Source: Stappia sp. TSB10P1A
Lineage (GTDB): Bacteria; Pseudomonadota; Alphaproteobacteria; Rhizobiales; Stappiaceae
Assembly (NCBI RefSeq): GCF_900185725.1
Contig: NZ_FYAU01000025.1
Location: 1 to 64,000, forward strand
DNA length: 64,000 nucleotides
Reading direction: 5' to 3'
Positions 1-64,000 of the stretch are shown here, one piece after another. The translations under genes were made by a program, and so were the position numbers. Every line of letters begins with the position of its first letter. Positions within the stretch are counted from its first letter, which is position 1. The notes beneath the pieces were generated by a model. It worked only from the letters and a program-made list of their open reading frames with translations. It was not told where the DNA came from and did not search any database.

Positions 1-367
1 GCGCGTGCCGACCACGCCGGCGCCCGCCCAGCCGCAGCCGGCGGCAACGCAGGCCCCCGCGACGCAGGCCCCCGCGACACAGGCCTCCGCGCCGGCGGCA
101 AGCGGCGGCACGATCCCGGCCGGCACCTATATCGTCCAGGTCTCGTCGCAGCGGACCCGGGAACAGGCGCAGACCGCCTTCAACGACCTGCAGCGGCGCT
201 ACGGCTCCGTGCTCGGCGGCGTCTCGCCGGTGATCGAGCAGGCCGATCTCGGCGATCGCGGCACCTTCTACCGGGTGCGCATCCCGACCTCGTCGCGCGA
301 CGACGCCATCTCGCTGTGCGAGCGGCTGAAATCGGCCGGCGGCGACTGTTTCGTGCGCCGCAACTGA
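1..367 (+). CDS. SPOR domain protein, C-terminal part (5' end outside window)
   Basis: The reading frame is open from the window edge to a TGA at 365-367, so only the last 121 or so codons are seen. It starts with a low-complexity Ala/Pro/Gln/Thr linker that includes short direct repeats of QAPAT. A SPOR-type domain of about 80 residues follows, opening with GTYIVQVSSQRTREQA and ending CERLKSAGGDCFVRRN. SPOR domains bind denuded septal peptidoglycan, and such proteins are usually anchored by an N-terminal membrane segment, which would lie outside the window. The gene precedes nagZ, a common order in Rhizobiales and consistent with a cell-wall role. The SPOR call is by pattern; the exact family member cannot be named from this fragment. 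Confidence 0.8.
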   Translation, partial: RVPTTPAPAQPQPAATQAPATQAPATQASAPAASGGTIPAGTYIVQVSSQRTREQAQTAFNDLQRRYGSVLGGVSPVIEQADLGDRGTFYRVRIPTSSRDDAISLCERLKSAGGDCFVRRN

Positions 368-506
368 CGGCGCGCGCCCTTGCGGCGAGAGGATAGAATT
401 GCAGGCGGGCGGACCGGGGAACGGCCCGCCCGTTTTCGCGAGCCCAAGCCTTCCACCCCATGACCGGCGCCTTGAGGCGGCCGGACGACAACGGGATTTG
501 CAGCCG

Positions 507-1529
507 ATGACCAAGGCCTTCATCACCGGATGCGCCGGCCAGGGCTTAAGCGAGGAGGAGCGGGCGTTCCTGGCCCGCGAGCAGCCCTGGGGCCTGATCC
601 TGTTCGGCCGCAACTGCCACTCGGCCGAGCAGATCGCCGCGCTGTGCGCGGATTTCCGCGAGAGCGTCGGGCGGGCCGACGCGCCGGTGCTGATCGACCA
701 GGAGGGCGGGCGGGTGCGCCGGCTGCGCCCGCCGCTGGTCGGCGACTATCCGGCCGGCGCGGTCTATGGGCAACTGCTCGCCCGCGACCGCGAGGCGGGC
801 CTCAGGGCCGCGTTCCTGGGCGGCCGGCTGATCGGCGACGACCTGATCGGCATGGGCATCACCGTCGACTGCGCGCCGATCCTCGACGTGCCAGTGGCGG
901 AAACCAGCCAGGCGATCGGCGACCGCGCCTATGCCGCCCACCCGGACGACGTCGCGGCGCTCGGCCGGGCCTTCGCCGACGGGCTGCTGGCCGCCGGGGT
1001 GCTGCCGGTGATCAAGCACATGCCCGGTCATGGCCGGGCGAGCGTCGACAGCCATTACGAGTTGCCGGTGGTGGAGGCGGGGCTGGCTGAACTGGAGGCC
1101 GCGGACTTCGCGCCGTTCCGGGCGCTGGCCGACCTGCCGCTCGGCATGACCGCGCATGTGATCTTCACCGCCGTCGATCCCGAGCGCCCGGCGACCCAGT
1201 CGGCGCCGGTGATCGAGCGGATCATTCGCGGGACCATCGGCTTCGACGGGCTGCTGATGAGCGACGATCTGTCGATGAAGGCGCTCGGCGGCGAGGTGGG
1301 CGAGCGGGTGCGGCGGCTGTTTGCCGCCGGCTGCGACATGGCGCTCCACTGCAACGGCGAAATGGCCGAGATGACGGCGGTGGCCGATGCCAGCCCGGAA
1401 TTGACCGGCGAGCCCCTGCGGCGGGCGCAGGCGGCGCTGCGGGCAAGGCCGCAGCCGGCGCCGCTCGACCGGGTGCTGGCGCGCGCCGAATTCGACGCCT
1501 TGCTGGCGGAGGCGCGCGCTGTGTCCTAA
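507..1529 (+). CDS. nagZ: beta-N-acetylhexosaminidase NagZ (GH3)
   Basis: Cytoplasmic glycoside hydrolase family 3 enzyme that removes GlcNAc from 1,6-anhydro-muropeptides in peptidoglycan recycling. The 340-residue product has the GH3 hallmarks: IDQEGGRV at 63-70, KHMPGHG at 170-176 (the mobile loop carrying the catalytic His) and LLMSDDLSMKAL near 249-260, which contains the nucleophilic Asp. An upstream in-frame start at 399 exists, but the ATG at 507 matches the family N terminus (MTKAFITGCAG). There is no signal peptide, as expected. It lies between the SPOR gene and scpA. In many Proteobacteria NagZ products signal AmpC induction; the beta-lactamase seen here at 10.9 kb is class D, so that link is not implied. 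Confidence 0.95.
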   Translation: MTKAFITGCAGQGLSEEERAFLAREQPWGLILFGRNCHSAEQIAALCADFRESVGRADAPVLIDQEGGRVRRLRPPLVGDYPAGAVYGQLLARDREAGLRAAFLGGRLIGDDLIGMGITVDCAPILDVPVAETSQAIGDRAYAAHPDDVAALGRAFADGLLAAGVLPVIKHMPGHGRASVDSHYELPVVEAGLAELEAADFAPFRALADLPLGMTAHVIFTAVDPERPATQSAPVIERIIRGTIGFDGLLMSDDLSMKALGGEVGERVRRLFAAGCDMALHCNGEMAEMTAVADASPELTGEPLRRAQAALRARPQPAPLDRVLARAEFDALLAEARAVS

Positions 1530-1544
1530 AAGGTTGGAAACCGA

Positions 1545-2426
1545 TTGGGGGCAGGGGTGCAGGACACCTTTTTCGAGGATCCGGATCCGGCAAGCGTCGC
1601 GGCAGACCGCGCGTTGAGCGATCCGGCGCTGGTGGTGGATGTCGACGGCTTCGAAGGGCCGCTCGACCTGCTGCTGACGCTCGCCCGCAAGCAGAAGGTG
1701 GATCTCGCCCGCATCTCGATCCTGGCCTTGGTCGAGCAATATCTCGACTTCGTCGCCGAGGCGCGGCGGCTGCGGCTGGAACTGGCGGCCGACTATCTGG
1801 TGATGGCGGCCTGGCTCGCCTATCTCAAGTCGCGCCTGCTGATCCCCGAGCAGAAGCACGAGGACCAGCTCTCGGGCGAGGAGATGGCGGCCGCGCTCGC
1901 CTTCCGCCTGCGCCGGCTGGAGGCGATGCGCCAGGCGGCGGCAAAGCTGATGAACCGCAACCGGCTGGGGCGGGATATCTTCGCCCGCGGCCTGCCCGAG
2001 GCGGTGTCGATTTCCCGGCGCGGCGCCTGGTCGGCGACGCTCTACGACCTGCTGACCGCCTATGCGGCGCAGCGCCAGCGCACCTCCGTCACCTCCGTTC
2101 AGGTGCTCCGCCGCACCGTCTGGTCGCTGCAGGAGGCCCGCGACCTGCTGACACGGATTGTCGGATTGCATATGGACTGGGTGCCGCTGGACGCCTATCT
2201 GTCAAGATACATGGGTGACGGCAGCCAGGCGAGCACGGTGCTGGCCAGCACCTTTTCGGCAAGTCTCGAACTCGTGCGCGAGGGCGAGCTGGAATTGCGC
2301 CAGGCAGAGCCCTTCGCCCCGCTCTACCTGCGGCGCCGGCCCGATCCGGGCGACCGCGAGCCAGGCTACCGGGAACCGGGAGACGGCGGGGCGGCGGCCG
2401 GCGAGGGCGGAGAGAACGAGGCGTGA
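1545..2426 (+). CDS. scpA: segregation and condensation protein ScpA
   Basis: Kleisin subunit of the SMC-ScpA-ScpB condensin, acting on the chromosome. The conserved N-terminal ScpA block (VDGFEGPLDLLLTLARKQKVDL, read in two parts from about residue 28) is followed by YLVMAAWLAYLKSRLLIP, both typical of the family. The C-terminal winged-helix segment lies near RTVWSLQEARDLLTRI. The start is uncertain: TTG 1545 is the longest, and GTG 1557 preceded by a G-rich stretch is equally plausible. The last 30 residues (DRRPDPGDREPGYREPGDGG type) are a Gly/Arg/Glu-rich tail. Two bases separate its stop from the scpB start, so the pair is probably translationally coupled. Confidence 0.93.
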   Translation: MGAGVQDTFFEDPDPASVAADRALSDPALVVDVDGFEGPLDLLLTLARKQKVDLARISILALVEQYLDFVAEARRLRLELAADYLVMAAWLAYLKSRLLIPEQKHEDQLSGEEMAAALAFRLRRLEAMRQAAAKLMNRNRLGRDIFARGLPEAVSISRRGAWSATLYDLLTAYAAQRQRTSVTSVQVLRRTVWSLQEARDLLTRIVGLHMDWVPLDAYLSRYMGDGSQASTVLASTFSASLELVREGELELRQAEPFAPLYLRRRPDPGDREPGYREPGDGGAAAGEGGENEA

Positions 2427-2427
2427 C

Positions 2428-3186
2428 GTGACGAGCGGCCAGGAGCAGGCAGCACAGGGCGAGAGCGCATTGCTGGCGGGGGAGGGCGGCGCGCTGCCGC
2501 TCGGCGACCTGCAGGCGATGCCGGATCCCTCGCCCGACAGCGGACTGCGCATGGTGGAGGCCCTGCTCTTCGCCTCGCGCGACCTGCTCAGCGTCGAGGA
2601 GATCGCGGCAAGGTTGCCGCTAGGTGCCAATGTTCCCGCGCTGATAGAGGTGCTGCGCCGCGCCTATGCCACGCGCGGCGTGAATGTTGTGGAAATCGGC
2701 GGCAAGTTCGGCTTTCGCACGGCGGAGGATCTCGCCTATCTGCTGTCGCGCGAGCAGGTGGAGGAGCGCAAGCTCTCCCGCGCGGCGCTGGAGACGCTCG
2801 CCATCATCGCCTATCACCAGCCGGTGACGCGGGCGGAGATCGAGGAGATCCGGGGCGTTTCGACCTCCAAGGGCACGCTCGACGTGCTGCTGGAAACCGG
2901 CTGGATCCGCATGCGCGGGCGGCGCAGGACGCCGGGACGGCCGGTGACCTACGGCACCACGGAGGCGTTCCTGGAGCATTTCATGCTGACATCGGTCGGC
3001 GATCTGCCGGGGCTGGAGGAGCTGAAGGGATCGGGCCTGCTCGACAGCGCCGTGCCGGCCAGTTTCCTCGTGCCGGTGCCCGACGATTCCTCCGACCTGC
3101 GCGAGGAGGAAGACCCGATCGACGAGAACGAACTGTTCGACCTGATCCGACAGGAGGATGACCCGACAGATGACCGCAACGGCTAA
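2428..3186 (+). CDS. scpB: segregation and condensation protein ScpB
   Basis: Winged-helix partner of ScpA in the SMC condensin. The core (MVEALLFASRDLLSVEEIA, then SRAALETLAIIAYHQPVTR, EIEEIRGVSTSKGTLDVLLE and RRRTPGRPVTYGTTEAFLEHF) matches ScpB closely. I place the start at GTG 2428, two bases after the scpA stop and behind a GGAGAG-rich stretch near 2411. The frame is open much further upstream inside scpA, but that part is a shadow. An acidic tail (residues about 225-252, rich in Asp and Glu) follows the core. Its 3' end overlaps the start of the ABC ATPase gene. Confidence 0.93.
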   Translation: MTSGQEQAAQGESALLAGEGGALPLGDLQAMPDPSPDSGLRMVEALLFASRDLLSVEEIAARLPLGANVPALIEVLRRAYATRGVNVVEIGGKFGFRTAEDLAYLLSREQVEERKLSRAALETLAIIAYHQPVTRAEIEEIRGVSTSKGTLDVLLETGWIRMRGRRRTPGRPVTYGTTEAFLEHFMLTSVGDLPGLEELKGSGLLDSAVPASFLVPVPDDSSDLREEEDPIDENELFDLIRQEDDPTDDRNG

Positions 3187-4297
3187 AGCCCTTCCCGCCG
3201 AGACCCCGGCACCGCGCTGGGGCACCCGTGGCACCGCCGGCGCGACGATCGCCGCGCGGCTCGCCTTCGAGGCGGTGAGCCACGCCTATGGCCATCTGGC
3301 CGCGGTGCGCTCGGTGTCGCTGACGGTGGAGCCGGGCGAGGTGCTGTGCCTGCTCGGCCATTCCGGCTGCGGCAAGACCACCTTGCTGCGGATCGCCGCC
3401 GGGGTCGAGCGCCAGTCGGCCGGCCGGGTGCTGATCAACGAGCGGGAAGTGGCGGGGCCGCAGGCGTTCCTGCCGCCGGAGCGGCGCGGCGTCGGGCTGA
3501 TGTTCCAGGACTATGCGCTGTTCCCGCATCTGACGATTGCCGAGAACGTCGCTTTCGGCCTGACCCATCTGGCGCGGACGGAGGCGCGGCAAACCGCACT
3601 GACGGCGCTGACCAGGGTCGGCCTTGCCGCGCATGCCAACGATTATCCGCATGCGCTGTCGGGCGGCGAGCAGCAGCGCGTGGCGCTGGCGAGGGCGATT
3701 GCCCCGCGGCCGGGCGTGCTGCTGATGGACGAGCCGTTCTCCGGCCTCGACCGGCGCCTGCGCGACACGGTGCGCGACGAGACGCTGGCGGTGCTGCGCG
3801 AGACGCGGGCGACCTGCGTGATGGTCACCCACGATCCGGAGGAGGCGATGCGCATGGGCGACCGGATCGCCCTGATGCGCAAGGGCCGCCTGGTGCAGGT
3901 CGGCAGCGCCGACGACATCTACAACCGGCCGGTCGACATGTTCGCCGCGCGCTTCTTCTCCGAGCTGAACGAGCTGGAGGCGGTCGCCGGCGACGGCGAG
4001 GTGGAGACCGCCTTCGGCCGCTTCGCCGCGCCCGGCCTTGCCAAGGGCATGGCGGCCGATGTCTGCGTGCGTCCGCAAGGTATTCTGCTGGGCGAGCCGG
4101 GCGAGGGCCTGCGCGGGCGCATCACGCGCCGGCGCTTCATCGGCGAGGTGGACCTGGTGGAAGTGGCGGTGGAAGGGCTCGACCTGCCGCTCCACGCCAG
4201 GATCCGCGACGGCGGACGCTTCGCAGTCGGCATGGATGTCGGGGTGCGCCTCGATGCCAGGGACGTGATCGCCTTCCCGCGCGAGCGCGCGGAATAG
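3170..4297 (+). CDS. ABC transporter ATP-binding protein, FbpC/PotA type, orphan
   Basis: ATPase subunit of an importer-type ABC transporter. Counting from ATG 3170: Walker A GHSGCGKT 63-70, Q-loop MFQDYALFPHLT near 111-122, signature LSGGEQQR 163-170, Walker B VLLMDEP 183-189 and switch His in MVTHDPEEAM at about 221. A C-terminal TOBE-like region follows (VRPQGILLGEPGEG, RRRFIGEVDLVEV). This architecture is typical of iron (FbpC), polyamine or thiamine importers. AGGAGG at 3152-3157 gives better spacing to ATG 3170 than to ATG 3158. No permease or binding protein gene is adjacent; it is wedged between scpB and tatA. The substrate cannot be named. Confidence 0.85.
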   Translation: MTATAKALPAETPAPRWGTRGTAGATIAARLAFEAVSHAYGHLAAVRSVSLTVEPGEVLCLLGHSGCGKTTLLRIAAGVERQSAGRVLINEREVAGPQAFLPPERRGVGLMFQDYALFPHLTIAENVAFGLTHLARTEARQTALTALTRVGLAAHANDYPHALSGGEQQRVALARAIAPRPGVLLMDEPFSGLDRRLRDTVRDETLAVLRETRATCVMVTHDPEEAMRMGDRIALMRKGRLVQVGSADDIYNRPVDMFAARFFSELNELEAVAGDGEVETAFGRFAAPGLAKGMAADVCVRPQGILLGEPGEGLRGRITRRRFIGEVDLVEVAVEGLDLPLHARIRDGGRFAVGMDVGVRLDARDVIAFPRERAE

Positions 4298-4385
4298 GGC
4301 CGAGGGTTCGGTTGCGGTGGCGACCGCTTTGTTGCAATAGTGCCGCGCCGGGGCGCGTGCACCGGAAGACCAGGGAGTTGGGCGT

Positions 4386-4616
4386 ATGGGTATCAGCATT
4401 TGGCAGATCCTGATCATCGCGGTGATCGTTGTTCTGCTGTTCGGCCGCGGCAAGATCTCCGAGCTCATGGGCGACGTCGCCAAGGGCATCAAGAGCTTCA
4501 AGAAGGGGCTCAACGAGGACGACGAGGCGGAGACCGCCAGCCGCAAGACGATCGATCACAAGGCCGACGAGACCGTGGTCACCAGCAAGTCCGAGGACAA
4601 GTCCCAGGCCGGCTGA
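4386..4616 (+). CDS. tatA: Sec-independent protein translocase TatA
   Basis: Pore-forming subunit of the twin-arginine translocase. The 76-residue product has one N-terminal membrane helix ([20 protein letters not shown]), the FGRGKI hinge, an amphipathic helix ([18 protein letters not shown]) and a short charged tail rich in Glu, Asp and Lys. These are the exact features of TatA rather than TatB. ATG 4386 follows a GGGAG-type ribosome site (4372-4377). It heads tatA-tatB-tatC. Confidence 0.96.
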
Positions 4617-4712
4617 GCACCAGCGGCACCCGGGGACCGGCCCGCAGTCCGCCCGCAACGGGCGGCGCGCGGACGCGGACACTGACCTTTCGAGCGCGGA
4701 AAACGGACCGAG

Positions 4713-5203
4713 ATGTTCGACATCGGCTGGACGGAACTGATTGTTGTCGCGGTCGTCATGATCCTTGTCGTGGGACCGAAGGACCTGCCGCGCATGCTGC
4801 GCACGTTCGGCCAGACGATCGGCAAGGTGCGGCGGATGGCCGGCGAGTTCCAGTCGACCTTCAACGAGGCCTTGCGCGAGGCCGAGCAGCAGGCCGACAT
4901 CGCCGACATGAAGAAGCAGGTCGAGAAGGCCGCGAATTTCGACCCGCTCGGCGACATCAAGAAGTCCATCGAGGCGGATTTCAAGACGCCGAAACCGGCG
5001 CCGAAGAAGCCGGCGGAGACCGCCGCGCCAGCGGTGCCGGCTGCGGAAACCGCCAAGCCGGGAAACGCGGCTTCGGGCGAGGCAGCCTCGGAGAGCGCGC
5101 CGGACGCCGCGACGCCGTCCGACAGCGACACGGCCAATACGGCGGCGGCCAACACGACGACAGCCAATACGGCGGCGGCCAACACGGCGAGTGACAGGAC
5201 GGC

Positions 5204-5207
<4 letters not shown>
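4713..5207 (+). CDS. tatB: Sec-independent protein translocase TatB
   Basis: Subunit of the TatBC receptor for twin-arginine signal peptides. The N terminus ([29 protein letters not shown]) has the diagnostic Glu in the helix and the VGPKDLP hinge of TatB. An amphipathic helix and a charged region follow. The C-terminal third is low-complexity Ala/Pro/Thr/Asn and ends with two copies of a 30-bp repeat (5132-5191) encoding ANTAAANTTT-like units. Its stop overlaps the tatC start (ATGA, 5204-5207), so the two are coupled. Confidence 0.95.
5132..5191 (+). repeat. two-copy 30-bp direct repeat inside tatB
   Basis: Positions 5132-5161 and 5162-5191 are near-identical 30-bp units with core gccaatacggcggcggcc. 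They encode the Ala/Asn/Thr-rich tail of TatB. The period is in frame, so copy-number change would alter only the length of a probably unstructured tail. Confidence 0.85.
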
Positions 5208-7330
<2,123 letters not shown>

Positions 7331-7331
<1 letters not shown>

Positions 7332-8092
7332 TGCGTATCCTGCTGACCAATGACGACGGCATCCACGCGGCCGGCTTCGCCGCGCTGGAACAGATCGCCC
7401 GGGAGCTGACCGACGACGTGTGGGTGGTGGCGCCGGAGACCGACCAGTCGGGCGTCGCCCATTCGCTGACCCTGCATGATCCGCTGCGCCTGCGGGAAAT
7501 GGGCGATCGCCGCTACTCCGTGCGCGGCACGCCGACCGATTGCGTCATCATGGGCGTGCGCGAGATCCTGACCGACAAGCGGCCGGACCTGATCCTGTCC
7601 GGCGTCAACCGCGGGCAGAACGCGGCCGACGACGTGACCTATTCCGGCACCATTGCCGGTGCCATGGAAGGCACGCTGATGGGCGTGCGCTCCATCGCCC
7701 TGTCGCAGGGCGTCGCCTGGGCGAAGGGCGCGCCGGCCGACTATTCCTGCGCTCTCGCCCACGGGCCGGCGCTGATCGACCGGCTGCTGGGCTTCAGCTT
7801 TCCGCCAGACACGCTGCTCAACGTCAACTTCCCGGCCTGTCGCGCGGAGGAGGTCGAGGGCATCGAGGTGACCCGCCAGGGCAAGCGCAAGGTCAGCGAA
7901 CTCGGCGTCGATGCGCGCACCGACGCGCGCGGCGTGCCCTATTACTGGCTCGGCTTCCGCAGCGCCCAGGAGGATCCGCCGCGCGACACCGACCTTTCGG
8001 CGATGGCGCACAACCGGATTTCGGTGACGCCGCTGAAGCTGGACTTGACGGCGCACGACCTGCTCGGCGAACTGAAGGACCTGCTCGGCTGA
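7331..8092 (+). CDS. surE: 5'/3'-nucleotidase SurE
   Basis: Metal-dependent nucleoside monophosphate phosphatase, often next to pcm in stationary-phase survival operons. The N terminus [13 protein letters not shown] carries the Asp-Asp metal ligands. [18 protein letters not shown] supplies the Asn ligand and the active-site loop. A GTG one codon upstream (7328) is also in frame, but ATG 7331 gives the canonical N terminus. The start overlaps the serS stop and pcm follows about 50 bp downstream. Confidence 0.96.
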
Positions 8093-8141
8093 CGGCGCGT
8101 CTCGCGCCCCCGGCCGGCGATGGCCGAGGGAGGAGAGGCTG

Positions 8142-8864
8142 TTGAGCGATACGGGAGACGGCCGGGAGAACGGCTGGCCCGCCGATGGCGAGGACCCGCG
8201 CAGCGCGGCCGAGCGGCAGGCGGAGGCCGACCGCGAGGCGACCGCCGCGCTGATCCTGCGCCTGCGCTCGCAGGGCATCCGCAACACGCGGCTGCTCTCG
8301 GCGATGGAGCGGGTGCCGCGCCGGCTGTTCCTGTCGGCCGAGCTGCAGCGCCACGCGGGCGAGGACACCGCGCTTCCCATCGAATGCGGCCAGACCATCT
8401 CGCAGCCGAGCCTCGTCGCGCGGATGACCGATGCGCTGGACGTTCAGCCCGGCCACAAGGTGCTGGAGATCGGCACCGGCTCCGGCTTCCAGGCGGCGAT
8501 CCTCGGCCTGATGGCGGGCGAGGTGCACAGTATCGAACGCTACCGCACCCTGGTCGACCTGGCGCGCGAGCGGCTGGCCTCGCTGCGCATCGACACGGTG
8601 CGGGTGCATCACGGCGACGGCATGGAGGGCCTTGCGGAGCAGGCGCCGTTCGACCGCATCATCGTCACCGCCGCCGGCCCCGAGTTCCCCGCCGCGCTGG
8701 TCGAGCAACTGGCCGAGGGCGGCAAGCTGATCATGCCGCGCGGACCGAGCGGCAGCATCCAGCGGCTGGTGCTGGCGGAGAAGCAGGGCGGCCGGCTGTC
8801 GGAAAAGGTGCTGGCGGACGTGCGCTTCGTGCCGCTGGTCGAAGGGGTCGCCAGCCGGCTGTAA
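8142..8864 (+). CDS. pcm: protein-L-isoaspartate O-methyltransferase
   Basis: SAM-dependent repair methyltransferase for isoaspartyl residues. The 240-residue protein has the family motifs ALPIECGQTISQPSLVA (residues about 83-99) and the SAM-binding VLEIGTGSGFQAAILG. I take TTG 8142 as the start because the strong site GGGAGGAGAGG (8128-8138) lies just upstream and no in-frame ATG fits. An N-terminal extension of about 40 charged residues precedes the conserved core. It lies downstream of surE, a classical pairing. A second, more divergent Pcm-like gene lies at 31.8 kb. Confidence 0.94.
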   Translation: MSDTGDGRENGWPADGEDPRSAAERQAEADREATAALILRLRSQGIRNTRLLSAMERVPRRLFLSAELQRHAGEDTALPIECGQTISQPSLVARMTDALDVQPGHKVLEIGTGSGFQAAILGLMAGEVHSIERYRTLVDLARERLASLRIDTVRVHHGDGMEGLAEQAPFDRIIVTAAGPEFPAALVEQLAEGGKLIMPRGPSGSIQRLVLAEKQGGRLSEKVLADVRFVPLVEGVASRL

Positions 8865-8926
8865 TCGCGCTTGGGCGCTGCGAGGGGCGGCAGGGCGCGT
8901 GCGAGAGTTCCGGCACAAAACGCAAA

Positions 8927-8955
8927 TTGGTTTACGGCGAAGCTGCGACTTTAAG
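8927..8955 (+). promoter_or_regulatory. candidate promoter of the LysM/LytM gene
   Basis: TTGGTT (8927-8932), a 17-bp spacer and TTTAAG (8950-8955) make a plausible sigma70-like promoter. It sits in the only AT-rich patch upstream of the lipoprotein gene and overlaps a candidate CtrA box. Prediction only. Confidence 0.35.
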
Positions 8956-8966
8956 TCTTTATCAAC
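8951..8966 (+). promoter_or_regulatory. candidate CtrA box
   Basis: TTAA (8951-8954), 7 bases, then TCAAC (8962-8966) matches the alphaproteobacterial CtrA consensus TTAA-N7-TTAAC at 8 of 9 defined positions. It overlaps the predicted -10 element of a LytM-factor gene, the sort of cell-division gene CtrA often controls. Confidence 0.4.
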
Positions 8967-9022
8967 GTTACCGGCATTTAATCGACATCATGAACTCAGG
9001 TGTCTTCAGTCCGAGTAGCGCC

Positions 9023-10303
9023 ATGACAATGCAGGTTCTTCGCCCCAGATCCCGACTGCTTGCGCAGACTGCCGTGGTGCTCGTGCTTGCCGCGCTCGCG
9101 GGAGCCTGCAGCGGCGGCGTCGAGCGGTTCGCGGAGCCGATCTTCACCGGCAATACCGACAATCAGCGCGCGATGCTGGGCAGCAAATCCCAGCCGAGCT
9201 ACGACAGCGTGGTGGCCGGTCCCAGCCAGAGCGCCAGCGCGGTGCAGCGGTCGACGCTGCCGCCGCCGCCAGGCGCCAACCAGCAGGTCTCGACCGGCTC
9301 GATCACTCCGATGCGCAGCACGGCCCCGGCGCCCGCGCAGGCCTCGTTGCCGGCCAGCGCCACGGCGGCGCCGGCGGGCGCGCCGGTGCGCACGGTGCGC
9401 GGCTGGACGACGGCGGGCGCCACCCAGGTGACGGCCCGCCAGGGCGATACGGTCTCCGGCCTGTCGCGGCGCTACGGCATTCCCCAGAACGTGCTGGCCG
9501 ACATCAACGGCGTCGGGCCGAACGACGGTTTCGCCGCCGGCCAGCGGGTGACCATCCCGACCTATGTGCACGGCGCCCCGAATGTCGCGGCCGCCGCCCC
9601 GGCGCAGCCGACGCGCCTGCCGACGGCCGGCGGCTCGCCGGGCGTCACCGGATCGATTTCCGGCAACGGCACGCTTGCCAGTGCGCCGCGGCCGCAGGCA
9701 AAGCCCGGCGCACGGGTCGCCGCCGCGACCTCGGCGCAGCCTGGCAAGGCCAGTGGCAGCCAGCCCAAGAGCAAGCCCTCCGCCCTGTCCAGCCGGCCGA
9801 CCCAGCCGGTCGCCGCCGCGCCGACGACGCCGGTCACCCCGGCGGTCGCCCGCAGCGAACCGGCTCCGGTGGCGCCGGTCGCGGTCACCCAGGACAGCGA
9901 GCCGGCGCCGGCCGCCAATGGCGAGCGGCGGTTCCGCTGGCCGGCGCGGGGGCGGATCATCTCCGAGTTCGGCCCGAAGCCGGGCGGGGCGCATAATGAC
10001 GGCATCAACCTCGCCCTGCCGGAGGGCACCGAGATCAAATCGGTGGAAAACGGCACGGTGATCTACTCGGGCAACGAGCTGAAAGGCTTCGGCAACCTGG
10101 TGCTGATCCGTCACGACGACGGCTGGGTCTCCGCCTATGCCCATAACAGCGCGCTGCTGGTGAAGCGGGGCGACAGCGTCCAGCGCGGCCAGACCATCGC
10201 CCGGGCCGGGTCCACCGGATCGGTCAGCCAGCCGCAGCTCCACTTCGAGCTGCGCCGGGGCAACAAGCCGGTCGACCCGATGAAGTATCTCGCGAGCCTG
10301 TAA
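9023..10303 (+). CDS. LysM and LytM (M23-like) lipoprotein, NlpD/DipM type
   Basis: Likely periplasmic cell-separation factor. From ATG 9023 there is a lipoprotein signal (AVVLVLAALAGAC, lipid Cys about 29), a long Ser/Pro/Ala linker, one LysM peptidoglycan-binding domain (about 134-180; GDTVSGLSRRYGIPQNVL) and a C-terminal LytM domain (about 300-423). The metal site looks degenerate: where M23 enzymes have H-x3-D there is HNDGIN (324-329), and the HxH motif reads QLH (405-407). Such LytM factors (EnvC, NlpD, DipM) activate amidases rather than cut. An alternative ATG at 8990 adds 11 residues. It follows pcm, the usual Rhizobiales order, and ends in a strong terminator. Confidence 0.85.
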   Translation: MTMQVLRPRSRLLAQTAVVLVLAALAGACSGGVERFAEPIFTGNTDNQRAMLGSKSQPSYDSVVAGPSQSASAVQRSTLPPPPGANQQVSTGSITPMRSTAPAPAQASLPASATAAPAGAPVRTVRGWTTAGATQVTARQGDTVSGLSRRYGIPQNVLADINGVGPNDGFAAGQRVTIPTYVHGAPNVAAAAPAQPTRLPTAGGSPGVTGSISGNGTLASAPRPQAKPGARVAAATSAQPGKASGSQPKSKPSALSSRPTQPVAAAPTTPVTPAVARSEPAPVAPVAVTQDSEPAPAANGERRFRWPARGRIISEFGPKPGGAHNDGINLALPEGTEIKSVENGTVIYSGNELKGFGNLVLIRHDDGWVSAYAHNSALLVKRGDSVQRGQTIARAGSTGSVSQPQLHFELRRGNKPVDPMKYLASL

Positions 10304-10349
10304 CGGTTTTCGCCCGCCGGTCACGCGCGGAGCGCGACGGAACGCTGCA

Positions 10350-10385
10350 ACGGACGCGCCTTGCCGGGCGCGTCCGTTTCGTTTT
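10350..10385 (+). terminator. Rho-independent terminator after the LytM gene
   Basis: A perfect 11-bp stem (10350-10360 with 10367-10377; arm ACGGACGCGCC), a 6-nt loop and the tail TTTCGTTTT. It ends the surE-pcm-LytM block. Confidence 0.9.
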
Positions 10386-10450
10386 CCACAAGCGGGGAGG
10401 GCGCGGGCCAAGCCACTTCGCACAATCGTCACATGCGGGGCCGCTTGCGC

Positions 10451-10479
10451 TTGACTTGGCGCGCGGGGCGCCGTACATC
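10451..10479 (+). promoter_or_regulatory. promoter of the tRNA-Asp pair
   Basis: TTGACT (10451-10456), 17-bp spacer, TACATC (10474-10479). This is a near-consensus sigma70 promoter about 40 bp before the first tRNA-Asp, and a good fit for a stable-RNA gene. Confidence 0.65.
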
Positions 10480-10517
10480 ACCGCCACTCCCGGCGGCCAA
10501 GCGTCGCCAAGAGGTGA

Positions 10518-10594
10518 GCGGGTGTAGCTCAGTTGGTTAGAGTGCCGGCCTGTCACGCCGGAGGTCGCGGGTTCGAGCCCCGTCACTCGCGCCA
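10518..10594 (+). tRNA. tRNA-Asp(GTC), copy 1
   Basis: A 77-nt cloverleaf with encoded CCA. The acceptor GCGGGTG pairs with CACTCGC (one G-T wobble), the D arm holds AGCTCAGTTGGTTAGAG, the anticodon stem-loop is CCGGCCTGTCACGCCGG with anticodon GTC, and the T arm contains GGTTCGAGCC. The flanks AGGTGA (10512-10517) and TCACCT (10596-10601) are complementary and extend the acceptor stem. A T-run follows. Confidence 0.97.
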
Positions 10595-10638
10595 CTCACC
10601 TTTTACGGGAGCCTTTCGCAGCACTGCGAAGCGGGCGA

Positions 10639-10715
10639 GCGGGTGTAGCTCAGTTGGTTAGAGTGCCGGCCTGTCACGCCGGAGGTCGCGGGTTCGAGCC
10701 CCGTCACTCGCGCCA
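10639..10715 (+). tRNA. tRNA-Asp(GTC), copy 2
   Basis: Identical in all 77 bases to copy 1 and separated from it by 44 bp. Its flanks differ but are again complementary: GGGCGA (10633-10638) with TCGCCC (10717-10722), followed by TTTTTCTTTCT. The pair probably comes from a tandem duplication and is co-transcribed. Confidence 0.97.
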
Positions 10716-10716
10716 C

Positions 10717-10732
10717 TCGCCCTTTTTCTTTC
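10717..10732 (+). terminator. probable terminator of the tRNA-Asp pair
   Basis: TCGCCC can pair with GGGCGA upstream of the tRNA and is followed at once by TTTTTCTTTC. The tRNA itself would form the body of the terminator structure. Confidence 0.5.
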
Positions 10733-10939
10733 TCCTGACAGTCCAGACTTATCCAGACCGGACGCACGGGCGACCGACAGGCCTTCGGGCCGCGTCGTCA
10801 CTTTGCGTGCGGACGTTCGTGCGTCTCCTGTGCGCAAGCCGCGCCCGGACACATTGTCGCAACAATTGCATGGCCGCTTCGCTGCTTGCGTGCGGTTGCA
10901 AGGCCGGGTGCAAGCGGACCACGTGGGGAGGGGAGAGCG

Positions 10940-11821
10940 ATGGCGCGGATCACGGGCACGGCACCGGCGGTTCTGGTTCTGACGGTTCTGGCTCTGGGGG
11001 CTCTCGCTCCAGGGGCTGCAGCGCCGGCGCAGGCGGGCGCCCTTTGCACGATGGTGATCGAATCGGCGAGCCGCGCGGTGCTGCTGGAAGAGGGCGACTG
11101 CGCCGTTCGCGTCACGCCGGCCTCCACCTTCAAGGTGCCGCTCGCCGCCATCGGCTACGAGGAAGGCGTGCTGAGCGATGCGCATGCGCCGGTGTGGACC
11201 TGGGCCAAGGGCGAGGTCGACTGGGGCGGCGATCCTTGGCGCGGCGACGTCGATCCCATGCATTGGATGGACTATTCCGTCGTCTGGTACTCCCAGCGCA
11301 TGGCGCGGCAGCTCGGCCATGCGGTGCTGGAACAGCGCACGCGCGCGCTCGGCTTCGGCAATGCCGACTTCTCAGGCGATCCGGGGCAGGACAACGGGCT
11401 GGAGCGTGCCTGGATCGCCTCCTCGCTGACGATCTCGGCGCGCGAGCAGGCGCTGTTTCTCACCGGGCTCCTGAACCGCACGCTGCCGCTGTCGGAGGGC
11501 GCGCAGGCGCAGGCCGAAGCCCTGCTGCCGGCGCATGATGCGGGCGAGGGCTGGACGCTGACGGGCAAGCCCGGCGGAGCCTATCCGCAGCGCGCCGACG
11601 GCAGCTTCGACCGTTCGCGCGGCTTTGGCTGGTTCGTCGGCTGGGCCGAGGCGAAGGGCGAGGAGAACGGGCGGCGGCTGGTCTTCGTGCGGCTGGTGCA
11701 GGACGAGACGCGCGAGCGCGGCTCGCCGGGGCGGCGCGCCCGCGCGGCCTTCCTGGAGGAATGGCCGGCCATCGCAAAGCGCCTGCCTGCCGATGGTCCG
11801 CCGCTTTCCGGCAAAGACTGA
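10940..11821 (+). CDS. class D (OXA-type) beta-lactamase homologue
   Basis: Predicted secreted serine hydrolase; 293 residues with an N-terminal signal peptide (AVLVLTVLALGALAPGAAA, cleavage near AQA). Class D motifs in order: STFK 62-65 (nucleophile Ser and carbamylated Lys), YSVV 112-115 (S-x-V), FGN 139-141 (usual YGN), W158 in AWIASSLTISAREQ, and KPG 210-212 where most enzymes have KTG or KSG. GFGWFVGWAE near 228-237 is also typical. ATG 10940 follows GGGGAGGGGAG. The gene sits alone between tRNA-Asp and nuoA. Family membership is clear; enzyme activity and drug range are not, and KPG may alter or weaken activity. Confidence 0.85.
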   Translation: MARITGTAPAVLVLTVLALGALAPGAAAPAQAGALCTMVIESASRAVLLEEGDCAVRVTPASTFKVPLAAIGYEEGVLSDAHAPVWTWAKGEVDWGGDPWRGDVDPMHWMDYSVVWYSQRMARQLGHAVLEQRTRALGFGNADFSGDPGQDNGLERAWIASSLTISAREQALFLTGLLNRTLPLSEGAQAQAEALLPAHDAGEGWTLTGKPGGAYPQRADGSFDRSRGFGWFVGWAEAKGEENGRRLVFVRLVQDETRERGSPGRRARAAFLEEWPAIAKRLPADGPPLSGKD

Positions 11822-11876
11822 CGCAGGAGCCTTTCGCGCCCGAAAAAAACCGCTTTCGATTACACCGTCGTCGGAC

Positions 11877-11905
11877 TTGCGTTGCGATTGAGCGTGGGCT
11901 AAGCG
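11877..11905 (+). promoter_or_regulatory. candidate promoter of the nuo operon
   Basis: TTGCGT (11877-11882), 17 bp, TAAGCG (11900-11905), about 150 bp before nuoA. The -10 element is weak. It is the best-spaced pair I see in the 232-bp gap. Confidence 0.3.
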
Positions 11906-12053
11906 TGCCCCATGGGCACAGGCGGGAGCGTGCCTCCACGCGCATCCGCCGCAATCGCCGGGAGAGGGACCGGCTGCGCTATGCGCGGCCGGGAATGTCG
12001 CAGGCAGCGCAGGCTGTCGCGGCGCAAAAGGCCCGGCGGAAGGACATTAGGAC

Positions 12054-12419
12054 ATGGAAGAGCTCCTGAGAGATTACGTTCCGATCCTCGTCTTCATCGG
12101 GGTTGCGCTCGTCATCGGCCTCGCGCTTTTGATTTCGCCGTTCGTGCTCGCCTACAAGAATCCCGATTCGGAAAAGCTGTCGGCCTACGAGTGCGGCTTC
12201 AACGCCTTCGACGACGCGCGCATGAAGTTCGACATCCGCTTCTATCTGGTCGCGCTGCTGTTCATCATTTTCGATCTCGAAGTGGCGTTCCTGTTCCCCT
12301 GGGCGGTCGCGTTCGGCGATCTCGGCTGGTACGGCTTCTGGTCGATGATGGCCTTCCTCGGCGTGCTGACCGTCGGCTTCATCTACGAATGGAAGAAGGG
12401 GGCCCTGGAATGGGACTGA
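12054..12419 (+). CDS. nuoA: NADH-quinone oxidoreductase subunit A
   Basis: Membrane subunit of complex I at the quinone-site interface. The 121-residue product has three membrane spans and the conserved loop [20 protein letters not shown], including the Cys of the switch loop, followed by [21 protein letters not shown]. It opens the 14-gene nuo operon (nuoA to nuoN, 12.05-27.67 kb). Its stop overlaps nuoB by 10 bp. Confidence 0.97.
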
Positions 12420-12988
12420 CCTCGCAGCAGCCGCTCATCGCCCAGGCCCCGAAGGGCGTCCTGGACCCGGCCACCGGCAAGCCTGTCGGGGCGAACGATC
12501 CGTTCTTCATGGAGATCAACGACGAACTGGCCGACAAGGGCTTCGTCGTCACCGCCACCGACAATCTGATCCAGTGGGCGCGCACCGGCTCGCTGATGTG
12601 GATGACCTTCGGTCTCGCCTGCTGCGCGGTCGAGATGATGCAGATGTCGATGCCGCGCTACGACGCCGAGCGCTTCGGCTTCGCGCCGCGCGCCTCGCCG
12701 CGCCAGTCGGACGTGATGATCGTCGCCGGCACGCTGACCAACAAGATGGCTCCGGCCCTGCGCAAGGTCTATGACCAGATGCCGGAGCCGCGCTATGTCA
12801 TTTCCATGGGCTCCTGCGCCAATGGCGGCGGCTATTACCACTACTCCTATTCGGTGGTGCGCGGCTGCGACCGGGTGGTGCCGGTGGACATCTATGTTCC
12901 CGGCTGTCCCCCGACCGCCGAGGCGCTGCTCTACGGCGTTCTTCTGCTGCAGAAGAAGATCCGCCGCACCGGAACGATCGAACGCTGA
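12410..12988 (+). CDS. nuoB: NADH-quinone oxidoreductase subunit B
   Basis: Peripheral-arm subunit carrying [4Fe-4S] cluster N2, which reduces quinone. The four ligands are visible: tandem C71-C72 ([11 protein letters not shown]), C136 (MGSCANGGG) and C166 ([11 protein letters not shown]). The 192-residue length is normal for alphaproteobacteria. ATG 12410 overlaps the end of nuoA; the longer open frame upstream is a shadow. Confidence 0.97.
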
Positions 12989-13053
12989 ACGCCGCCAGCG
13001 GAGCGCCGGCCCGGCCGGCGCACCTCCCGCAAGCTACTAGACGGGTCAGGATC

Positions 13054-13659
13054 ATGGACGAGACGCTCGCCGAGCTTGGCGAACACATTCAGGCGCATCT
13101 GGGCGATGCCCTCGACGGCTACAAGGTCGCGTATGGGGAGCTGACGCTCGTCGCGCGGGCTTCCGAGATCGTCCAGGTGGTGCGGTTCCTGCGCGACGAT
13201 TCCAGTTGCCAGTTCGTCAACCTGACGGACCTGTGCGGCGTCGACTGGCCGAAGCGGGACAACCGCTTCGACGTGGTCTACCACTTCCTGTCGCCGAAGC
13301 AGAACCTGCGCATCCGCGTCAAGGTGATGGCCGACGAGGAGACGCCGGTGCCCTCCATCGTCGACGTGTTCCCCGGCGCGGAATGGTTCGAGCGCGAGGC
13401 CTATGACATGTATGGCGTGCTGTTCTCCGGCCATCCGGACCTGCGCCGCATCCTGACCGACTACGGCTTCGACGGCCACCCGCTGCGCAAGGATTTCCCG
13501 CTGACGGGCTATGTCGAGGTTCGCTACGACGACGAGAAGAAGCGGGTGGTGTATGAGCCGGTGCGGCTCACCCAGGAATTCCGCGACTTCGACTTCATGT
13601 CGCCTTGGGAGGGTGCGGACTACATCCTGCCCGGCGACGAAAAAGCCAAGACCAATTGA
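13054..13659 (+). CDS. nuoC: NADH-quinone oxidoreductase subunit C
   Basis: The 30-kDa subunit of the complex I peripheral arm; it has no cofactor. The family signature [20 protein letters not shown] is present, followed by [20 protein letters not shown]. At 201 residues it is a separate NuoC, not the NuoCD fusion of E. coli. It lies 65 bp after nuoB and 8 bp before nuoD. Confidence 0.97.
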
Positions 13660-13667
13660 GGCAGCCG

Positions 13668-14852
13668 ATGGCAGAGGCTCAGGTCCGCAACTTCAACATC
13701 AATTTCGGTCCGCAGCATCCGGCGGCGCACGGCGTGCTGCGCCTGGTGCTGGAGCTGGACGGCGAGGTGGTGACGCGCGTCGATCCGCATATCGGTCTGC
13801 TGCATCGCGGCACCGAGAAGCTGATCGAGCACAAGACCTACCTGCAGGCGGTGCCCTATTTCGACCGGCTCGACTATGTCGCGCCGATGAACCAGGAGCA
13901 TGCCTTCGCGCTGGCGGTCGAGAAGATGCTCGGCATCACCGTGCCCAAGCGCGGCCAGCTCATCCGCGTGCTCTATTCGGAGATCGGCCGGATCCTGTCG
14001 CATCTGCTGAACGTGACGACGCAGGCGCTCGACGTCGGCGCGCTGACCCCGCCGCTGTGGGGCTTCGAGCCGCGCGAGGAGCTGATGGTGTTCTATGAGC
14101 GGGCCTGCGGCGCGCGCATGCATGCCGCCTATGTGCGGCCGGGCGGCGTGCACCAGGACCTGCCGAAGGAGCTGCTCGACGACATCTGGGACTTCTGCGA
14201 TCCGTTCCTGCAGTCGCTGGACGATATCGAGGGCCTGTTGACCGACAACCGCATCTTCAAGCAGCGCAACGTCGATATCGGCGTCGTGTCGCTTGAGGAC
14301 GCCTGGGCGCGGGGCTTTTCCGGCGTCATGGTGCGCGGCTCGGGCGCGGCCTGGGACCTGCGCAAGGCGCAGCCCTATGAGTGCTATGCCGAACTCGATT
14401 TCGACATCCCGATCGGCAAGAACGGCGACTGCTACGACCGCTATCTGATCCGCATGGAAGAGATGCGCCAGTCGGTGCGGCTGATGAAGCAGTGCCTGGA
14501 GAAGCTGACGGTGGAAAAGGGGCCGGTGTCGTCGGTCGACGGCAAGGTGGTTCCGCCCAAGCGCGGCGAGATGAAGCGCTCGATGGAAGCGCTGATCCAC
14601 CACTTCAAGCTCTACACGGAAGGTTACCGCGTGCCGGAAGGCGAGGTCTATGCGGCCGTCGAGGCGCCGAAGGGCGAGTTCGGCGTCTATCTCGTCGCCG
14701 ACGGCAGCAACAAGCCCTATCGCTGCAAGATCAAGGCCCCCGGCTTTGCCCATCTGCAGGCGATGGATTTCATGTGCCGTGGACACCAGTTGGCCGACGT
14801 GTCGGCGGTGCTCGGCTCCCTCGACATCGTGTTCGGAGAGGTTGACCGGTAA
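13668..14852 (+). CDS. nuoD: NADH-quinone oxidoreductase subunit D
   Basis: The 49-kDa subunit forming the quinone cavity with NuoB. It has the [17 protein letters not shown] motif and invariant residues such as [14 protein letters not shown], and ends [25 protein letters not shown], as in the family. ATG 13668 follows AGGCAGCCG and gives 394 residues, the usual size. Its TAA overlaps the nuoE start by one base. Confidence 0.97.
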
Positions 14853-16096
14853 TGGCCGTTCGTCGCCTTCACCCTGAGCAGCCCGCGAGCTTCGCCTTCA
14901 CGGCGGCCAATCTGGAATGGGCCAGGAAGATCATCGCGCGCTATCCCGACGGCCGGCAGGCCTCGGCGGTGATCCCGCTGCTGTGGCGGGCGCAGGAACA
15001 GCATGACGGCTGGTTGCCCGAGCCGGCGATCCGCTATGTCGCCGAAATGCTCGGCATGCCGGACATCCGCGTGCTGGAGGTTGCGACCTTCTACACGATG
15101 TTCCAGCTCGCCCCGGTCGGCAAGAAGGCGCATATCCAGGTCTGCGGCACGACGCCGTGCCAGTTGCGCGGCGCCGAAGACCTGATCCGGGTGTGCAAGT
15201 CGAAGATCGCCGCCCATGCGCATGAGCTGTCGGCGGATGGCGATTTCTCCTGGGAAGAGGTCGAGTGCCTTGGCGCCTGCGTCAACGCGCCGATGGTGCA
15301 GATCTTCAAGGACACCTACGAGGACCTGACGCCGGAGAGTCTGGAACAGCTCATCGACGACATTTCCGCCGGGCGCGAGGTGACGCCGGGTCCGCAGAAC
15401 GGCCGCCGCTTCGGCGCGCCGGAGGGCGGCGCGACGACGCTGACCGGCCTTGCCGACACGACCCGCGGCGGCGATCCGCTGCCGCATGTGGTCAAGGGCG
15501 CCGAGGTGGCCTCGCATGCCTTTGCCGGCGCCTCGATCAATGCCGGCGGCAGCGACTATAACGGCGTTCCGGGCGCGGCCGAGGCGACCAGCCCCAGCAC
15601 CAAGGCGCCGGCTCCCCGGCCCGGCAAGCCCGCCGATCTCGCCAAGCCCGAGGCCAAGCCCGAGATCGTGACGACGCTTCCGCGCGTGCCGGCCGATGAT
15701 CCGGGACCCAAGCCGATGGAGGCGGGACGGCCCGTCTCCGCCGTCAAGGACCACGAGAGCCCGCAGACCAGCCTCGACCTTGCCGGCGGCACCGCCGGCG
15801 AGACGCGGCCCGAACTGCTGGAAGGCGCGCGCGGCGGCGCGGCCGACAATCTGAAGCGGATCAAGGGCGTCGGCCCGAAGATCGAGGGCATCCTCAACGA
15901 GCTCGGCGTCTATCATTTCGACCAGATCGCCGCCTGGACCGAGGAGAACAAGGCCTGGGTCGACACACGGCTGAGGTTCAAGGGGCGTATCGACCGCGAG
16001 GACTGGATCGCCCAGGCCAAGATCCTGGCGGCCGGCGGCGAAACCGAGTTCTCCAGGCGCGCCGGCAACGGCGATGCGCCGACCAACGAGTCGTAA
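14852..16096 (+). CDS. nuoE: NADH-quinone oxidoreductase subunit E with long C-terminal extension
   Basis: The 24-kDa subunit binding the [2Fe-2S] cluster N1a through C98, C103, C139 and C143 ([23 protein letters not shown]). The thioredoxin-like core ends near residue 175, which is the whole protein in many bacteria (about 160-240 aa). Here 414 residues are made: a Pro/Ala/Lys-rich linker of about 150 residues and then a helix-hairpin-helix-like domain (about 332-395) starting [20 protein letters not shown]. Such tails occur in Rhizobiales NuoE, but their role is not established. Confidence 0.95.
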
Positions 16097-16111
16097 GGGA
16101 AGGGGATCGCG

Positions 16112-17416
16112 ATGCTGAAGGATCAGGACCGGATCTTCACCAATATCTACGGGCTGCACGACTGGGGCCTCGACGGCGCGCGCCAGCGCGGCCACTGGGA
16201 CGGCACCAAGGGCCTCATCGACAAGGGTCGCGACTGGATCATCAACGAGATGAAGACGTCGGGCCTGCGCGGGCGCGGCGGCGCCGGCTTCCCGACCGGA
16301 CTCAAGTGGTCGTTCATGCCGAAGGAGTCGGACGGGCGTCCGGCCTATCTCGTCGTCAATGCGGACGAGTCGGAGCCGGGCACCTGCAAGGACCGCGAGA
16401 TCCTGCGCCATGACCCGCACACCCTGGTCGAGGGCTGTCTGATCGCCGGCTACGCGATGGGCGCCATCGCCGCCTATATCTATGTGCGCGGCGAGTTCAT
16501 CCGCGAGCGCGAGCGCCTGCAGGCGGCGATCGACCAGGCCTATGAGGCCGGGCTGATCGGCAAGAACAACAAGAACGGCTACGACTTCGACATCTATGTC
16601 CATCACGGCGCCGGCGCCTATATCTGCGGCGAGGAAACCGCGCTGCTGGAGAGCCTGGAGGGCAAGAAGGGCCAGCCGCGGCTGAAGCCGCCGTTCCCGG
16701 CCAATGTCGGCCTCTACGGCTGCCCGACGACGGTGAACAATGTCGAGTCGATCGCCGTTGCCCCGACGATCCTGCGCCGGGGTGCCGCCTGGTTCGCCGG
16801 GCTCGGCAAGCCGAACAATGCCGGCACCAAGCTGTTCTGCGTCTCCGGCCACGTCAACCGTCCCTGCACGGTCGAGGAGGAGATGGGCATTCCCTTCCGC
16901 GAGCTGATCGAGCGCCATTGCGGCGGCATTCGCGGCGGCTGGGACAACCTGCTCGCAGTGATCCCCGGCGGCTCGTCGGTGCCTTGCGTGACGGCCGAGA
17001 ACATCATCGACTGTCCGATGGACTTCGACAGCCTGCGCGGGCTCGGTTCGGGCCTCGGCACGGCGGCGGTGATCGTGATGGACCGCTCCACCGACATCAT
17101 CAAGGCGATTGCCCGGCTCTCCTATTTCTACAAGCACGAGAGCTGCGGCCAGTGCACCCCGTGCCGCGAGGGCACGGGCTGGATGTGGCGGGTGATGGAG
17201 CGGATGGTGGCGGGCAACGCCTCCAAGGAAGAGATCGACATGCTCTTCGACGTCACCAAGCAGGTGGAAGGCCATACGATCTGTGCCCTCGGCGATGCGG
17301 CCGCCTGGCCGATCCAGGGATTGATCAAGAACTTCCGCCCGGTGATCGAAGAGCGCATCGACCAGTATGTGGCCAAGAGCCGCAAGCCGGCGCAGTCGCT
17401 GGCGGCGGCACAGTAA
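16112..17416 (+). CDS. nuoF: NADH-quinone oxidoreductase subunit F
   Basis: NADH-binding subunit holding FMN and [4Fe-4S] N3. The NADH/FMN site [10 protein letters not shown] is at 54-63, [15 protein letters not shown] follows, [19 protein letters not shown] is the second nucleotide motif, and [12 protein letters not shown] (about 343-354) with a later Cys in [12 protein letters not shown] binds N3. The 434-residue length is standard. The gene lies 15 bp after nuoE. Confidence 0.98.
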
Positions 17417-17503
17417 GGCGGCCGTAGAGATGGCCGCGGAAAACAGAACGACACGTTCGCGCGCATCAAGGGCGCTGCGGGCAAGCCGCGAGGGCAGCAA
17501 GGC

Positions 17504-19603
17504 ATGAACAAGACGATCTTTGTCGACGGCAAGGAGATCGAGGTTCCGCAGGACTACACGCTGCTGCAGGCTTGCGAGGCGGCGGGTGCCGAGGTGCCGC
17601 GCTTCTGTTTCCACGACCGGCTGTCGATCGCCGGCAACTGTCGCATGTGCCTGGTCGAGGTGAAGGGCGGGCCGCCGAAGCCGGTCGCCTCCTGCGCCAT
17701 GAACGTGCGCGACCTGCGCCCGGGCCCGAACGGCGAGCCGCCGGAGGTCTTCACCAAGACCCCGATGGTCAAGAAGGCCCGCGAGGGCGTGATGGAGTTC
17801 CTGCTGATCAACCATCCGCTCGACTGCCCGATCTGCGATCAGGGCGGCGAGTGCGACCTGCAGGACCAGGCGATGGCCTATGGCGTCGATTCCTCGCGCT
17901 ATGCGGAGAACAAGCGCGCCGTCGAGGACAAGTATATCGGCCCGCTGGTGAAGACGATCATGACGCGCTGCATCCATTGCACGCGCTGCGTCCGCTTCAC
18001 CACGGAGGTCTGCGGCGTCGCCGATCTCGGCCTGATCGGCCGGGGCGAGGACGCGGAGATCACCTCCTACCTGGAACAGGCGCTGTCCTCGGAGATGCAG
18101 GGCAACGTCGTTGACCTGTGCCCGGTCGGCGCGCTGACCCACAAGCCCTATGCCTTCCAGGCCCGGCCCTGGGAGCTGAAGAAGACCGAGAGCATCGACG
18201 TGATGGACGCGGTCGGCTCGGCGATCCGCGTCGACACCCGCGGCCGCGAGGTCATGCGCGTGCTGCCGCGTCTCAACGAGGCGGTCAACGAGGAGTGGAT
18301 CTCCGACAAGACCCGCTACATCTGGGACGGGCTGAAGACCCAGCGCCTCGACCGCCCCTATGTGCGCGTCGACGGCCGGCTGCGGCCGGCAAGCTGGGGC
18401 GAGGCCTTCGCGGCCATCTCCGCCAAGGTCAAGGCGTCGAGCCCGGACAAGCTTGCGGCGATCGCCGGGGATCTCGCCAGCGTCGAGGAAATGTTCGCGC
18501 TGAAGAGCCTGATGAGCGCGCTCGGCTCGGCCAATCTCGACTGCCGCCAGGACGGCGCGGCGCTGGATCCGGCGCTCGGCCGGTCCTCCTACCTGTTCAA
18601 CGCGACGATCGAGGGCATCGAGGACGCGGACGCGGTGCTGATCATCGGCTCCAACCCGCGGCTCGAGGCGCCGGTGCTGAATTCGCGCATCCGCAAGCGC
18701 ATGCGCATGGGCCCGCTGCCCGTCGGCGTCATCGGCCAGCCGGCCGACCTGACCTATCCGGCGACCTATCTGGGCGCCGGCGCCGAGACGCTGGTGGATC
18801 TGGCGGCCGGCAAGCACGGCTTTGCCAAGGTTCTCAAGGACGCCGAACGTCCGCTGATCATCGTCGGCCAGGGCGCGCTGTCGCGCGCCGATGGCGCTGC
18901 CGTGCTGTCGGCGGCGGCCGCGCTGGCGCAGTCGGTCGGCGCGGTCGGGCCCGACTGGAACGGCTTCTCGGTTCTGCACACGGCGGCGGCGCGCGTCGGC
19001 GGCCTCGACATCGGCTTCGTGCCGGGCGAGGGCGGCAAGGGCACGGCGGCGATCCAGCAGGCGGCCGGCGAGGGCGCGATGGACGTCGTGGTCCTGCTCG
19101 GCGCCGACGAGATGGATATGGGCGCCTTTGGCGGGGCCTTCGTCGTCTATATCGGCACCCATGGCGACCGCGGCGCGCATCGCGCCGACGTGATCCTGCC
19201 GGGGGCGGCCTATACCGAGAAGTCGGGCACCTTCGTCAACACGGAAGGGCGCGTGCAGCTCGGCGAGCGTGCCGCCTTCCCGCCGGGCGAGGCGCGCGAG
19301 GACTGGGCGATCCTGCGGGCGCTGTCGGCCCAGCTTGGCGCGGCGCTGCCGTTCGATTCGCTCGAGGAACTGCGCAAGGCGCTCTATGCGGCGCATCCGC
19401 TGATGGCCGGCATCGACGCCATCGACAGCGATGGCGGCGAGGGCACCGCGAAGGCGGCCGCGCTCGGCGGCAAGATGACCGGCGAGGCGTTCCAGCCGGC
19501 GGTCACCGACTTCTACCTTACCAATCCGATCGCGCGGGCCTCCGCGACGATGGCCGAGTGTTCGGCCCTCGCCAAGGCACGCGCGGCAGAGGCCGCGGAG
19601 TAA
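17504..19603 (+). CDS. nuoG: NADH-quinone oxidoreductase subunit G
   Basis: The 75-kDa iron-sulfur subunit. An N-terminal plant-type ferredoxin domain ([19 protein letters not shown]) binds N1b. [17 protein letters not shown] and [18 protein letters not shown] supply ligands for N5 and N4. A molybdopterin-oxidoreductase-like C-terminal domain without cofactor motifs fills the rest. Its 699 residues fit the alphaproteobacterial and mitochondrial form, shorter than E. coli NuoG. Confidence 0.97.
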
Positions 19604-19612
19604 ACGGGGGCA

Positions 19613-20674
19613 ATGATGGCGGACTTCTGGGCGGATTACCTCTTCCCGCTGATCATCATGGTGGCACAGAGCCTGCTGCTCTTGGTCGCGCTGCTGCTGA
19701 TCGTGGCCTATATCCTGTATGCCGACCGCAAGATCTGGGCGGCGGTGCAGATCCGGCGCGGCCCGAACGTGGTCGGCCCCTGGGGCCTGCTGCAGTCCTT
19801 CGCCGACCTTTTGAAATTCGTGCTGAAGGAGCCGGTGATCCCGGCCGGCGCCAACAAGGGCCTGTTCCTGCTGGCGCCGCTGGTCACGGTGACGCTGGCG
19901 CTGACCGCCTGGGCGGTGGTGCCGGTCGCTGAAGGCTGGGTGATCGCCGACATCAATGTCGGCATCCTGTTCATCCTCGCGATCTCCTCGCTCGGCGTCT
20001 ACGGCATCATCATCGGCGGCTGGGCCTCGAACTCGAAATATCCGTTCCTGTCGGCGCTGCGCTCGGCGGCGCAGATGGTCTCCTACGAGGTGTCGATCGG
20101 CTTCGTCATCGTGACGGTGCTCCTGTGCGTCGGCTCGCTGAACCTTTCGGACATCGTCCGGGCGCAGGAAACCGGCCTTGCCAGCGCGCTCGGCGTGCCG
20201 TGGCTGGCCTTCCTGAACTGGTACTGGCTGCCGCTGTTCCCGATGTTCGTGATCTTCTTCATCTCGGCGCTGGCGGAGACCAACCGGCCGCCGTTCGACC
20301 TTGCCGAGGCCGAGTCCGAGCTGGTCGCCGGCTTCATGGTCGAGTACGGCTCCACGCCCTACATGATGTTCATGCTCGGCGAGTATGTGTCGATCGCGCT
20401 GATGTGCGCGCTGACGACCATCCTGTTCATGGGCGGCTGGCTGCCGCCGCTGGACTTCGCGCCGTTCACCTGGGTGCCGGGCTTCGTCTGGTTCCTGCTG
20501 AAGTCGCTGCTGGTGTTCTTCATGTTCGCGATGGTCAAGGCGATGGTCCCGCGCTACCGCTACGACCAGTTGATGCGCCTTGGCTGGAAGGTGTTCCTGC
20601 CGCTGTCGCTGGCCATGGTGTTCATCGTCGCGGCGGTGCTGATGGCGATGGGCTGGGCGCCGACCGGCGCGTAA
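19613..20674 (+). CDS. nuoH: NADH-quinone oxidoreductase subunit H
   Basis: Membrane subunit closing the quinone tunnel, with eight expected spans. Conserved signatures seen: [20 protein letters not shown] (cytosolic loop 1) and [20 protein letters not shown] (loop 3, charged quinone-site residues). Start ATG 19613 or 19616. Unlike the usual arrangement, nuoI does not follow directly: a small extra gene lies between them. Confidence 0.97.
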
Positions 20675-20708
20675 GCGCCGGCCACGGCCTAGGTAGGGGG
20701 AGGGCGGG

Positions 20709-20948
20709 ATGTCGGTCTCGATTGCCGGACTGATCGGTGCCGCCATCGGCCTCTATGTGGGCTGGATCGACTACAAGATCGTTGTCGGCGTGTTGCGGGC
20801 GGCGGCGGAGCGACAGAAGCGGCAGCAGGGCGGGCGCGACAGCCTGCTCGGCCGCTACATGGGCCAGATCCAGATCCTGGTGATGGCCTTCTCGCTGGTC
20901 GGGTTTCCGGTGGTCGGATACCTCGCCGGCAGCGCGCTCGCCGGATAG
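20709..20948 (+). CDS. small two-helix membrane protein inside the nuo operon, unknown function
   Basis: A 79-residue protein I do not recognise. It begins MSVSIAGLIGAAIGLYVGW and has two hydrophobic stretches (about 4-28 and 54-77) around a basic, Gln/Arg-rich loop (AAERQKRQQGGRDSL), suggesting a helical hairpin in the inner membrane. The G-rich ribosome site GGGGGAGGGCGGG sits just before ATG 20709 and codon third positions are strongly G/C, so it is very likely translated. It lies 34 bp after nuoH and about 145 bp before nuoI, on the same strand. An accessory or assembly role for complex I is inference from position only. Confidence 0.8.
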   Translation: MSVSIAGLIGAAIGLYVGWIDYKIVVGVLRAAAERQKRQQGGRDSLLGRYMGQIQILVMAFSLVGFPVVGYLAGSALAG

Positions 20949-21092
20949 GCGGGCGAAAGTTTCGAGCCGGCGGCCGATGGGCGGCATGCCGGCACAGTTC
21001 AAGGATTTGGCCGCTCGCGGTCCGCGCCTTTGCGAAAGGCTCGCGGGACCGATGCGGGGCCAGAGGAAAACGTAACCACGGGGCTCGACGCC

Positions 21093-21581
21093 ATGGCACT
21101 GCAACAGGCGGCAAAATCGCTTCTGCTGAAGGAGTTCGTCTCGGCCTTCTTCCTGGCGATGCGCTACTTCTTCAAGCCGAAGCCGACGATCAACTACCCG
21201 TTCGAGAAGGGGCCGGTGAGCCCGCGCTTCCGCGGCGAGCACGCGCTGCGCCGCTATCCGAACGGCGAGGAGCGCTGCATCGCCTGCAAGCTGTGCGAGG
21301 CGATCTGCCCGGCGCAGGCGATCACCATCGAGGCCGGCCCGCGCCGCAACGACGGCACGCGGCGCACGACCCGTTACGATATCGACATGGTCAAGTGCAT
21401 CTATTGCGGCTTCTGCCAGGAGGCCTGTCCGGTGGATGCCATCGTCGAGGGACCGAACTTCGAGTTCGCCACCGAGACGCGCGAGGAACTCTACTACGAC
21501 AAGGACAAGCTGCTGGCGAACGGCGACCGTTGGGAGCGGGAGATCGCCAGCAACATCGCGATGGACGCGCCTTATCGCTGA
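21093..21581 (+). CDS. nuoI: NADH-quinone oxidoreductase subunit I
   Basis: TYKY subunit with two [4Fe-4S] clusters (N6a, N6b), bound by [17 protein letters not shown] and [20 protein letters not shown] 21093 ([19 protein letters not shown]) gives 162 residues, the common size. The frame opens at 21030, but that extension is unlike the family. The amphipathic N terminus contacts the membrane arm. Confidence 0.97.
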
Positions 21582-21707
21582 GGCGCGGGGAGTGGACGGC
21601 GCGCGGCCCGTGGTCTAAGACGAGGCCGACCCGCGCCGGACACGCCATTCAACTGGAGCCGCGAAGCGGCTGCGACTTAAACGGGGACGACGGGGGCACA
21701 CCGCGAC

Positions 21708-22322
21708 ATGGTCCTGCAAGCCATCTTCTTCTATCTCTTCGCCACGGTTGCCGTGGCGTCGGCCTTCATGGTCATCGCCTCGCGCAATCCGGTCCACTCC
21801 GTCCTGTTCCTGATTCTCGCCTTCTTCAACGCCGCCGGCCTGTTCATCCTGCTCGGGGCCGAGTTCCTGGCGATGCTGCTGATCGTCGTCTATGTCGGCG
21901 CGGTGATGGTGCTGTTCCTGTTCGTGGTGATGATGCTCGACGTCGATTTCGTCGAGATGCGCCAGGGCTTCCTGCAATACATGCCGGTGGGCGGGCTGAT
22001 CGGGCTGATCCTGCTGGCCGAGCTGCTGTTCGTGCTCGGCGCCTGGGTGATCTCGCCGGAGATCGCCGGCACCGCGGCGGCGCCCGCGCCGCTGCCCGCC
22101 GACATGTCGAACATCCGCGCCCTCGGCGAGCTGATCTACACCCGCTACATCCTGTTCTTCCAGACGGCCGGCCTGATCCTGCTGGTGGCGATGATCGGCG
22201 CCATCGTGCTGACGCTGCACCACAGGAAGGGCGTCAAGCGGCAGGACATCTCGGCGCAGGTCGGCCGCACGCGCGAGGCGTCGGTCGAGGTGCGCAAGGT
22301 CGAAACCGGCAAGGGGATCTGA
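21708..22322 (+). CDS. nuoJ: NADH-quinone oxidoreductase subunit J
   Basis: Antiporter-adjacent membrane subunit (ND6) with five predicted spans. The conserved helix with NPVHSVLFLILAFFNAAGLF and YVGAVMVLFLFVVMMLDVDF is clear, including the Gly-containing pi-bulge region. The C-terminal charged tail (HHRKGVKRQDISAQ) is typical. It lies 126 bp after nuoI. Confidence 0.96.
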   Translation: MVLQAIFFYLFATVAVASAFMVIASRNPVHSVLFLILAFFNAAGLFILLGAEFLAMLLIVVYVGAVMVLFLFVVMMLDVDFVEMRQGFLQYMPVGGLIGLILLAELLFVLGAWVISPEIAGTAAAPAPLPADMSNIRALGELIYTRYILFFQTAGLILLVAMIGAIVLTLHHRKGVKRQDISAQVGRTREASVEVRKVETGKGI

Positions 22323-22406
22323 GGATCCCGCCACTCGCATTCACGGTGCGCGCCCGCCCGGGCCGCGCGCCGAAGGTCTCACTCGGGGGAGCATCACGAG
22401 GCGCCC

Positions 22407-22715
22407 ATGGAAATCGGTCTGTCACACTATCTGGCGGTCGCCGCGATTCTGTTCACCATCGGAATCTTCGGCATCTTCCTGAACCGCAAGAACGTGATCG
22501 TCATCCTGATGTCGGTGGAGCTCCTGCTGCTCTCCGTCAACATCAACCTGGTCGCCTTCTCGGCGTTCCTCGGCGATCTGGTCGGGCAGGTCTTCGCGCT
22601 GCTGGTGCTGACCGTCGCCGCCGCCGAGGCGGCCATCGGCCTTGCGATCCTGGTGGTGTTCTACCGCAACCGCGGCTCGATCGCGGTTGAAGACGTCAAC
22701 ATGATGAAGGGGTAA
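22407..22715 (+). CDS. nuoK: NADH-quinone oxidoreductase subunit K
   Basis: Small ND4L subunit of 102 residues with three spans. The two buried acidic residues lie in [18 protein letters not shown] and [20 protein letters not shown], both diagnostic for NuoK and part of the proton path. It lies 7 bp before nuoL. Confidence 0.97.
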
Positions 22716-22722
22716 GGGCAGG

Positions 22723-24684
22723 ATGTACCAGCTTATCGTCTTTCTGCCCCTGATCGGCTTCCTGATCGCCGGCCTGTTCGGCCGGATGATCGGCGCCAAG
22801 GCGAGCGAATACATCACCTCCGGCCTGCTGATCGTCGCGGCGATCCTGTCGTGGATCGGCTTCATCTCCATCGGCTACGGCGACACCGCCGTGGTCAAGG
22901 AACCGGTGATGCGCTGGATGACCTCCGGCGCGCTGGACGTGGAGTGGACGATCCGCGTCGACACCCTGACCGCCGTCATGCTGGTGGTGGTCAACACGGT
23001 GTCGGCGCTCGTGCATGTCTACTCCATCGGCTACATGCACCACGATCCGCACCGGCCGCGCTTCTTCGCCTATCTGTCGCTGTTCACCTTCGCGATGCTG
23101 ACGCTGGTGACCTCCGACAACCTGCTGCAGATGTTCTTCGGCTGGGAGGGCGTCGGCCTTGCCTCCTATCTGCTGATCGGCTTCTGGTACCAGAAGCCCT
23201 CGGCGAACGCGGCGGCGATGAAGGCCTTCATCGTCAACCGCGTCGGCGACTTCGGCTTCATCCTCGGCATCTTCGGCATCTTCGTCCTGTTCAATTCCAC
23301 CGATTACGACGCGATCTTCGCCAATGCCCAGGGCTTCGCCGCCGGCGAGCCGCAGGTGGTGCTGAGCTTCCTCGGCTATCAGCTCACCCAGGACACGGCG
23401 CTGACCGTCACCTGCCTGCTGCTGTTCATGGGCGCCATGGGCAAGTCGGCGCAGTTCCTGCTGCACACCTGGCTGCCGGACGCGATGGAGGGCCCGACGC
23501 CGGTCTCCGCGCTGATCCACGCCGCCACCATGGTGACGGCGGGCGTGTTCATGGTGGCGCGCCTGTCGCCGGTGTTCGAACTGTCGCACACCGCGCTGAC
23601 CGTCGTGACCTTCTTCGGCGCGACGACGGCGTTCTTCGCGGCGACCGTCGGCCTCGTCCAGAACGACATCAAGCGGGTGATCGCCTATTCGACCTGCTCG
23701 CAGCTCGGCTATATGTTCGTCGCGCTCGGCGTCGGGGCCTATTCGATCGCGATCTTCCACCTGTTCACGCATGCCTTCTTCAAGGCGCTGCTGTTCCTCG
23801 GCGCCGGCTCGGTGATCCATGCCGTGTCGAACGAGCAGGACATGCGCAAGATGGGCGGCCTCGCCAAGCACATCCCGCTGACCTACTGGATGATGGTGAT
23901 CGGCACGCTGGCGCTGACCGGCTTCCCGCTGACCGCCGGCTTCTTCTCCAAGGACGGCGTCATCGAGGCGGCCTATGTCGGCCACAACGCCTTCGCCCAG
24001 TACGGCTTCTGGCTGACGGTCGTGGCGGCGGGCCTGACCTCGTTCTACTCCTGGCGCCTGGCCTTCATGACCTTCCACGGCAAGCCGCGCGCCTCCGTCG
24101 ACGTGATGAAGCATGTGCACGAGAGCCCGCTGGTGATGACCGTGCCCCTGATGATCCTCGCGGTCGGCGCGGTGTTCGCGGGCCTTGTCTTCGCCGGCGT
24201 GTTCATGGGCGATGGCTACGAGGGCTTCTGGAAGGGGGCGCTGTTCACGTCCGAGGAGAACCACATCCTGCACGACATCCACGAGGTGCCGCTGTGGGTG
24301 AAGGCTTCGCCCTTCGTGATGATGGTCGGCGGGTTCGCCGTCGCCTGGCTGTTCTACATCCGCTCGCCGGAGATCCCGCGGCGGCTCGCCGAGCGTCACG
24401 ACGGCCTGTACCGCTTCCTCTTGAACAAGTGGTACTTCGACGAGCTCTATGACGTGATCTTCGTCCGGCCCGCCATGTGGCTCGGTCGCCAGCTCTGGAA
24501 GAAGGGCGACGAGGCGACGATCGACCGGCTCGGGCCGGACGGCATCGCTGCCCGGGTCCAGGATGTCAGTTCCTGGGCCGTGCGCCTGCAGACCGGGTAT
24601 CTCTATCACTACGCATTCGCCATGCTGATCGGCGTCGCCGCGCTGATCACCTGGTCCATGTTCTCCGTCGGGGGCGCTCACTGA
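22723..24684 (+). CDS. nuoL: NADH-quinone oxidoreductase subunit L
   Basis: Largest proton-pumping subunit (ND5). [39 protein letters not shown] and [10 protein letters not shown] mark the antiporter-like core, and [17 protein letters not shown] gives the second half. The C terminus has the long lateral helix region ([19 protein letters not shown]). Its 653 residues are normal. The stop overlaps the nuoM start (TGATG). Confidence 0.97.
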
Positions 24685-26195
24685 TGAGCAACTGGCCGCT
24701 TCTTTCGATCACGACCTTCCTTCCGCTGGTCGGCGTCTTCTTCATCCTGCTGGTCCGCGGCGAGGACGTGGGGGCGAAGGAGAACATGCGCCGCGTGGCG
24801 CTGATCACCACCGTGTTCACCTTCATCGTGTCGCTGTTCATCTGGGGCGGCTTCGACAAGGGCAATCCGGGCTTCCAGTTCCAGGAGAGCGGCGAGTGGC
24901 TCGGCGGCAGCATCGGCTACCGCATGGGCGTCGACGGCATTTCCATGCTGTTCGTCATCCTCACCACCTTCCTGATGCCCTTCTGCATCCTGGCGAGCTG
25001 GCAGAGCGTGCAGTTGCGCGTGAAGGAATACATGGTCGCCTTCCTGGTGCTGGAAACGCTGATGATCGGCGTGTTCTGCGCGCTGGACCTGGTGATGTTC
25101 TATGTGTTCTTCGAGGCCAGCCTGATCCCGATGTTCCTGATCATCGGCGTGTGGGGCGGCAAGCGGCGCGTCTATGCCAGCTACAAGTTCTTCCTCTACA
25201 CGCTGCTCGGCTCGGTGCTGATGCTGATCGCGCTGATGGCGATGTACTGGGATGCCGGCACCACCGATATCCCGACGCTGATGGCGCACGGCTTCCCCGG
25301 AAGCATGCAGACCTGGCTGTGGCTGGCCTTCTTCGCCTCCTTCGCGGTGAAGATGCCGATGTGGCCGGTGCACACCTGGCTGCCGGATGCGCATGTGGAG
25401 GCGCCGACGGCCGGCTCGGTCATCCTGGCGGCGATCCTGCTGAAGATGGGCGGCTACGGCTTCCTGCGGTTCTCGCTGCCGATGTTCCCGCTGGCGAGCG
25501 AGATGTTCGCGCCGCTGGTGTTCACGCTGTCCGTCGTGGCGATCGTCTACACCTCGCTGGTGGCGCTCGCCCAGGAGGACATCAAGAAGCTGATCGCCTA
25601 TTCCTCGGTGGCGCACATGGGCTATGTCACCATGGGCATCTTCACCATGACCGAGCAGGGCGTGCAGGGCGCGCTGTTCCAGATGCTGTCGCACGGCATC
25701 GTCTCCGGCGCGCTGTTCCTGTGCGTCGGCGTCATCTATGACCGCATGCACACCCGCGACATCTCCGCCTATGGCGGCCTGGTCAACCGGATGCCGTTCT
25801 ACGCGGTGGCCTTCCTGATCTTCACCATGGCCAATGTCGGCCTGCCGGGCACCAGCGGCTTCGTCGGCGAGTTCCTGACGCTGATGGGCGCGTTCCAGGT
25901 CAACACCTGGGTGGCGCTGCTGGCGACCTCCGGCGTCATCCTGTCGGCCGCCTATGCGCTCTACCTCTACCGGCGCGTGGTGTTCGGCGCGCTCGACAAG
26001 GAGAGCCTGAAGTCGATCACCGACCTGACGTTGCGCGAGAAGGTGATCCTGGTTCCGATGATCATCCTGACCATCCTGTTCGGCTTCTATCCCTCGCCGA
26101 TCCTGGATGCCACGGCCGCCTCGGTGGGGGCGCTCGTGACGAAATACCACGCCGCGATCGAGGCGGCCCACTCGACCGCCATGCTGGTGCAGTAA
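24684..26195 (+). CDS. nuoM: NADH-quinone oxidoreductase subunit M
   Basis: Antiporter-like proton-pumping subunit (ND4), 503 residues. Signatures: [20 protein letters not shown] (essential Glu), [20 protein letters not shown], and [14 protein letters not shown] with [13 protein letters not shown] 24684 overlaps the nuoL stop. The reading frame upstream of it is a shadow in nuoL. Confidence 0.97.
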
Positions 26196-26217
26196 GGTCC
26201 CGAGGACGAAAGACGCC

Positions 26218-27672
26218 ATGACCGCCTATTCCCAACTCCCGGATCTGTCGCCCGCGCTGCCGGAGCTGTTCCTCGCCGCAGGTGCGCTGGCGCTCTTGAT
26301 GATCGGCGTGTTCGGTGGCCGCAGGATCACGCCTTACGTGACCGCGCTGTCGGTGGCGCTGCTGGCGGTGGCGGCGCTGCCGCTGCTGCTGCCCGCGCAG
26401 TTCGGCATCACCGCGACGACCACCTTCCACGGCGCCTTCGTGCTGGACGGCTTCGCCCGCTATCTCAAGCTGCTGACGCTGGTCGGCTCGGGCTTCGCCA
26501 TCGCCATGTCGGTGGCCTTCGCCCGCAACGAGAATTTCGAGCGCTTCGAGTATCCGGTGCTGATCGTGCTGTCGACGCTCGGCATGATGCTGATGCTGTC
26601 GGCCAACGACCTGATCACGCTCTATCTCGGCCTCGAACTGTCGTCGCTGGCGCTCTATGTGATCGCCGCCTTCAACCGCGACAGCGTCCGCTCCACCGAG
26701 GCGGGCCTGAAATATTTCGTCCTCGGCTCGGTCTCCTCCGGCATGCTGCTCTACGGCATGTCGCTGGTCTACGGCTTCACCGGCCAGACCGGCTTTGCCG
26801 CCATCGCCGCGGCCATCGCAGCGCAGGGCGGCTCCTCGCTCGGCCTGATCTTCGGCCTCGTCTTCATCCTGGCCGGCCTTGCCTTCAAGATCTCGGCGGT
26901 GCCGTTCCACATGTGGACGCCGGACGTCTACGAGGGCGCGCCGACGCCGGTCACCGCCTTCTTCGCGGCGGCGCCGAAGATCGCCGCCATGGGCCTCCTG
27001 ACCCGCGTCGTCATCGAGGCGTTCGAGCCGGTGACCCGCGACTGGCAGCAGATCGTCGTCTTCATCTCCATCGCCTCGATGGCGCTCGGCGCCTTCGCCG
27101 CGATCGGCCAGAAGAATATCAAGCGGCTGATGGCCTATTCCTCGATCAGCCATATGGGCTTCGCGCTGGTCGGCCTTGCCGCCGGATCGCGGGCCGGCGT
27201 CGAGGGTGTCATGATCTACATGACCGCCTATCTGGTGATGACGCTCGGCGCCTTCGCCTGCATCCTGTCGATGCGGCGCAAGGAGGGCATGGTCGAGGAG
27301 ATTTCCGACCTTGCCGGCCTGTCGCGCACCAACCTGCCGATGGCGGTGCTGCTCGGCATCCTGATGTTCTCGCTGGCCGGCATTCCGCCGTTCATCGGCT
27401 TCTTCGCCAAGTTCTACGTGTTCCTGGCGGCGGTCGAGGCGGGGCTCTATCCGCTGGCGGTGATCGGTGTTCTCGCCTCGGTGGTGGGTGCCTATTACTA
27501 CCTGCGCATCTTCAAGGTGATGTTCTTCGACGAGCCGGCGCGCCAGTTCCTGCCGATGCCGGTGGAGCTGAAGTTCACCCTCGGCCTGTCGACCGCCTTC
27601 GTGGTGCTGTTCATCGTCTTTGCCGGACCGGTGGTGGAGATGGTCGGCGCGGCGGCGGGGACGCTGTTCTGA
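26218..27672 (+). CDS. nuoN: NADH-quinone oxidoreductase subunit N
   Basis: Third antiporter-like subunit (ND2), 484 residues. [39 protein letters not shown] and [15 protein letters not shown] are the conserved blocks. It closes the nuo operon; birA starts two bases after its stop, so read-through co-expression of birA is likely. Confidence 0.97.
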
Positions 27673-27674
27673 GC

Positions 27675-28481
27675 ATGCTCGCCTTCGACGGCCGGGTTCG
27701 CGAGGTTGCCGGCGTCGCGGGATACCGCGTTGCCGCCCATGCGGAGCTTGGGTCGACCAACAGCGCGGCCCTGGCCGCGGCAGGCGAGGGCGATCCGGGA
27801 AACCTCTGGGTCCTTGCCGGCCGCCAGACCTCGGGCCGGGGCCGGCGGGCGCGGCCCTGGGTGTCCGAGCCGGGCAATCTCTATGCCTCGCTGCTGACCA
27901 TCGATCCGATGCCGGCGGAGCGCATCGGCCAGTTTCCGCTGGTCGCAGCGCTGGCGCTTGCCGACGCGGTCGACGCGATGACCGGCTCCTATGGGCTGGT
28001 CCGGCTGAAGTGGCCGAACGACCTTTTGGTGGACGGGGCCAAGATCTCCGGCATCCTGCTTGAGGCGACACTGCTTGCGGACGGGCGGCGTGCGGTGGTA
28101 TGCGGCTTCGGGCTCAACCTTGCGCATCATCCGGAGCTGCCGGACTACAAGGCGGCGAACCTTGCCGGGCTCGGCTTTCCGGTCCGCCTCGAGCGGGCCT
28201 TCGCCGCGCTCGCGGCGAGCGTCGAGCGCTACATGATGCGCTGGCGCGAGGAGCCGTTCTCGCTGTGCCTCGACGACTGGCGCCGCCGGGCTGTCGGCAT
28301 CGGCGCGCCGATCCGGGTGCGGCTGGAGGACCGGGAGCTCAACGGGATTTTCGCCGGGCTCGACCCGGACGGGCGGCTGGTGCTGGAAGCCGGCGACACG
28401 AGGCAGACGATCGCCGCCGGCGACGTCTTCTTCGATGGCGCGGCGCTTCGCACCTCCGCCGCCGGCAGAACGGCCGGCTGA
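27675..28481 (+). CDS. birA: biotin--[acetyl-CoA-carboxylase] ligase, no DNA-binding domain
   Basis: Transfers biotin to the carboxyl-carrier protein. The active-site loop reads GRGRRARPW, followed by LKWPNDLLVDGAKISGILLE, all conserved. At 268 residues it begins directly with the catalytic domain (ELGSTNSAALAAA) and lacks the N-terminal helix-turn-helix of E. coli BirA, so it is a group I, non-repressor ligase. The position right after nuoN is common in Rhizobiales. Confidence 0.95.
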   Translation: MLAFDGRVREVAGVAGYRVAAHAELGSTNSAALAAAGEGDPGNLWVLAGRQTSGRGRRARPWVSEPGNLYASLLTIDPMPAERIGQFPLVAALALADAVDAMTGSYGLVRLKWPNDLLVDGAKISGILLEATLLADGRRAVVCGFGLNLAHHPELPDYKAANLAGLGFPVRLERAFAALAASVERYMMRWREEPFSLCLDDWRRRAVGIGAPIRVRLEDRELNGIFAGLDPDGRLVLEAGDTRQTIAAGDVFFDGAALRTSAAGRTAG

Positions 28482-28650
28482 CGACGAGATTGCAGGCGGG
28501 CCTGTCGCGGAAGCCCTGCCGGTGAACTGTCCCGCGAGACCAGGCTGTCCGCATCCGGCGGATGGTCCATATCGGCATTTTGGAAGACCGGCGGCAGGCG
28601 CGGATCCGCAAGGATGACGGCTGCCTGTCCGGTCTGGACAGGAGTATGGA

Positions 28651-30333
28651 ATGGCGGCCAAAAAGGCGGCAGACCCCAACGAACTCGTTTTTGTCGCGCT
28701 CGGCGGTCTCGGCGAGATCGGCATGAACATGGCGCTTTACGGCTTCGGGCCGGCCCATGATCGCCGCTGGCTGATGGTCGACTGCGGCGTCACCTTTGCC
28801 GGGCCGGACCTTCCCGGCGTCGACATCGTCGTGCCGGACATCCGCTTCATCGAGGAAGAGCTCGACCGGCTCGACGGCATCGTCATCACCCACGCGCATG
28901 AGGACCATTACGGCGCCATCGTGCATCTGTGGCCGCGGCTGAAGGCGCCGCTCTACATGACCGCCTTCACGGCGGCTCTGCTGGAGGCGAAGGCGGCAAG
29001 CGAGCCGGGCGCCGGCAAGATCCCGGTGACGGTGGTGGAGCAGGGCGCGCGGGTGGAGATCGGCCCGTTCGAGGTCGAGTTCGTCGCCATGTCGCACTCG
29101 ATCCCTGAGCCCTGCGCGCTGGCGATCCGCAGCCCGGCCGGCACGGTGCTGCATTCGGGCGACTGGAAGATCGACCCGACACCGGGCATCGGCAAGCCGA
29201 TCGATACCGAGCGGCTCGCCGAGATCGGCCGCGAGGGCGTCGTCGCACTGATCTGCGACAGCACCAATGCGCCGCGCGAGGGATCGAGCCCGAGCGAGGC
29301 GGATGTCGCCAAGGACCTCGCCAGGGTGATCCGCAAGGCCAAGCGCCGCGTCGCGGTGACCACCTTTGCCTCGAACGTCGCGCGCATCCGCTCGGTGGCA
29401 CTCGCCGCGAAGGCGGCCGAGCGGGACGTCGTCGTGATGGGCCGCTCGATGCATAGGACCATCGAGGTCTCGCGCGAACTCGGCTATCTCGACGACCTGC
29501 CAGCCTTTCTCTCGGAAGATGCCTATGGCTACCTGCCGCCGGAGCGGGTGGTGCTGCTGCTGACCGGCAGCCAGGGCGAGGAGCGGGCAGCGCTTGCCCG
29601 CATCGCCGCCGGCGACCATCGCAACGTGGCGCTGTCGAAGGGCGACACGGTGATCTTCTCCTCGCGCACGATCCCCGGCAACGAGAAGGCGGTGGGGGCG
29701 ATCGCCAACCGGCTGGCCGAGGCGGAGGTGGAGATCGTCACCGACCGCGACGCGCTCGTCCATGTGTCCGGCCATCCGCGCCAGGACGAACTGGTCCAGC
29801 TCTACGACCTGGTCAAGCCGAAGGCGCTGATTCCCGCCCATGGCGAGGCGGTGCACCTGAAGGCGCACCGGGACCTGGCGTTGCGCCACGGCATCAAGAA
29901 CACGCTGATCGCCCGCAACGGCGACATTGTCCGGCTGGCGCCGGGCAAGCTGACGGTGGTGGACGAGGTGCCGACCGGCATCACGGTCAAGGACGGGCTG
30001 CTCTATGGCGACCCGGAGGAGATGGGCGTCAACGAGCGGCGCAAGCTGTCCTTCGCCGGCGCCGTCACCGTCTGCGTCGTGATCGATGCCAAGGGCACGC
30101 TGATCGGCGAGCCGATGGTGTCGCTGTTCGGCCTGCCGGAGACCGACCGCGACGGCGACGACCTTGAGGACATCGTCATCGACGAGGTGATGTCGGCGCT
30201 GGACAGCATTCCGAAGAACCGGCGCAAGGACGACGATCTCGTCGCCGAGGCGGCGCGGCGGGCGGCGCGCGCGGCGGTGCGCGACTGCTGGGGCAAGAAG
30301 CCGCTGACCGAGGCGCTGGTTCAGCGCGTGTGA
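28651..30333 (+). CDS. rnj: ribonuclease J
   Basis: Metallo-beta-lactamase/beta-CASP ribonuclease with 5'-exo and endo activity in rRNA and mRNA processing. The zinc motif HAHEDH is at residues 81-86 (H81, H83, D85, H86), preceded by LGGLGEIGMNM. The beta-CASP region holds GSQGEERAALARIA and HVSGHPRQDELVQLY, and PAHGEAVHLKAHRDLA follows. ATG 28651 has AGGAG about 10 bases upstream. Length 560. Confidence 0.96.
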   Translation: MAAKKAADPNELVFVALGGLGEIGMNMALYGFGPAHDRRWLMVDCGVTFAGPDLPGVDIVVPDIRFIEEELDRLDGIVITHAHEDHYGAIVHLWPRLKAPLYMTAFTAALLEAKAASEPGAGKIPVTVVEQGARVEIGPFEVEFVAMSHSIPEPCALAIRSPAGTVLHSGDWKIDPTPGIGKPIDTERLAEIGREGVVALICDSTNAPREGSSPSEADVAKDLARVIRKAKRRVAVTTFASNVARIRSVALAAKAAERDVVVMGRSMHRTIEVSRELGYLDDLPAFLSEDAYGYLPPERVVLLLTGSQGEERAALARIAAGDHRNVALSKGDTVIFSSRTIPGNEKAVGAIANRLAEAEVEIVTDRDALVHVSGHPRQDELVQLYDLVKPKALIPAHGEAVHLKAHRDLALRHGIKNTLIARNGDIVRLAPGKLTVVDEVPTGITVKDGLLYGDPEEMGVNERRKLSFAGAVTVCVVIDAKGTLIGEPMVSLFGLPETDRDGDDLEDIVIDEVMSALDSIPKNRRKDDDLVAEAARRAARAAVRDCWGKKPLTEALVQRV

Positions 30334-30424
30334 CCAATTGACGGGTGGCGGGCGCGCCCGCCATGCGTCATGAGTGACGCAGCCGGCCGGTTGGCCGGCG
30401 CTCGTCTGTCGTGGAGGGAAGCTG

Positions 30425-30829
30425 ATGATCGGACGCCTGAACCATGTGGCCATCGCCGTGCCGGACCTTGCGGCGGCGACCGCCACCTATCGCGACACGC
30501 TGGGCGCGCGGGTGTCGCAGCCGCAGGCCGAGCCGGACCACGGCGTGACGGTGGTGTTCATCGAACTGCCCAACACCAAGATCGAGCTGCTGGCAGCGCT
30601 CGGCGACAACTCGCCGATTAATGCCTTCCTGGAGCGCAACCCCTCCGGCGGCATCCATCATGTCTGCTACGAGGTGGAGGACATTCTCGCCGCCCGCGAC
30701 CGGCTGGTGGAAAAGGGGGCGCGGGTGCTCGGCACGGGCGAGCCGAAGATCGGCGCCCATGGCAAGCCGGTGCTGTTCCTGCATCCGAAGGATTTCAATG
30801 GTACGCTGGTGGAGCTGGAGCAGGTCTGA
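30425..30829 (+). CDS. mce: methylmalonyl-CoA epimerase
   Basis: Glyoxalase-fold (VOC) enzyme interconverting (R)- and (S)-methylmalonyl-CoA in propionyl-CoA metabolism. The 134-residue product begins MIGRLNHVAIAVPDLAAA and includes GIHHVCYEVEDI and LHPKDFNGTLVELEQV, giving the conserved His and Glu metal ligands. ATG 30425 follows GGAGGGAAGCTG. It lies between rnj and the DUF1467 gene, the usual order in Rhizobiales. Confidence 0.94.
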   Translation: MIGRLNHVAIAVPDLAAATATYRDTLGARVSQPQAEPDHGVTVVFIELPNTKIELLAALGDNSPINAFLERNPSGGIHHVCYEVEDILAARDRLVEKGARVLGTGEPKIGAHGKPVLFLHPKDFNGTLVELEQV

Positions 30830-30877
30830 CGACCGGCCGGCGCCGCGACGGCAACAGATCTTCGAAAAGGCAAGACG

Positions 30878-31147
30878 GTGTCTCTGGTATCCTCGCTCGC
30901 GATCTATTTCGTCATCTGGTGGATCATCCTCTTCGCGATCCTGCCGATCGGCGTGGTGACGCAGGAGGAGGCCGGAGAGGTGTCGCCGGGCACCGTGTCC
31001 AGCGCTCCGATGCGGCCGCAGCTTCTGCGCAAGGCCTTGATCACCACCGCCGTGGCGGCGGTGGTCTTCGCCGCCTTCTACTGGCTGAAGGTCTATTCCG
31101 GCATGACGCTGGACGATCTTCCGTTCAAGCCGCCAAGCAGCCGGTGA
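30878..31147 (+). CDS. DUF1467 family membrane protein
   Basis: An 89-residue protein with two membrane spans: an N-terminal one containing YFVIWWIILFAILPIGV and a second at ALITTAVAAVVFAAFYWL. The short loop TQEEAGEVSPGT is typical of the family. Function unknown. The start is GTG 30878. In many Rhizobiales proS follows directly; here proS lies 16.5 kb away. Its last 55 bases overlap a convergent minus-strand gene. Confidence 0.88.
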   Translation: MSLVSSLAIYFVIWWIILFAILPIGVVTQEEAGEVSPGTVSSAPMRPQLLRKALITTAVAAVVFAAFYWLKVYSGMTLDDLPFKPPSSR

Positions 31148-31434
31148 CGGCGGCGCGGGCGCTGGCGCGGCAGGCGGCCATCCCGGCCATAGGGCCGGCG
31201 GCTCTTCAGCGCGATGGCGACGACGAGTTCGCGTTCGCAGTCCGGAATCAGCAGGGCCTTCTGCTCGCGGGTCAGGCGGGCGAGGTCGCGGTTGCCGAAT
31301 CTGCGCGCGGCCAGTCCCTTGGCGAGCCGGATCTGGTCGTGGCGCCCCAGCTTCAACAGCAACTGGTCGAAACGCCAGTCGATCGACCAGCCCGACTGCG
31401 CGGGCGTCTTGTCGTGCGGATCCCCAAACAGCAT
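31093..31434 (-). CDS. hypothetical protein, convergent with DUF1467
   Basis: A 113-residue frame on the minus strand that I do not recognise (MLFGDPHDKTPAQSGWSIDW...). Two points favour a real gene: third codon positions are overwhelmingly G or C for the whole length, and GAGGGAG lies 4-10 bases before its ATG. The product is basic, with an Arg-rich C-terminal third (PRQRPRRRHR), no signal peptide and no membrane span. Its 3' end overlaps the DUF1467 gene by 55 bp. The tail over the overlap may be fortuitous. Confidence 0.6.
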   Translation of the reverse strand: MLFGDPHDKTPAQSGWSIDWRFDQLLLKLGRHDQIRLAKGLAARRFGNRDLARLTREQKALLIPDCERELVVAIALKSRRPYGRDGRLPRQRPRRRHRLLGGLNGRSSSVMPE

Positions 31435-31847
31435 TGACGCGCTCCCTCGGGGCGGCGACTCCAGGGGTAAGGCGAAACCGGTCCGCGAACCGGCTGCCTT
31501 TCCGCGCCCTGACTGCCTGCGCCCTGACTGTCGGGGCCCTGACTGTCGAGGCTCTCAGTTCGAGCCCTGTTCTTGCCCTCGAATATCGATGTTCGACGGC
31601 CGATACCGCGGGGGTGTTGCGGAGATCGGTGCGCCGGCTTGTCTATTTTCTATCTTCGGTTGCAGGGCGTGATCGCATCGTTATGACGCGGGGGACGAGG
31701 AAGGCGGACTGCGGCGCGCGTGCGGCTTGTCAGGCGCGCCGGACCCCGGTAAGGAACCGCATGAGGAGTTCCGGGCTCGGCGATACGGGCGTTGAGGCCG
31801 CTGGCGTGCCGCAAGCGGGCCGGCCCGACAATGCGAAGAGGCGTGCA
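31435..31847. other. 413-bp divergent intergenic region
   Basis: It lies between the minus-strand small gene and the second Pcm-like gene and must hold both promoters, but I see no convincing -35/-10 pair. It contains a three-copy 15-bp tandem repeat at 31504-31548. The open plus frame running through it into the next gene has poor codon bias in this part and is not supported as coding. Confidence 0.6.
31504..31548 (+). repeat. 15-bp tandem repeat, three copies
   Basis: Units 31504-31518, 31519-31533 and 31534-31548 share the core gccctgactg. They lie in the intergenic region before the second Pcm-like gene. Confidence 0.8.
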
Positions 31848-32513
31848 ATGGGCGATTACGAGCAGGTCCGCACCCATATGGTGGACAACCAGCTACGGAC
31901 CAACGACGTCACCGACCTGCGGGTTCTTGACGCCATGGAGAGCGTGCCGCGCGAACGCTTCGTGCCGGCCTCCCGGCGCTGCATCGCCTATAGCGACCAG
32001 GACGTCCTCGTTGCCGGCGAGGGGAGCGCAAGCCGCTACCTGATGAAGCCGCATGTCTTCGGCAAGCTGGTGCAGCTCGCCGCCGTCCAGCCTGGCGAAG
32101 TCGTGTTGTGCGTCGGCTGCGGCACCGGCTACAGCGTCGCGGTCTTCGCGCAACTGGCGGGCTCCGTGGTCGGCCTCGAATCGGACGGCGCGGTCGCGGC
32201 GGCCGCGTCCGAACTGCTGGTCGAACTCGGGATCGAGAACGCCGCGGTGATCGAGGGCGACCTCGTCAAGGGCGGCGCTTCCGAGGGGCCCTATGACGTG
32301 ATCTTCGTCGACGGCGCCATCGAGGTGCTGCCGGAGGCGCTGACGGCGCAGCTCAAGGATGGCGGCCGGCTGGTGGCGGTGCGCGGCCTTGGCGGCGCGG
32401 GCCAGGCCGAGCTCCATGTCCGCTCCGGCGATGCGGTTTCCGGGCGCTTCGCCTTCAATGCCTCGGCCCGGCTGCTGCCCGGCTTCGCGCGGGAGAAGAC
32501 TTTCGTGTTCTGA
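31848..32513 (+). CDS. second protein-L-isoaspartate O-methyltransferase-like protein
   Basis: A 221-residue member of the Pcm family, paralogous to the gene at 8142. It keeps VDNQLRTNDVTDLRVLDAME and PRERFVP near the N terminus. The SAM motif is changed to VLCVGCGTGYSVAVFAQ, and the ALPIECGQ region of true Pcm is replaced by YLMKPHVFGKLVQLA. In Rhizobiales this divergent copy regularly precedes tolC; its substrate is not known to me. ATG 31848 is the conserved start. A strong terminator follows. Confidence 0.85.
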   Translation: MGDYEQVRTHMVDNQLRTNDVTDLRVLDAMESVPRERFVPASRRCIAYSDQDVLVAGEGSASRYLMKPHVFGKLVQLAAVQPGEVVLCVGCGTGYSVAVFAQLAGSVVGLESDGAVAAAASELLVELGIENAAVIEGDLVKGGASEGPYDVIFVDGAIEVLPEALTAQLKDGGRLVAVRGLGGAGQAELHVRSGDAVSGRFAFNASARLLPGFAREKTFVF

Positions 32514-32545
32514 CGGGGTTCTACCGACCTTCGCGAGCAGTCTGA

Positions 32546-32578
32546 GGCCGCGCCGGACGGATGTCCGCGCGGCCTTTT
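32546..32578 (+). terminator. Rho-independent terminator
   Basis: Stem GGCCGCGC (32546-32553) with GCGCGGCC (32567-32574), an inner GGAC/GTCC helix, then TTTT. It ends the second Pcm-like gene. Confidence 0.85.
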
Positions 32579-32587
32579 CGTTTGCAG

Positions 32588-32646
32588 CTTTCCCTTGCCG
32601 CCTTTTCCCTTGCCGCCTTTTCCCTTGCCCCCTTTTCCCTTGCCCC
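32588..32646 (+). repeat. 15-bp minisatellite, four copies
   Basis: Four near-perfect units of ttttcccttgccgcc (32588-32602, 32603-32617, 32618-32632, 32633-32646). The pyrimidine-rich strand is the plus strand. It lies between a terminator and tolC and is probably prone to length change. Confidence 0.9.
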
Positions 32647-33098
32647 TGCGTGATTTTCCGGCACATGTGTTGCCAAGAGGTCGCATTCGGCCGCGAATGC
32701 GCCTTTCGTTACTTTTCGGCGGTTGTGTCGCGCCGGACTGGAGATAACAGTACACATCCGACTGACGACTGGCGCGAAAGGTCAGATGATCGGTCTGCCT
32801 TGGCTCGCCTGCTGCGGGAGGGGCTGACGGGTGCAGGACCGGAAGCGACGGCGGCACGACGGCCGACGACAGAAACGGCAATAAAAACAAGAACAACAAC
32901 AGAAGATGACTGAGGCCGGAACACCAGCGGCCGCAACGAACGGGGATCGATAAGCGACGCAGGCCCATGGGGCCGGAACGTCGCGGATCCCGACAGGCAG
33001 AGGCATATGGGCCGCGAGCAGGGATCGCGGAACCGGCGTCAAACAGAAGTCGGCCGTCGGCACTGGTGCCGGTGCGGCCGCTCCGGAGTTGTACAGGG

Positions 33099-34481
33099 GT
33101 GTTCAAGGTGAAGCGGACGGGTTCATGGCTCTTCGCGGCCGCGCTTGCGGCGGCAGTCGCTGGCGTTCCCGCGACGGCGCAGGCGCAGTCGATCGACCAG
33201 GCGCTGGCGCAGGCTTATTCCGACAATCCGACACTGAACGCGGCGCGGGCGGCGCTGCGTTCGGTCAATGAGTCGGTGCCGCAGGCACTGTCCGGTTGGC
33301 GGCCGCAGATCTTCGGCCGGATCGACGTCGGCTCGCAATATTCCCACACCGATCCGGGCGGCTCGCGCTACAGGAACACCGCATCGGCCGGCATATCGCT
33401 GTCGCAGGCGCTGTTTCGCGGCTTCCGCACGGTGAATTCGGTTCGCCAGGCCGAGGCCGTGGTGCGGGCCGAGCGCGAGAGCCTGCGGGCGACCGAGCAG
33501 GCGGTGCTGCTGGATGCGGCCACCGCCTATATGGATGTGATCAGCACCACCGCCATCGTCTCGCTGCGGCGCAGCAGCCTTGCCTTCCTGTCCGAACAGG
33601 TGCGCGCGGCGCAGGATCGCTTCGAAGTGGGCGAGGGCACCCGCACCGACGTGTCGCAGGCCCGCGCCCGCTATTCGGAGGCGCAGTCCGACCTCAACCT
33701 GGCGCTGGCCAATGTCAACAGCGCCCGCGCCATCTATCGCCAGGTGGTCGGCTCCGACCCCAAGTCGCTGTCCGCCCGCACCTCGATCTATGGCCGCCTG
33801 CCGCGCACGCTCGACGAGGGGCTGAAACTCAGCGACAGCAATCACCCTTCGATTCTCGCGGCGCAGCATCTGGTCGATGCCGGCACCTTCGGCGTCAAGA
33901 CCATCGAGGGCGAGTTGCTGCCGACGGTGACGGTCGAGGCCGACCTGCAGCGGCAGTGGCGTCCGCCGTCCTCGCCGACGACCGATACGGTCGACAGCGC
34001 CAGCATCTTCGGCCGGGTGTCGATCCCGCTCTATCAGGGCGGCGCCGTCTCCTCCCGCGTGCGGCAGGCGAAGGAGGATCTCGGCCAGACCCAGATCCAG
34101 CTCGATGTCGCCCGCGACCGGATCCGTGCCAATGTGGTCTCGGCCTGGGGCCAGTATCAGGCGGCCCAGGCCTCGATCCAGGCGGGCGAGGACGCGGTGG
34201 CGGCCAACCAGCTCGCGCTCGAAGGCGTGATCGAAGAGCAGCGCGTCGGCCAGCGCACGACGCTCGACGTGCTGAACGCGCAGTTCGATCTGGTCAACAG
34301 CCGGGTCAGCCTGATCAGCGCGCAGCGCAACCGCACGGTCGCCGCCTATGCGTTGATTTCGTCGATCGGCCGGCTGACCTCCGACCAGATCGGCCTTGGC
34401 GTTGCCCGCTATGACGAGACCGCGCATTACAAGAAGGTGCGCAATAGCTGGTACGGGCTGACGACCCCGGACGGCCGCTGA
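33099..34481 (+). CDS. tolC: TolC family outer membrane protein
   Basis: Outer-membrane channel of type I secretion and efflux systems; about 460 residues. The signal peptide (WLFAAALAAAVAGVPATAQA) is followed by SIDQALAQAYSDNPTLNAARA, the usual mature N terminus. The two duplicated TolC halves are seen by the long coiled-coil helices and by the paired motifs EGTRTDVSQARARYSEAQSD and VGQRTTLDVLNAQFDLVNSR. Start GTG 33099 or GTG 33108; the second has AGGGG at good distance. It ends in a strong terminator, so it is probably a single transcription unit. Confidence 0.93.
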   Translation: MFKVKRTGSWLFAAALAAAVAGVPATAQAQSIDQALAQAYSDNPTLNAARAALRSVNESVPQALSGWRPQIFGRIDVGSQYSHTDPGGSRYRNTASAGISLSQALFRGFRTVNSVRQAEAVVRAERESLRATEQAVLLDAATAYMDVISTTAIVSLRRSSLAFLSEQVRAAQDRFEVGEGTRTDVSQARARYSEAQSDLNLALANVNSARAIYRQVVGSDPKSLSARTSIYGRLPRTLDEGLKLSDSNHPSILAAQHLVDAGTFGVKTIEGELLPTVTVEADLQRQWRPPSSPTTDTVDSASIFGRVSIPLYQGGAVSSRVRQAKEDLGQTQIQLDVARDRIRANVVSAWGQYQAAQASIQAGEDAVAANQLALEGVIEEQRVGQRTTLDVLNAQFDLVNSRVSLISAQRNRTVAAYALISSIGRLTSDQIGLGVARYDETAHYKKVRNSWYGLTTPDGR

Positions 34482-34521
34482 CCGGCGTCGGCCGGTCGAC
34501 CGGATGAGGCGAAACGGGACG

Positions 34522-34549
34522 CCGCCCTCGCATCGCGGGGGCGGTTTTT
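34522..34549 (+). terminator. Rho-independent terminator after tolC
   Basis: Ten-bp stem (34522-34531 with 34535-34544, one G-T pair) with a 3-nt loop and TTTTT. Confidence 0.85.
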
Positions 34550-34755
34550 CGTGCAAAGCCGGCCGAATCGGGGAATTGTTGGCCCGCACAGGTTCGCAGC
34601 GGGGGCCGCGCGGCACGCTCGTCCGTTTCCCCTCGCGGTTTAACAGGTTATAGTTTTTCGTGATCGACTCGGCAGTTCCGTCAAGGGCTGCGAGCCGATC
34701 AGGAGTTGCTTGGTCCCGGGGGCCGGGCTCAGCGTTGTCGAGTGCGGGGATCGAT

Positions 34756-35415
34756 ATGGCCAACGCCAGTCAAGCTCAAGAACCTTCAATGGAGGAAATC
34801 CTGGCGTCCATTCGCCGGATCATTTCCGATGAAGACACACCCGCAGGGGGGAAGGCGGGGGCCGAACCGGAGAATGACATGCCCGCTGCCGGCGAGGAAA
34901 TGTCCCAGGACGATCTCGACAAACTGTTTGATTCCGCCGGCGACGACGAGGTCGAGGTGGAAATCGAGGCACCTGCCGTCGCCGAGGCCGAGGCTGAGGC
35001 CGAGGACGAGGATACGGCCGACGATGTCCTGCAGCTGACCGAGGACCAGGCGGTCGAGGAGGCCGATGCCGACGGTTTCGATCTCGTCGAGGGACTCGCC
35101 ACCGGCGACGATATCGCCGGCGATGTCGCCTTCGTCGATCAGGCGCCCGAGCCCGAGCCGGCCCCGAGGCCCGCGCCGCGCGCTTCGGCCGAGCCCTCCG
35201 GCGAGGATCTTCTGTCGCCGGATGCCAACCAGGCGGTTCAGGCGGCGTTCCACAATCTCGCCGGCACGATCCTGTCCAACAATGCCCGCACGCTGGAAGA
35301 TCTGGTCAAGGAGATGCTCCGCCCGATGCTGAAGGGCTGGCTGGACGAGAACCTGCCGCCGCTGGTCGAGCGGCTCGTACGCCAGGAAATCGAGCGGGTC
35401 TCGCGCGGGCGCTGA
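34756..35415 (+). CDS. popZ: DUF2497 / PopZ-type polar organising protein
   Basis: PopZ-family protein that forms polymeric networks at the cell pole and anchors the centromere in alphaproteobacteria. The N-terminal motif [20 protein letters not shown] and the C-terminal helical assembly region ([20 protein letters not shown] then [14 protein letters not shown]) both match. Between them lies a long acidic, Pro-containing disordered segment with runs of Glu/Ala ([10 protein letters not shown]). At 219 residues it is somewhat longer than the Caulobacter protein. ATG 34756 is the conserved start. Its place between tolC and valS is typical of Rhizobiales. Confidence 0.88.
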
Positions 35416-35440
35416 CGCCTCGCGCTTCTTCCGCTCGATG

Positions 35441-35463
35441 CGCCGCCCCCCGGGCGGCGTTTT
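35441..35463 (+). terminator. Rho-independent terminator after popZ
   Basis: CGCCGCCC (35441-35448) pairs with GGGCGGCG (35452-35459), followed by TTTTCGTTT. Confidence 0.85.
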
Positions 35464-35558
35464 CGTTTGCGCCGCCGGCCCGCCGCCGCGCGAGTGTTGA
35501 CTTGGCGGCGCGCCAGCGAGTAACCACGCGATCAGTTCACAAATCCCCGGGAAAACCG

Positions 35559-38408
35559 ATGCTCGACAAGACCTATGACGCTGCCACAGTCGAACCCAGG
35601 ATCGCCAGGACCTGGGACGAGGCGGAGGCCTTCAAGGCGGGGGCCGGCGCCGAGCCGGGCGCGGCGTCCTATTCGATCGTCATCCCGCCGCCCAACGTCA
35701 CCGGCTCCCTGCATATGGGCCACGCGCTCAACAACACGCTGCAGGACATTCTCATCCGTTTCGAGCGCATGCGCGGGCGCGACGTGCTGTGGCAGCCGGG
35801 CATGGACCATGCCGGCATCGCCACGCAGATGGTGGTCGAGCGGCAACTGGCCGAGCGGCAGCAGCCGGGCCGCCGCGACATGGGCCGCGAGGCTTTCGTC
35901 GAGCGGGTGTGGGAGTGGAAGGCCGAATCCGGCGGCATGATCATCAACCAGCTCAAGCGGCTGGGCGCCTCCTGCGACTGGTCGCGCGAGCGCTTCACCA
36001 TGGACGAGGGTCTGTCCCGCGCCGTGCTGGAGGTCTTTGTCGGCCTCTTCCGGGAAGGGCTGATCTACAAGGACAAGCGGCTGGTCAACTGGGACCCGAA
36101 GCTGCTCACCGCGATCTCCGACCTTGAGGTCGAGCAGATCGAGATCAAGGGCAATCTCTGGCACTTCCGCTATTCCCTGGACGGCGGCGAGACGTTCCAG
36201 GCGCCGGTCGCATGGGACGAGGACGGCAACGCGACCGACTTCGAGACGCGCGACTACATCACCGTCGCCACCACCCGGCCCGAGACGATGCTCGGCGATA
36301 CGGCGGTCGCGGTGAACCCGGAGGATCCGCGCTACAAGGGCCTGATCGGCAAGCATGTGGTGCTGCCGCTGGTCGGCCGGCGCATCCCCATCGTCGCCGA
36401 CGATTATGCCGATCCGGATGCGGGCTCGGGCGCGGTCAAGATCACCCCGGCGCATGATTTCAACGACTTCGAGGTCGGCCGCCGGCACGACCTGCCGATG
36501 ATCTCCGTGCTCGACCGCGAGGCGAAGGTGCGTCTCGCCGAGAATCCGGAGTTCCTGGCGGGCGTTGCCGAGAGCGCGGAGCTCTCCGAGACGATCTCGG
36601 CCTATGAGGGCTGCGACCGGTTCGACGTGCGCAAGCGTCTCGTCGCGCGGATGGAGGAGCTCGGCCTGCTCGACCGGGTCGAGCCGCACACCCACATGGT
36701 GCCGCATGGCGACCGCGGCGGCGTGCCGATCGAGCCGCTCCTGACCGACCAGTGGTATGTCGATGCCAAGACGCTGGCCCAGCCGGCGATCGCCAGCGTG
36801 CGCGAGGGGCGGACCAATTTCGTCCCGCGCAACTGGGACAAGACCTATTACGAGTGGATGGAGAACATCCAGCCCTGGTGCATCTCGCGCCAGCTCTGGT
36901 GGGGCCACCGCATCCCGGCCTGGTACGGCCCGGACGGCAAGATCTTCGTCGAGCGCAGCGAGGACGAGGCGCTGGCGGCCGCGCGCGCCCATTATGCCCG
37001 CGACGTCGAGATCCTCGAGATGGAGGCCGCGCTCGCCCGCTGGGAGGCCGGCGGGGAGGGCACCGTCGCGCTCTACCGCGACGAGGACGTGCTCGACACC
37101 TGGTTCTCCTCGGCGCTGTGGCCGTTCTCGACGCTCGGCTGGCCGGACAAGACGCCGGAGCTCGCCAACTACTACCCGACGAGCGTCCTGATCACCGGCT
37201 TCGACATCATCTTCTTCTGGGTCGCCCGGATGATGATGCTCGGCGACCACTACATGAAGACCGAGCCCTTCCACACGGTCTATATCCACGCCCTGGTCCG
37301 CGACGAGAAGGGCCAGAAGATGTCGAAGTCGAAGGGCAACGTCATCGACCCGCTGGCGCTGATCGACGAGTACGGCGCCGACGCGCTGCGCTTCACGCTG
37401 GCGGCGATGGCGGCGCAGGGGCGCGACATCAAGCTCGCCACCGGGCGCGTTGCCGGCTATCGCAACTTCGTCACCAAGCTGTGGAACGCCGCCCGCTTCG
37501 TCGAGATGAACGGCGGCACGCGGCCCGCCGGCTTCGATCCGGCCGGGGTGCGCGAGACCGTCAACCGCTGGATCGTCACCGAGACCGGGCGCTGCATCAC
37601 CGAGGTCACCGAGGCGCTGGAGGGCTTCCGCTTCAACGAGGCGGCGGGCGCGGCCTATCGCTTCGTCTGGAACACCTATTGCGACTGGTATCTGGAGCTG
37701 GCCAAGCCGATCTTCGGCGAGGGCAGCGCGGAGGCGCGGGACGAGGCGCGGGCGACCGCCGCCTGGGTTCTCGACGAGATCCTCAAGGTGCTGCATCCGT
37801 TCATGCCGTTCATGACCGAGGAGTTGTGGGCGCGCGCCGTCGAAGGCGAGGGCGAGGCGGGGGCCGCGCGGGCGCGGCTGCTGGTCCACACCCGCTGGCC
37901 GGTGTCGCCCGGCGGCGACCAGACGTCGGCGGCCGAGATCAACTGGCTGGTCGACCTCATCACCTCGATCCGCTCGGTGCGGGCGGAGATGAACGTGCCG
38001 GCCGGCGCCCGTGTGCCGCTGGTCGTCACCGGCGCCAGCGAGGTGACGCGGCAGCGGCTTGCCACCCACGAGGCGGCGATCCTGCGGCTGGCGCGGGCCG
38101 AGAGCGTCACGCTCGCCGATGCGCCGCCGCGCGGCTCCGTGCAGATTGTCAGTGGAGAGGCGGTGTTCTGCCTTCCTCTCGCCGATTTCATCGATCTTGG
38201 TGCCGAGGCGGCCCGGCTTGCCAAGGAGGAAGCCAGGCTGGACGGCGAGGTCGCCCGGATCGACAAGAAGCTCGGCAATCCGGCTTTCGTCGCCAAGGCG
38301 CCGGAAGAGATCGTCGTCGCGGAACAGGAAAAGCGGGCGGAACTCGTGGAGTTGCGCGACAAGGTGGTCGAGGCGCGCAAGCGGCTGGCCGACCTGTCGC
38401 ACGCGTGA
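35559..38408 (+). CDS. valS: valine--tRNA ligase
   Basis: Class I synthetase for tRNA-Val, 949 residues. HIGH-type motif HMGH at 52-55 ([16 protein letters not shown]), the CP1 editing domain with [15 protein letters not shown], and KMSKS at 587-591. The anticodon-binding domain and a C-terminal coiled coil (about 880-949; [19 protein letters not shown]) complete it. ATG 35559 gives the family N terminus [15 protein letters not shown]; the upstream in-frame part is non-homologous. Confidence 0.98.
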
Positions 38409-38430
38409 TCGGGCAAGCTGAGCGGGGAAC

Positions 38431-38970
38431 GTGCGGATGAAGCTGGCTGCGGAGTTGCGGAGCCTTCTGCCCGGTATGGCGGGCGCGGCGATGGTGCTGG
38501 TGGCGGGCCTGTCGCCGGCTGCTGCCGACAAGATCGAGAATCCGGTGGCGGTGTTCTCCGGCCTCGACAAGATCACCGGCCGCATCATCAGCTTCGACGT
38601 CTATATCGGCGAGACGGTGCAGTTCGGCGCGCTGCAGGTGACGCCGCGCCAGTGCAACACCCGGCCCGAGACCGAGGCGCCGCAGACCACCGCCTTCGTC
38701 GAGGTCGACGAGATCACGCTGAACAACGAGGTGCGGCGGATCTTCACCGGGTGGATGTTCGCGGCGAGCCCCGGCCTGCACGCGGTCGAGCACGCGGTCT
38801 ATGACGTGTGGCTGACCGACTGCAAGCAGTCGTCCACCGTTGCCCCGCCGGCCAATTACAGCGGCCCGCCGATCTCGGCGGAAGCGGCGGCCGGCGAGGA
38901 TCCGCTCGCCGGAACCAAGCCGGAGCTCGGCCCCGGCGAGGTGCTTCCCCGGCTCAAGCCGCCGATGTGA
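38431..38970 (+). CDS. DUF2155 exported protein
   Basis: A 179-residue protein with a signal peptide (LLPGMAGAAMVLVAGLSPAAA). The DUF2155 core follows: VFSGLDKITGRIISFDVYIG, TPRQCNTRPETEAP and FTGWMFAASPGLHAVEHAVYD, with two conserved Cys residues, one in RQCN and one in LTDCK. Function unknown; a periplasmic location is inferred. Start GTG 38431 or ATG 38437. It follows valS by 22 bp and converges on the DUF815 gene with an 18-bp gap. Confidence 0.88.
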   Translation: MRMKLAAELRSLLPGMAGAAMVLVAGLSPAAADKIENPVAVFSGLDKITGRIISFDVYIGETVQFGALQVTPRQCNTRPETEAPQTTAFVEVDEITLNNEVRRIFTGWMFAASPGLHAVEHAVYDVWLTDCKQSSTVAPPANYSGPPISAEAAAGEDPLAGTKPELGPGEVLPRLKPPM

Positions 38971-38988
38971 GGGCGGGCCGGATCTCCG

Positions 38989-39885
38989 TCAGGCGAGGCT
39001 GCGGCCCAGCCGGCCGGCGAGGTCCTGGATGAACTGGAAGGCGACGCGGCCCGAGCGGCTGCCGCGGGTCGTCGCCCATTCCAGCGCCTCGGCGCGCAAG
39101 CTCGCGGGGTCGTAGTCGAGGCCGTAGTGCCGGACATAGCCCTCGATCATCGCCAGGAACTCGTCCTGGCTGCATTTGTGGAAGCCGAGCCACAGGCCGA
39201 AGCGATCCGACAGCGACACTTTCTCCTCCACCGCCTCGCTCGGATTGATCGCGGTCGAGCGCTCGTTCTCGATCATGTCGCGCGGCAGCAGGTGGCGTCG
39301 GTTGGAGGTGGCGTAGAACAGCACCGTCTCGGGCCGGCCCTCGATGCCGCCGTCGAGCGCGGCCTTCAGCGACTTGTAGGAGGCATCGCCGCTGTCGAAG
39401 CTGAGATCGTCGCAAAAGACGATGGTGCGGTGGCCGCCGGCCTTCACCAGCTTCATCAGGGCCGGCAGGCTCTCGATGTCCTCGCGGTGGATCTCGATCA
39501 GCTTCAGCCGGTCGGGCAGGCCGCGGCTCGCCAGCTCGGCGTTGACATGGGCGTGGCTCGCCTTGACCAGCGACGACTTGCCCATGCCGCGCGCGCCCCA
39601 CAGCAGCACGTTGTTGGCGGCAAAGCCGCTGGCGAAGCGCATCGTGTTGTCGACGAGCTGGTCGCGGGCCCGGTCGACGCCCTGCAGCAGGTCGATATCG
39701 ACCCGGTTGACCTTCTCCACCGGCTCCAGGGAGCTCGTGTCGGCCTGCCAGACGAAGGCGTCGGCGGCGGCGAAGTCGGGGGCGGGGCGGGCCGGCGGCA
39801 CCGCGCGCGAGATCAGCTCGATGAGCGTGTCGAGGCGGCTGGCGAGTTCGTCGACCTGGGTCTTGTACTGCTGAGCGGGATCCAT
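38989..39885 (-). CDS. DUF815 AAA-type ATPase
   Basis: Predicted ATP-binding protein of the DUF815 family, 298 residues from MDPAQQYKTQVDELASRLD. Walker A GARGMGKS is at 97-104 and the Walker B region is RTIVFCDDLSFD. SNRRHLLPRDMIENERSTAI and EKVSLSDRFGLWLGFH are typical of the family. No membrane segment. The open frame upstream (to 40152) crosses the yajC promoter and is a shadow. The family is widespread but its cellular role is not settled. Confidence 0.88.
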   Translation of the reverse strand: MDPAQQYKTQVDELASRLDTLIELISRAVPPARPAPDFAAADAFVWQADTSSLEPVEKVNRVDIDLLQGVDRARDQLVDNTMRFASGFAANNVLLWGARGMGKSSLVKASHAHVNAELASRGLPDRLKLIEIHREDIESLPALMKLVKAGGHRTIVFCDDLSFDSGDASYKSLKAALDGGIEGRPETVLFYATSNRRHLLPRDMIENERSTAINPSEAVEEKVSLSDRFGLWLGFHKCSQDEFLAMIEGYVRHYGLDYDPASLRAEALEWATTRGSRSGRVAFQFIQDLAGRLGRSLA

Positions 39886-40030
39886 ATCTGTGCCATTGGT
39901 GTTTGTGATGGGGCCTGCCGGGTCGAGACGGCCGGCAGCGCAGGTGCGGGGGAGTTTCCTAGCACGGGGCAGGGCCGCGCCAAAGCCGGGAAACACCGGC
40001 GGAAGCAGGCCGCGAACCGCGCGGTTCGTC

Positions 40031-40058
40031 TTGCAAAGACCGGCGCGACTTGTATAGT
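40031..40058 (+). promoter_or_regulatory. promoter of yajC-secDF
   Basis: TTGCAA (40031-40036), 16-bp spacer, TATAGT (40053-40058). It is the clearest promoter in the 254-bp divergent gap between the DUF815 gene and yajC. Confidence 0.65.
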
Positions 40059-40139
40059 CCGCGCGACTTTCGTTCAGTCGCCAGCCTAGGGGATTGTCCG
40101 CGAATGCGCGCGGCCTCCGGGGCGGCAAGGGAGATGTAC

Positions 40140-40475
40140 ATGCTGATTTCACCCGCCTATGCCCAGGGAGCCGGTGGCTCCGGCACGCCCGACCTGCTGA
40201 TGTCGCTGCTGCCCTTCGTGCTGATCTTCGTGATCATGTACTTCCTGATCATCCGGCCGCAGCGCCAGCGGATGAAGCAGCACCAGGAGCTGGTGGCGAA
40301 CCTGCGCCGCGGCGACACGGTCGTCACCGCCGGCGGGCTGATCGGCAAGGTCTCCAAGGTGGTGGACGAGGGCGAGGTGCAGCTCGAACTCGCCGAGGGG
40401 CTGAAGGTGCGCGCGGTGCGCAGCATGATCACGGAAGTCCGCTCGAAGTCCGAGCCCGTCAAGGACAACGGCTGA
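40140..40475 (+). CDS. yajC: preprotein translocase subunit YajC
   Basis: Small inner-membrane partner of SecDF. The 111-residue protein has one span (LLPFVLIFVIMYFLIIRPQ) followed by the conserved RPQRQRMKQHQELVANLRRGD and TAGGLIGKVSKVVD. ATG 40140 is preceded by AAGGGAG (40127-40133) at proper spacing; ATG 40134 is too close to it. It heads the yajC-secD-secF operon. Confidence 0.95.
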   Translation: MLISPAYAQGAGGSGTPDLLMSLLPFVLIFVIMYFLIIRPQRQRMKQHQELVANLRRGDTVVTAGGLIGKVSKVVDEGEVQLELAEGLKVRAVRSMITEVRSKSEPVKDNG

Positions 40476-40551
40476 CCCGAGGGTCGAACTCTTTCCCAGT
40501 CCGGCGGGGCGCCAGCAGGCGGCCTGCCGGAACACCAGAAGCGGCACCGTC

Positions 40552-42162
40552 ATGCTCTATTTCGCACGCTGGAAGATCGCGCTGATCGTCCTCGTCATTC
40601 TCGCCGGGGCGATCACCACCCTGCCGAACTTCCTGTCGCCTGCGGCCTTGCGCGCGTTGCCGGACTGGTTGCCCTCCCGCCAGATCGTGCTGGGTCTCGA
40701 CCTGCAGGGCGGCGCCTATCTGCTCTACGAGGTCGACCGCACCGACTATGTGCAGAAGCGGCTGAAGACGCTGGAAGGCGACATCCGCCAGAAGCTGCGG
40801 GAAGAGCCGCGCATCGGCTATACCGGCCTTGGCGTGCAGGGCGAGGGCGTGCAGGTGCGCATCCGCGATCTGGAGCGGCTACAGGACGCGCGCACGCGGC
40901 TGAACGAGCTGACCAACCCGCTGGTCACCAATCTCTTCGGCGGCCAGACCGTCAACGAATTCTCGATGACCGTCGCCGATGACGGGCTGGTCCGCTTCGC
41001 CTATACCGAGCAGGGCCTGGCGCAGCGCATCGGTACCATCGTCCAGCAGTCGATCGAGGTGATTCGACTGCGCCTCGACGAATTCGGCACGACCGAGCCC
41101 AGCATCCAGCGCCAGGGCGAGGACCGCATCCTGGTGGAGGCGCCGGGCGAGGGCGATCCGCAGCGCCTGAAGGAGCTGATCGGCCAGACGGCGCAGCTCA
41201 CCTTCCACATGGTCGACCAGTCGATGTCGCCGGAGCAGGCGCTGCAGAGCCGGCCGCCGGCCGGGACGATCGTGCTCTATTCGATGGACGATCCGCCCTA
41301 TCCCTATCTGCTGGAAGAGGCGCCGCTGCTGTCGGGCGAGGATCTCGTCGACGCGCAGGTCTCCTTCGATTCGCGCAGCAACGAGCCGGTGGTCAACTTC
41401 CGCTTCAACACCTCGGGCGCGCGCACCTTCTCGGTCGTCACCCAGCGCAATGTCGGGCGGCCCTTCGCCATCGTCCTCGACAACGAGGTGATCTCGGCGC
41501 CGGTCATCCGCGAGCCGATCACCGGCGGCTCGGGCCAGATCTCCGGCAGCTTCACGGTGGAAAGCGCCAACGACCTCGCGGTGCTGCTGCGCGCCGGCGC
41601 GCTGCCGGCCAAGCTCTCCGTCGTCGAGGAGCGCTCGATCGGTCCGGGCCTCGGCCAGGATTCGGTCGATGCCGGCCGTATCGCCGCGGTGATCGCCGCC
41701 GCGCTGGTGGTGATCTTCATGGTGCTGGCCTATGGCCGCTTCGGCGTCATCGCCGATCTGGCGCTGGCGACCAACATCCTGCTGATCTTCGGGGCGCTGA
41801 CGACGCTGCAGGCGACGCTGACCTTGCCCGGCATCGCCGGCATCGTGCTCACCGTCGGCATGGCGGTCGATGCCAACGTGCTGATCTTCGAGCGCATCCG
41901 CGAGGAGTTGCGGGCCGGGCGCTCGGCGATCAGTGCCATCGACGCAGGCTATTCGCGGGCGCTCGGGACCATCCTCGACGCCAATATCACGACGCTCATC
42001 GCGGCGCTCATCCTGTTCCAGCTCGGCTCCGGCCCGATCCGCGGCTTCGCGGTGACGCTGGCCATCGGCATCTTCACGACGGTGTTCTCGGCCTTCACGG
42101 TGTCGCGCCTGCTCGTGTCGCTGTGGGTGCGCTGGAAGCGCCCGAGCAAACTGACGCTCTGA
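40552..42162 (+). CDS. secD: protein translocase subunit SecD
   Basis: RND-type membrane protein using the proton gradient to complete protein export. The N-terminal span is followed by IVLGLDLQGGAYLLYEVDR, the large periplasmic P1 domain, and five C-terminal spans with GIVLTVGMAVDANVLIFERI, the key family motif. Length 536. It lies 18 bp before secF. Confidence 0.97.
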   Translation: MLYFARWKIALIVLVILAGAITTLPNFLSPAALRALPDWLPSRQIVLGLDLQGGAYLLYEVDRTDYVQKRLKTLEGDIRQKLREEPRIGYTGLGVQGEGVQVRIRDLERLQDARTRLNELTNPLVTNLFGGQTVNEFSMTVADDGLVRFAYTEQGLAQRIGTIVQQSIEVIRLRLDEFGTTEPSIQRQGEDRILVEAPGEGDPQRLKELIGQTAQLTFHMVDQSMSPEQALQSRPPAGTIVLYSMDDPPYPYLLEEAPLLSGEDLVDAQVSFDSRSNEPVVNFRFNTSGARTFSVVTQRNVGRPFAIVLDNEVISAPVIREPITGGSGQISGSFTVESANDLAVLLRAGALPAKLSVVEERSIGPGLGQDSVDAGRIAAVIAAALVVIFMVLAYGRFGVIADLALATNILLIFGALTTLQATLTLPGIAGIVLTVGMAVDANVLIFERIREELRAGRSAISAIDAGYSRALGTILDANITTLIAALILFQLGSGPIRGFAVTLAIGIFTTVFSAFTVSRLLVSLWVRWKRPSKLTL

Positions 42163-42180
42163 GCGCCGGGAGATAAGACC

Positions 42181-43152
42181 ATGCTCTTGAAACTGATCCC
42201 GGAAGGCACCCGCATCCAGTTCATGCGGTACAGGACCATTTCCTATCCGCTGTCGGCGGTGATGTTCCTCGCCTCTATCGCGCTGTTCTTCTCGGTCGGG
42301 CTGAATTTCGGCATCGACTTCCGTGGCGGCACCGTGTTCGAGATGAAGACGATGGAATCGCCGGCGGACGTCGCCTCGATCCGCGCCCAACTCGGCACGC
42401 TCAACCTCGGCGACGTCCAGGTGCAGCAGTTCGGCGGCCCGGACGAGGTGCTGGTGCGCGTGCAGCAGCCGGAAGGCGGCGAGCTTGCCCAGCAGGCGGT
42501 GGTGTCGCTGGTGCGCGAGAGCTTTGCCGAAAGCGTCGAGTTCCGCCGCGTCGAGGTGGTGGGGCCGCGCGTCTCGGGCGAGCTTGCCCAGGCCGGCCTG
42601 ATCGCCGTCGTCGCCTCGCTGGTCGTCATCCTGTTCTACATCTGGTTCCGCTTCGAGTGGCATTTCGCCGTCGGCGCGATCCTGACGACGATCAACGACA
42701 TCGTCGTCACCATAGGCCTGTTCGTGGTGCTGCAGCTCGACTTCTCGCTGTCGAGCATCGCCGCGATCCTGACGATCATCGGCTATTCGCTGAACGACAC
42801 GGTCGTCGTCTATGACCGGGTGCGCGAGAACCTGCGCAAATACAAGAAGCAGCCGCTGCCGGACCTGCTCGACCGCTCGATCAACGAGATGCTGTCGCGC
42901 ACGGTGATGACCTCGCTGACGACGCTGCTGGCGCTCGGCGCGCTCTACTTCTTCGGCGGCGAGGTGATCCGGTCCTTCACCCTGGCGATGATCTTCGGCG
43001 TGGTGATCGGCACCTATTCGTCGATCTTCCTGGCCGCGCCCTTCCTGATCCTGCTCAACCTGCGTCCGTCCAACATCGTCGGCGAGGACGGGGATACGCC
43101 GGACGGGGGCGAGGGCAAGGCGTCCGCCGGCGGTTCCGCCGCCGCCGCCTGA
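42181..43152 (+). CDS. secF: protein translocase subunit SecF
   Basis: Partner of SecD, 323 residues and six spans. GLNFGIDFRGGTVFEMK and IIGYSLNDTVVVYDRVREN are the SecF signatures. A Gly/Ala/Ser-rich tail ends the protein. ATG 42181 follows GGGAGATAAG. Confidence 0.97.
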   Translation: MLLKLIPEGTRIQFMRYRTISYPLSAVMFLASIALFFSVGLNFGIDFRGGTVFEMKTMESPADVASIRAQLGTLNLGDVQVQQFGGPDEVLVRVQQPEGGELAQQAVVSLVRESFAESVEFRRVEVVGPRVSGELAQAGLIAVVASLVVILFYIWFRFEWHFAVGAILTTINDIVVTIGLFVVLQLDFSLSSIAAILTIIGYSLNDTVVVYDRVRENLRKYKKQPLPDLLDRSINEMLSRTVMTSLTTLLALGALYFFGGEVIRSFTLAMIFGVVIGTYSSIFLAAPFLILLNLRPSNIVGEDGDTPDGGEGKASAGGSAAAA

Positions 43153-43172
43153 GCGGTTCGGGGCGCGCAGCA

Positions 43173-43571
43173 ATGGCCGGCCGTGGTCAGGGGATCGTGA
43201 TCCGCAACGCGCATTTTCCCGGCCGCGCGCCGATCGAGGCCTATGGCGAGGGAGGCTTCCGCTTTGCCGGCATGTCGCATCGCGGCTCGATCCTGTGCGT
43301 GCCGAGCGGCATCTACGGCTTTGCCGATCTGACGCCGAAGCAGCTCGACCGCCAGGCGCTGGAGCGGGTGTTCGAGGAGGCGGCGGAGATCGAGGTGCTG
43401 CTGGTCGGCACCGGAGCGGAGCTCGTGCCGCTGACCGCCGATCTGCGGGCGGCGGCGCGCGAGGCCGGCATCATGGCCGACCCGATGTCCACCGGCGCGG
43501 CAGTCAGGACCTACAATGTGCTTCTTTCGGAGGGCCGCGCCATTGCGGCCGTCCTGCTCGCGGTCGGCTGA
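43173..43571 (+). CDS. Mth938-like (DUF498) protein, NDUFAF3 homologue
   Basis: A 132-residue Mth938-fold protein. The sequence (PIEAYGEGGFRFAGMSHRGS, LLVGTGAELVPLTADLRAA, PMSTGAAVRTYNVLLSEGR) resembles human NDUFAF3, a complex I assembly factor. It lies 20 bp after secF and 72 bp before the NDUFAF6-like gene. This order is conserved in alphaproteobacteria. A complex I role in bacteria is inferred from the mitochondrial homologue. Confidence 0.87.
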   Translation: MAGRGQGIVIRNAHFPGRAPIEAYGEGGFRFAGMSHRGSILCVPSGIYGFADLTPKQLDRQALERVFEEAAEIEVLLVGTGAELVPLTADLRAAAREAGIMADPMSTGAAVRTYNVLLSEGRAIAAVLLAVG

Positions 43572-43643
43572 GATGCCGGTTTCTGCCCGCATCGGCGGGC
43601 GCCCGGCCTCCCCATTTGCGCTTGCCGCGCTAGGTGTCTCGGG

Positions 43644-44522
43644 ATGATGACCAGGGACGGCACGGGAGCGGATCACTGCCTCTCGCTCGTGCGCAAGCTC
43701 GACTTCGACCGCTACCTGTCGCTGCTCTACACCGGTGGAGCGGCGCGGGACGGGCTTGCCGCGCTCTATGCCTTCAACATGGAGATCGCGCGGGCGCGCG
43801 AGATCGTCTCCGACCCGATGCCCGGCGAGATCCGCTTCCAGTGGTGGCGCGACACGCTGGAGGCGCCGGCGGGCGCCGATGTCGACCAGCATCCGGTCGC
43901 CGGCGCGATCCGGCGGACCATTGCCGCCAATGCCCTGCCGCTCGCGCCCTTCGTCAACCTGATCGATGCCCGCGTCTTCGACCTTTACGACGACCCGATG
44001 CCGACGCTCGGCGATCTGGAAGGCTATGCCGGCGAGACCTCCTCGGTGCTGATCCAGCTTGCCGCGATGGTCCTGTGCCGGGGGCGCGATCCGGGCACGG
44101 CGGAGGCGGCCGGCCATGCGGGCGTTGCCTATGCCATCACCGGGCTGCTGCGCGCGCTGCCCTGGCATGCGCGCCGGCGCCAGCTCTATCTGCCGGCCGA
44201 TCTGCTGGATGCCCATGGCGTCGACCGGGAGCGCATTTTCGCGGGCGAGACGACGCCGGCGCTGAAGGCCGCTGTCGCCGATCTCGTCGCCATCGCCCGC
44301 CGCCATCTCGACGCCTTGCGCCGGCGCATCGGCGACGTGCCGCGCGAGGCGATCCCCGCCTTCCTGCCGGTCTGCCTGACCGGACCGCTGCTCGCGCGCA
44401 TCGAGCGGCGGAGCGAGGATCCGCTCAACTCCGTCGTCGACCTGTCGCCGCTCGCCAAGCACTGGATCACCTGGCGCTCCTGGCGGCGCGCCTGCAAGGG
44501 CTGCCGCAACAGTCTCGGCTGA
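43644..44522 (+). CDS. squalene/phytoene synthase-fold protein, NDUFAF6-like
   Basis: A 292-residue all-helical isoprenoid-synthase-fold protein. It has LYAFNMEIARAREIVSDPMP and GEIRFQWWRDTL near the N terminus, and SLWRRACKG-like basic residues at the end. The Asp-rich DxxxD motifs that bind prenyl diphosphate in true squalene or phytoene synthases are not evident, and no other carotenoid or hopanoid gene is nearby. This matches NDUFAF6 (C8orf38), a mitochondrial complex I assembly factor, rather than a terpene enzyme. Start ATG 43644 or 43647. It converges on trmFO with a 21-bp gap. Confidence 0.82.
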   Translation: MMTRDGTGADHCLSLVRKLDFDRYLSLLYTGGAARDGLAALYAFNMEIARAREIVSDPMPGEIRFQWWRDTLEAPAGADVDQHPVAGAIRRTIAANALPLAPFVNLIDARVFDLYDDPMPTLGDLEGYAGETSSVLIQLAAMVLCRGRDPGTAEAAGHAGVAYAITGLLRALPWHARRRQLYLPADLLDAHGVDRERIFAGETTPALKAAVADLVAIARRHLDALRRRIGDVPREAIPAFLPVCLTGPLLARIERRSEDPLNSVVDLSPLAKHWITWRSWRRACKGCRNSLG

Positions 44523-44543
44523 GCTGGTGCGCGCCGCACCCGC

Positions 44544-45956
44544 CTATTCGGCGGCGTCGCGGATGGGCACGGCGGCGGCGATCCAGCGAGCGAAATCCTC
44601 GCGCGCCCGGCCGGTCATGGCGAGCTTCTTCGCGCGTGTCTTGTCCTTGCCCTTGAGGCGACGACCGTCCGCGTCGGTCTTCGGCGCCTCGATCGGCGGG
44701 AACAGGCCGAAATTCACGTTCATCGGCTGGAACGAGCGCGGGCCCGGCTCGTCGCGCAGGATATGGCCGCCGGTGATGTGGCCGAGCAGCGCGCCCATCG
44801 CCGTCGTTTCCGGCGGCGGCGGGCAGGCTTCGCCCAGCCGCTCGGCCGCCGCGAACAGGCCCGCCATGCAGCCGACGCTGGCCGATTCGACATAGCCCTC
44901 GCAGCCGGTGACCTGGCCGGCGAAGCGCAGTTCGGGGCGCGCCTTGAGGCGCAGCGTGCCGTCGAGCAGCTTCGGCGAGTTGAGGAACGTGTTGCGATGC
45001 AGCCCGCCGAGCCGCGCGAACACCGCGTCCTCGAGCCCCGGAATCATCCGGAACACCTCGAGCTGCGCCCCGTGCTTCAGCTTGGTCTGGAAGCCGACGA
45101 TGTTGTAGAGCGTGCCGAGCGCATTGTCCTGGCGCAGTTGCACCACCGCATAGGGCTTCTCGTCCGGCTTGTGCGCGTTGGTCAGGCCCATCGGCTTCAT
45201 CGGCCCGTGGCGCAGGGTCTCGCGGCCGCGCTCGGCCATCACCTCGATCGGCAGGCAGCCGTCGAAATAGGGCGTCGTCTCCTCCCACTCCTTGAACTCC
45301 GTCTTGGGGGCGGCGATCAGGGCGTCGATGAAGGCCTCGTATTGCGCCTTGTCCATCGGGCAGTTGATATAATCCTTGCCCGAGCCGCCGGGGCCGGGCT
45401 TGTCGTAGCGCGACTGGAACCAGCAGGTGTCGAGGTCGACGCTGTCGAAATGCAGGATCGGCGCGATGGCGTCGAAGAAGGCGAGGGCATCCTCGCCGGT
45501 CGCCTCGAGAATCGCCTGCGACAGGGCGGGCGAGGTCAGCGGCCCGGTGGCGATGATGACGCTGTCCCAGTCCGCCGGCGGCAGGCCGGCGATCTCCTCG
45601 CGCAGGATCGTCACCAGCGGATGCGCCTCCAGCGCCGCGGTGACGGCGGCGGCAAAGCCGTCGCGGTCGACGGCGAGCGCCCCGCCGGCCGGCACCTGAT
45701 GCGCATCGGCGCTGGCCATGATCAGCGAGCCGGCGTCGCGCAGCTCCGCATGCAGCAGGCCGACAGCGTTCTGTTCGGCATCGTCCGAGCGGAAGGAGTT
45801 GGAGCAGACCAGTTCGGCAAGGTCCTGCGTCTTGTGCGCGTCGGTGCCGCGCACCGGGCGCATCTCGTGCAGCACCACCGGCACGCCGCGCCGGGCAAGC
45901 TGCCAGGCGGCCTCCGAGCCGGCAAGGCCGCCGCCGATCACATGTACTGGCTGCAT
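44544..45956 (-). CDS. trmFO: methylenetetrahydrofolate--tRNA-(uracil-54) methyltransferase TrmFO
   Basis: Folate- and FAD-dependent enzyme making ribothymidine at position 54 of tRNAs. The FAD dinucleotide motif [14 protein letters not shown] is near residue 8. [12 protein letters not shown] carries a conserved Cys, and [19 protein letters not shown] and [10 protein letters not shown] are further GidA-family blocks. The protein has 470 residues. It is the only tRNA-m5U54 enzyme in view and fits the folate-type pathway used by many alphaproteobacteria. Confidence 0.96.
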
Positions 45957-46097
45957 CTCGCTTCACTCTCCGCGCTTGTGGTTCCCGGCGGCAGATGCCG
46001 TCCGGGCGTGTCCGTTTCAAGGCGCTGACTTAGCGCGTCCCCTTCCATCAGGCAAACGCGGGGAGGATAACAGAGGGGACAACGGCCGGGAGAGTGC

Positions 46098-46745
46098 ATG
46101 ATTCGCGATGCAAGGGCGGGAGAGCGGCGCATCGCGCCGCGCGGCAAGGTCTGGCTGGCCCTCGGCGGCCTGCTGCTGGCCGGCTGCGCCGGACAGGCCG
46201 CCGGCCCGGCGGCAAGCTGGTATGCCGAGCACAACGGCGTCGCGCCGGCTGGCACCCGCATCTATGTCTGCCATGCCTTCGGCTGCGCGCTGAAGACGCC
46301 GTTCGATTTCACGCCCGCGCAGATGCGCCGGCTCAAGGCGATCCTGGCGAAGGGGCGCGCCTCGCCGGAGGCCGAACGCGCGGCGATCGCCGAGGCCATC
46401 GCCTGGTCGGAGCGGACCATCGGCCCGGTGGTCGGCTCGGACAAGGATGTCGGCGGCCTCGACCTGCACAATGCCGGCGTGCCGGGGCAGATGGACTGCA
46501 TCGACGAGGCGACCAACACCACCAGCGTGCTGAGCGTCGCGGCCCGCGCCGGCTATCTCGCCCATCACAAGGTCGCAAGCCCCGTGGCGCGCGGCTTCTT
46601 CCTCGACGGGCGCTATCCGCATGCCACCGCCGTGGTGCGCGAGACCAAGAGCGGTGCGGCCTTCGCGGTCGATTCCTGGCCGCATGCGAACGGCATTGCG
46701 CCGGAGATCATGCCGCTGGAGGCCTGGTTCGCCGCATCCGGCTGA
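46098..46745 (+). CDS. predicted lipoprotein with a possible Cys-His-Asp triad
   Basis: A 215-residue protein with a lipoprotein signal: positive N terminus and lipobox LLAGC (lipid Cys 30). I do not recognise a named family. The region GQMDCIDEATNTT (Cys134), RYPHATAVV (His175) and FAVDSWPHANG (Asp192) has the order and surroundings of the papain/transglutaminase-type Cys-His-Asp site, so a periplasmic thiol hydrolase-like fold is possible. There are two further Cys (58, 63). It is divergent from trmFO and followed by a repeat-rich gap. Coding is well supported by codon bias and GGGAGAG before ATG 46098. Confidence 0.8.
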   Translation: MIRDARAGERRIAPRGKVWLALGGLLLAGCAGQAAGPAASWYAEHNGVAPAGTRIYVCHAFGCALKTPFDFTPAQMRRLKAILAKGRASPEAERAAIAEAIAWSERTIGPVVGSDKDVGGLDLHNAGVPGQMDCIDEATNTTSVLSVAARAGYLAHHKVASPVARGFFLDGRYPHATAVVRETKSGAAFAVDSWPHANGIAPEIMPLEAWFAASG

Positions 46746-46784
46746 GACGGGGGGACTCCCATCCTTTAGCAAGCGGCTTTTGAG

Positions 46785-47090
46785 AGGTGGTTGGCATCGA
46801 AGGCAGTCCTCGTCGCCGCTCTGGCAGCCAATGGGCACCGGGTCGCGCTTACGCTTGCCCGGTGTGACGGCTGAGGGGATGCGAGGTCGGGCCTTCTCCT
46901 CGGAGGTCATCCCGGCCAAGCGCAGCGCCGAGCCGGGACCCATTGGCACCCTCGGCGGGCGTGAGGCGGGAGGCGTTGCGGGCCGTGCCGGAGGCCTGTT
47001 CGGAGGGTCCTCGCCGCCGCTCTGGCAACGAATAGCCCCCGGCTCTCCGGCTTCGCCTGCGGCCGGGGTGACCTCGGAGTGTGGGACGGC
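46785..47090. repeat. hairpin repeat cluster 1 (trmFO/lipoprotein-proS gap)
   Basis: It contains the family motif CCGCTCTGGCAGCCAATGG (inverse orientation) near 46818, a hairpin with arms CCCGGC (46911-46916) and GCCGGG (46932-46937), and a second inverse motif CCGCTCTGGCAACGAATAG near 47030. The same motifs occur in clusters at 51.2, 53.4 and 58.4 kb. Confidence 0.75.
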
Positions 47091-47253
47091 GGCAGCGGGG
47101 CGACGCGGCAGCCGGGGAGGCGGGCTGTCGCCGGCAAAGCACCGTCAAAGCAGTCGGCATGTCCGGCTTTCGATTTTTCGAAAGCGAAACCGGATATTGT
47201 CCGGCCAAGCCTGCGTTGTCGGCAAGCTTCCGCGAGCAAACGTGGCCGCAGAA

Positions 47254-47445
47254 AAGAAAAAAGCAAGGCACAAGGCCTTGCTTACTAGGTTTCGCGTATC
47301 ACACCTTCGTTCGCCAAAGGCAAAAAAGATCTGTTTCGGCGGGCAGCAGTCAGTTACGACGCGCCAGAAGGCTCTTCCTCCCAAGACTCAGACCGCGATG
47401 TCTGTTTTTTGACAAAGTAAGCCTTGCGGCTTCTTGCCTTGTTAT
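47254..47445 (-). ncRNA. candidate small RNA, minus strand
   Basis: Read on the minus strand there is a GTGACA-17-TATGGT promoter-like pair near 47454-47482. About 190 nt later comes a 9-bp hairpin (arm AAGCAAGGC, plus coordinates 47260-47283) followed by TTTTTTCTTTTC, a good Rho-independent terminator. No open frame with normal codon bias lies between. No known RNA family was recognised. Confidence 0.3.
47389..47413 (+). terminator. weak terminator-like hairpin, plus strand
   Basis: CAGAC, 6-nt loop, GTCTG, then TTTTTT. The 5-bp stem is short, but the T-run is perfect. No supported plus-strand gene ends here except possibly a read-through product of the lipoprotein gene. Confidence 0.35.
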
Positions 47446-47693
47446 GAGAACGGACCATAGCGCATCGTTATCCCCTTGTCACCATTTTGTGCAAGCGCAG
47501 CCCAAAATTTTTGCGGGCAGGGGGTTGAAGTCGGACGCCCGCCGACATCCCGCGCGAAATTCGCGGTTTCGCGCCATCCCGCTCGCCGGCGGGACTTGTG
47601 TTTTTCCGGCGCATGCGCTTTCACTGCGCAAACTTCAGGCGTCGCAATTCGCGCGCCGTTCCCGCCAGCCATGCAAGTCCGAGAAGCCAGCCG

Positions 47694-49022
47694 ATGCGTC
47701 TGTCCCGCACCTTTCTCCCCATTCTCAAGGAAACGCCGAAGGAGGCGGAAATCGTCTCGCACCGGCTGATGCTGCGTGCGGGGCTGATCCGTCAGGAGGC
47801 GGCCGGCATCTATGCCTGGCTGCCGATGGGCCTGCGGGTGCTGCGCAAGATCGAGCAGATCGTGCGCGAGGAGCAGAACCGGGCCGGCGCCCAGGAACTC
47901 CTGATGCCGACGATCCAGCCGGCCGACCTGTGGCGCGAAAGCGGGCGCTACGATGCCTATGGCAAGGAGATGCTGCGCATCGCCGACCGGCACGAGCGCG
48001 AGATGCTGTACGGGCCGACCAACGAGGAGATGATCACCGACATCTTCCGCGCCTCGGTGCGCTCCTACAAGGACCTGCCGCTCAACCTCTACCACATCCA
48101 ATGGAAGTTCCGCGACGAGGTGCGCCCGCGCTTCGGCATCATGCGCGGCCGCGAGTTCCTGATGAAGGACGCCTATTCCTTCGACCTCGACAAGGAAGGC
48201 GCGCGCCATGCCTACAACCGCATGTTCGTCGCCTATCTGCGCACCTTCGCCCGCATGGGCCTGCAGGCGATCCCGATGCGCGCCGACACCGGCCCGATCG
48301 GCGGCGACATGAGCCACGAATTCATCATTCTCGCTTCCACCGGCGAGAGCGAGGTGTTCTGCGACAAGGCGATTCTCGACCTGCCGATCCCGGGCGAGGA
48401 CACCGATTTCGACGCCGACCTGACCCCGGTCATCGACGCCTGGACGACGCCTTACGCGGCGACCGACGAGATGCATGACGCCAGCGCCTACGAGGCGATC
48501 GCGGAGGAGGCGCGCATGTCGGCGCGCGGCATCGAGGTCGGCCACATCTTCTATTTCGGCACCAAGTATTCCGAGCCGATGGGGGCGAAGGTCGCCGGCC
48601 CGGACGGTGTCGAGGTGCCGGTGCACATGGGCTCCTACGGCGTCGGCGTGTCGCGACTGCTCGGCGCGATCATCGAGGCGCATCACGATGAGGCAGGAAT
48701 CAAGTGGCCGGCCTCGGTCGCCCCGTATCATGTCGGCCTTATCAACCTGAAGCCTGGCGATGCGGACGCGGATGCGGCCTGCGCCGACCTGGAGCGCCAG
48801 CTCGCGGCCGCCGGGGTCGAGGTGCTTGTGGATGACGTCGACACGCGGGCGGGCGCCAAGTTCGCGACAATGGACCTGATCGGCCTGCCGTGGCAGCTTA
48901 TCGTCGGTCCGCGCGGCCTCAAGGAGGGGGTCGTGGAGCTCAAGCACCGGGCGAGCGGCGAGCGCAGCACGGTTTCGCCACAAGAGGCTGTCACGCGTCT
49001 GATCGGCGAACTGGCATCCTGA
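47694..49022 (+). CDS. proS: proline--tRNA ligase, short form
   Basis: Class II synthetase, 442 residues, from ATG 47694 ([20 protein letters not shown]). Motif 2-like [20 protein letters not shown] and the anticodon-binding domain ([20 protein letters not shown] region) are present. The editing insertion domain of E. coli-type ProS (about 570 aa) is absent, as is usual in alphaproteobacteria. It lies about 90 bp before lolC/E, an order conserved with lolD and dnaE. Confidence 0.97.
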
Positions 49023-49112
49023 GGCGGTCCGGCTGACCGGGAACGGAGCGGCGGAGGGACGAGTGGCGCAGGGGCGAGTGGCGCAGGGAAACGATCGGCA
49101 CGGGGTATTGGA

Positions 49113-50411
49113 ATGAGCGCAGCCGCAAAGCCAGGGACAAGACCGGCGAAGTCGTCCGACACGCCGGCCTTCGCCCGGTTCGAGTGGATGCTGGCCGGGC
49201 GCTATCTGCGCTCGCGCCGCCGCGAGGCGTTCATCTCCGTCATCGCCGGCTTCTCCTTCCTCGGCATCATGCTGGGCGTCGCCACGCTGATCATCGTCAT
49301 GGCGGTGATGAACGGCTTTCGCGGCGAGCTGCTGACCAAGATCCTCGGCATCAACGGCCATCTGCTGGTCCAGCCCATCGGCAGCGAGCTCGACGACTAC
49401 GACGCCGTCGCCGCGCGCATCGAGAACCTGACCGGGGTCACCTTCACGCTGCCCTTCGTCGAGGGGCAGGCGCTGATTTCCGGTCCCTCGGGGGCGTTCG
49501 GCGCCCTGGTGCGCGGCGTGCGCGAGAGCGATCTGGTGCGCCTGCCGCTGGTCGCCAGCACGGTCAGCGTCGGCACGCTGGAGGGCTTCGACGAGAGCGA
49601 GGGACTGGCCATCGGCACGCGCATGGCCCGCCAGCTCGGCGTCACCGTCGGCGACATGGTCACCCTCGTCGTGCCGCGCGGCAATGTCACCGCGCTCGGC
49701 GTCACGCCCCGGGTCAAGGGCTATCCGGTGCGGGCGATCTTCGAGATCGGCATGTCGGAATATGACGGTACCATCGCCTTCATGCCGCTGGACGAGGCGC
49801 AGCTCTTCTTCAACCAGGAGGGCATCGTCACCGGCATCGAGGTCTTCACCACCGATCCGGACAGGGTCGGCCCCATGCGCACCGCCATCGAGGAGGGGGC
49901 CGGGCGGCCCGCCTTCGTCAGCGACTGGCGGGCGCGCAACATGACCTTCTTCTCCGCGCTCGAGGTCGAGCGCAACGTGATGTTCCTGATTCTCACGCTG
50001 ATCGTGCTGGTGGCGGCGCTCAACATCATTTCCGGCATGACCATGCTGGTGAAGGACAAGGGCCGCGACATCGCCATCCTGCGGACGATGGGCGCGACGC
50101 GCGGCACCATCCTGCGCGTGTTCCTGATCACCGGCGCCAGCATCGGCATCGTCGGCACGCTGGCCGGCTTTGCCCTCGGCTTCGTCGTCTGCCTCAATGT
50201 CGAGAGCATCCGCCAGGGCATTTCCTGGCTGACCAGCACCGAGCTGTTCTCGCCGGAGCTCTATTTCCTCAGCCGCCTGCCGGCCGACATGGACACCGGC
50301 GAGACCATCACCGTCGTGGCGATGGCGATGGTGCTGTCGCTGCTGGCAACGGTCTATCCCGCCTGGCGGGCGGCCAGGCTCGATCCGGTCGAGGCGCTCA
50401 GATACGAATGA
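49113..50411 (+). CDS. lolC: lipoprotein-releasing ABC transporter permease LolC/E
   Basis: Inner-membrane component of the Lol system that extracts outer-membrane lipoproteins. The 432-residue protein has an N-terminal span ([20 protein letters not shown]), a large periplasmic MacB-like domain, and three C-terminal spans with [35 protein letters not shown] and [18 protein letters not shown]. Alphaproteobacteria often have one such permease acting as a homodimer; no second is seen here. Its end overlaps lolD by 4 bp. Confidence 0.94.
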
Positions 50412-51139
50412 CCATGGCCCGGAAACAACAGCAGCAGCCGCCGCCGCATCTCGAAGGGCTGGAGAACCTGCCCCTGGTGCTTGCCGGCATCAATCGCGGC
50501 TTTCGCGAGGGCGAGGGCCGTCTCGACATTCTGGTCGATGCCAATCTGGCGCTGCATCCGGGCGAACTCGTGGCGCTGGTCGCCCCGTCCGGGGCCGGCA
50601 AGTCGACCCTGCTGCACATTGCCGGGCTGCTGGAGCGCCCCGACAGCGGCGAGGTCTATGTCGGGGGGCTCGCCTGCGGCAGCATGGACGATGCCGACCG
50701 CACGCGCATCCGCCGCACCGAACTCGGCTTCGTCTATCAGTTCCACCATCTGCTGCCCGAGTTCACCGCCCTTGAGAACCTGGTGATCCCGCAGCTCATT
50801 CGCGGCCTCGACAAGCGCGAGGCGGAGGAGCGGGCGAGCCAGTTGCTCGACTATATGCGCCTCGGCAACCGGGCGAGCCACCGCCCCTCGGAACTGTCGG
50901 GCGGCGAGCAGCAGCGCGTGGCGATTGCCCGCGCCGTCGCCAATGCGCCGCGCATCCTGCTGGCCGACGAGCCGACCGGCAATCTCGATCCCGGCACTTC
51001 CAGCTATGTGTTCGACGCGCTGGTGGCGCTGGTGCGGGCCTCCGGCCTTGCCGCGCTGATCGCCACCCACAACATGGAGCTGGCGGGCCGCATGGACCGC
51101 CGCATCACCCTGCGCGACCAGCAGATCATCGAGCTCTGA
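50408..51139 (+). CDS. lolD: lipoprotein-releasing ABC transporter ATPase LolD
   Basis: ATPase of the Lol exporter, 243 residues. Walker A SGAGKST within [20 protein letters not shown]-loop [18 protein letters not shown], signature [15 protein letters not shown], Walker [16 protein letters not shown] 50408 overlaps the lolC/E stop. In relatives dnaE follows soon after; here 3.7 kb of repeats and a TPR gene intervene. Confidence 0.95.
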
Positions 51140-51643
51140 TGCTGCCACGGGGGCTCGGCAGGGCGCGGCGTCTTCGCTCCTCCTCCCAGACACAGCGTCT
51201 CTTTCGTCCCCCCGGACGCACCTCTCCTTCGTCCTCCCGGACGAGGCCGAAGGCCGCAGATCCGGGATCGGCGAGCCAGGGCGTCTACGGGTACACCCGA
51301 CAACGCCGCCGACAGGCTCTCGGCTCCCCGGTCCCGGCTCGGCGCTCGCGCGCCGTCCGGGAGGACGCCGAGGAGAGGCCGGAGCGACAAACACCCGCTG
51401 AGGGCACCTCTGGTTCCCGGATCTTCGGCCTTCGGCCTCGTCCGGGACGACCCTCGAGAGGGTGGCACGGCCTTGCATCCTCTCTGCCGTCACACCGGGC
51501 AAGGCGCAGCCGCGACCCGGTGTCCATTGGTTGCCAGAGCGGCGGCGAGGACGCGCTGGCCGAGCCTCTCGCGCGCCTACCTCGGTTGCATCCCGCTTGT
51601 GATTGCCTCCCGCCTTGCTAGGATGGCGGGCAGGGGATGAGAG
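51140..51643. other. 504-bp intergenic region between lolD and the TPR gene
   Basis: It is almost entirely hairpin repeat (cluster 2). The last 40 bp hold the G-rich ribosome-site region of the TPR gene. I see no gene and no clear promoter. Confidence 0.7.
51215..51610. repeat. hairpin repeat cluster 2 (lolD-TPR gap)
   Basis: It contains the 33-nt hairpin with arms TCCCGGA (51415-51421) and TCCGGGA (51441-51447), a CACCGGG/CCCGGTG hairpin near 51495-51525, and the motif CCATTGGTTGCCAGAGCGG near 51526. About 90 bp (51386-51474) is nearly identical, in the same orientation, to 53435-53526 on the other side of the TPR gene. Confidence 0.85.
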
Positions 51644-53428
51644 TTGGGGGCTGCATTGGGGGAAACATCCGCGATCCGCGAAGCGGTGAAGATGGCCGCC
51701 GGCTGTCTCATCGCGACGGGCGGAGCCATTAACCTGCTCCCTGTTCCTCCCGGCGCGGTCGAGGCGATCTTTGCCGGCGGCGCATGGTTCGGCGCGCTGT
51801 CGAGCGCCCGTCGCCGCGATCTTGAGCGCGTTATCGAGCGCACGGCCCTTGAGGTCGAGGCCGAGATGGCGGCCTGGGTGCCTCGATCCTCCCAAACCGA
51901 CATGGGCGACCTCGCTCATGCGAAGGCCTCCTTCATCGACGTGCTGCCGCAGGCGATGCCGGCGCCAGCCGATCTCGTCGGCAGGAACCTGCAGCCAGAC
52001 GGGATCGCGGTGCTGGTGCTGGAGCGTGCCGAAGCGGCCCGACCCCACATCTACAAGGACAAGGGCGCGAAGGACCCGGCCAATCAGCTTGCCCGCCGCT
52101 TTCTGCTTCAGGCGATCGAACGCGCCTGCGCGCGTCTGCTCGCCGATGCCGAGTTCATCGACGACCTGCGCCCGTCGCTGTGGCGCGAACTCCTGGAGCG
52201 CACCGGCCGGATCGAGGGCAACACGGAAAAGCTGCTCGCCGGCCAGCGCGCGCAGGACGAGCAGTTGAACCACATCAAGGCCCTGCTCGCCGCCATGGGC
52301 GACAAGGCCGCGACCGCCCTTGCCAGCGGCATCACCGACGCAGCCTTGATCGAACTGGCCCGCCGCGTCTCCGCCGACGTTTCCGACCCGCAACAGGCCT
52401 TCCGCGAGCTGGAAAACGCCGTCGAGATCGCCATTCGCGTCCAGCAGGAAGGGCGGCAGGGCTCCAATCTCGGCGCCTTTGTCGACGAGGTGCTGGCCCG
52501 CGTCGCGACGCTCGCCGCCACCGGCGCTTATGACGAGGCGACGGCCGAAATCGACGCCGCTCTCGCCAGGGAAGCGGAGGAAGCCCGCCGTCTGGAGGAG
52601 CGCCGGCAGGAGTCCCGCGCCCGCAGCCTGCGCCTGCTCGACGCTGCCATCGAACAGGATCTGCTGCGCCGCGATGCCGACAGCGCCGCCGCCCGCCTTG
52701 TCCGCAAGGCGGAGATCGAGCGTCCCGAGGGCGCGAGCCTGTTCGATCATCTGCGCGCCGTCCAGGACGACTGGTACGAACGCGGCCGCGACAAGGAGCT
52801 CAATCTCGATCTCGGGGTCGCGATCGCCCTTGCCGTGTTGGGCACGCGCGAGGCCGGCACGTCGCGGCTGGAACAGGCGGTCGAGGCCTTCCGGCTGGCG
52901 CTGGAGGAGCGGACGCGGGAGCGCGTGCCGCTCGACTGGGCGATGACGCAGAACAATCTCGGCAACGCGCTGCAAGAGTTGGGCACGCGCGAGGGTGACC
53001 CGGCGCGGCTGGAGCAGGCGGCCACTGCCTACCGGCTGGCGCTGGAGGAATGGACGCGAGAGCGCGTGCCGCTCCAATGGGCGATGATGCAGAACAATCT
53101 CGGCGCCGCACTTGCCGAGTTGGGCAGGCGCGAGGCCGGCACGTCGCGGCTGGAGGAGGCGGTCGCGGCCTTTCGGCTGGCGCTGGAGGAGCGGACGCGC
53201 AAGCGCGCGCCGCTCGACTGGGCCGCGACGCAGAACAATCTCGGCAACGCGCTGCAAGTCTTGGGCACGCGCGAGGCCGGCACCGAGCGGCTGGAGGAAG
53301 CGGTCGAGGCCTACCGGCTGGCGCTGGAGGAATTCACCCCCGAGACCGCGCCGTATTATCACGACGGAACGACGCAAAACCTTGCTATCGCCCAAACACT
53401 GCTGGACGAGCGGCAAAGGGAGCCTTGA
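51644..53428 (+). CDS. TPR protein with hydrophobic N-terminal segment, unknown function
   Basis: A 594-residue protein. Residues about 15-50 include a hydrophobic Gly/Pro-rich stretch (AAGCLIATGGAINLLPVPPG, then AIFAGGAWFGAL). The middle (60-330) is helical and contains a coiled-coil-like EEARRLEERRQESRARSLR. Residues about 403-590 are four 47-residue TPR-type repeats (EAGTSRLEQAVEAFRLALEE, then TRERVPLDWAMTQNNLGNAL); the last is degenerate. The repeats are exact 141-bp periods in DNA. Similar TPR blocks occur in bacterial conflict and signalling proteins, but no enzymatic domain is evident. Start TTG 51644 (AGGGGA upstream) or TTG 51656. It is flanked on both sides by direct repeats and splits the usual lolD-dnaE pair. 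Confidence 0.8.
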   Translation: MGAALGETSAIREAVKMAAGCLIATGGAINLLPVPPGAVEAIFAGGAWFGALSSARRRDLERVIERTALEVEAEMAAWVPRSSQTDMGDLAHAKASFIDVLPQAMPAPADLVGRNLQPDGIAVLVLERAEAARPHIYKDKGAKDPANQLARRFLLQAIERACARLLADAEFIDDLRPSLWRELLERTGRIEGNTEKLLAGQRAQDEQLNHIKALLAAMGDKAATALASGITDAALIELARRVSADVSDPQQAFRELENAVEIAIRVQQEGRQGSNLGAFVDEVLARVATLAATGAYDEATAEIDAALAREAEEARRLEERRQESRARSLRLLDAAIEQDLLRRDADSAAARLVRKAEIERPEGASLFDHLRAVQDDWYERGRDKELNLDLGVAIALAVLGTREAGTSRLEQAVEAFRLALEERTRERVPLDWAMTQNNLGNALQELGTREGDPARLEQAATAYRLALEEWTRERVPLQWAMMQNNLGAALAELGRREAGTSRLEEAVAAFRLALEERTRKRAPLDWAATQNNLGNALQVLGTREAGTERLEEAVEAYRLALEEFTPETAPYYHDGTTQNLAIAQTLLDERQREP

Positions 53429-53440
53429 GGCCGACGACGA

Positions 53441-54354
53441 AACACCCGCCGAGGGTGCCAATGGTTCCCGGATCTTCGGCCTTCGGCCTCGTCCGGGACG
53501 ACCCTCGAGAGAGTGGCACGGCCTTGCCCAACCCTCCGAGGTCACCCCGGACGAGCATCGCGAGATCCGGGGGCTATTGGTTTCCAGAGCGGTTGCGAGG
53601 ACGCGCTGGCCGAGCCTCTCGCGCGCCTATGCCGGTTGCCTCTCGCGCTCACCTCTCCCCGCGTCCTCCCGCGCTACGCCCTCTCTTTCGTCCTCCCGGA
53701 CGCAGCCTCTCCTTCGTCCTCCCGGACGGAGCCGAAGCCGCAGATCCGGGATCGGCGAGCCGAGGGCCTGTCGGAAACGCTCCAGAACAACACCGCCGTG
53801 GCTCCCCGGTCCCGGCTCGGCGCTCGCGCGCCGTCCGGGAAGACGCCGAGGAAAGGCTGGAGCGACAAACACCCGCCGAGGGTGCCAGTGGTTCCCGGAT
53901 CTTCGGCCTTCGGCCTCGTCCGGGACGACAGCCTGAGAGAGTGGCACGGCCTTGCCCAACCCTCCGAGGTCACCCCGGACGAGCATCGCGAGATCCGGGG
54001 GCTATTGGTTTCCAGAGCGGTTGCGAGGACGCGCCGGCCGAGCCTCTCCCGCGCCTACCCCGGTTGCATCCGGCACTCACCTCTCCCCGCGTCCTCCCGC
54101 GCTCCGCCCTCTCTTTCGTCCTCCCGGACGCAGCCTCTCCTTCGTCCTCCCGGACGGAGTCGAAGCCGGAGATCCGGGATCGGCGAGCCGAGGGCCTGTC
54201 GGAAACGCTCCAGAACAACACCGCCGTGGCTCCCCGGTCCCGGCTCGGCGCTCACGCGCCGTCCGGGAAGACGCCGAGGAAAGGCTGGAGCGACAAACAC
54301 CTGTCGAGGGTGCCAATGGTTCCCGGATCTTCGGCCTTCGGCCTCGTCCGGGAC
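53441..54354 (+). repeat. tandem repeat of about 428 bp (hairpin repeat cluster 3)
   Basis: Unit 1 53441-53867, unit 2 53868-54295, partial unit 3 54296-54354; offsets of 427 and 428 bp with only scattered mismatches. Each unit carries the 33-nt hairpin (53466-53498, 53893-53925, 54321-54353, all with the same arms), the motif ATTGGTTTCCAGAGCGGTTG and the phrase CTCCAGAACAACACCGCCG. Confidence 0.92.
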
Positions 54355-54434
54355 GACGCCAGGCAAAGGCATCCCGCCTCATGCCCGCCGGTGCTCCTCT
54401 GCGCCTTCGCTCCCGACCTTGCGCTGCCCCCGGT

Positions 54435-54450
54435 TTAACCCTGCGCTAAC
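54435..54450 (+). promoter_or_regulatory. candidate CtrA box upstream of the SOS promoter
   Basis: TTAA (54435-54438), 7 bases, CTAAC (54446-54450): 8 of 9 matches to TTAA-N7-TTAAC. It lies 39 bp upstream of the LexA box. Confidence 0.3.
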
Positions 54451-54479
54451 CATGGGGCGTGCCGTCAGAATGACGGGGG

Positions 54480-54508
54480 TTGCAAAAAGAACAAAACATG
54501 AACATACT
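54480..54508 (+). promoter_or_regulatory. promoter with SOS box in its spacer
   Basis: TTGCAA (54480-54485), 17-bp spacer, CATACT (54503-54508). The LexA box fills nearly the whole spacer, the classic layout for repression. The predicted start lies about 30 bp before the small ORF. Confidence 0.6.
54489..54503 (+). promoter_or_regulatory. LexA (SOS) box, GAAC-N7-GAAC
   Basis: GAAC (54489-54492), seven bases, GAAC (54500-54503): a perfect match to the direct-repeat LexA operator of alphaproteobacteria (GTTC-N7-GTTC on the other strand). Confidence 0.75.
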
Positions 54509-54544
54509 TGGATTATCGAGAGGATCTGAGCAAGGGAGGGACCC

Positions 54545-54661
54545 ATGTTCGACGAATTTCACGATCACTTTCAGGATCTGGCCGCGCTGGCGGCGCTGAC
54601 CCTGTTCGGCACCACCATGCTGCTGTGGAGCAGCGCCATCGCCGAGCTGCTGACCTCCTGA
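54545..54661 (+). CDS. 38-residue single-span membrane protein, candidate SOS-induced
   Basis: A short ORF: acidic, His-containing N terminus (MFDEFHDHFQD), then one hydrophobic helix (residues about 12-36, LAALAALTLFGTTMLLWSSA...). The site GGGAGGG (54534-54540) is 4 bases from ATG 54545, and 34 of 38 codons end in G or C, so translation is very likely. The promoter holds a perfect LexA box. Size, topology and control recall Caulobacter SidA, a 29-residue SOS-induced membrane inhibitor of cell division; I see no clear sequence identity and the parallel is inference. It lies 227 bp upstream of dnaE on the same strand. Confidence 0.7.
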   Translation: MFDEFHDHFQDLAALAALTLFGTTMLLWSSAIAELLTS

Positions 54662-54888
54662 CGCGCGGCGTCTCCCGCCGGCGCGGCGACCCGCCGGCGC
54701 GGCGCGCGCCAGTCTTCTGTGCAGGATGCGCCCATATCTGGGGATCGGCGGGCAGGGCGGGTCGACATTGACCGGCGGACGCGGAACACTGCCGGCTCAC
54801 CGGCGGCCCGACCCGATCCTGCGCGAGGCTTGAGCCTTCCGCGCGGGCGGCCCGGCCCCCAACACCGGCAGGAGCGACAGGGCAGACG

Positions 54889-58329
<3,441 letters not shown>

Positions 58330-58339
58330 TCCGGCCGGG

Positions 58340-59200
58340 CAGGGGGCGGGCCGACCTCCGAGAGGGTGGCACGGCCTTGCCCCCCCTCCGAGGTTACCCC
58401 GGCCGCAGGCGAAGCCGGAGAGTCGGGGACTATTGGCTGCCAGAGCGGCGGCGGGATCCGTCAACTCCTCCTCGCGTCATCCCGCACGCAAGCCCCTCCT
58501 TCGTCATCCCGCACGCAGCGCAGCGGAGATGCGGGATCGGCGAGCCGAGAGCCTGTCGGAGGCGCTCCCGAACAACACCACGACCGGCGTGCCTCCCCGG
58601 TCCCGGCTCGGCGCTCACGCGCCGTCCGGGAAGACGCCGAGGAGGGGAGGGAGCCATCGTCGGTCCACAGCCGGGAGGGGGCTCCCCGCCCGCCTCATGC
58701 CTGCCGGGGTTGCCAATGGATCCCGGCTCTGCGCTGACGCGCGGCCGGGATTGACTCCTGAGAGGGAGGCGCCACCTCGCCCCACCCTCGGGGGCGGCCC
58801 TACAGTGTCCCCTGCCGTCATCCCACCCACCGCCGTCACACCGGGCAAGGCGCAGCCGCGACCCGGTGCCCATTGGCTGCCAGAGCGGTTGCGGGAGCCC
58901 GTCAACTCCTCCCCGCGTCATCCCGCACGCAAGCCCCTCCTTCGTCATCCCGCACGAAGCGCAGCGGAGATGCGGGATCGGCGAGCCGAGGGCGTATGAG
59001 GTGCGCTCCGGAAAAATGCCACGACCGTCGTGGCTCGCCGGTCCCGGGTCGCGGCTGCGCCTTGCCCGGGAAGACGCCGAGGAGGGGAGGGAGCCATCGT
59101 CGGTCCACAGCCGGGAGGGGGCTCCCCGACCGCCTCCTGCCTGCCGGGGTTGCCAATGGATCCCGGCGCTCCGGCTTCGCCTGCGGCCGGGATGACGCCT
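58340..59200. repeat. hairpin repeat cluster 4, tandem period 440 bp
   Basis: ATTGGCTGCCAGAGCGG recurs at 58432 and 58872, and GAGCCATCGTCGGTCCACAG at 58651 and 59091, both 440 bp apart, giving one full unit and a partial second. It ends with a hairpin with arms ATCCCGGC (59160-59167) and GCCGGGAT (59186-59193). It is related to clusters 1-3 but closer to cluster 1 in loop sequences. Confidence 0.88.
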
Positions 59201-59332
59201 GAGAAAGGGTCACGCCCACCCATCCTCTCCCGACCCCACCCGGCGCGACTCACCCGCCTCCGGAACAGGGCAACAGCCTCCCGCAACCGCATCTTCCCGC
59301 CGCAGGCGAGGCAAAAGGCCGGCCGGCGGGGC

Positions 59333-59361
59333 TTGTGTTGCGGCGCGCGGGCCAGTATAAG
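59333..59361 (+). promoter_or_regulatory. promoter of rpsB-tsf
   Basis: TTGTGT (59333-59338), 17-bp spacer, TATAAG (59356-59361). Good elements, about 115 bp before the rpsB start. Confidence 0.6.
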
Positions 59362-59479
59362 GCGCGCATTCCACACGCAGGGTCGGTTTTCGTCACGGAC
59401 GGGGTCCATCCGGTGTCGGTGCGTGAGCACTGTCACACCCTGCGGAGGTACAACCGGAAAATCAAGGAGTTGCAAGGCC

Positions 59480-60277
59480 ATGGCCCTGCCCGATTTCACG
59501 ATGCGCCAGCTTTTGGAAGCCGGTGTCCACTTCGGCCACCAGAAGCACCGCTGGAACCCCAAGATGGGGAACTACATTTTCGGCGTGCGCAACAACATCC
59601 ACATCCTGGATCTCGCCCAGACCGTGCCCTTGCTGCACCAGGCGCTGAAGACCGTGTCCGACACGGTTGCCGCCGGCGGCCGCGTGCTGCTGGTCGGCAC
59701 CAAGCGTCAGGCGCAGGAGTCGGTCGCCGACGCTGCCCGCCGCTCGGCCCAGTACCATGTCAACGCCCGCTGGCTCGGCGGCATGCTGACCAACTGGAAG
59801 ACCATCTCCCAGTCGATCCAGCGCCTGCGCAAGCTTGAGGAGACCCTCGGCAACCCGAGCGGCCTGACCAAGAAGGAGCGGCTGTTCATGGACCGCGAGC
59901 GCGAGAAGCTCGAGCGGAACCTGGGCGGCATCAAGGATATGGGCGGCCTGCCGGACCTCCTGTTCGTCATCGATACCAACCGCGAGGCCATTGCCATCCA
60001 GGAGGCCAAGCGCCTCGGCATTCCGGTCGCCGCGATCATCGACAGCAACTGCGATCCGGACGGCATCGACTTCCCGGTTCCGGGCAATGACGACGCCGGC
60101 CGCGCCATCACCCTCTATTGCGACCTGATCGCGCGCGCTGCCATCGACGGCATCTCCCGCGCCCAGGGTGGCATGGGCATTGATGTCGGCGCCGCCGAGG
60201 AAGCTCCGGTCGAGCCGGTCCTCGAGGCTGTCGAGGCCGCCGCGCCCGCCGAGGCGGTCGAGGAAGCCCAGGCCTGA
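59480..60277 (+). CDS. rpsB: 30S ribosomal protein S2
   Basis: Small-subunit protein, 265 residues, beginning [20 protein letters not shown] and containing [35 protein letters not shown] and [19 protein letters not shown]. The C-terminal Glu/Ala/Val-rich tail (from about 235) is common in alphaproteobacteria. ATG 59480 follows AAGGAG (59464-59469) at about 10 bp. It heads the conserved rpsB-tsf-pyrH-frr-uppS-cdsA string. Confidence 0.98.
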
Positions 60278-60433
60278 CAGAGGTTGCGCGCCGGCGGCGA
60301 TTGACCGCCGGCCGTCACGGTGCCCGGCGGGGCCGTCCCGCCGGCTGCCGCCCTTTCGGCGGCATCTGTCATCATTCTTAAGCATGGCCTCGGCTACAGG
60401 TGCCGGGGTGACAACCCGTCAACGAGGCAATCT

Positions 60434-61357
60434 ATGAGCATTTCCGCTGCGATGGTGAAGGAGCTCCGCGAAAAGACCGGCGCGGGCATGATGGACTGCA
60501 AGGCAGCCCTCACCGAGACCAACGGCGACATGGAAGCGGCCATCGACTGGCTGCGGACCAAGGGCCTGGCCAAGGCCGCCAAGAAGGCCGGGCGCGTTGC
60601 CGCCGAAGGCCTGGTCGGCGTCGCCGCCGAGGGCAGCAAGGCCGCCGTCGTCGAGCTGAATTCCGAGACCGATTTCGTCGCCCGCAACGATGCGTTCCAG
60701 GCGCTGGTTTCCGGCACCGCCAAGGCGGCGCTGGCGGTCGGCGGCGATGTCGAGGCGCTCGGCAACGCGGCTTTCCCGGGCTCGTCCAAGTCCGTGTCCG
60801 ATTCGATCAAGGACGCCATCGCGACCATCGGCGAGAACATGTCGCTGCGCCGCGTCGCCGTGCTGTCGGTGCCGGCCGGCGTCGTCGCCACCTATGTCCA
60901 CAGCGCGATCGCCGACAGCCTCGGCAAGATCGGCGTGCTGGTGGCGCTTCAGTCCGAGGCCGATGCCGCCGAACTCAACGCCTTCGGCCGCAAGATCGCG
61001 ATGCATGTGGCGGCGACCAATCCGCTGTCGCTGAGCGTCGAGGATCTCGATCCGGAGGTCGTGGAGCGCGAGCGCCAGATCTTCGCCGAGCAGGCGCGCG
61101 AATCGGGCAAGCCGGAGAACATCATCGAGAAGATGGTCGAGGGCCGTCTGCGCAAGTTCTACGAGGAAGTCACCCTCGTGAAGCAGGCCTTCGTGATCGA
61201 TCCGGACAAGACCGTCGAGCAGGCCGTCGAGGCCTGCGCCAAGGAGCTGGGCAAGCCGGTGAAGCTGGTCGGCTTCGTGCGCTATGCGCTCGGCGAGGGC
61301 ATCGAGAAAGAAGAGACCGATTTCGCCGCGGAAGTCGCGGCGGCCGTCGGCAGCTAA
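60434..61357 (+). CDS. tsf: elongation factor Ts
   Basis: Guanine nucleotide exchange factor for EF-Tu. The 307-residue protein starts [20 protein letters not shown], with the conserved [39 protein letters not shown] and [20 protein letters not shown] 60434 gives the family N terminus. Two tandem terminator hairpins follow, so tsf and pyrH are probably separate units in part. Confidence 0.98.
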
Positions 61358-61364
61358 GTTCAAG

Positions 61365-61389
61365 GGGCGCCGGTCATTCCGGCGCCCTT
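61365..61389 (+). terminator. terminator hairpin 1 after tsf
   Basis: GGGCGCCGG (61365-61373) with CCGGCGCCC (61379-61387), 5-nt loop, followed by TTCCTCT. The T-run is poor. Confidence 0.55.
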
Positions 61390-61399
61390 CCTCTATGCG

Positions 61400-61432
61400 C
61401 GCAAGCCGGTCCGTCCGATCGGCTTGCGTTTT
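61400..61432 (+). terminator. terminator hairpin 2 between tsf and pyrH
   Basis: CGCAAGCCG (61400-61408) with CGGCTTGCG (61420-61428), 11-nt loop, then TTTTCGTG. A good Rho-independent terminator 46 bp before pyrH. Confidence 0.8.
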
Positions 61433-61477
61433 CGTGTGCAGTCAAGACACACTGCCCAGATCACGGCGAGACGAACA

Positions 61478-62197
61478 ATGACGGGAAAACTCCGCTGGCG
61501 GCGCGTGCTGGTCAAGCTTTCGGGCGAGGCGCTGATGGGCTCGCAGGACTTCGGCATCGATCCTGAGACGGTCGGCCGGGTGGCGAAGGAAATCGCCGAG
61601 GCGGTGTCGCTCGGCGCCCAGGTCGGCGTCGTCGTCGGCGGCGGCAACATCTTCCGCGGCGTCGCCATCGCCGCCAAGGGCGGCAACCGGGTCACCGGCG
61701 ACCACATGGGCATGCTGGCGACGGTGATGAACTCGCTGACGCTGGCCGACGCACTGCGGCGCCTCGGCGTTCCCGCGCGCGTCCTGTCCGCCGTGCCGGT
61801 GCCCTCGATCTGCGAGACCTTCACCCAGCGCGGCGCCGAGCGCTACATGGAGGATGGCGACGTCATCGTCTTTGCCGGCGGCACGGGCAATCCGTTCTTC
61901 ACCACCGACAGCGGCGCGGCCCTGCGCGCGGCGGAGATGCGCTGCGATGCCTTCCTGAAGGGCACCAGCGTCGACGGCGTCTATTCGGCCGACCCGAAGA
62001 AAGTGCCGGATGCCGAGCGCTACGACACGCTCACCCCCGGCGAGGTGCTGGGCCGCGACCTCAAGGTGATGGACGCGACCGCCATCGCGCTGGCGCGCGA
62101 CAATGCCATTCCGGTCATCGTCTTCTCGATTCGCACCCCCGGCGCCCTGGTCGAGGTGATGAACGGCTCCGGCCGCTATACGGTGATCTCCGACTAG
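61478..62197 (+). CDS. pyrH: UMP kinase
   Basis: Hexameric UMP kinase of pyrimidine synthesis, 239 residues. VLVKLSGEALMG and GVVVGGGNIFRG bind phosphates, GMLATVMNSLTLADALRRLG and AGGTGNPFFTTDSGAALRAA are amino acid kinase family blocks. ATG 61478 gives the conserved start; the in-frame codons before it overlap the terminator. Confidence 0.97.
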   Translation: MTGKLRWRRVLVKLSGEALMGSQDFGIDPETVGRVAKEIAEAVSLGAQVGVVVGGGNIFRGVAIAAKGGNRVTGDHMGMLATVMNSLTLADALRRLGVPARVLSAVPVPSICETFTQRGAERYMEDGDVIVFAGGTGNPFFTTDSGAALRAAEMRCDAFLKGTSVDGVYSADPKKVPDAERYDTLTPGEVLGRDLKVMDATAIALARDNAIPVIVFSIRTPGALVEVMNGSGRYTVISD

Positions 62198-62337
62198 GAG
62201 AGCCGCCGGACGGCGCGGCGTCCCTGCAAAAGCGGCTGTAAGGCCTTGCCTTTGCGGCCACCGTCATGGAAATAAGACGCGACGGTTTCGCGCCCTGAGG
62301 ATCCTTCCGGGGCGCCGCTTCAATAAGTGAGGACAAG

Positions 62338-62901
62338 ATGGCGGACCAGGGTATCGATTTTGGCGACCTCGAGCGGCGGATGAGCGGCGCGCTTGGCGTG
62401 CTGAAGACGGATCTCGCCGGCCTTCGCACCGGCCGCGCCTCGTCCAGCATGATGGATCCGATCACGGTGAACGCCTACGGCTCCGAAATGCCGATCAACC
62501 AGGTGGCGACGGTGAGCGTGCCGGAGCCGCGCATGATCTCCGTGCAGGTCTGGGACAAGTCGATGGTCGGCGCCGTGGAGCGCGCCATCCGCGAATCCAA
62601 TCTCGGCCTCAATCCGGTGGTCGATGGCACGACGCTGCGCCTGCCGATCCCGGAGCTCAACGAGGAGCGCCGCAAGGATCTCATCAAGATCGCCCACAAA
62701 TACGCCGAACAGTCCAAGGTCGCCGTGCGCCATGTGCGCCGCGACGGCATGGACACGCTGAAGAAGCTGGAGAAGGACGGCGCGATCAGCGAGGACGACA
62801 GCCGCGTCCACGCCGACAAGGTGCAGAAGATGACCGACGAGATGATCGCCGAGATCGACTCGATGCTGGCCAAGAAGGAACAAGAAATCTCCCAGATCTG
62901 A
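62338..62901 (+). CDS. frr: ribosome recycling factor
   Basis: Splits post-termination ribosomes with EF-G. The 187-residue product shows [40 protein letters not shown] and [20 protein letters not shown], then a long C-terminal helix. ATG 62338 follows AGTGAGGACAAG. It lies between pyrH and uppS. Confidence 0.98.
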
Positions 62902-62942
62902 TCCGAAGATCGCGGCCCGATCGAAGAGGCGGGGAGCATGAC

Positions 62943-63713
62943 ATGACGGTGACGGCGGGCCTGGACATGGCCGCCCCGGCCGAGCCTGGGGGGCGGAGCG
63001 GGGTGCCTCGGCATATCGCCGTCATCATGGACGGCAACGGTCGCTGGGCGCTGGCGCGCGGCCTGCCGCGCACCGAGGGCCATCGGGCCGGCGTTTCGGC
63101 GGTGCGGCGCATCGTCCGCCACGCCGCCGCGCGCGGCGTCGAGGTGCTGACGATCTTTTCCTTCTCCTCGGAGAACTGGAGCCGTCCGGCGGCCGAGGTC
63201 GGCTTCCTGATGTCGCTGCTGGAGCGCTTCGTGCGGCGCGACCTTGCCGAGATCCACCGCCAGAACGTGCGGGTGCGGATGATCGGCGAGCGCAGCGGTC
63301 TGGAGCCCTCGATCCTGTCGCTGATCGAGGAGGGCGAGGCGCTGACCCGCGACAACACCGGCATGGTCCTCGTCGTCGCCTTCAATTACGGCGCCCGCAA
63401 CGAGATGGTGCGCGCCATGCGCGGCCTTGCCGAGGACGTCGCTGCCGGCCGTATCGCGCCGCAGGCCATCGACGAGGCGGCGATCGCCGCGCGGCTCGAC
63501 ACGGCGGATCTGCCGGATCCCGATCTCGTCATCCGCACCAGCGGCGAGCAGCGGCTCTCCAACTTCCTGCTGTGGCAGTCCGCCTATAGCGAGTTCTACT
63601 TTCCCGACCTGCACTGGCCGGACTTCGACGAGGCGGCCTTCGACCGCGCGATCGAGGCCTATTCCGCCCGCGACCGCCGGTTCGGCGGCCTCTCGGCGAA
63701 AGTCGCCAGATGA
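62943..63713 (+). CDS. uppS: isoprenyl (undecaprenyl) diphosphate synthase
   Basis: cis-Prenyltransferase making the C55 lipid carrier for peptidoglycan. AVIMDGNGRWALARGLPRTE holds the catalytic Asp, then GHRAGVSAVRRIVRHAAARG, FSFSSENWSRP, and LVIRTSGEQRLSNFLLWQSA with YSEFYFPDLHWPDF. The 256-residue length is standard, with a short non-conserved N-terminal extension. Its TGA overlaps the cdsA ATG (ATGA, 63710-63713). Confidence 0.97.
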   Translation: MTVTAGLDMAAPAEPGGRSGVPRHIAVIMDGNGRWALARGLPRTEGHRAGVSAVRRIVRHAAARGVEVLTIFSFSSENWSRPAAEVGFLMSLLERFVRRDLAEIHRQNVRVRMIGERSGLEPSILSLIEEGEALTRDNTGMVLVVAFNYGARNEMVRAMRGLAEDVAAGRIAPQAIDEAAIAARLDTADLPDPDLVIRTSGEQRLSNFLLWQSAYSEFYFPDLHWPDFDEAAFDRAIEAYSARDRRFGGLSAKVAR

Positions 63714-64000
63714 GCGAGGGGGCCGCGGGGGGAGGCAGGCCCAGGCCGACGGAATTGAAGCTGCGGGTCGTCTCGGCCCTGCTGCTGGCCCCGGCGGTGC
63801 TGGCGGTCACCTGGTTCGGCGGCTGGGCCTTTGCCGCCGGCGCGGCGCTGTGTTCGGCGATCCTCCTGCAGGAATGGACGGTGATCGTCGGCGCCACCCG
63901 GCGGCGCGTGGCCGTTGCGCTGGCAGCGCTCGGCACCGGCGCCATGCTGCTGGCGGCGGCGCTCGGCCTGGTGCCGCTTGCCGTCGGCCTTGCCTTTGCG
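63710..64000 (+). CDS. cdsA: phosphatidate cytidylyltransferase, N-terminal part
   Basis: The window ends inside this gene; 97 codons are visible. After a Gly-rich start (MSEGAAGGGRPRP) come ELKLRVVSALLLAPAVLAVT and several hydrophobic helices, as in CdsA, which makes CDP-diacylglycerol for phospholipids. The diagnostic C-terminal motif is outside the window, so the call rests on the helices and on the conserved frr-uppS-cdsA order. Confidence 0.85.
   Translation, partial: MSEGAAGGGRPRPTELKLRVVSALLLAPAVLAVTWFGGWAFAAGAALCSAILLQEWTVIVGATRRRVAVALAALGTGAMLLAAALGLVPLAVGLAFA

Follow-up and report, generated by a model that had tools for sequence, protein, structure and literature searches.

The window, which is the entire 64,000-nucleotide stretch of Stappia sp. 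TSB10P1A DNA that was analyzed, carries a 38-codon ORF on its forward strand (54545..54661, from the ATG at 54545 to the TGA at 54661) that encodes the peptide MFDEFHDHFQDLAALAALTLFGTTMLLWSSAIAELLTS. The ORF ends 227 bp ahead of the start of a longer ORF on the same strand (54889..58329), which we take to be dnaE from its sequence. Farther upstream, also on the forward strand, is an ORF (50408..51139) that presumably encodes a lolD-like ABC ATPase. When AlphaFold2 is applied to the single sequence of the 38-aa peptide, one helix is predicted to span residues 2-37, with a mean pLDDT of 95.4.

A perfect LexA-type SOS box (GAACAAAACATGAAC, of the form GAAC-N7-GAAC) resides on the forward strand at 54489..54503, and 41 bp separate the end of this box from the ATG. 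Two forward-strand hexamers can be read from the sequence around it: the -35-like TTGCAA (54480..54485), whose TTG is invariant across the genus alignment, and the -10-like CATACT (54503..54508). The ribosome site AAGGGAGGG (54532..54540, forward strand), also read from the sequence, has a GGAGG core at 54535-54539, and a purine-rich site ahead of the start was recognized by eye in 14 of 14 genomes of the genus. The box, the ORF, and the strong ribosome site had all been described in a first-pass annotation and are found where it placed them, but its count of codons ending in G or C is 33 of 38 on recounting, not 34. It had also placed the box in the spacer of a TTGCAA/CATACT promoter. The box does fill that spacer, but it also overlaps the first base of the -10-like hexamer, and the hexamers are weak, fitting the sigma-70 consensus at 8 of 12 positions by hand count. 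A consensus promoter scan, which needs nine matches, found no promoter.

A weak terminator-like GC stem (54696..54710, forward strand) is predicted between the ORF and dnaE, with one such stem found versus 0.3 expected; folding of this region is no better than that of shuffled sequences (z 0.84). The same gap holds a second conserved non-coding patch in the genus alignment (54725-54790, including CTGGGGA and TCGACA), which may be the dnaE promoter. Between lolD and the ORF, long intergenic direct repeats with a spacing of ~428 bp occupy 51322-54382. The copies are 73-96% identical in ungapped comparison, and an 88-bp unit is present four times; the repeats surround an ORF with 141-bp internal repeats that appear TPR-like by eye. 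In four close relatives (loci L002-L005), an extra box-like motif, GTTC-N7-GTTC as read on the gene strand, lies downstream of the promoter and ahead of the ribosome site. This second motif is absent from the window.

SOS boxes elsewhere in the genome

The window holds four copies of GAAC-N7-GAAC, compared with 1.30 expected, and four are reached in 5 of 100 shuffles. The whole genome has 101 copies versus 95 of a reversed control, and box frequency was rejected as evidence on this ground. The box motif by itself proves little; it is conservation, not the motif, that exceeds chance and carries the case.

The contig that carries the ORF also encodes a LexA DNA-binding domain. Twenty boxes, most with AT-rich spacers, were picked by hand from the genome list, and nine adjoining proteins were run against Pfam. 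Four of the nine, beside AT-rich boxes, are RecA, SSB, MmcB-like, and HhH-GPD proteins. The other five do not belong to DNA-repair families (a radical SAM protein, an aminotransferase, a SnoaL_2 match below the cut-off, and two proteins without a family).

On contig C35 of this genome (L240), a perfect AT-rich SOS box (85985-85999) adjoins an HhH-GPD gene. On the opposite strand, ~170 bp past the box, is a 28-aa hydrophobic ORF, MLKFIGGTVGFIFLVGLVVVIGILMLIF (85746-85829), with a strong ribosome site. The locus of this 28-aa ORF is present in 5 of 41 genomes searched, own genome included, and all five belong to the same genus.

Conservation within the genus

A 38-codon ORF with a perfect box close upstream is present in all 14 genomes of the genus that were searched, including the genome of the window. 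Among the 13 unique sequences from the genus, column identity averages 0.94 over the 20 bases that hold the box, lies between 0.66 and 0.80 along the ORF, and is 0.23 over the next 20 bases. The pooled pN/pS ratio for these 13 sequences is 0.41, and pairwise ratios are 0.00-0.16 among the most similar sequences and rise as high as 0.76 in some distant pairs. As judged from these alignments, the ORF is under purifying selection in the genus. The first-pass annotation had named lack of conservation or frameshifts in relatives as signs that would count against a functional gene. The sequence half of this test was run on relatives and revealed neither.

Caulobacter SidA occupies the same position

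Named genomes were also scanned by pattern, which added Caulobacter vibrioides DSM 9893 and four relatives to the comparison. dnaE was found in four of these five genomes, each of which has a 29-aa ORF directly upstream, and a box, GAACATCTTGTGAAC, starts 64 bp ahead of that ORF in all four. The C. vibrioides ORF, which is the only one of the four that was scanned, corresponds to NCBIfam model NF033228 (cell division inhibitor SidA) with an E value of 2e-20 and a score of 72.4 bits. Passages of published reports describe SidA as a 29-aa inner-membrane protein that acts on FtsW (PMC4211646), and assign CCNA_02004 to sidA (PMC10769358), CCNA_02005 to a nucleoside hydrolase (PMC3667746), and CC1926 to dnaE (PMC1839093, table).

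A SidA search of 119 Caulobacteraceae genomes gave matches at E <= 1 in 99, some of which are plainly chance. Among the 30 top-ranking loci, 29 have the N-terminal motif of DnaE 43-104 bp past the ORF, and the thirtieth is cut. A perfect box is found within 110 bp in 19 of these 30 loci, and two of the other 11 are cut by contig ends. The first-pass annotation had likened the ORF to SidA in size, topology, and control. This analogy is strongly supported, in that C. vibrioides SidA is itself an SOS-boxed small ORF directly upstream of dnaE, and it is backed as well by the gene order in 29 of 30 Caulobacteraceae loci and by the profile match described below.

Distribution of boxed ORFs upstream of dnaE

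When 61 genomes were searched with the ORF, 28 gave a match at E <= 1, including 14 of 14 genomes of the genus, and matches beyond the genus are weak. Of 30 loci returned by the search, 24 carry a perfect box a short distance upstream, among them matches with E values of 0.03 to 0.6. Thus, the box independently supports the weak matches. Six loci (L024, L025, and L027-L030) lack a box in the vicinity of the match and were discarded as chance hits. A class-wide HMM search with the order alignment produced matches at E <= 1 in 195 of 387 genomes, most of which were chance where inspected; from the 30 loci returned, one of them from the window's own genome, the seven with a box were kept. dnaE is downstream in all 31 box-bearing loci tested (the 24 plus the seven class-level loci; tblastn with the first 400 DnaE residues). 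Upstream, lolC or lolD is found in 24 of the 31, within regions that reach 1.5 kb each way.

Starting instead from dnaE, which was located in 375 of 387 class genomes, we surveyed the region upstream of it in 110 cases. Thirty of these belong to the best DnaE matches, among them that of the window's own genome, and 80 were chosen among the matches listed, with one to three per family. Regions were scored for a perfect box within 700 bp together with a hydrophobic ORF of 24-75 aa starting no more than 140 bp from the box. A perfect box occurs in 33 of the 110 regions, and box plus ORF in 27, in a count that misses L063, whose hydropathy is just under the threshold, and that enters L101, L114, L120, L140, L141, G046, and G045 as box without ORF. 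Twenty shuffled copies of the 110-region set average 2.15 boxes, and none has a box together with an ORF. The gene is thus widespread but patchy, as the combination was not scored in 83 of the 110 regions.

From an additional 41 genomes of the family and order, 40 regions were obtained, of which 25 have a box and 23 have box plus ORF; the shuffle control applies to the class set of 110 regions. Box plus ORF is found in 13 of 17 regions from the window's family and in 10 of 23 from other families of the order. G059 is common to both survey sets, and the regions cut by contig ends include L081, L100, and L135. When the loci from the 61-genome search are counted as well, the ORF is recognizable by eye in all but one of the 23 other genomes in the window's family (22 of 23), and a perfect box accompanies it in 19 of the 23. 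A perfect box and a SidA-like peptide with a YLKDFVALSSMLVFF core are also present upstream of dnaE in a 1.4-Mb genome of the same order (L321, G039), which shows that a small genome can retain the gene.

Sequence similarity to SidA

The window peptide is 17-21% identical to three SidA sequences in the class alignment. NF033228 gives no match to the window ORF at E <= 10 and none in its genome at E <= 1, and searches of the ORF against Pfam and NCBIfam return nothing at E <= 10. The NF033228 cut-off of 35 bits is passed in 1 of 387 class genomes, and the window ORF falls outside the curated SidA model by this measure.

Profiles show more similarity than single sequences. When a profile of 20 SidA sequences is aligned by hhalign to a profile of 37 other peptides from dnaE loci, the probability is 92.7 and the score 26.9; none of 400 column permutations attains this score, and the best of them scores 16.1. 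If the second profile holds just the 15 peptides that come from other orders, the probability is 70.1 and the score 21.6 (0 of 400 permutations, best 18.9), and with the 22 order-level peptides these values are 25.7 and 16.6 (0 of 400 permutations, best 15.6, a thin margin). In a start-anchored, ungapped comparison of 24 hand-picked members with short N-termini, from which the 38-aa members of the genus were left out, the observed score is reached by 47 of 100,000 permutations; with separate permutation of the head and the helix columns, 135 reach it. The start codon was picked among alternatives for several of the peptides, some of which lie inside a longer frame. An R/K-D/E-x2-A-[FL]-like register is common to SidA and much of the peptide family.

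Single SidA sequences score weakly against the order HMM (3.4-13.2 bits). The C. vibrioides sequence scores 7.4 bits, a value that 35 of 5000 shuffles and 11 of 201 decoys equal or exceed, and six of the better-scoring decoys are, by eye, themselves dnaE-locus peptides. Single-sequence scoring is regarded as suggestive only.

The window ORF thus has the features of the SidA locus that are read from sequence, namely a position directly upstream of dnaE, a LexA-type box, and profile similarity, and it is also alike in size and structure, with 38 aa and one predicted helix. Orthology to SidA is likely because locus, box, size, and profile coincide. The ORF is likely to be a SidA-like positional orthologue, rather than a member of the NF033228 model.

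Proposed function and alternatives

The reading we favor, with a probability of roughly 0.7, is that the window ORF is the positional orthologue of SidA and encodes a LexA-controlled membrane peptide that holds FtsW/I/N inactive after DNA damage. Bound to the box at 54489-54503, which lies between the two promoter elements, LexA would silence the ORF. On DNA damage, RecA would trigger LexA cleavage, and the 38-residue, single-helix peptide would then be made and would insert into the inner membrane. There it may hold the late divisome complex FtsW/FtsI/FtsN inactive, and septum synthesis would be halted until repair. A model favored in a passage of PMC4211646 has SidA and DidA hold FtsW/FtsI/FtsN inactive.

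The proposed target can be compared between the two organisms. FtsW of the window genome shares 51% identity with its C. vibrioides counterpart. Among the published suppressor positions of FtsW, A246 is kept, A31 is replaced by G, and F145 is replaced by M. One FTSW_RODA_SPOVE protein is found in the 64 contigs of the window genome (G000:C17:272535-273569, L311), as if RodA were missing, versus two in C. vibrioides.

These differences bear on an explanation that we consider unlikely, in which the ORF is a SidA orthologue by descent whose function has changed. The SOS-induced, single-helix peptide would then have some other membrane target, such as another divisome or envelope protein or a protease, or would act by simple membrane depolarization. 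Such a change would fit the high divergence of the window peptide from the three SidA sequences and the substitutions at two of the three suppressor positions. Moreover, with one FTSW_RODA_SPOVE protein rather than two, the setting of wall synthesis may differ. However, the locus, the box, the size, and the R/K-D/E-x2-A-[FL]-like register that SidA has in common with much of the family argue for a retained role.

It is improbable that the box instead serves dnaE, to provide more polymerase after damage, with the ORF functioning as a leader peptide or being a translated by-product. The presence of dnaE downstream of all 31 box-bearing loci is as expected under this explanation, and the Caulobacteraceae spacing of just 43-104 bp between ORF and DnaE motif means that read-through is possible. 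However, the distance from the ORF to the DnaE match is not fixed, ranging between 26 and 486 bp in box-bearing loci, and a weak terminator-like stem intervenes in the window. The ORF is also constrained at the amino-acid level, and the C. vibrioides ORF at the same place is a recognized division inhibitor (NF033228; described as such in passages of PMC4211646). Finally, an unrelated short ORF lying by chance beside a fortuitous GAAC-N7-GAAC would be compatible with the lack of enrichment of the bare motif and with the hydrophobic small ORFs found on one side of 5 of the 50 boxes tested among the 100 elsewhere in the genome, but we hold this reading, whose probability is negligible, to be already refuted by conservation in 14 of 14 genomes of the genus, by recognizable ORFs in 22 of 23 other family genomes, and by the 27 class regions with box plus ORF versus none in shuffles.

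Relationship to known division inhibitors

The first-pass annotation had raised the prospect of an altogether undescribed checkpoint. Our results do not support this proposal; the ORF is most likely an unrecognized counterpart of a described checkpoint. We conclude that it most likely represents an unrecognized variant of the known SidA kind, with a reach across the class. Among the matches listed in a literature search that covered titles and the beginnings of abstracts, there is no SidA outside Caulobacteraceae (earlier mention of distant homologues is possible), no LexA-boxed ORF upstream of dnaE, and no description of a damage-induced division stop in Alphaproteobacteria outside Caulobacter.

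The evidence leans toward a broader proposal, in which SidA, rather than being peculiar to Caulobacter, represents in Caulobacterales one branch of an SOS checkpoint ancestral to Alphaproteobacteria, whose gene has kept its place before dnaE for a very long time. The box would have been kept while the peptide evolves too fast, perhaps tracking FtsW, for search and annotation, and the window counterpart would do the same work beside a single FtsW/RodA-type protein. The likeness of the boxed ORF beside dnaE to SidA suggests that the SidA-type checkpoint has a greater age and a broader range than current annotation models reveal. Looking just upstream of dnaE offers a simple rule for finding candidate inhibitors in many lineages, and the dozens of natural SidA variants obtained in this way can be used to map how FtsW/I/N are shut off by a 30-residue helix. 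In addition, synteny combined with a regulatory box recovers a peptide family that is hardly reached by sequence search alone.

SulA acts on FtsZ. SulA, YneA, and SosA are SOS-induced division inhibitors too, but of other lineages; YneA of B. subtilis is reported to interact with FtsW (PMC13396833). DidA of Caulobacter, as described in passages of PMC4211646, resembles a SidA-like peptide in being a small, single-helix inhibitor that is linked to FtsW/I/N and made after DNA damage. However, DidA has 71 aa, interacts with FtsN, and is induced by DriD independently of SOS (PMC4211646). The functional hallmarks of SidA are induction by way of LexA cleavage after DNA damage, a division block exerted through FtsW/FtsN, and lethality when overproduced. 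SidA (CCNA_02004; NF033228) has 29 aa, whereas the window ORF encodes 38 aa with a longer acidic head and, unlike SidA, is beyond the reach of the NF033228 model. SidA and the window ORF are alike in occupying the slot upstream of dnaE, in having a LexA-type box near the start, and in encoding about 30-40 residues with one hydrophobic helix and a similar profile.
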